Source of the DNA: a virus
Strand: one strand, 5' to 3'
Length of the DNA: 20,766 nucleotides
Virus record (IMG/VR): IMGVR_UViG_3300037193_003446
Span: 1-20,766 of that record
The notes below the pieces were generated by a model that saw only the letters and a program-made list of their open reading frames with translations, did not search any database and was not told the origin of the DNA. Positions 1 to 20,766 of the stretch are shown piece after piece; positions within the stretch are counted from its first letter, which is position 1, and each line of letters begins with the position of its first letter. A program made the translations under genes and the position numbers.

Positions 1-1887
1 CATTTCGCGCCCGACCGAGAACATCTGCCGCCCCATCGGGCCGACGGCGGGGTCGTGGTTGTTCACGGAAAACCACTCGACGTCTTCGAGGAAGATCGCG
101 TTCAGGAGCGCGTTGTTGACGAGGACCTGCGTGACGAAGTCGGCGTACTTCTGCGTAGGCACCGAGAGCATCTTCGTCGCCTGCTCGATGCGCGCGCTGA
201 TGCCCTGCGCGGTTTCCCCACTCTTACCCGCTTCGCCGCTCAGCACCTCGGGGGTGTTGCTCACGGTGTTGCCGAAGCGCACCAGCATCTCGATGAGCTG
301 CAGGAACTGGGGGTTGGCCTGCCCGAAGTCGAGAGGGAGGATGTCCTTCGACAGGTCTGTCGCGCCCTGCACCGTGTGGATCTTGCCCGGCGCGATCTGG
401 ATCTTGTCGCCGCCCGCGAACTTCACCCCGCCCTTGGCGATGAAGTTCTTCAGGTTGCCGAGCGAGGCCTGGTCGATGAAGGCCGAGAGCGAGATGTTCG
501 CCGCCTTGTTCTGCGCGGCGTGGATCATGCCCGTGCCGAGGCCGATGATGCCCTGGAGCGGCTCGATGTTCACGCCGTGGCTGAACATGCGGATCGGGAC
601 GCGCTCGGGTTCGAGCGGCATCGCCTCCGGGTTGCCCTGCATCCAGTCCGGCATCACCGGCTCGGGCGGCGGCGGGATCTCGGCGAGCGAGCGGCCCATG
701 ATGATGGCCTGCGCCGGGCCGTCGCCCTCGGCGGGCAAGGAGTGCGCGAGCGCGAGAGCCGCCTCTTGCGTCTGCTGCAGCTCCTGCTGGAAGGCCTGAA
801 TCTCCTGCAGCCCCTGCTGGTAGCGCTGCAGCTCCTGCATCTGGAACTCGTAGCGGCGCTTCTCGTAGGGGTCGACGCGCTCGTGGATCGACAGCGCCAG
901 CACCGTCTGCGTCTGGAAGTCGATGATGACCTTGCAGTAGCGGTCCTTGTCCTCGTTCGGTTCGCCCTGCGCGTCCGTCGCCGACGAGGGCGGCAGGTTC
1001 ATCCAGCCCTCGTATTGGATGATGCGGTATTGCCCCTTCTGGTAGGCAGACGAGTCGACGCCGATGCTCTTGTCGACCTGCTCGCGCAGCTCCTGCGTGA
1101 TGGTCGCGTCGTCCCAGTCGGGCGGCAGATGCTTGAGCGTGGTGTCGAGATCTTCCCACGTGCCAGCCATCTTCCGGAGCTCGTGGCCGTCCATGTAGAT
1201 GACTTTCGCCACCCACGAGACGTCCGAGAAGTCGGGCATGGTGGAGACGTGCGCGTTGGCGCACACGAACTCGTTCGCCGACAAGATCTCGTGCCTGTTG
1301 CACCGGTGCTGCGGGTCCCAGTAGCTGTGACAGACGACGTCGCCGAAGAGGTCGAACATCAGGAGGCCCCGGTGGCCGATCTGACGCTTGAAGTCCTTGA
1401 TGCGCTTCCGGATCTGCCAGTTGCCGTGAAGCGAGAGCAGCTTTGCGGTCTTTTCGTCGTCGGGCCCGATGGGCGTCACGCCGAAGACGTTCGTCCAGTT
1501 GCCGAAGAGCTCGTAGGCCTGGCGCGTCGTCATCCGGATGGTGTTCTCCATCAGGATCGGCACGTGCGCGTTGGCGAGCTTGTCGAAGGGCGGGTCTTTC
1601 GGATCGAGGATGCCCGAGAAGAGCTTCCAGACGTCGGCGTTGTTCTTCCTGAACTTCTCGGTCGCCTCCCAGGCGTTCTGGAAGTCGGTGAGGCACTTCT
1701 GGCCGATGCGCTTGAGCGCGGCGCGCCCCTCGGGATGCGCCTTGAACTCCTTGACGAGGTTCATCCCCTCGGGGTCGTATTCGAAGGGCTCGCCGGCGGG
1801 CATCTCCTGCCCGAGCGCCTGCAGGTTCGGCTGTTCCTCGTCGCCCGGCGCGTCGAGGCCCTCACGGGTGTCGGCGTCACGCGGCAT
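1..1887 (-). CDS. Portal protein (C-terminus beyond window)
   Basis: Portal proteins form the ring at the capsid vertex through which DNA is packaged and ejected. The frame is open from ATG 1887 to the window edge (629 codons, no stop), so it is partial. Recognition rests on its place directly after terL, its large size (already P22-portal-like), and a portal-type segment near residues 548-570 reading LSGEAGKSGETAQGISARI. That is followed by a helical stretch and a conserved end, NNHDPAVGPMGRQMF. Residues about 345-385 form a glutamine-rich helical insertion rich in QELQ-type repeats, and about 400-425 is proline-rich. The start has GGAG about 9 nt upstream. It overlaps the upstream small gene by 11 nt. 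I infer a podovirus/P22-like fold, but only the portal assignment itself is firm. Confidence 0.9.
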   Translation of the reverse strand, partial: MPRDADTREGLDAPGDEEQPNLQALGQEMPAGEPFEYDPEGMNLVKEFKAHPEGRAALKRIGQKCLTDFQNAWEATEKFRKNNADVWKLFSGILDPKDPPFDKLANAHVPILMENTIRMTTRQAYELFGNWTNVFGVTPIGPDDEKTAKLLSLHGNWQIRKRIKDFKRQIGHRGLLMFDLFGDVVCHSYWDPQHRCNRHEILSANEFVCANAHVSTMPDFSDVSWVAKVIYMDGHELRKMAGTWEDLDTTLKHLPPDWDDATITQELREQVDKSIGVDSSAYQKGQYRIIQYEGWMNLPPSSATDAQGEPNEDKDRYCKVIIDFQTQTVLALSIHERVDPYEKRRYEFQMQELQRYQQGLQEIQAFQQELQQTQEAALALAHSLPAEGDGPAQAIIMGRSLAEIPPPPEPVMPDWMQGNPEAMPLEPERVPIRMFSHGVNIEPLQGIIGLGTGMIHAAQNKAANISLSAFIDQASLGNLKNFIAKGGVKFAGGDKIQIAPGKIHTVQGATDLSKDILPLDFGQANPQFLQLIEMLVRFGNTVSNTPEVLSGEAGKSGETAQGISARIEQATKMLSVPTQKYADFVTQVLVNNALLNAIFLEDVEWFSVNNHDPAVGPMGRQMFSVGREM

Positions 1888-2047
1888 CGTCGGGCTCCAG
1901 GTGCGCGGCGAGCTCGCGCTCGAGCGCCATCCAGTCGGGAAAGAGCGAAAGCGACGTCGTGCGCGGCGGCGACAGCGGCGCGGTCTCGCCCGTCTCCGGG
2001 TCGACCAGCGGAGGATCGGGCGCCCTCGGTGTGACAGATTCTGTCAT
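1877..2047 (-). CDS. Small hypothetical protein between terL and portal (56 aa)
   Basis: The ATG at 2047 follows the terL stop by one base, with GGGAG about 5 nt upstream, and the stop overlaps the portal start by 11 nt. This tight coupling is the main reason to call it. The protein begins MTESVTPRAPDPPLVDP, is proline-rich in its first half and ends in a short acidic amphipathic helix (WMALERELAAHLEPDD). No domain is recognised. A small head-assembly or scaffold-like peptide is possible from position only. Confidence 0.6.
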   Translation of the reverse strand: MTESVTPRAPDPPLVDPETGETAPLSPPRTTSLSLFPDWMALERELAAHLEPDDAA

Positions 2048-2048
2048 A

Positions 2049-3557
2049 TCAGCTCCCGTACCCGAATCCGCTCGCTTTGGGCAGAGGCTCGTCGGCGTTG
2101 TCGTTGTCGGCCCTGTCGAACTCGTGCAGTTCCATGACGATGCTCCCTCGCCCGCGGCTCGCGCGCGCGGCTCCGTAGGCGACGATGTCGAACCAATGTT
2201 TCAGCGGGCTCTTCTTGTCGGGGATGAGCGAGTCGTTCTCGTCCACCTTGATGCTCGCCAGCATCTCGCGCGTCTTCTTGCAGTTCTCGAAGACCATGAG
2301 CGCCGGCGGGCGCTTGTCGTCGTAGTCGCGCAGGCGCTCGGCGACGCGCTCGGCGTTGCGCTGGATCGAGGCCTTGTCGGCGGGCTCCCAGAAGATGCCG
2401 TGATCGGCGAAGACCGCCGCCTTGCTCTTGCCGCTGTCGCCGCGCTCCTCCCAGAGCTGCGTGTCGGCAACCGACGAGAGTAGCCGGCTCTTGTTCTCGC
2501 GCTTGTCCCAGAATCCGAAGTTCCGCTCGATCTCCTCGATGCGTTTGGCGACCTCCACGTCTTTCATCAGACGGAAGTTGAACTCGTAGAAGAGATAGAG
2601 GTTTTCGTCGGGGTCGAGCGCGAACCAACCGCACGTGCCGTGCGTCTTGTAGCCCCAGTCCATCACGCGGAACTTGGGCCAGTCGCGCGGGATCTTGAAC
2701 GGCGTGATGATGTGGACGCCCGGGTTGTAGTCGTCCTCGAAGTAGCCGCCCTCGACGCTGTCCCAGTCGCCGTAGAGGTAGCGCGCACGCATGTGCGCGG
2801 GTTTGCTCAGCAGCTTGAACTTGTAGTCGCGAACGAAGCCCTTGTCGGGGTTGTCGTCGAGCGTTGCGGGGAGAAACAGCTGCGTCTTCCATTCCCACTC
2901 CCCCGTGAGCGGATCGAGCACCTTGCGCTTGAGGATGACGTTGCCCTTGCGCTCGGGAGTGACGAAGGTGTCCTTGAGCCAGCCCGGCGCGGGGTTGCTC
3001 ATCAGCCTCGTGCGCTTCAGGTGCTTGAGCACGGGGTCGGCGGTGCGCACGCGACCGTCGAGCTCCTCGTATTGCTTCTCCTCGAACTGAAAGGCCTCGT
3101 CGAGCGAGAGGTGGGTGTACTGCTTCGAGAGGTAGTCCTCGTGGCTGTTGCTCTCGCGGCAGTGACCGAACGTGTACTTGTAGCCGGAGGAGAACTCCCA
3201 GCGGTGGAGCTCCTTCGAGTAGCTCGCGTGCGGGTCGAACTGCTTGAACATGCGCATCGAGCGGTCGATGGTCTCCTGCAGCTGCGGCATGGTGCGGCGC
3301 ATGTGCAGCGCGTGACCTTCACTCTCGCCCTGTCGAATCGGGTGCTTTTTGCAGAGGTCCGCGAGCCACTCGGGGAACTGATCGAGCAGCTGCCCCGTCA
3401 TGCGCGCGTGCTCGACGATGGCCTGCGTGACGATGGGGTCCCAGAGCAGGGTCAGGCTCTTGCCGGGTCCCGCCGCTCCTCCGCCGAGCACCTGATCGCA
3501 GGTCGTCTCGTGGTACTTCGCGCTCCACGGACTCGGCTGGTAGAGCGAGCGATCCAC
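2049..3557 (-). CDS. terL: Terminase large subunit (packaging ATPase-nuclease)
   Basis: TerL powers DNA translocation into the prohead and cuts the concatemer. The 502-aa length is typical. The Walker A motif GAAGPGKS is at residues 27-34. Walker B is LSLDE, with D153-E154. A coupling-type SNPAPGW motif follows. The RuvC-like nuclease domain shows FRVMDWG (D300) and, near the end, HWFDIVAYG (D457) as candidate metal ligands. The start is GTG 3557, four bases after the upstream stop, with a G-rich SD-like stretch. The small 56-aa gene and the portal follow immediately, giving the usual terL-portal order. The TerL call is firm; the packaging mode (headful or cos) cannot be read here. Confidence 0.96.
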   Translation of the reverse strand: MDRSLYQPSPWSAKYHETTCDQVLGGGAAGPGKSLTLLWDPIVTQAIVEHARMTGQLLDQFPEWLADLCKKHPIRQGESEGHALHMRRTMPQLQETIDRSMRMFKQFDPHASYSKELHRWEFSSGYKYTFGHCRESNSHEDYLSKQYTHLSLDEAFQFEEKQYEELDGRVRTADPVLKHLKRTRLMSNPAPGWLKDTFVTPERKGNVILKRKVLDPLTGEWEWKTQLFLPATLDDNPDKGFVRDYKFKLLSKPAHMRARYLYGDWDSVEGGYFEDDYNPGVHIITPFKIPRDWPKFRVMDWGYKTHGTCGWFALDPDENLYLFYEFNFRLMKDVEVAKRIEEIERNFGFWDKRENKSRLLSSVADTQLWEERGDSGKSKAAVFADHGIFWEPADKASIQRNAERVAERLRDYDDKRPPALMVFENCKKTREMLASIKVDENDSLIPDKKSPLKHWFDIVAYGAARASRGRGSIVMELHEFDRADNDNADEPLPKASGFGYGS

Positions 3558-3558
3558 C

Positions 3559-3909
3559 TCACCCTCGCTTTTCGAGATACTCGATGATGAGCGTCGCGAG
3601 CCCGAGGTCGTGGTAGGGCTCCTCGCGCTTGTAGCCCCACTCCCACCACTTCGTCGGCTCGTTCTTGTCGATCGAGCGCAGCAGCTGGTCGGTGAAGCTC
3701 GCGATGGTCAGGATCTCGTCGGCGCGCAGCTTCTTCGGCAGCGGCGCCACGGGCTCCCACGGTTCGCGCTTGGGAGCGATGCGCTGCTCGCCGCGGTCGA
3801 AGTAGACGACGCGCAGCTCCTGCAGGTCGTAGCCAGGCACGGCGACGAGCTGGACGGTGCCCCGCATCCCGTCATCCACCCGCACCATCTGCTGCCCGGC
3901 GACGAGCAT
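3559..3909 (-). CDS. Hypothetical phage protein upstream of terL (116 aa)
   Basis: The gene runs from ATG 3909, which shares its A with the upstream stop (TGATG), to a stop just before terL. GAGGAG lies about 6 nt before the start. The N-terminal half looks like a beta-rich small domain (MVRVDDGMRGTVQLVAVPGY...). The C-terminal half is helical and tryptophan-rich (KWWEWGYKREEPYHDLGLAT). The function is not recognised. Its place in the packaging operon suggests a role in head assembly or packaging, but no TerS-type HTH is seen. Confidence 0.8.
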   Translation of the reverse strand: MLVAGQQMVRVDDGMRGTVQLVAVPGYDLQELRVVYFDRGEQRIAPKREPWEPVAPLPKKLRADEILTIASFTDQLLRSIDKNEPTKWWEWGYKREEPYHDLGLATLIIEYLEKRG

Positions 3910-4070
3910 CAGCGCTCCTCTAGACCCTCGAGGACTTCGAGGCAGATCGCGTCGAGACGACGACGCATCGACTTGCCTATCTGGCGAGCGGCGGCGATGA
4001 CCTTCCGGCACTGCTCGCAGGGGCACTCTCGCGCCGGCACGCGGTCGGCGATGCAGAGGGCGGGTATCAT
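3909..4070 (-). CDS. Small Cys-rich protein (53 aa)
   Basis: This has an unusually good SD, AAGGAGG five bases before ATG 4070, and the start overlaps the upstream stop as ATGA. Its own stop overlaps the next start as TGATG. The protein has C6 and a CPCEQC cluster (C16, C18, C21), followed by a basic helix (KVIAAARQIGKSMRRRLD). This suggests a small zinc-binding or nucleic-acid-binding protein. No family is recognised. Coupling to both neighbours makes it a real gene. Confidence 0.72.
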   Translation of the reverse strand: MIPALCIADRVPARECPCEQCRKVIAAARQIGKSMRRRLDAICLEVLEGLEER

Positions 4071-4513
4071 TCGACCTCCTTGCTCGGATATTCGGGCGCT
4101 CCGGGCATGCCGGCGCTGGTGGGCGCGGGCAGAGCGATTTTGGCGTTCACCTCGCGGGGCCCGATCTGCGCCGATTGCATGCGGCGCGCCCTCGAGATGC
4201 CGGCGACGAGCTGGACAGCGTACTTCGGGCCCGAAGGACCGAGCGATTGGGGAAGCCAGCCCGCTTTTGCGACCGCGAGACGCTTTTTTGCGGCGTCTGC
4301 CCCGAAACGGGTCACCCACTCCTCGGGGGGCTCCTGCTGATCGGGCGTCACGTGACAGAAATCCAGGGTCGCGTGGAGGATTCCGGCGGCCGTTTGGTAG
4401 ATTTCGTCTTCGATTTCGAGCATCCGGGTGAGGCGAGCCTCTTTCTCGGCCTGCCCGTGCATCTCGCGCAGCATCGGCGTCGGGTAGAACGTCATGCGAG
4501 ACCAATATGGCAC
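4067..4513 (-). CDS. Hypothetical protein, first gene of packaging operon (148 aa)
   Basis: The start chosen is GTG 4513; ATG 4495 (MTFYPTPMLREM...) is the alternative, and neither has a strong SD. The N-terminal half is a long charged helix (REMHGQAEKEARLTRMLEIE). The middle has a conserved-looking core (CHVTPDQQEPPEEWV, AVAKAGWLPQSLGPSGPKYA). The tail is proline-rich. It resembles a conserved phage protein I have seen near terL, of unknown role. A small terminase is possible by position but not shown. The GTG start overlaps the divergent HTH gene by 7 bp. Confidence 0.8.
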   Translation of the reverse strand: MPYWSRMTFYPTPMLREMHGQAEKEARLTRMLEIEDEIYQTAAGILHATLDFCHVTPDQQEPPEEWVTRFGADAAKKRLAVAKAGWLPQSLGPSGPKYAVQLVAGISRARRMQSAQIGPREVNAKIALPAPTSAGMPGAPEYPSKEVE

Positions 4514-4782
4514 GCCATCCGGCCAGTGACGAACGTTCAGTATTGCCTCCTCCCACCAAGGCCACGAAAGGAGAGCGGTTTTACGTGAAGGAGATCGCTC
4601 TCTTCCTGCGGGTGAGCCAGCATCGGGTGCTGGTTTTCCTCCGTGATCAGTCGATGTTGAGGGAGACGAGCCCGGGTCCCTGCCGACCCAGGGTGAGGTG
4701 GACGACGGCGCGCGGAGTGGGGCTCTGCATCGCGCACTTCCGGCATCTGCAGGGGCACCCGAAGGCGAAGCTGCGCAGGTGA
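4507..4782 (+). CDS. Small HTH (MerR/excisionase-type) DNA-binding protein
   Basis: A 91-aa frame with strongly GC-biased third positions from about codon 24. Residues about 24-52 (RFYVKEIALFLRVSQHRVLV...) look like a winged or MerR-type helix-turn-helix that begins with the usual Tyr-x-x-x-Glu-Ile-Ala. A basic C-terminal segment follows. ATG 4507 has a poor SD. GTG 4585 has AAAGGAG upstream but would remove the first strand of the domain. The gene is divergent from, and overlaps the start of, the packaging operon, and a dyad containing CACTGAACGG sits on its stop codon. A local regulator is the likely role. Confidence 0.6.
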   Translation: MARHPASDERSVLPPPTKATKGERFYVKEIALFLRVSQHRVLVFLRDQSMLRETSPGPCRPRVRWTTARGVGLCIAHFRHLQGHPKAKLRR

Positions 4783-4799
4783 CACTGAACGGGTGTCAC
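4779..4799. promoter_or_regulatory. Dyad containing CACTGAAC at the end of the HTH gene
   Basis: GTGACAC (4779-4785) and GTGTCAC (4793-4799) are perfect inverted arms around a 7-nt loop. A G:T and an A:T pair extend the stem outward. The left arm and loop hold CACTGAACGG, the same core that recurs in the repeat array near 7.0 kb. There is no T-tract, so it looks more like an operator than a terminator. The rest of 4783-4966 holds no convincing gene; a 26-codon frame from 4806 lacks support. Confidence 0.45.
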
Positions 4800-4966
4800 T
4801 TACGTATGGACTTCTCAGCGGCCGGGGCAGAAGATCAGTCCAGCGGAGCGACGCTGCGGAGACGGGAGCGCCAGACGGCATCGTAATCGCCGAAACCGCG
4901 GTGGTGTGCATCCAGGGTTCGTCTGTTCAGCTACACGCTGTGGACGAGATCCGGTAGTGGGGGCCG

Positions 4967-5191
4967 ATGGGGATCAAGCGCTGGGCGCCTCTCGCGGGAA
5001 GCGACTTCGAGGAGGACGCGGAGGGGACGATGGTCGAGTTTGCCGACGTGGCTGGGCTCGTTCTGCTGGATAACGGGGCGCGCGGGGTGAAGTGCCCGTG
5101 CTGCTCGAAACAGCTCTCGCTCTGCGGAAAGCACGGGCTCTACGTGCGCGCCGACGAGAACCAGTGCCCGGCGTGCATGAGGGGCGAGTGA
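4967..5191 (+). CDS. Small zinc-ribbon-like protein (74 aa)
   Basis: The N-terminal half is acidic. The C-terminal half has CPCC (C43, C45, C46), C53, H56 and CPAC (C67, C70), a plausible zinc ribbon with C43/C46 paired to C67/C70. GTGGGGG precedes the ATG. The stop overlaps the next start (TGATG). It opens a run of tiny coupled genes. No specific family is recognised. Confidence 0.75.
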   Translation: MGIKRWAPLAGSDFEEDAEGTMVEFADVAGLVLLDNGARGVKCPCCSKQLSLCGKHGLYVRADENQCPACMRGE

Positions 5192-5427
5192 TGCTGACCA
5201 TCTGGGTCATCTACTACGGGGCGAAGAACCACCCGCCGGGCAAGTGGGTGGTGCGTGCGCAGGACGCGGGCGTGTCGGAGTTCGAGTCGCCTGACCGCAT
5301 TCGGCGGCATCAGGTGTTCTTCGAATGCGACTCGCTCGAAGAGGCGCGCGCCAAGGTGCCCGAGGGGCTCTACCGCATGGGGCGCCATCCGAAGGATGAC
5401 CCGGTCATCGTGGAGACGTGGTTTTGA
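5191..5427 (+). CDS. Hypothetical small phage protein (78 aa)
   Basis: It begins MLTIWVIYYGAKNHPPGKWV, a beta-rich start seen in small phage proteins of unknown role. It carries a conserved-looking pattern, FFECDSLEEARAKVPEGLYR, and ends PVIVETWF. Both ends overlap neighbours (TGATG and TTGA), so it is translationally coupled. The molecular role is unknown. Confidence 0.78.
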   Translation: MLTIWVIYYGAKNHPPGKWVVRAQDAGVSEFESPDRIRRHQVFFECDSLEEARAKVPEGLYRMGRHPKDDPVIVETWF

Positions 5428-5561
5428 GCGACGAGGACGACGACGGATCGATGCCCACGGGCAAGGTGTTGCTTCAGTGCATCGGCGTGCTCGCGGGCGT
5501 GCTGTTCCTCGGCTACGTCCTGGTGCTGGTGGGCGCATGGGCGATTGGAGGGGGCTGGTGA
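5424..5561 (+). CDS. Small single-TM protein (45 aa)
   Basis: The frame starts at TTG 5424 overlapping the previous stop (TTGA), or at ATG 5451. After an acidic N-terminus (SEDDDGSMP) there is one hydrophobic helix at about residues 19-42 (CIGVLAGVLFLGYVLVLVGA...), followed by GGGW. The length and coupling suggest a real small inner-membrane protein. A holin or host-modifying role cannot be claimed: no endolysin gene is nearby. Confidence 0.6.
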   Translation: MSDEDDDGSMPTGKVLLQCIGVLAGVLFLGYVLVLVGAWAIGGGW

Positions 5562-5821
5562 GGTTTCGTAACCGGTTCAAGTGCGAGCAGCTGAGCGTCC
5601 GCCTCTGCGAGGCCTGCGGCGGTCGGATTGCGGTGTCCATCGCCGATGGGCGCGAGTCGCAGATCCACGAGTTCCCGCTATGCGAGCCGTTCAAGGCTTG
5701 GGTGGCCATGGTGAGCGCGCTGCCGGACGGCAAAGCACACGACCTCGTCGCGGTGATGGTGGACGATGCCGAGACGCTGGGGAACCCGGAGCTCCACGAG
5801 TTCGACGGGGAGCCGCAATGA
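5558..5821 (+). CDS. Small Cys-containing protein (87 aa)
   Basis: GTG 5558 is preferred because GGAGGGGG lies 3-8 nt upstream and it overlaps the previous stop as GTGA. ATG 5537 in the same frame is the alternative. The protein has C9, CEAC (C17, C20) and C42, with a folded middle (FPLCEPFKAWVAMVSALPDG). This is consistent with a small zinc-binding domain. The function is not recognised. Its stop overlaps the next ATG as ATGA. Confidence 0.75.
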   Translation: MRFRNRFKCEQLSVRLCEACGGRIAVSIADGRESQIHEFPLCEPFKAWVAMVSALPDGKAHDLVAVMVDDAETLGNPELHEFDGEPQ

Positions 5822-6045
5822 AGATCAACCTGAATGCGCGGGTACGGGTGACGCTGACGCCGGCAGGCGTGGCGCGGATACTCGCCCGGGATGTGACGGC
5901 GCTGCCGAAGACAATCCTCTTCGATCGCGGCGTGTGGGAGACTCAGCTCTGGGAGCTGATGGTGGCACTCGGGCCAACCATCTACGCCGGCGGTCCGCTG
6001 CTCGTCGTCGACAACGCCGTCGAGGTGCTGGCGGAGACCGAGTGA
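5818..6045 (+). CDS. Hypothetical small protein (75 aa)
   Basis: ATG 5818 overlaps the previous stop (ATGA), and the stop overlaps the next ATG (TGATG). The sequence looks like a small alpha/beta domain (MKINLNARVRVTLTPAGVAR ... WETQLWELMVALGP ... LLVVDNAVEV). The N-terminal strand-helix pattern resembles small phage proteins of unknown function. No catalytic motif is visible. Confidence 0.75.
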   Translation: MKINLNARVRVTLTPAGVARILARDVTALPKTILFDRGVWETQLWELMVALGPTIYAGGPLLVVDNAVEVLAETE

Positions 6046-6176
6046 TGGTGGAGTGGATTACGGCGCACCCGTGGCTCACGTTCATCGGCTGGTGCTGGGC
6101 GTGGTGGTGCCTGCCTCCGCTGGTGACGGTGCGCCCGTACACAGCGGACGAGAAGAAGCGCCGGGGGCTGGAGTGA
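6045..6176 (+). CDS. Tryptophan-rich single-TM miniprotein (43 aa)
   Basis: Residues about 4-28 form one hydrophobic segment very rich in Trp and Cys (WLTFIGWCWAWWCLPPL). A short cytoplasmic basic tail (ADEKKRRGLE) follows. Coupled starts on both sides (TGATG, GTGA) support translation. It is probably an inner-membrane miniprotein of unknown role. Confidence 0.6.
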   Translation: MVEWITAHPWLTFIGWCWAWWCLPPLVTVRPYTADEKKRRGLE

Positions 6177-6352
6177 GCAACGCGAAGCGCCGGCATCGGC
6201 GCCGGTGGCGGCGAGCTCACGACCGCACCTACGCGCTCTGGAAGGCGAAGATGGAGAAGCTCGGGCTCTGGGGCTTCGACCGCTGCGCGACGTGGACGAC
6301 GGAGAACGGCAACCGGGTTCACGTGCTGCGCGGGGGCTTCGGGTACTTCTGA
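6173..6352 (+). CDS. Small basic protein (59 aa)
   Basis: It starts at GTG 6173 inside the previous stop (GTGA). The N-terminus is very basic (SNAKRRHRRRWRRAHDR), and the C-terminal half is strand-rich (CATWTTENGNRVHVLRGG). Nucleic-acid binding is a guess from charge. The stop overlaps the next ATG (TGATG). Confidence 0.65.
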   Translation: MSNAKRRHRRRWRRAHDRTYALWKAKMEKLGLWGFDRCATWTTENGNRVHVLRGGFGYF

Positions 6353-6567
6353 TGGCGCCCCCGATGCAGTACCTGACGAGCGAGCTCGCGCGGGCACTGC
6401 GGGTGGCCCCGTCGATGCGGGCGGCAGCGTATCTGCTTGGGATGAGCCTCGGTGCTCTGCGGAAGCGGGCGCTCAAGGACCGCGGCCTGCGCCCGTTGGC
6501 GCTCGCGTGCATCGAGCGGGGGAAGCTCGTGACGAATCCCGGCCGTCGGGGTCCCAAACTGGTGTGA
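6352..6567 (+). CDS. Small HTH-like protein (71 aa)
   Basis: Residues about 22-48 (MRAAAYLLGMSLGALRKRAL) have the spacing of a homeodomain- or FIS-type helix-turn-helix, with Leu-Gly-Met-Ser in the turn. A basic C-terminus (NPGRRGPKL) follows. It is coupled to the previous gene (TGATG). It is likely a DNA-binding protein; the target is unknown. Confidence 0.65.
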   Translation: MAPPMQYLTSELARALRVAPSMRAAAYLLGMSLGALRKRALKDRGLRPLALACIERGKLVTNPGRRGPKLV

Positions 6568-6570
6568 GAT

Positions 6571-6849
6571 AAATACGGGCTGGAGGGTGGTGATGACGGA
6601 GCTCGAGATTCTGCACGGCTGGCGACGGTCGCTTCTGCGTAGCAGAAGGCTCGGGCTGCCCGACTGGAGTGAGCAGGAGCTGGCCTACGTTCGCCGGCGC
6701 ATCGACGAGCTGGAGCTGCTGGATCTGGGGCTCGCCTGGTGGCGCAATCAGCTGCTGTTTCGGATGAGGGTGCGCGTGTTCGATCTGGCGGTGGCGGAGG
6801 CGCGCCGGCTGCTCAGGTCCGGTCTGGTTTGAGTAAAAATACGGGCTGG
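6571..6849 (+). repeat. Direct repeat AAATACGGGCTGG after two adjacent stops
   Basis: AAATACGGGCTGG occurs at 6571-6583 and 6837-6849. In both places it follows a TGAG stop context and precedes a G-rich SD-like run. The first copy supplies the SD of the gene at 6593. The second leads only into a 19-codon frame from GTG 6852 that stops inside the first 23-bp repeat. It may be a duplicated leader whose second gene was lost. Confidence 0.6.
6593..6832 (+). CDS. Hypothetical helical protein (79 aa)
   Basis: ATG 6593 has GGAGG with six bases of spacing; two GTG codons directly upstream are less likely starts. The protein is almost wholly helical and Leu/Arg-rich (WRRSLLRSRRLGLPDWSEQE ... RRIDELELLDLGLAWWRNQL). 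It may be a small coiled-coil or adaptor protein. It is the last gene before the 399-bp repeat-bearing gap. Confidence 0.7.
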   Translation: MTELEILHGWRRSLLRSRRLGLPDWSEQELAYVRRRIDELELLDLGLAWWRNQLLFRMRVRVFDLAVAEARRLLRSGLV

Positions 6850-7231
6850 GGGTGTTCGCCCCGCGTCTGGTGGGGGTGGGGGGCCAGGGGGTACCCGGTC
6901 CACTGAACACCTGAGGAGCTGCAGCCGCGCGTTCAGGTGTCGCGCGTTCAGTGGTGGATGAGCAGCTGAACGGAAAGCACTGAACACTCGAGGAGCTGCA
7001 CCAAGTGAGCAGTGTCAGGCGGCACTGAACGGCTGAGGAGCTGCACACTCTGAGCAGTGGTCGGTGTGTCAAAATGGCGAGCAAAGTGCACCCCCGGGCT
7101 CGATAGCGGGTGCTGGGCACCTGGTTCTGTGGGAGGATGAGAGGGTCGGGAGCCTCGATCGCACTGGTTTCACCCCCGATTGAGCTCCGGCTCCACCATA
7201 CCGTTCAGCCATCCAACCAAGGTTACAGCCC
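6833..7231. promoter_or_regulatory. 399-bp non-coding control or replication region
   Basis: No supported gene lies here. The left part is G-rich. The hexamer CTGAAC or its complement occurs seven times, starting at 6903, 6931, 6946, 6966, 6980, 7025 and 7203. The first 23-bp repeat also pairs with downstream inverted copies: TCAGGTGT at 6933-6940 and GTTCAGTG at 6946-6953. The right part (7070-7231) precedes the next operon and should hold its promoter, but I cannot point to a convincing -35/-10 pair. Confidence 0.6.
6901..7045 (+). repeat. Three 23-bp iteron-like direct repeats
   Basis: Copies lie at 6901-6923, 6978-7000 and 7023-7045. Their consensus is CACTGAAC, three variable bases, then GAGGAGCTGCA. 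Copies 2 and 3 are 45 bp apart and also share a trailing TGAGCAGTG, so they are a tandem of roughly 37 conserved bases. Copy 1 sits in an inverted-repeat cluster instead. The spacing is too irregular, and the copies too few and divergent, for CRISPR. Confidence 0.8.
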
Positions 7232-7729
7232 ATGTCTTTCCAGTATCAGGACACCGTCTCTGGCACCCGCCGCATTCGTGGCACCGACCTTTTCACCCGC
7301 GTTCGTTGCTCGCCAGCCGGCACGTTCGGCGAGGTCTGTCGCACCGTCACCGAAACGTGGGGGCGCGAGGGTGACAGGTTCAACCCGCCTCGCCAGGTCA
7401 CCGTGGACAAGGTCCTTGCAACGACCGAGCGCTTTCCGCCCTACCACACCGACGGCTGTAACCGCGCCGTTGAGGCGCTGGCATTGCGCGTCGCTGGCCT
7501 CGAGCGCGCTCCGTTCGCCACGTGGGCTGACTTGCTCGCCCACGTCAAGGCGGGTGGCGAGGTCTGCTACGGGGCGCCGTTCGACAGCTCGCCCACGCTG
7601 GTGACGATCGACCGTGTCTACAAGAATGGCAAGCTCCGGATTGCCAAGCCTTCACGCGACGTGGATGCGTTCACCGCCGACGAGGGCCACTTGCCCCGCT
7701 TCACTCGCATCGCCCCCAAAGCCGTCTGA
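7232..7729 (+). CDS. Hypothetical accessory phage protein (165 aa)
   Basis: ATG 7232 follows the leader CCAAGGTTACAGCCC, which supplies AAGG as a weak SD. The protein is strand-rich, without a known motif. The N-terminal part (SFQYQDTVSGTRRIRGTDLF) is followed by three scattered cysteines. A C-terminal beta segment reads VTIDRVYKNGKLRIAKPSRD. Codon choice is less strictly GC-ending than in the neighbouring operons, which would fit separate acquisition. No function is assigned. Confidence 0.75.
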   Translation: MSFQYQDTVSGTRRIRGTDLFTRVRCSPAGTFGEVCRTVTETWGREGDRFNPPRQVTVDKVLATTERFPPYHTDGCNRAVEALALRVAGLERAPFATWADLLAHVKAGGEVCYGAPFDSSPTLVTIDRVYKNGKLRIAKPSRDVDAFTADEGHLPRFTRIAPKAV

Positions 7730-7731
7730 CA

Positions 7732-7777
7732 GTCCGGCATGCCCCGTTACCCGCAAGGGTAGCGAGGCATACCGGGC
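7732..7777 (+). other. Long intercistronic hairpin with GCAA tetraloop
   Basis: Arms 7732-7752 and 7757-7777 pair over 21 positions with two mismatches and two G:T pairs, capped by the GNRA loop GCAA. It begins two bases after a stop and ends 28 nt before the next start. There is no T-tract, so it is more likely an RNA stability, processing or regulatory element than an intrinsic terminator. Confidence 0.65.
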
Positions 7778-7805
7778 ACTTCAGCCCGCCACAGAGGTTA
7801 CAACC

Positions 7806-8270
7806 GTGAAAGCATATGATGTCGTTGGGTACGCAATCGAGGGCGCGTTCTATTGCACCGAGCACGCGCAAGTGGATGAGGGCGACACCGATTGCGGGCA
7901 CGCCACGCCCGTCTTTGCAGGGGACGAGGGCGCAGACGATATGACGTGTGACGGTTGCGTCGCGGACGCGGTCGCCGCACGCCAGCCGCGCTACCTCGAT
8001 GAGACTCGCGTCACGGCGCTACGCGAAACGCCTATCCCTCGACACAAGGGCCGCCGAGATGGCTACGGCACGCTGGTGCCGGGCGCGTTCATGCTCCAGA
8101 TTGATGGCAAGCGCTGGTATCGCGTGCGCACCACTTGCTGGAGCAACGCGGGCACGGACTTCGTTCGCATCGACGGGCACCAGCATATTCTCCCCACCGG
8201 GTGGCTCATTCGCTGGGGACAGCATGAACTCGCACAGGCTCGCTTGCGCGGTATGGGCGCGGCCGTCTGA
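7806..8270 (+). CDS. Hypothetical Cys-rich accessory phage protein (154 aa)
   Basis: GTG 7806 is chosen because AGAGG lies 8 nt upstream and the protein then opens MKAYDVVGYAIEGAFYC. Putative metal ligands are C17, H20, C30 and a CDGC pair at C48/C51, so the N-terminal third is a likely zinc-binding domain. The C-terminal half is strand-rich (GAFMLQIDGKRWYRVRTTCW). It resembles accessory proteins of phages and islands, with no known reaction. The stop sequence GCCGTCTGA and the downstream spacer mirror those of the preceding gene. Confidence 0.75.
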   Translation: MKAYDVVGYAIEGAFYCTEHAQVDEGDTDCGHATPVFAGDEGADDMTCDGCVADAVAARQPRYLDETRVTALRETPIPRHKGRRDGYGTLVPGAFMLQIDGKRWYRVRTTCWSNAGTDFVRIDGHQHILPTGWLIRWGQHELAQARLRGMGAAV

Positions 8271-8279
8271 AGTCCCGTT

Positions 8280-8305
8280 CGGGCTCGCGCGCAAGCGCGG
8301 TCCCG
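8280..8305 (+). other. Second intercistronic GCAA-loop hairpin
   Basis: Arms 8280-8290 and 8295-8305 pair with one mismatch and one G:T, capped by GCAA. The spacer around it shares GCCGTCTGA (upstream), GGCACTTCAGCC and CCACAGAG-TTACAA with the spacer at 7721-7805. The two spacers therefore look homologous. Confidence 0.6.
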
Positions 8306-8341
8306 TGCGGCACTTCAGCCGACACAACCCACAGAGTTACA

Positions 8342-8497
8342 ATGACCCGTTTCATCGCAGGTATCGCCGTTACCATCGCCGTCCAATTGCTCGGGTGGCC
8401 TCGCATTGAAGCCGCTTTCAAAGCAATGGGCGCACACACGCAGGCCGCCTACAGCATCGCGGAAGACAAGCTGCGAGCCACGGAGGTGGCCAAGTGA
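8342..8497 (+). CDS. Small protein with N-terminal hydrophobic segment (51 aa)
   Basis: ATG 8342 follows the leader ACAGAGTTACA. Residues 4-18 (FIAGIAVTIAVQLLG) are hydrophobic, forming a short membrane anchor or signal-like segment. An amphipathic helix follows (YSIAEDKLRATEVAK). The stop overlaps the next GTG as GTGA. The function is unknown. Confidence 0.62.
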   Translation: MTRFIAGIAVTIAVQLLGWPRIEAAFKAMGAHTQAAYSIAEDKLRATEVAK

Positions 8498-8682
8498 AGC
8501 GCGTAGAGGTCGCAGTGAGCGTCGACGGCCCGATCGGCGGCCGTGTCTGTCGCCTCATCACGGTGGAGAAGTCTGACGACCCCGCCGAAACCAACCGACG
8601 CGCTGTCGTGCTGGCCGAGCGCTACGGGTACACGAACGTCCGCCTGTTTCTCGATGAGGTGACCGAACCGGTCAAGCCGTGA
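8494..8682 (+). CDS. Hypothetical small protein (62 aa)
   Basis: GTG 8494 overlaps the previous stop and has GGAGG about 8 nt upstream. The fold looks like a small beta-alpha-beta unit (VEVAVSVDGPIGGRVCRLIT then ETNRRAVVLAERYGYTNVRL). No motif identifies a function. Confidence 0.72.
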   Translation: MKRVEVAVSVDGPIGGRVCRLITVEKSDDPAETNRRAVVLAERYGYTNVRLFLDEVTEPVKP

Positions 8683-8690
8683 CCGCCCTT

Positions 8691-8718
8691 CCGCGCCTCA
8701 CTCTCGGGTCTGGCGCGG
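8691..8718 (+). other. Hairpin upstream of the conserved 135-aa gene
   Basis: CCGCGCC (8691-8697) and GGCGCGG (8712-8718) form a perfect 7-bp stem with a 14-nt loop. It lies between a stop and a leader, CACAACCAAGGAAACC, resembling those at 7215 and 7789. No T-tract follows. Confidence 0.4.
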
Positions 8719-8755
8719 GGATGACGGCCACCGGCCACAACCAAGGAAACCGAAC

Positions 8756-9163
8756 ATGAGCCTGGAAACCTTCGAACGCCTCTGCTCTGAGACCGTCCGC
8801 TTCGATTGCACGTCGCTCGGACTGCAGACGGACCAAACCGTCAAGCCTGCGTGGGCACACGAGGCCTACCAGGTGACGATCGCACGCGGCGACGAGTCCT
8901 ATTCCACGACCTATCGCCAAGGCACGGGGCACACGCACGCGCCCACCATCTCGCAGGTCCTGTCGTGCCTGCTCTCGGACGCGCGCGCCGCAAACGAGCA
9001 CTCCACTTTCGAGTCGTTCTGCAGCGAGTTTGGCTACGACGAAGATTCCTGGACCGCCGAGCGCGTCTACCGCGCCTGCCAGGAATGCTCGGCCGCGCTC
9101 CGGCGCATCTTGGGCGAGGATTACGACCGGCTCGATGCGGCCGCCATCGAGGCAGGCGTCTGA
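8756..9163 (+). CDS. Conserved phage protein of unknown function (135 aa)
   Basis: ATG 8756 has AAGGA about 10 nt upstream. The pattern is one found in many phage and island proteins: an N-terminal beta region, a histidine stretch (TGHTHAPTISQVLSCLLSDA), then FESFCSEFGYDEDSW and a Cys-containing helix (ERVYRACQECSAALRRILGE). The family is familiar to me but has no established activity that I can name. It heads a block ending with a membrane protein and a winged-helix protein. Confidence 0.82.
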   Translation: MSLETFERLCSETVRFDCTSLGLQTDQTVKPAWAHEAYQVTIARGDESYSTTYRQGTGHTHAPTISQVLSCLLSDARAANEHSTFESFCSEFGYDEDSWTAERVYRACQECSAALRRILGEDYDRLDAAAIEAGV

Positions 9164-9164
9164 C

Positions 9165-9422
9165 ATGGCCCTTCTCCCCCGCATACTGGGATTCGTCATC
9201 ATGATCGGCGTGCCGCTCGCCCTCATCTGGCTCGGCTCGTGCTGTCCGGCGCCGACCCCTGCCAAGCGGCCCCAGGCGCCCCAGGACGCGTCCAGCGACC
9301 GGGAGTGGCTCCTGGCTCCCTTCCAGCTCTTGGCGGGCTTGGCGGGCCTGTGCTGGTGCCTCATCGGCGTGGCCGCGTTCCTGTCGCCGCTCCTGGCCCT
9401 GGCTTGGCTGGTGGCGCGATGA
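9165..9422 (+). CDS. Two-TM small membrane protein (85 aa)
   Basis: Hydrophobic segments lie at about residues 4-25 and 53-82, separated by a short polar loop (TPAKRPQAPQDASSDREW). The first segment ends LGSCC, lipobox-like, but the second helix argues for an integral membrane protein. A holin-like role is conceivable from topology alone. No lysis gene is adjacent, so I leave it as unknown. Confidence 0.68.
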   Translation: MALLPRILGFVIMIGVPLALIWLGSCCPAPTPAKRPQAPQDASSDREWLLAPFQLLAGLAGLCWCLIGVAAFLSPLLALAWLVAR

Positions 9423-9640
9423 GACGCGCGGCCGTGGGCGCCTCACCCCGCCAAGAGGACGTGCTGGCGGTCGTGCGCGAGCTGGCGGCCGCTGGCGAGC
9501 AACCCTCGAGCTACGCCGTCGCGGAGCGGCTCGGGATTGCCCGCCAGGTGGCGCACCGCCACTTGCTCGCCCTCGAGCGGAAGGGCCTCGTCCGCGACGT
9601 CCCCAAGACGGTCCGGAGCGGGCGCTGGAGCGTCACCTGA
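9419..9640 (+). CDS. Stand-alone winged-helix DNA-binding protein (73 aa)
   Basis: The start overlaps the previous stop (ATGA). Residues about 10-60 have the winged-helix pattern of MarR/LexA-type domains: helix 1 RQEDVLAVVRELAAAG, HTH YAVAERLGIARQVAHRHLLA, then LERKGLVRDV and a short wing (RSGRWSVT). There is no effector domain. It is probably a regulator, perhaps of its own operon. Confidence 0.75.
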   Translation: MRRAAVGASPRQEDVLAVVRELAAAGEQPSSYAVAERLGIARQVAHRHLLALERKGLVRDVPKTVRSGRWSVT

Positions 9641-9705
9641 GCGGCCTTGCTCCAGGCGACCGTGGGCCGGCTCCACCTGAGCCGCGAGCGTATCGCCCAG
9701 AGCGA

Positions 9706-9719
9706 GGCCCCGAAGGGCC
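9706..9719. terminator. Possible bidirectional hairpin between convergent operons
   Basis: GGCCC and GGGCC form a 5-bp stem around CGAA in the 84-bp gap between two convergent genes, where a terminator is expected. No T-run is present on either side, so support is weak. Confidence 0.25.
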
Positions 9720-9724
9720 GCCCG

Positions 9725-10147
9725 TCAGAACGGGATATCGTCGTCGTCTACCGCGTCGAACTCTTCTGTCTGGGGGCCGCCGCTGCCGCTCTTGGCGGGT
9801 CGCGCCCCGCTGCCGCCGCTGCCGCTGCCCGAGAGGATGACGTTTGAGGCGACGACCTCCGTCCGGTAGCGCTTCTCGCCGTCCTTCTCGTAGCTACTCG
9901 TTCGCAGCCCGCCCTCGATGAACAGCCGATCGCCCTTGCGGACGATCTTCGAGAGGCCCTCCGCGCGCTTGCCCCAGACGACCACGTTGTGCCACTCGGT
10001 GCGCTCTTGGCGCTCCTTGCTCTTGTCGAGGTAGCTCTCCGTGGTCGCCAGGCGCAGTTTGAGGACGGCTTGCCCGCCTCCCGTCATTCGTAGCTCGGGG
10101 TCAGCGCCGAGGTTTCCGAGCAGCAGCACGCGATTCAAGCCGTCCAT
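9725..10147 (-). CDS. ssb: Single-stranded DNA-binding protein
   Basis: SSB coats ssDNA at the replication fork and recruits partners through its acidic tail. The 140-aa protein starts MDGLNRVLLLGNLGADPELR and carries the OB-fold core (AVLKLRLATTESY; EWHNVVVWGKRAEGLSKIV; KGDRLFIEGGLRT). After a glycine-serine linker it ends DDDDIPF, the canonical partner-binding tip. AAAGGA lies just upstream of ATG 10147. The start lies inside the end of the upstream zinc-ribbon gene (13-nt overlap). It is the last gene of a 14-gene minus-strand operon. Confidence 0.97.
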   Translation of the reverse strand: MDGLNRVLLLGNLGADPELRMTGGGQAVLKLRLATTESYLDKSKERQERTEWHNVVVWGKRAEGLSKIVRKGDRLFIEGGLRTSSYEKDGEKRYRTEVVASNVILSGSGSGGSGARPAKSGSGGPQTEEFDAVDDDDIPF

Positions 10148-10371
10148 TCTTTCCTTTCAGGCCGCTTCCGGGGGTGGGGGAATGAAAGCGGCTCGTCTTG
10201 CCAGAGGCGCATGGTCGCCGCTGGGCTCGCGAACCTACCACAGAGCACGCATTGTGGTGGTTCCCGCTCGAGAGCGAGCGGCGCGGACGGGCGCGGCCCC
10301 ACGGGCCCCGTGCCGGGCCCATGGATCGTCCGCTGACAGTCGAGACAGATGGGACGCTCTCGCCAGATCAC
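10135..10371 (-). CDS. Zinc-ribbon-like protein upstream of ssb (78 aa)
   Basis: It begins at GTG 10371, with GAGGG about 4 nt upstream. CLDC (C9, C12) and CVLC (C41, C44) frame a 28-residue loop, a plausible treble-clef or ribbon zinc site. The C-terminus is basic (FPHPRKRPERKEW). It overlaps ssb by 13 nt, which implies coupled translation, and may have a role in DNA metabolism. No family is assigned. Confidence 0.65.
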   Translation of the reverse strand: MIWRERPICLDCQRTIHGPGTGPVGPRPSAPLALEREPPQCVLCGRFASPAATMRLWQDEPLSFPHPRKRPERKEWTA

Positions 10372-10378
10372 GGGGCCC

Positions 10379-10969
10379 TCAGCATGCGCACCGGAAGAAC
10401 CGTTCCTGTTTATCCGCGGGCGCGCGCTTGCCGGTGACGAGCTCGTAGCTGCGCCAGATCCTCTCCATGTCGATCATCCCGTAATCGATATCGGTCCCGA
10501 AGCAGAGCCCGTCGCCGCCCTCGAGATGGTCATCCGCGCCGGCGATAAGCTCCTCGAGACTGACCTCGTGTCGCGCGGCGACCTGCGCGAGATAGGCGAC
10601 GGCCCGCGCCTTCGCGGCGTCCATGTCGACGGGCGCCGCCTCGCCCGTCACGGGCTCGTCGGGGAAGGCTGGGTGACTCCACACGTGGCGCAGACTCTGG
10701 ATCGTGCGCGGATAGAGGACGAGCCAGAAGCGCTCGCCCTCGCAGGGCCCCTCCCGTAGGAATGGATCAACGATGCCCACGCCGCGCCCCGTCGCCGCGG
10801 GCACGGCGACGCCGTCGCGAACGATGACGTGGGAGCCCGGCTCGAGCTCACACGCTGCTCGGGCGGGTATCACGGCAAGGTGGATCGCGTCGCGCTTCTC
10901 CTCTCGCGCGTGGATCATGCCGAGGGTTTCGAGCGCGTCGGTCGATACGCTCCGCTTGTCTGCTCTCAT
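10379..10969 (-). CDS. Conserved phage protein of unknown function (196 aa)
   Basis: ATG 10969 is chosen because it overlaps the upstream stop as ATGA; the frame stays open further upstream but that part is antisense-like. The first domain (ALETLGMIHAREEKRDAIHL ... GIVDPFLREGPCEGERFWLV ... TIQSLRHVWSHPAF) matches a phage family I recognise by pattern, function unknown. The second part is helical and acidic (AVAYLAQVAARHEVSLEELI) with a Gly-Asp segment, and it ends RFFRCAC. Confidence 0.85.
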   Translation of the reverse strand: MRADKRSVSTDALETLGMIHAREEKRDAIHLAVIPARAACELEPGSHVIVRDGVAVPAATGRGVGIVDPFLREGPCEGERFWLVLYPRTIQSLRHVWSHPAFPDEPVTGEAAPVDMDAAKARAVAYLAQVAARHEVSLEELIAGADDHLEGGDGLCFGTDIDYGMIDMERIWRSYELVTGKRAPADKQERFFRCAC

Positions 10970-11280
10970 GAGCCTGCCTCTCTGTCGAGAGCGTCCGCGG
11001 TCTCGCGCAGCTGCTCGGCGAGAGCTCGGGCAACCTCCGGTTGCTTGTCGTCGAACGTGAACACCCCGCCTGTTCTGAGCACGAGTTCGCCCGCGAGGTC
11101 GTTGCGCTGCGCCATCACGCAGCCGATCAGGACCACGCCTCGAAACGGCGTGACAGCCGCCGCGGGCGGCCCGGAGCGCTCGCGGTCGCCCCAGTAGAGC
11201 TCGTTGGCGTGCTTCTGGAGTTCCTCCCACGGTTTGGCATCGGGAGCCTTGCGCGCGTCCTTCGGCAAGCGCAGCGTCAT
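10966..11280 (-). CDS. Hypothetical protein (104 aa)
   Basis: ATG 11280 overlaps the upstream stop (ATGA), and the stop overlaps the next start. The core has two strands (FRGVVLIGCVMAQRNDLAGE, LVLRTGGVFTF) and a C-terminal helix (VARALAEQLRETADALDREA). No motif suggests an activity. It is a middle gene of the ssb operon. Confidence 0.8.
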   Translation of the reverse strand: MTLRLPKDARKAPDAKPWEELQKHANELYWGDRERSGPPAAAVTPFRGVVLIGCVMAQRNDLAGELVLRTGGVFTFDDKQPEVARALAEQLRETADALDREAGS

Positions 11281-11972
11281 GGCGCCCCCTCGATGTCTGC
11301 GCCGGGGCAGCCATACTCGACGCAGCCGACGAGCGGACAGAGGGCGCCGTGCGCTCCGGCGACGAGCTTTGGATCCATCATCAGCCGCCCCGCGAGATTC
11401 ACGGCTGCCCCCCACGTGTTGCCCGAGTGGTCGCCGAGTTTCAGGGATGGGATGGTCGCCGCCTGCTCGCTCGGTGGCTTGTCGGCAAACGCCCGCAGCG
11501 CTTCGATGTCGGCGCCGAAGTGGGCCGCGAGCTTCGCCGCTTCTTCGCACACGAACAGCTCGTATGACTCGAAGTCGCGCCGCCAGTTCGGGTTGCGTGA
11601 CTCGAAGCGGGCGCACCGCTCGCGCAGTGCCTCGGGCAGCGCCGCTCGACGCGCGTCCCTGTCGCTGCGATCGCGCTCCGCCTGCTCGGCACGCTTACTC
11701 TCCTCGCCCGCGACCCATTGCGCGTGCCGCTCCGCCTCTTGCTCCTCGGTCAAGTACTTGTAGACGCGGCCCTCGATGATGATGCCGCGCACCACGTAGC
11801 CGAAGCCCTTGCCGTAGAGGCGCGCGGTCTCGCCCACCGTGGGCGCCGCCGAGCACTGGTCGCTCGGGCAGAATAGACTCGACCCGTCCAAGCCGAGCGT
11901 CCAGCCCTGCTCGCCCGGCGTGACCGCGGTGAGCCGATGCTCGATGTACTGCGAGTCGGTGTCCCAGCTCAC
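11277..11972 (-). CDS. Conserved phage protein of unknown function (231 aa)
   Basis: GTG 11972 overlaps the previous stop as GTGA. The N-terminal domain has GWTLGLDGSSLFCP and LYGKGFGYVVRGIIIEGRVY, a pattern common in phage genomes. A charged coiled-coil follows (EEQEAERHAQWVAGEESKRA). The C-terminal part contains RDFESYELFVCEEAAKLAAH, HSGNTWGAAVNLAGRLMM and a Cys-rich end (ALCPLVGCVEYGCPG). The family is recognised by pattern only, with no known reaction. Confidence 0.85.
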   Translation of the reverse strand: MSWDTDSQYIEHRLTAVTPGEQGWTLGLDGSSLFCPSDQCSAAPTVGETARLYGKGFGYVVRGIIIEGRVYKYLTEEQEAERHAQWVAGEESKRAEQAERDRSDRDARRAALPEALRERCARFESRNPNWRRDFESYELFVCEEAAKLAAHFGADIEALRAFADKPPSEQAATIPSLKLGDHSGNTWGAAVNLAGRLMMDPKLVAGAHGALCPLVGCVEYGCPGADIEGAP

Positions 11973-12577
11973 GATAGCCTCTCGTTCAGCGCGGTCCTGA
12001 GCCGCATGCGCTGCGACTTGGTGAGGCCCGCCTTCGCTCGCTCACAGAGCTCGATGATATCGAGCACGAGGTCGAGCCCGTCGAGCTTGGGGGGCGCGAG
12101 ATGCTCGGCAATGGCCGCGTCCACGCGCCGCCCTGCGCCGTTGCTCGCGCGCTTCTTGGCGGGCACGGCGGGCTTCTGCTTGCGCGCCTTGAGCACCCAT
12201 TGGCGCACCGACAGTGGGCTGCTCCCAATCTCCTTGCCGACCTTGGCCAGCGCCTTCTTCAGCTGCTCGCCGGCGCCCACGAGCGCCTCCACGCGTGCGA
12301 CGGCGACGCTCTTGGTTTCGGCGTTCGCAAACTTGCGCCCCTTCTTGCTGCCAGCCATCTCAGCGGGCTCCTTGGGCGGCTCGGGCGCGCTGCGCAGCGT
12401 GGGCTCGGCCTTCTGCGGCGGCGGCGCGTTCTCCACGAACGCCCGATCGGGCTCGGCGCTGCTCGGGGGCGACGGCTCGGGTGGGCGCGGCGAGACGATG
12501 CGCCGGCGAGTCGTCGGTGGCGACGGCCTTCCGTAGCCGGTCATGGGTGGGATGAATTGGCCATTCGAGATTGACAT
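11969..12577 (-). CDS. HTH protein with proline-rich N-terminal arm (202 aa)
   Basis: From ATG 12577 the first 75 residues are proline-rich and probably unstructured. A basic domain follows from residue 74 (MAGSKKGRKFANAETKSVAV). A transposase-like helix-turn-helix lies near residues 105-130 (KKALAKVGKEIGSSPLSVRQ). A C-terminal helical region ends QRMRLRTALNERLS. An internal ATG at 12359 with AAGGAG upstream could give a 129-aa form holding only the DNA-binding part. Third-position GC bias supports the long frame. It is likely a DNA-binding or regulatory protein. Confidence 0.75.
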   Translation of the reverse strand: MSISNGQFIPPMTGYGRPSPPTTRRRIVSPRPPEPSPPSSAEPDRAFVENAPPPQKAEPTLRSAPEPPKEPAEMAGSKKGRKFANAETKSVAVARVEALVGAGEQLKKALAKVGKEIGSSPLSVRQWVLKARKQKPAVPAKKRASNGAGRRVDAAIAEHLAPPKLDGLDLVLDIIELCERAKAGLTKSQRMRLRTALNERLS

Positions 12578-12607
12578 TCACGTTCGGGTCCTTGCGATGG
12601 GTGGGGG

Positions 12608-12733
12608 TTAGGAGAAAAGGGTTCGCAGCCGCTCGGCGGTGTCGACGTCGAGCCGAGCGATGTGCAGGCTGACGAGCGGGAGCGGCGCGAGCATGTGAGC
12701 GGTGTAGATGATGCGGAGCCAGAGCTTATTCAT
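12608..12733 (-). CDS. Small hypothetical protein (41 aa)
   Basis: ATG 12733 overlaps the upstream stop as ATGA, and the frame ends at TAA 12610-12608. The peptide (KLWLRIIYTAHMLAPLPLVS...) has an amphipathic or weakly hydrophobic N-terminal helix and a basic end. Coupling is the main support. Confidence 0.5.
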   Translation of the reverse strand: MNKLWLRIIYTAHMLAPLPLVSLHIARLDVDTAERLRTLFS

Positions 12734-12978
12734 GTAGGCGGGTCCTCCGGCGTGGGAGTATCACCCTCGGCTGGGGACAATGACAAGTCGCTGCCGAGTT
12801 CGTCGAGCATTCCCTTGGCGACGATGGCCCACGCGAAAGCCTCGGTGATGCCCTCGCGCCCGGCGGCGCCGATGACGCCGCGGGCTTCGAGCTCTTCGAG
12901 AAGCGAAGCGAATCGCTCGACGTGCGGGTAGTTGTCGTGCCCGACGGCGGTGCGCAGCACGGCGCGCTCGACATTCAT
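12730..12978 (-). CDS. Hypothetical helical protein (82 aa)
   Basis: ATG 12978 overlaps the upstream stop (ATGA), with GGAG about 10 nt before it. The sequence is helical (ERFASLLEELEARGVIGAAG, ITEAFAWAIVAKGMLDELGS) with an acidic, proline-rich tail. The frame continues upstream, but only as a shadow of the preceding gene. The function is not recognised. Confidence 0.75.
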   Translation of the reverse strand: MNVERAVLRTAVGHDNYPHVERFASLLEELEARGVIGAAGREGITEAFAWAIVAKGMLDELGSDLSLSPAEGDTPTPEDPPT

Positions 12979-13328
12979 CGGGGCCACTCCGCGCAGCCCG
13001 AGGAGTAGACGGTCGCATCCTGGATATACCCGTCGCCGGCAACGTCTCGACCCCACTGCGCCTCGAGCATGTCGGCCTGTTTGCGCAGCACCTGCACGAT
13101 CTGCGGGATGATGGGGCCCGCTAGATCCTTGTCGACGATTGTTGCGGTCGCTCCCGGCGCATAGTAGCTGCCATTCGCGGCCTCGACGGCGCGCGTGAGG
13201 CTGATAACGACCGAGTCCCATCCGTCCATCTGCAGCAGGGACGCGACCTGCTTGATGATCTGCTGCGCGCGCAGGCAGGTCTGCTCGACGATCGGGGGCT
13301 CGGGCTCGTCTTCACTCGGGGTTGTCAT
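12975..13328 (-). CDS. Hypothetical protein (117 aa)
   Basis: The start has a clear SD, AAAGGA with seven bases of spacing, and overlaps the preceding stop by 17 nt. After an acidic N-terminus it is mainly helical (CLRAQQIIKQVASLLQMDGW, SVVISLTRAVEAANGSYY). It contains a second helix pair around IIPQIVQVLRKQADMLEAQW. No motif points to a function. Confidence 0.78.
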   Translation of the reverse strand: MTTPSEDEPEPPIVEQTCLRAQQIIKQVASLLQMDGWDSVVISLTRAVEAANGSYYAPGATATIVDKDLAGPIIPQIVQVLRKQADMLEAQWGRDVAGDGYIQDATVYSSGCAEWPR

Positions 13329-13695
13329 CTTCGGGTCCTTTCGGTGGCTCGCCGAGCGGGTATCGCCCGGTCTGTTTCTTCTGCAGTTCTTCGGTGTCGA
13401 CGAGTTCTTCTTCCCAGTCGACGGCGTTTAGCGTTGGGGCGCGTGGAGGCAGCGGCGGCGGCACGAGGGCGCGCTCCGTGGGCTCGGCAGCATAGGGGCG
13501 CTGCAGCTCCTTCGCCCACGTGGCCTTGCGGTCTTTATCGAGATTGCCGACGCGCACGTCGAGCATCTCGAGCCACTCGTCGTGCCGCTCGAGGCGGCGA
13601 CCGAGCATGTTGATGGCGAGCACGAGCGCCGCGAGCAGCGCCGCGAGCGCGAAGAAGGGCGCGAACGCTTCGATGAAGGGGCCGAGGTGGGACAC
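13312..13695 (-). CDS. Membrane-anchored coiled-coil protein (127 aa)
   Basis: GTG 13695 (MSHLGPFIEAFAPFF...) is the likely start, eight bases after the upstream TAA. No clear SD is seen. One TM helix spans about residues 10-31. A polar coiled-coil stretch follows (RRLERHDEWLEMLDVRVGNL), then a proline-rich cytoplasmic tail (VPPPLPPRAP). It may tether a partner to the membrane. Superinfection or lysis roles are only speculation. Confidence 0.72.
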   Translation of the reverse strand: MSHLGPFIEAFAPFFALAALLAALVLAINMLGRRLERHDEWLEMLDVRVGNLDKDRKATWAKELQRPYAAEPTERALVPPPLPPRAPTLNAVDWEEELVDTEELQKKQTGRYPLGEPPKGPEDDNPE

Positions 13696-13702
13696 GCCGT
13701 CA

Positions 13703-14131
13703 TTATATACTCGGCTTGCCGTTGACCTGGTATTCGCTCCGGAAGTCGGGCAATCCGTCGGGCCCCGAGAACAGGTGGAGCACATGCGGGTGATCGTTGA
13801 CGTACTCGGCGCGCGGAGGCAGCACGAGCAGAGCTTTCTCGTCGCCGAGGAAGAGCTCTTTCATGTGCGCGAGCTCCGCCCATGACGGCACCCGCGGCGG
13901 TCGGACGCAGCTCACCGACAGGTGACGCCAGAGTTTCGTCGAGCCGTCGGGATAGAGATGTGGCTCTACCTCGATGATGGCGATGAACGAACAGCCATGG
14001 TGACGCACGGTGTAGCGCAGCCCCTGCGACCACTTGGTGCAGTCGAGCACGTTCGCGGTTTCGAGCCGCCCAGCGAGCGCCTCGAAGAAGGCGTCGTCGG
14101 TCACCTCTTCGGAGGTGAAGCGCGGTTTCAC
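13703..14131 (-). CDS. Conserved phage protein, DUF7694-like (142 aa)
   Basis: ATG 14131 overlaps the upstream stop (ATGA). After a strand pair (GCSFIAIIEVEPHLYPDGST) the sequence has WRHLSVSCVRPPRVPSWAEL, then KELFLGDEKALLVLPPRAEY and a conserved end (HPHVLHLFSGPDGLPDF). This order (HLSVS, W-x-EL, LPP, HL) is the one I associate with the DUF7694 phage family of unknown function. That assignment is from memory and is moderately sure. Confidence 0.8.
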   Translation of the reverse strand: MKPRFTSEEVTDDAFFEALAGRLETANVLDCTKWSQGLRYTVRHHGCSFIAIIEVEPHLYPDGSTKLWRHLSVSCVRPPRVPSWAELAHMKELFLGDEKALLVLPPRAEYVNDHPHVLHLFSGPDGLPDFRSEYQVNGKPSI

Positions 14132-14400
14132 GACAGCGGCTCCTGCTCGTAGGGGTTGTTGGGCAGGACGCCGCCGGCCTCGATCTGCGCCTGGCGCGCG
14201 ATGGTGAAGAAGGCGATGCCCATCGTGATGGCGTCGTAGGGCAGGTGGAAGTTGCCCGTGATGTACGCCTCGATGCCGCCCTTGATGATGCTCTCGTACT
14301 TGTCGCGGTCGTACGGAACGTCTTCCTCCATGCCCTCCCAGGTCTTCTCGATGGCGTGGAGCATGCGGCGGCCGAGCGCCTTGCGCTGGTCGGCGTTCAC
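14128..14400 (-). CDS. Hypothetical protein (90 aa)
   Basis: GTG 14400 overlaps the upstream stop as GTGA, and the stop overlaps the next start. It is helical and acidic (QRKALGRRMLHAIEKTWEGM, DKYESIIKGGIEAYITGNFH), with a hydrophobic middle (DAITMGIAFFTIARQAQIEA) too short and mixed for a confident TM helix. The function is not recognised. Confidence 0.78.
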   Translation of the reverse strand: MNADQRKALGRRMLHAIEKTWEGMEEDVPYDRDKYESIIKGGIEAYITGNFHLPYDAITMGIAFFTIARQAQIEAGGVLPNNPYEQEPLS

Positions 14401-14591
14401 ATCGGCCTCCGCTTGTCGAGCATCCCCATGATGGTGTCCTGAAGCGAGGGCTCGATGACGCCGATGACGCCGATGACGAGGCCCATGCGCTCGCCGGGCT
14501 GGACGAGCGCGAGTGCCTCGAGCATGGCGACGGTGGCGCGCAGACGCGCGATGTCGCCGGACAGGTCCTCCTTCTTCTTCGGGTCGCTCAC
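14397..14591 (-). CDS. Hypothetical small protein (64 aa)
   Basis: GTG 14591 lies inside the previous stop (GTGA). A charged helix (SGDIARLRATVAMLEALALV) is followed by a Gly/Val/Ile segment (GLVIGVIGVIEPSLQDTIMG). It is coupled at both ends. No family is recognised. Confidence 0.72.
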   Translation of the reverse strand: MSDPKKKEDLSGDIARLRATVAMLEALALVQPGERMGLVIGVIGVIEPSLQDTIMGMLDKRRPM

Positions 14592-14827
14592 AGGGCCTTC
14601 TTCCCTTTGGCGGTGAGTCTCGGGCGGATGACGGTGACGGGTTTCATGGTGAGGTAGCCTTTCTCTCGGAGCCTCTGGATGAGGCCGTAGGCGGCGTTGG
14701 GGCTCTTGCCGATGGCAGAAGCGAGTTCGCGGACGGTGGGGGGCTCGCCGCCTTTCTTGTCGGTCAGGCGGCGATAGACGACGAGGGCTTCTTCCTGGAC
14801 GGTGGTGAGATTGCGGTTATCGGGCAC
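14588..14827 (-). CDS. Stand-alone LexA/MarR-type winged-helix regulator (79 aa)
   Basis: GTG 14827 has AAAGGA with about 6-nt spacing; the frame is open further upstream but reads through the operator DNA. Residues about 8-75 form a winged helix: TTVQEEALVVYRRLTDKKGG, then PPTVRELASAIGKSPNAAYG as the HTH, RLREKGYLTM and a wing. This is the LexA N-terminal layout without the S24 cleavage domain. It is the first gene after an operator pair 26-63 bp upstream, so self-regulation of the ssb operon is the simple guess. Confidence 0.8.
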   Translation of the reverse strand: MPDNRNLTTVQEEALVVYRRLTDKKGGEPPTVRELASAIGKSPNAAYGLIQRLREKGYLTMKPVTVIRPRLTAKGKKAL

Positions 14828-14852
14828 GGGGGTCCTTTCTGACTCGGGGGGC

Positions 14853-14890
14853 CTGTGGACAAGTACCAGTTTACTGGTACAAGTACCAGT
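14853..14890. promoter_or_regulatory. Operator pair, 20-bp phased GTAC-AA-GTAC dyads
   Basis: The strong site 14873-14890 is ACTGGTAC-AA-GTACCAGT, with perfect 8-bp arms. The weaker site 14853-14870 keeps the whole right arm (AAGTACCAGT) but has a degenerate left arm. Centres are 20 bp apart, about two helical turns. The strong 18-mer recurs exactly at 20522-20539. Confidence 0.85.
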
Positions 14891-15017
14891 CATGCAATGC
14901 TGCGCCGCACCACCCACAACCACCGTCCATCCCCGTCCATCCCCGCAACTCCCACCCTACCCCCGCACCAAAATGAGGCAGGGCGCGACACGCACCCTAT
15001 ACACTTTCGTCACGCTC

Positions 15018-15033
15018 CGTCTACAAGTAGACG
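15018..15033. promoter_or_regulatory. Dyad CGTCTAC-AA-GTAGACG in front of xis-int
   Basis: Perfect 7-bp arms with an AA centre, followed by GCAC, and a half site GTAGACG at 15058-15064. It lies just downstream of a possible TATACA -10 and 90 bp before the excisionase-like gene. The same dyad recurs inside the initiator gene at 18669-18684 (centre AC). Confidence 0.75.
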
Positions 15034-15122
15034 CACGTGGACGGGGCGCGTCGCTCCGTAGACGTTCCCGGCGCAGGGACGACGCCGGTGGTAAACCCGG
15101 TGGATTCACCGTGGAGGTGGGT

Positions 15123-15464
15123 ATGAGCGACGAAACGGGGCGTGCGCGCCCAAAATACCTGAGGATGGGGCAGGCGGGTGTGGGGACGGGTGCGCCTGAA
15201 AACGACACCGCCCCGGCGTTCACGGTGACGCGGGCGGAGCTGCGGGGGCTCGTGCAGCAGGCGGTGCTCGAGGCGGGGGTGCTGGCGCGAGAGCCCACGC
15301 CGGCGCTGCTCGATCGGGAGGGCCTGGCGTTCGAGCTCGGTTGCAGCTCGGGCTTCGTCGACAAGTTGCGGCGCTCGGGCATGCCGTGCCTGCGCCTCGG
15401 GGACTCGCCCCGCTTCGAGCTCGAGGCGTGCCTGTCGTGGCTCCGAAAGGACGGTGCGGCGTGA
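15123..15464 (+). CDS. Excisionase-like HTH protein (113 aa)
   Basis: ATG 15123 has GGAGG six bases upstream. The N-terminal half is variable and polar. Residues about 62-113 hold an HTH_17/MerR-like domain (LLDREGLAFELGCSSGFVDK, RRSGMPCLRLGDSPRFE, LSWLRK), the AlpA/excisionase layout in which the wing recognises DNA. It is the first gene of the operon that carries int three genes later. Xis-type proteins bend att DNA to direct excision, and they can also repress. Both are possible here. Confidence 0.72.
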   Translation: MSDETGRARPKYLRMGQAGVGTGAPENDTAPAFTVTRAELRGLVQQAVLEAGVLAREPTPALLDREGLAFELGCSSGFVDKLRRSGMPCLRLGDSPRFELEACLSWLRKDGAA

Positions 15465-15694
15465 GCGAGTGGGTGACGAAAACCGTGCGCGCCTACAACG
15501 TGCTCGCGGGCGACGTGGTCGACGTCTTCGACGCGAAGAAGCATCGGGCCGTGAAGCTCACCGTTCAGTGGGTCGACGACTCCGAAGAGCGCGGCGAGCC
15601 CGGCAAGGTCGACATCGGCTTCCGCCGCAAGACGTTCGGGTGGCGACTCGAGCGGCTGAAGCTGGTTCGGGTGCGAAGGCTGGTGAGGCGATGA
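15461..15694 (+). CDS. Hypothetical small protein (77 aa)
   Basis: GTG 15461 overlaps the previous stop as GTGA. The protein is strand-rich and basic (SEWVTKTVRAYNVLAGDVVD, KKHRAVKLTVQWVDDSEERG, FRRKTFGWRLERLKLVRVRR), resembling a small SH3-like barrel. No function is assigned. It is coupled to the next gene (ATGA). Confidence 0.75.
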   Translation: MSEWVTKTVRAYNVLAGDVVDVFDAKKHRAVKLTVQWVDDSEERGEPGKVDIGFRRKTFGWRLERLKLVRVRRLVRR

Positions 15695-15999
15695 CCATCC
15701 AGCGCTGGGACCTGCTCGCCTCGATGGAGGAGATGCACGAGACCCCGGAGGGGGAGTTCGTGCGCTATGAGGACATGGTCGAGGAGTGCGGCCGCCTCGG
15801 CGAGGCGCACGGCGAGACGCTGCGCGAGCTCGCCAGCGTGCGCGAGCGCTACCAGGCAGAGGATGACGTGCTCGCCGCTGCCGAGGCGTGGCTTGTCAGC
15901 TGGCCCGAGCTCGACGACCTCGCGGAGGCTGGAAAGCTCGGCGGGGGCGAGGCTCGACTCTACCGAGCCGTCAAGGCGTTGCGGAAGGTGATGCGATGA
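15691..15999 (+). CDS. Hypothetical helical protein (102 aa)
   Basis: ATG 15691 overlaps the previous stop (ATGA), and the stop overlaps the int start the same way. It is acidic and helical, with a likely coiled coil (ECGRLGEAHGETLRELASVR) and a C-terminal helix (RLYRAVKALRKVMR). The role is unknown; coupling to int suggests co-expression with it. Confidence 0.75.
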   Translation: MTIQRWDLLASMEEMHETPEGEFVRYEDMVEECGRLGEAHGETLRELASVRERYQAEDDVLAAAEAWLVSWPELDDLAEAGKLGGGEARLYRAVKALRKVMR

Positions 16000-17639
16000 C
16001 CGAGCGCAGCAAGGGCGGCCGCCCCCGCACCGCAAAGCCCATCCGTACGAAGAGCGGGCACTCGGTGCGCGTGTGGGTCGAAGAGGAGGGCGAGTGGGTG
16101 CGCAAGCAAGTCCCGCTCGGGACGAAGAGCAAGGTGGTGGCGACCGCGCGCTCCAAACGCCTGCTCGCGGGGGAGGCGCCCGAGCTCGTCGCAGAGAAGA
16201 GCCGCTCGTTTGCAGAGCTGGCCGACGAGATCATCAAGGGCAAGGGGCTCAAGGACGAGAAGCGAGTGCTCCGGCGGCTCGAGCGCCACGCCTACCCCCT
16301 CATCGGCGGCATGCCGGTGACGGAGATCACGAGCGTGCACATTGGCGAAGTGCTCGAGGAGGTCGCCTCCGCGCGCGGGGGCTACACGGGCACGGTGCGC
16401 AACGTGCGCGACCACATCTCGGTCGTGCTCGGTGAGCTCGTCGAGCGGCGGGTGCTCGACATGAACGAAGCCCTGCGGATCAAGTTCAAGGCGAAGGGGG
16501 GCAAGCGCATCCGGCGCGTCCACCTGCCTCGCCCGGTGCTGACGGATGACGAGTTCGAGCGCCTGGTGGAGGGGCTCGTGGGCGAAATCGACCGGGGCGG
16601 AGCCAAGGGGCGGCGGGCGTTCGAGCTGCTCATCCTGTGTCTGGGCGCCCGCATCTTCGGGATGCGCACGAGCGATCTGCACGCCTGGATCTGGGAGATG
16701 ATCGACACGGCTTCGTTCGCGGACGCGTACGTGCCCCGGCCGAAGACGGAAAGCCACCTGCTCGACGACGCCGAAGGCGAGGCCCTCTTCGAGGCGTGGC
16801 GGGACGAGCCCCGGAGCGCCTTGCCGGCGGCGTTCGGGCGCTGGCTCGAGGCGTGGTGGATCGCTGCCGGGCGCCCGGCGTCGGGGGCGGTGTTCGTGGC
16901 CCGCAAGGGCAAGCGCGCGGGGCAGCCCAAGAAGGGGCGCAACTACGTCGAGGTCCTGCGGGCGGCGCTCTGGCGCCTGGGCATCACCCGGCCGCAGCCC
17001 GGCTTCGAGAACGCGTGCGGCGACGACGAGCGCAAGGCGCTCTGCGAGCTACAGAGCGGCATCCCGAGGCGCCGGAGCCCGGTCGACTTTCATTCCTTCC
17101 GCCGGGCGGCGGCGACGGCGGCGGGCCGAGCGGCGGCGGCGGGCGAACTCAGCCTGCGGGCGGCGATGCTGCTGACGCACCACAGTAACCCGGCCATCTT
17201 CGCGAAGTACCAGGCGCGCGAGGACCGTATCGTGGTGCCGGAAAGTGCCGTTCCGAGAGTAATGGCAGCGCCGACGGCATTACTCCAGTCGGTTAATCAC
17301 ACGGCGCAGCCAAAAACGGCTGTCGTCAGAGACAAGGAGGTCGATGTGAAGAGTGCCCGTTCAACCCCAGAGGCTCGTGACCTAGTCGATTCCAGCGGTT
17401 TTTCCCACACGGCAGAGGACCCGATTCACGCCGTAACACCCCGTTCGACCACAGAACGGCAAAACTCGCTGCCATTACCCGAGACCCTCGGCGAGGCCCT
17501 CAACCTCGCCATGAACCTCGCCCTGAAGGAGGACGACATCGTCTCTGCCAAGGCGCTACTCGCCATCGTCGAGCGACGTCGCGCTACCCCACCCGACAAC
17601 GTCGCCACCCTCGACCCGGCGCGCAGGAGGCGGTCATGA
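15996..17639 (+). CDS. int: Tyrosine site-specific recombinase (phage integrase) with long C-terminal tail
   Basis: Tyrosine recombinases integrate and excise phage DNA at att sites. After an N-terminal arm-binding-type region (about 1-65) and a core-binding SAM-like domain (about 65-170), the catalytic domain shows R224 (FGMRTSDL), candidate K250 (PRPKTESH), H366-x-x-R369 (HSFRR), H395/H396 and nucleophile Y405 (FAKYQAR). The ATG overlaps the previous stop. The protein is 547 aa, and the 142 residues after Y405 are unusual because most integrases end soon after the tyrosine. The DNA coding for residues about 412-490 is less GC-rich, with unusual codons, direct repeats and an internal SD-GTG. 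Integrase is firm; the tail function is open. Confidence 0.93.
   Translation: MTERSKGGRPRTAKPIRTKSGHSVRVWVEEEGEWVRKQVPLGTKSKVVATARSKRLLAGEAPELVAEKSRSFAELADEIIKGKGLKDEKRVLRRLERHAYPLIGGMPVTEITSVHIGEVLEEVASARGGYTGTVRNVRDHISVVLGELVERRVLDMNEALRIKFKAKGGKRIRRVHLPRPVLTDDEFERLVEGLVGEIDRGGAKGRRAFELLILCLGARIFGMRTSDLHAWIWEMIDTASFADAYVPRPKTESHLLDDAEGEALFEAWRDEPRSALPAAFGRWLEAWWIAAGRPASGAVFVARKGKRAGQPKKGRNYVEVLRAALWRLGITRPQPGFENACGDDERKALCELQSGIPRRRSPVDFHSFRRAAATAAGRAAAAGELSLRAAMLLTHHSNPAIFAKYQAREDRIVVPESAVPRVMAAPTALLQSVNHTAQPKTAVVRDKEVDVKSARSTPEARDLVDSSGFSHTAEDPIHAVTPRSTTERQNSLPLPETLGEALNLAMNLALKEDDIVSAKALLAIVERRRATPPDNVATLDPARRRRS
17230..17480 (+). other. Anomalous segment in int 3' end, candidate attP
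   Basis: This part of the int tail is less GC-rich than its surroundings and uses codons rare elsewhere (AGT, GTA, TTA, CTA, AAT). It has a 16-bp direct repeat with two mismatches (17356-17371 CCCGTTCAACCCCAGA; 17440-17455 CCCGTTCGACCACAGA). It also has a CCGTTC/GAACGG stem at 17441-17459, and an internal AAGGAGG followed by in-frame GTG 17346. Phage Mx8 carries attP inside int, so attP with arm sites is a reasonable hypothesis here; no core has been identified. Confidence 0.35.
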
Positions 17640-18055
17640 GCGAGCACGGGGACCGTCTCGAGTGGGAGGCGCGCGTGGGCGAGCAGGACGCCCCGAGCTA
17701 CCCCGACGACGTCGTCGCCGTCATGCGCGACACCATCACGGCGCAGCGCGAGGCGCTCGCCGCCAAGAACCAAGTCATCGCTGGCCTGCAAGCGCATCTC
17801 GAGGCGTGTAACCGAACCCTCGAGGAGGGCGCCCAGACCATGACCCTGGCGAAGGTCATCGTCGGCAGCGACCGCGAGCGGCGCGAGAAGATCGCCCACC
17901 TCGAGGCCTGCAACGACCAGCTCCGTATTGCCGAGGCGGAGCTCCGCCGAGAGCTGGCCCGGGTCAGGAGCATCAGCGCCGTGCCCCAGCCCGGCTGCTC
18001 CTGCCCCCATTGCTCCGAGATGAGGGAGCTCGTCCGCATGGAGGCGGCCACGTGA
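17636..18055 (+). CDS. Coiled-coil protein with C-terminal Cys cluster (139 aa)
   Basis: ATG 17636 overlaps the int stop (ATGA). Residues about 28-110 are a long, heptad-like helix (ITAQREALAAKNQVIAGLQA; ACNDQLRIAEAELRRELARV). The C-terminal part carries CSCPHC, a possible metal site together with upstream cysteines in the two LEAC-N segments. It could be a structural or scaffold protein. The function is unknown. Confidence 0.75.
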   Translation: MSEHGDRLEWEARVGEQDAPSYPDDVVAVMRDTITAQREALAAKNQVIAGLQAHLEACNRTLEEGAQTMTLAKVIVGSDRERREKIAHLEACNDQLRIAEAELRRELARVRSISAVPQPGCSCPHCSEMRELVRMEAAT

Positions 18056-18264
18056 GCACCGCGCACGACTGGCTGCGGCGCGACGGGATGACCGTGCGCC
18101 AGATCGCCGCCGAGCTCCGCATCTCCCCCAACCGGGTCAAGCAGCTCGAGCACCGAGCCATCCAGAAGATCCGCGAGAACCCGTGGCTGCTCCGCCGGCT
18201 CTTCCCATTCGTCGACTTCGACTGCGACCTGCTCCCCCAGCCCCAGGAGAGGGCTCACCGATGA
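18052..18264 (+). CDS. Sigma-70 region-4-like HTH protein (70 aa)
   Basis: GTG 18052 overlaps the previous stop (GTGA). Residues about 13-42 (MTVRQIAAELRISPNRVKQL then EHRAIQKIREN) match the sigma region 4.2 helix-turn-helix, including the Q-L-E-x-R-A-x-x-K-I-R signature that binds the -35 element. There is no region 2. It could be a stand-alone sigma4-type regulator, an anti-sigma decoy or simply a small HTH protein. It is coupled to the initiator gene (ATGA). Confidence 0.75.
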   Translation: MSTAHDWLRRDGMTVRQIAAELRISPNRVKQLEHRAIQKIRENPWLLRRLFPFVDFDCDLLPQPQERAHR

Positions 18265-19346
18265 GGCATCCCTACACCCCCGTCTTCCGCGACTTCCTCA
18301 CGAGCAGCATGTGGGCAACCGACCCGGCTACCCGCTGCGTCTGGATCTGGTTCCTGCTCATGGCCGACCCCGAGGGCTTCGTCGTCGGCACCGTGCCCGG
18401 CGTCGCCCAGCAGGCAGGCGTCACGCTCGAGCAAGCCAAGGTCGCCATCGCGCTGCTCGAGAGCCCCGACCCCTACTCTTCGACGCCCGACTTCGAAGGT
18501 CGTCGCATCGTCAAAGCCGAGCGCGGCTGGCACATCGTCAACTTCGTCGCGCACCGCGAGCGCGCCAAGCGCGAGGCCGAGCTCGCCCGCAAGCGGCGCT
18601 GGGCAGAAGCAAACCGCGGCAAGCCGAAGCAACTGCCACTGCCATTCCCCGAGGAGACCGACGCCATCCGTCTACACGTAGACGCGAGTAGCGAAACCTT
18701 AGACGCACAGAAACCTAAACCTAAACAGAAACCCTCTCCGGAAGTAGTTGTTACAACCGCGCGCGAGGGCTTCGATACCGAAGAGCTGCCGGTCATCCCC
18801 GTGCGGCGCGCCTTCCACGACCTCGACGGCATGGACGAGACGGGGCTCGAAGACGAGGCGGTCGTCGCCGGCATGAGCCGGGAGTGGTTCCGAGAGCGGC
18901 TCAAGAGCGCGCGCAACCTCGCCACCATCGGCGGCCAGCAGGGCGTGCGCGATCAGCGCGAGTGGGTGCGGCAGCAGTTCGGCAACTGGAAGACCTGGGA
19001 GGAGACCAACCGCGCCAAGGATGCCCAACGCCAGGCCGCGCCGGCCCCGTCTAGGCGCTTTGGTTCGTCGCCGACGCCGGCGGACCCCTTCGAGCCCGAC
19101 GCGCAGCAGGAGGCGTTTGCGCGCAAGCACGGCCTGCCCCTCGAGGAGCTGCTGAAAGGTGTGCTCGCTGACCACCCGCAGCCCTCGGCGTCGCTGTCGC
19201 GGCTCGATGTGCTCTCCGAGCGACTCACGGTCGCCGCCAAGCAGAAGCGCGCCGGCGTCGCCGTCACCGGCAAGCTCACGCGCGAGCAGGTTGCCCAGTG
19301 GGGTCCCTGCCCGGCGGGCGGCGCCATCCCTCGGGAGGTGGCGTGA
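18261..19346 (+). CDS. Phage replication initiator / replisome organizer (361 aa)
   Basis: ATG 18261 overlaps the previous stop (ATGA). Residues about 1-110 form a winged-helix domain typical of phage replisome organizers (YTPVFRDFLTSSMWATDPAT; LLMADPEGFVVGTVPGVAQQ; WHIVNFVAHRERAKRE). A basic linker follows, then about residues 137-165 encoded by an AT-rich, repeat-bearing stretch. A C-terminal helical region follows (SREWFRERLKSARNLATIGG; WVRQQFGNWKTWEE). The layout parallels lambda O, whose gene contains the origin. No helicase motifs are present, so it should load a helicase rather than unwind. The replication role is likely but not proven. Confidence 0.72.
   Translation: MRHPYTPVFRDFLTSSMWATDPATRCVWIWFLLMADPEGFVVGTVPGVAQQAGVTLEQAKVAIALLESPDPYSSTPDFEGRRIVKAERGWHIVNFVAHRERAKREAELARKRRWAEANRGKPKQLPLPFPEETDAIRLHVDASSETLDAQKPKPKQKPSPEVVVTTAREGFDTEELPVIPVRRAFHDLDGMDETGLEDEAVVAGMSREWFRERLKSARNLATIGGQQGVRDQREWVRQQFGNWKTWEETNRAKDAQRQAAPAPSRRFGSSPTPADPFEPDAQQEAFARKHGLPLEELLKGVLADHPQPSASLSRLDVLSERLTVAAKQKRAGVAVTGKLTREQVAQWGPCPAGGAIPREVA
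18669..18760 (+). other. Candidate replication origin inside the initiator gene
   Basis: A 16-bp dyad CGTCTAC-AC-GTAGACG (18669-18684) is followed by an A-rich stretch with GAAACC at 18693, 18710 and 18728 (17- and 18-bp steps), tandem AAACCT at 18711 and 18717, and TAGACGC at 18679 and 18700. Codons here (CTA, GTA, TTA, AGT, AAA, CCT, GTT) break the GC-ending bias on both sides, so the DNA itself seems to be under selection. Confidence 0.6.
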
Positions 19347-19921
19347 TGGCGGCCGTCGAAGCCTACCCGCTCGCATGGCCCGATGGGTGGCCGCGCACCC
19401 GGGCCCCCGCCGCGGGCTCCTACAAGGTCACGTTCCTGCAGGCGCGTGACCACCTCGCCAACCAGCTGAAGCTCGCGCGCGGCCGCGACGTCGTCATCAG
19501 CACGAACGTGCCGCTCCGCCGCGATGGGCTGCCGCTCGCGAACATGGCCGAGCCCAAGGACCCCGGCGTCGCCGCCTATTGGACCGACAAGAAGGGCAAG
19601 CCTCGGGTCTGCGCCTGCGATCATTGGCGCACGGTGCGCGAGAACCTGCGCGCCGTCGGGCTCACCATCGAAGCGCTCCGCAGTATCGAGCGCGCCGGGG
19701 CGAGCGAGCTGCTCGAGCGCGCCTTTTCCGGCTTCGCCCGCCTGCCCGAAACGACGTCGGACGCGTGGAGCGAACTCGGCCTGCCGCGGGGGACGAGCCG
19801 AGCCGAGGTCGAGGCCCGCTACCGAGAGCTCGCTCGAATCCACCACCCCGACCGTGGCGGCTCCGTCTCGCGGATGGCCGCCATCAATCGGGCCTACCAC
19901 GAACTGAAGGGGGCCCCGTGA
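19346..19921 (+). CDS. Phage protein with C-terminal J-domain (191 aa)
   Basis: ATG 19346 has GGAGG about 8 nt upstream and overlaps the previous stop (TGATG). The N-terminal part (TFLQARDHLANQLKLARGRD; VVISTNVPLRRDGLPLANMA; PRVCACDHWRTVRENLRAVG; SIERAGASELLERAFSGFAR) is a widespread phage/island family. Residues about 139-190 form a J-domain with the diagnostic HPD (ARIHHPDRGG). J-domains stimulate DnaK ATPase; lambda P-type replication needs DnaJ/DnaK. Next to the initiator, it may recruit host DnaK to remodel the replication complex. That role is inference; the J-domain is clear. Confidence 0.88.
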   Translation: MAAVEAYPLAWPDGWPRTRAPAAGSYKVTFLQARDHLANQLKLARGRDVVISTNVPLRRDGLPLANMAEPKDPGVAAYWTDKKGKPRVCACDHWRTVRENLRAVGLTIEALRSIERAGASELLERAFSGFARLPETTSDAWSELGLPRGTSRAEVEARYRELARIHHPDRGGSVSRMAAINRAYHELKGAP

Positions 19922-20205
19922 TCGACTACGCCCAGCGCCGCCTCACCCGGACGCAAGAGCGGGTGCTGCTCTTCATCGCCAACTACATGAGCGAGCGCGG
20001 CTATGCGCCGACGACCCGCGACATCTGCGCGCACCTCGGCGCCGTCAGCCCGCACACGGCCCTCGGTCACCGCAAGGCGCTCGAGCGGAGGGGCCTGCTC
20101 GAGATGATTCGCTACAGGGGGCGGACTCTCCGACTCACCGCCAAGGGCAAGGAGCACGCGGCGACGCTGCGCGAAGAAGAGCGGGTGAGGAGGGCGGTCG
20201 GATGA
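19918..20205 (+). CDS. LexA-type winged-helix DNA-binding protein (95 aa)
   Basis: GTG 19918 overlaps the previous stop (GTGA). The sequence follows the LexA N-terminal domain closely: LTRTQERVLLFIANYMSERG, APTTRDICAHLGAVSPHTAL as the HTH, and ALERRGLLEMIRYRGRTLRL as helix plus wing. There is no Ala-Gly cleavage site or S24 protease domain, so it cannot self-cleave. It is a candidate ligand for the operator pair at 20522-20559, about 320 bp downstream. Confidence 0.85.
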   Translation: MIDYAQRRLTRTQERVLLFIANYMSERGYAPTTRDICAHLGAVSPHTALGHRKALERRGLLEMIRYRGRTLRLTAKGKEHAATLREEERVRRAVG

Positions 20206-20498
20206 TACCCACAATCCGGATGCACCCGGTGCCCTGGAGCCTGTCGTTCCAGCACGCGAAGAAGGGCGACGTCTTCTTCGTCGTGCTCGATGGGCTGCGC
20301 TGGCCGCTCGAGCTCCGACAGAAGCCGCCGCGCGTGCGCCTGCTCGAAGACGGCAAGCGCCGCAGCGCGCCGGTCATCTGCGAGATACTCGACCCCTGGC
20401 CGAACGCGCCCGACTACTACCCGCCCGAATGGAAGCCTGGCGCCGGCCCCGCTCCCGTGGGCTCGCTCTATCACCACTGCCCCGTTCCGGGATATTAA
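20202..20498 (+). CDS. Hypothetical protein (98 aa)
   Basis: ATG 20202 overlaps the previous stop (ATGA). The protein is strand-rich (PWSLSFQHAKKGDVFFVVLD, RWPLELRQKPPRVRLLEDGK). It has a proline/tyrosine-rich C-terminus (NAPDYYPPEWKPGAGPAP). No family is recognised. It closes the coupled run before the second operator pair. Confidence 0.75.
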   Translation: MIPTIRMHPVPWSLSFQHAKKGDVFFVVLDGLRWPLELRQKPPRVRLLEDGKRRSAPVICEILDPWPNAPDYYPPEWKPGAGPAPVGSLYHHCPVPGY

Positions 20499-20521
20499 TC
20501 GACATGAGAGCGCCTGGCTTC

Positions 20522-20559
20522 ACTGGTACAAGTACCAGTCCAATGGTACAAGTACCGGA
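20522..20559. promoter_or_regulatory. Second operator pair, upstream of gene at 20566
   Basis: The strong site 20522-20539 is identical to 14873-14890 (ACTGGTAC-AA-GTACCAGT). The weaker site 20542-20559 is AATGGTAC-AA-GTACCGGA. The centres are again 20 bp apart. The second site ends 6 bp before the ATG and covers the SD (GGAG at 20556-20559), so binding would block transcription or translation start. Confidence 0.85.
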
Positions 20560-20565
20560 GTGGAT

Positions 20566-20766
20566 ATGACCACGCACTACGCCCAGCACCGGGCCCGGCT
20601 GCAGTTTTCGAGGAAGCTCGAACAGCTACACTTCGAGCTCAGCGTCGAGAGCCCCCGGCGCGTGCTCGACTACCTCATCGACCATCTCGACGACCTGCTA
20701 TCCCGGGTGGGAGACAACACCCTGCGCGACGCATTCGCCGAACAGCTGCGCGCCGCCAAGCTCTCC
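20566..20766 (+). CDS. Hypothetical helical protein, cut by window edge
   Basis: ATG 20566 has GGAG about 6 nt upstream, and the frame is open to the right edge (67 codons). It is helical and charged (QHRARLQFSRKLEQLHFELS; RVLDYLIDHLDDLLSRVGDN; LRDAFAEQLRAAKLS). It is the first gene of a new transcription unit controlled by the operator pair. The family is unknown because most of the gene may lie outside the window. Confidence 0.7.
   Translation, partial: MTTHYAQHRARLQFSRKLEQLHFELSVESPRRVLDYLIDHLDDLLSRVGDNTLRDAFAEQLRAAKLS

Follow-up and report, generated by a model that had tools for sequence, protein, structure and literature searches.

Candidate left and right operators of a LexA-type early-gene switch in an integrase-carrying phage

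Most temperate-phage switches that have been studied well rely on repressors whose activity is ended by cleavage, an antirepressor or a signal. To our knowledge, little is known of early control in the myxophages Mx8 and Mx9. LexA boxes have the outer geometry CTG-N10-CAG. The nearest studied protein to the one considered here, gp6 of GIL01, is a truncated homologue of LexA whose palindromic site lies at the -35 region and which acts as an activator (PMC6182141), and the LexA of M. xanthus recognises CTRHAMRYBYGTTCAGS (PMC9705874).

The viral DNA analysed here (the window, 20,766 nucleotides) is a 20.8-kb fragment; its relatives measure 44-49 kb where nearly whole, and more copies of the box described below may lie elsewhere. 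The sequence of the window supports a single phased operator system at two loci, as a preliminary description had proposed, and one that is phage-specific and serves two transcription units.

Two paired operators in the window

The 18-mer ACTGGTACAAGTACCAGT occurs exactly at both 14873-14890 and 20522-20539, confirming the recurrence first reported, and has the outer geometry CTG-N10-CAG. At each locus this strong box is accompanied by a weaker one at a spacing of exactly 20 bp. In the right operator, on the plus strand, the companion AATGGTACAAGTACCGGA (20542-20559) is identical to the box at 15/18 positions, retains an intact GGTAC-NN-GTACC core, and stops 6 nt short of the ATG at 20566, so that the pair does abut this start codon. 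The left operator lies on the minus strand, where the strong box, 46-63 nt ahead of the w79 GTG, reads ACTGGTACTTGTACCAGT in gene orientation. Its companion at 14853-14870 (CTGTGGACAAGTACCAGT; ACTGGTACTTGTCCACAG as the minus-strand feature) is 13/18 identical to the box and pairs at just 3/9 positions; it is therefore an intact right half-site, directly repeating half of the strong box, and not the weaker dyad that had been proposed at both loci, although the 20-bp spacing holds at each. In the orientation of the gene that follows, the two operators have the same order (strong distal box, 2 bp, weak proximal box), and the best offset for a gene-strand self-match is 20 at the left and right loci alike (12/13 and 13/13).

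The left operator is situated 26-63 bp upstream of w79 (14588-14827, minus strand), whose GTG start is preceded by AGAAAGGA, a good ribosome-binding site. This 79-aa gene is the first of a leftward minus-strand run reaching down to the gene for a single-strand DNA-binding protein, ssb (9725-10147, minus strand). Earlier the left pair had been placed ahead of an ssb operon; ssb is indeed on the appropriate strand, but the direct neighbour is w79, and ssb comes roughly 4.4 kb after it. Near ssb, at 9164-9637, is a further short winged-helix ORF of weak LexA-domain likeness, with related ORFs in L143, L145, L148, L149, L151 and L152 (records introduced below). The right operator occupies most of the 67-bp gap between a 98-aa gene (w98) and w67 (20566-20766, plus strand), of which 67 codons precede the contig end. 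The counterpart of w67 in L143 is 80 aa long and overlaps a 582-aa gene with matches to 5'-3' exonuclease and single-strand-annealing domains. A sigma-70 promoter scan gave no match at either operator. The minus-strand sequence TTGTCCACA (14855-14863), which overlaps the left proximal box, resembles a high-GC DnaA box. It is retained irrespective of operator type, unchanged in L141 and L148 and as TTGTCCATA in L143; control by DnaA is conceivable at this place.

Chance recurrence of the 18-mer had been called very unlikely, and dinucleotide shuffles of the window, which yielded 0 matches to the box at up to 3 mismatches, agree. We also applied a sequence-blind test, collecting all recurring dyads in the window whose 7-bp arms are perfect and separated by 2 bp, with 60 shuffles as control. 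Two such dyads were recovered, and none in the shuffles: the operator box and a second dyad that the preliminary description had overlooked. The latter is 16 bp long (CGTCTAC-NN-GTAGACG) and shares the TAC-NN-GTA core of the operators. One copy, CGTCTACAAGTAGACG, is found at 15018-15033 and occupies the same position, beside conserved CTATACACTT, in L143 (CGTCTACACGTAGACG) and in L141, where paired changes preserve the palindrome (CGTCTAGTACTAGACG); the other, CGTCTACACGTAGACG at 18669-18684, falls inside the 361-aa gene, differs by one change in L143 and is not palindromic in L141. The binder of this dyad may be the second of the LexA-like proteins discussed later or the product of a 113-aa excisionase-like gene (15123-15464, plus strand), which has a weak match only and is conserved beside the integrase in most relatives. 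The non-coding stretch at 14966-15008, CGCACCAAAATGA-GCAGGGCGCGACACGCACCCTATACACTT, is nearly identical in L141 and partly so in L143 and L148; it is probably a rightward promoter or other cis element.

The operators of related phages

Searches of viral contigs with w79, the integrase or w95 as single proteins returned no close relatives, whereas alignment-based queries succeeded, recovering L143/L146, L141/L147, L148, L149, L145/L150, L151 and L152, which we count as seven related records. All seven carry a w79 ortholog. Most relatives have a common gene order: w79, then on the other side of the left operator the excisionase-like gene, the integrase, a sigma-like helix-turn-helix gene, a 361-aa replication-type gene, in some a DnaJ-like gene, w95, w98 and w67; some of these genes are absent from the more distant relatives. 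The sigma-like product (18055-18264) is a 69-aa protein consisting of a helix-turn-helix of the sigma-70 region 4 type alone. The DnaJ-domain protein (19346-19921; phrog_9210), which also occurs in cyanophage and in phages of Gordonia and Microbacterium, is present in the window and in L148 and was not detected in L143 or L141.

Among the sister phages, the two loci and the pairing of boxes are retained, and the boxes themselves have altered in sequence at each locus. In L143, whose w79 recognition helix (SPNAAHQLIQRLREKG) is nearly identical to that of the window (SPNAAYGLIQRLREKG) and has the SPNAA motif, a ranking of every 18-mer in the 20.3 kb by similarity to the window box puts the left and right operator positions in the top two places (3 and 5 mismatches). 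In L141 the helix is changed (SHSAAYQFIQQF); the flanking DNA aligns and both operators are replaced. L141, L148 and L149, with their differing helices, each have another box type at both sites, mostly 20-21 bp apart and without the CTG-N10-CAG geometry, the boxes of L141 and L148 having been partly chosen by eye. The right operator of L148 includes a perfect 15-bp dyad, ATTGACAAGGTCAAT. In L149, a dyad different from the window box, TTGAC-N3-GTCAA, recurs at both loci: the best match to the left copy elsewhere in 16.8 kb is the right copy, and the best match to the right copy is the left, tied with one other place. A third close match to the L149 box, GTTGACGCCGTCAAT, is located away from both operators (L149:3694-3708), and in L141 the half-sites GAACAGCG, TGACAGTG and GGACAACG follow one another at 21-bp steps (L141:10566-10625), suggesting a longer phased array. 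A search for the right operator of L145 did not find it.

When the operators of the relatives were compared with themselves at 32 shifts (13 to 44 bp), the mean self-match peaked at 21 bp, and the best shift was 20 or 21 for the left and right operators of L147, the left operator of L148 and the right operator of L149. Against shuffles, the P values of single phages are modest (about 0.09 for L146, 0.06 for L147 and 0.003 for L149; not significant for L148 and L150, for which a generic paired-dyad statistic is too weak), and against random pairs from the same genome only the window falls below 0.05. The argument for conservation accordingly rests on the joint pattern across phages and not on these individual P values.

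The closest Myxococcota relative of the tyrosine integrase (15996-17639, plus strand) is 42% identical to it, which, together with the Mx8-like protein described below, suggests a Myxococcota host. Neither a LexA-like gene nor dyads of this kind turned up in the regions around integrase relatives in Myxococcota. As a family signal in other viral contigs, the exact box was tried and rejected: it gave 28 matches, none with the window's tandem phased layout and many of them plainly coding repeats.

Candidate binders and rival readings

The window encodes two proteins with a LexA-type winged helix, and neither has a peptidase domain. The first, w79, corresponds to the LexA DNA-binding domain alone (Pfam LexA_DNA_bind, PF01726, 39.1 bits; cut-off 23.7), lacking the C-terminal S24 self-cleaving peptidase. 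Its structural model (mean pLDDT 77, with low confidence at the wing and C-terminus) is closest to LexA crystal structures, including LexA-DNA complexes, at E-values of about 0.01-0.05 for so short a chain. The second, the 95-aa w95 (19918-20205, plus strand), is likewise above the Pfam cut-off, with a stronger match to LexA_DNA_bind than w79, and is 33-35% identical to its relatives Mx8 p17 and Mx9 p47.

We consider it rather probable that the phage encodes an early-gene switch whose left and right operators are these two sites, and in which w79 autoregulates its own operon and controls both. In this scheme, each 18-bp box would take up two w79 subunits, the strong distal box being occupied before the weak proximal box 20 bp on; a 20-bp step, or about two helical turns, would place both boxes on the same face of the DNA, a phasing compatible with cooperative binding. 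The promoter of the w79-to-ssb operon would be covered at the left, giving negative feedback of w79 on its own operon, and that of the w67-exonuclease/annealing operon at the right. Both DNA-metabolism operons would thus be under the joint control of a single small protein, whose predicted effect is repression. As the first gene of an operon that includes ssb, w79 is about as likely to have an early negative-feedback (Cro-like) role as to be a lysogeny repressor.

The stronger domain match of w95, its position about 320 bp ahead of the right operator, and the presence in the window of the second TAC-NN-GTA dyad would fit a reading in which w95 binds the operators, alone or in competition with w79 for the same boxes, as CI and Cro do. 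We regard this as unlikely. In L149, no LexA-type ORF is found between the relatives of w361 and w98, the syntenic place of w95, and matching boxes are still present at both loci. Further, the w95 helices of the window and L143 differ (SPHTALGH and SPHTGFCS, respectively) where the boxes are alike and the w79 helices nearly identical. We therefore favour w79 as the binder, both because it adjoins the left operator and because L149 has its paired boxes without a syntenic relative of w95. Granting w79 as the binder, its effect could instead be activation of both operons. This stays a candidate because GIL01 gp6, a LexA DNA-binding-domain protein with the 14-bp palindrome GaCACAn-nTGTGaC, is an activator (PMC6182141); moreover, the right distal box of L141 and L148 contains TTGACA 17 bp ahead of a weak -10-like hexamer, from the position of which the boxes of these phages may overlap the -35 and -10 elements. 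Activation nevertheless appears quite improbable: the right proximal box is so close to its start codon as to be suited to blocking, and activation of an operon that w79 itself heads would presumably mean positive feedback.

A third reading, that the host LexA binds the boxes and couples the phage to the SOS system of its host in the manner of GIL01, draws on their LexA-like outer geometry and is very improbable. Among 84,980 prokaryotic species, the exact box (with any central 2 nt) had 51 matches, all within long open frames and none with a convincing phased partner, and in no species was it a recurrent intergenic element; with 2 mismatches, it was not commoner in 284 Myxococcota genomes than a reversed-pattern control. 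In these scans, the second of which covers the presumed host group only, the box was not seen at host-type DNA-repair promoters. Myxococcota lexA promoters carry GAAC-N4-GTTC-type sites instead, the M. xanthus LexA site cited above also speaks against this reading, and in the sister phages both sites change together. On the strength of the genome-wide scan and the lexA promoters, the box was ruled out as a host SOS box. A broader version of the favoured w79 reading is conceivable but doubtful: these would be a temperate phage family whose immunity depends on a bare, non-cleaving LexA domain acting at paired operators, which diverge with the recognition helix into specificity groups, and in which w95 and the second dyad supply a counter-circuit, two LexA domains and two operator codes together making the lysis-lysogeny switch.

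Comparison with known systems

The conserved candidate regulator is a domain-only LexA that lacks the cleavage half, in phages distantly linked to Mx8 and Mx9. The matched changes in recognition helix and both operators across sister phages would offer a ready system for reading LexA-type specificity and would open the induction of such a phage to direct test.

The myxophage proteins Mx8 p17 and Mx9 p47 are also short, LexA-like and encoded between the integrase and early genes; in contrast to the window, the gaps next to them are without comparable paired boxes in the regions read. With LexA and its SOS boxes, the present system has in common the LexA_DNA_bind domain, the outer geometry of the box and the SPNAA recognition motif that E. 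coli LexA also has; it differs in lacking the peptidase domain, in a box that is absent as a shared host element, and in the variability of that box among sister phages. The lambda operators OL and OR, with CI and Cro, provide a parallel for one operator family at leftward and rightward early operons (early timing being deduced here from gene content), for boxes about two turns apart, and for operators that have diverged between sister phages without changing place. Unlike lambda, the window has a LexA-type winged-helix fold, two boxes per operator and a regulator that heads the left operon, and no CI-like repressor with HTH_3 and S24 peptidase was found, neither HTH_3 nor PF00717 being above cut-off in the seven related records, which may be incomplete. 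Gp6 of the tectivirus GIL01 (PMC6182141) is also a phage-encoded LexA DNA-binding domain without a peptidase, has a specificity distinct from that of the host LexA, and uses a palindromic box with a 2-nt centre. Gp6, however, activates one late promoter from one site, whereas the candidate operators described here are two-box elements before two DNA-metabolism operons, one of them the regulator's own, in integrase-carrying tailed phages.
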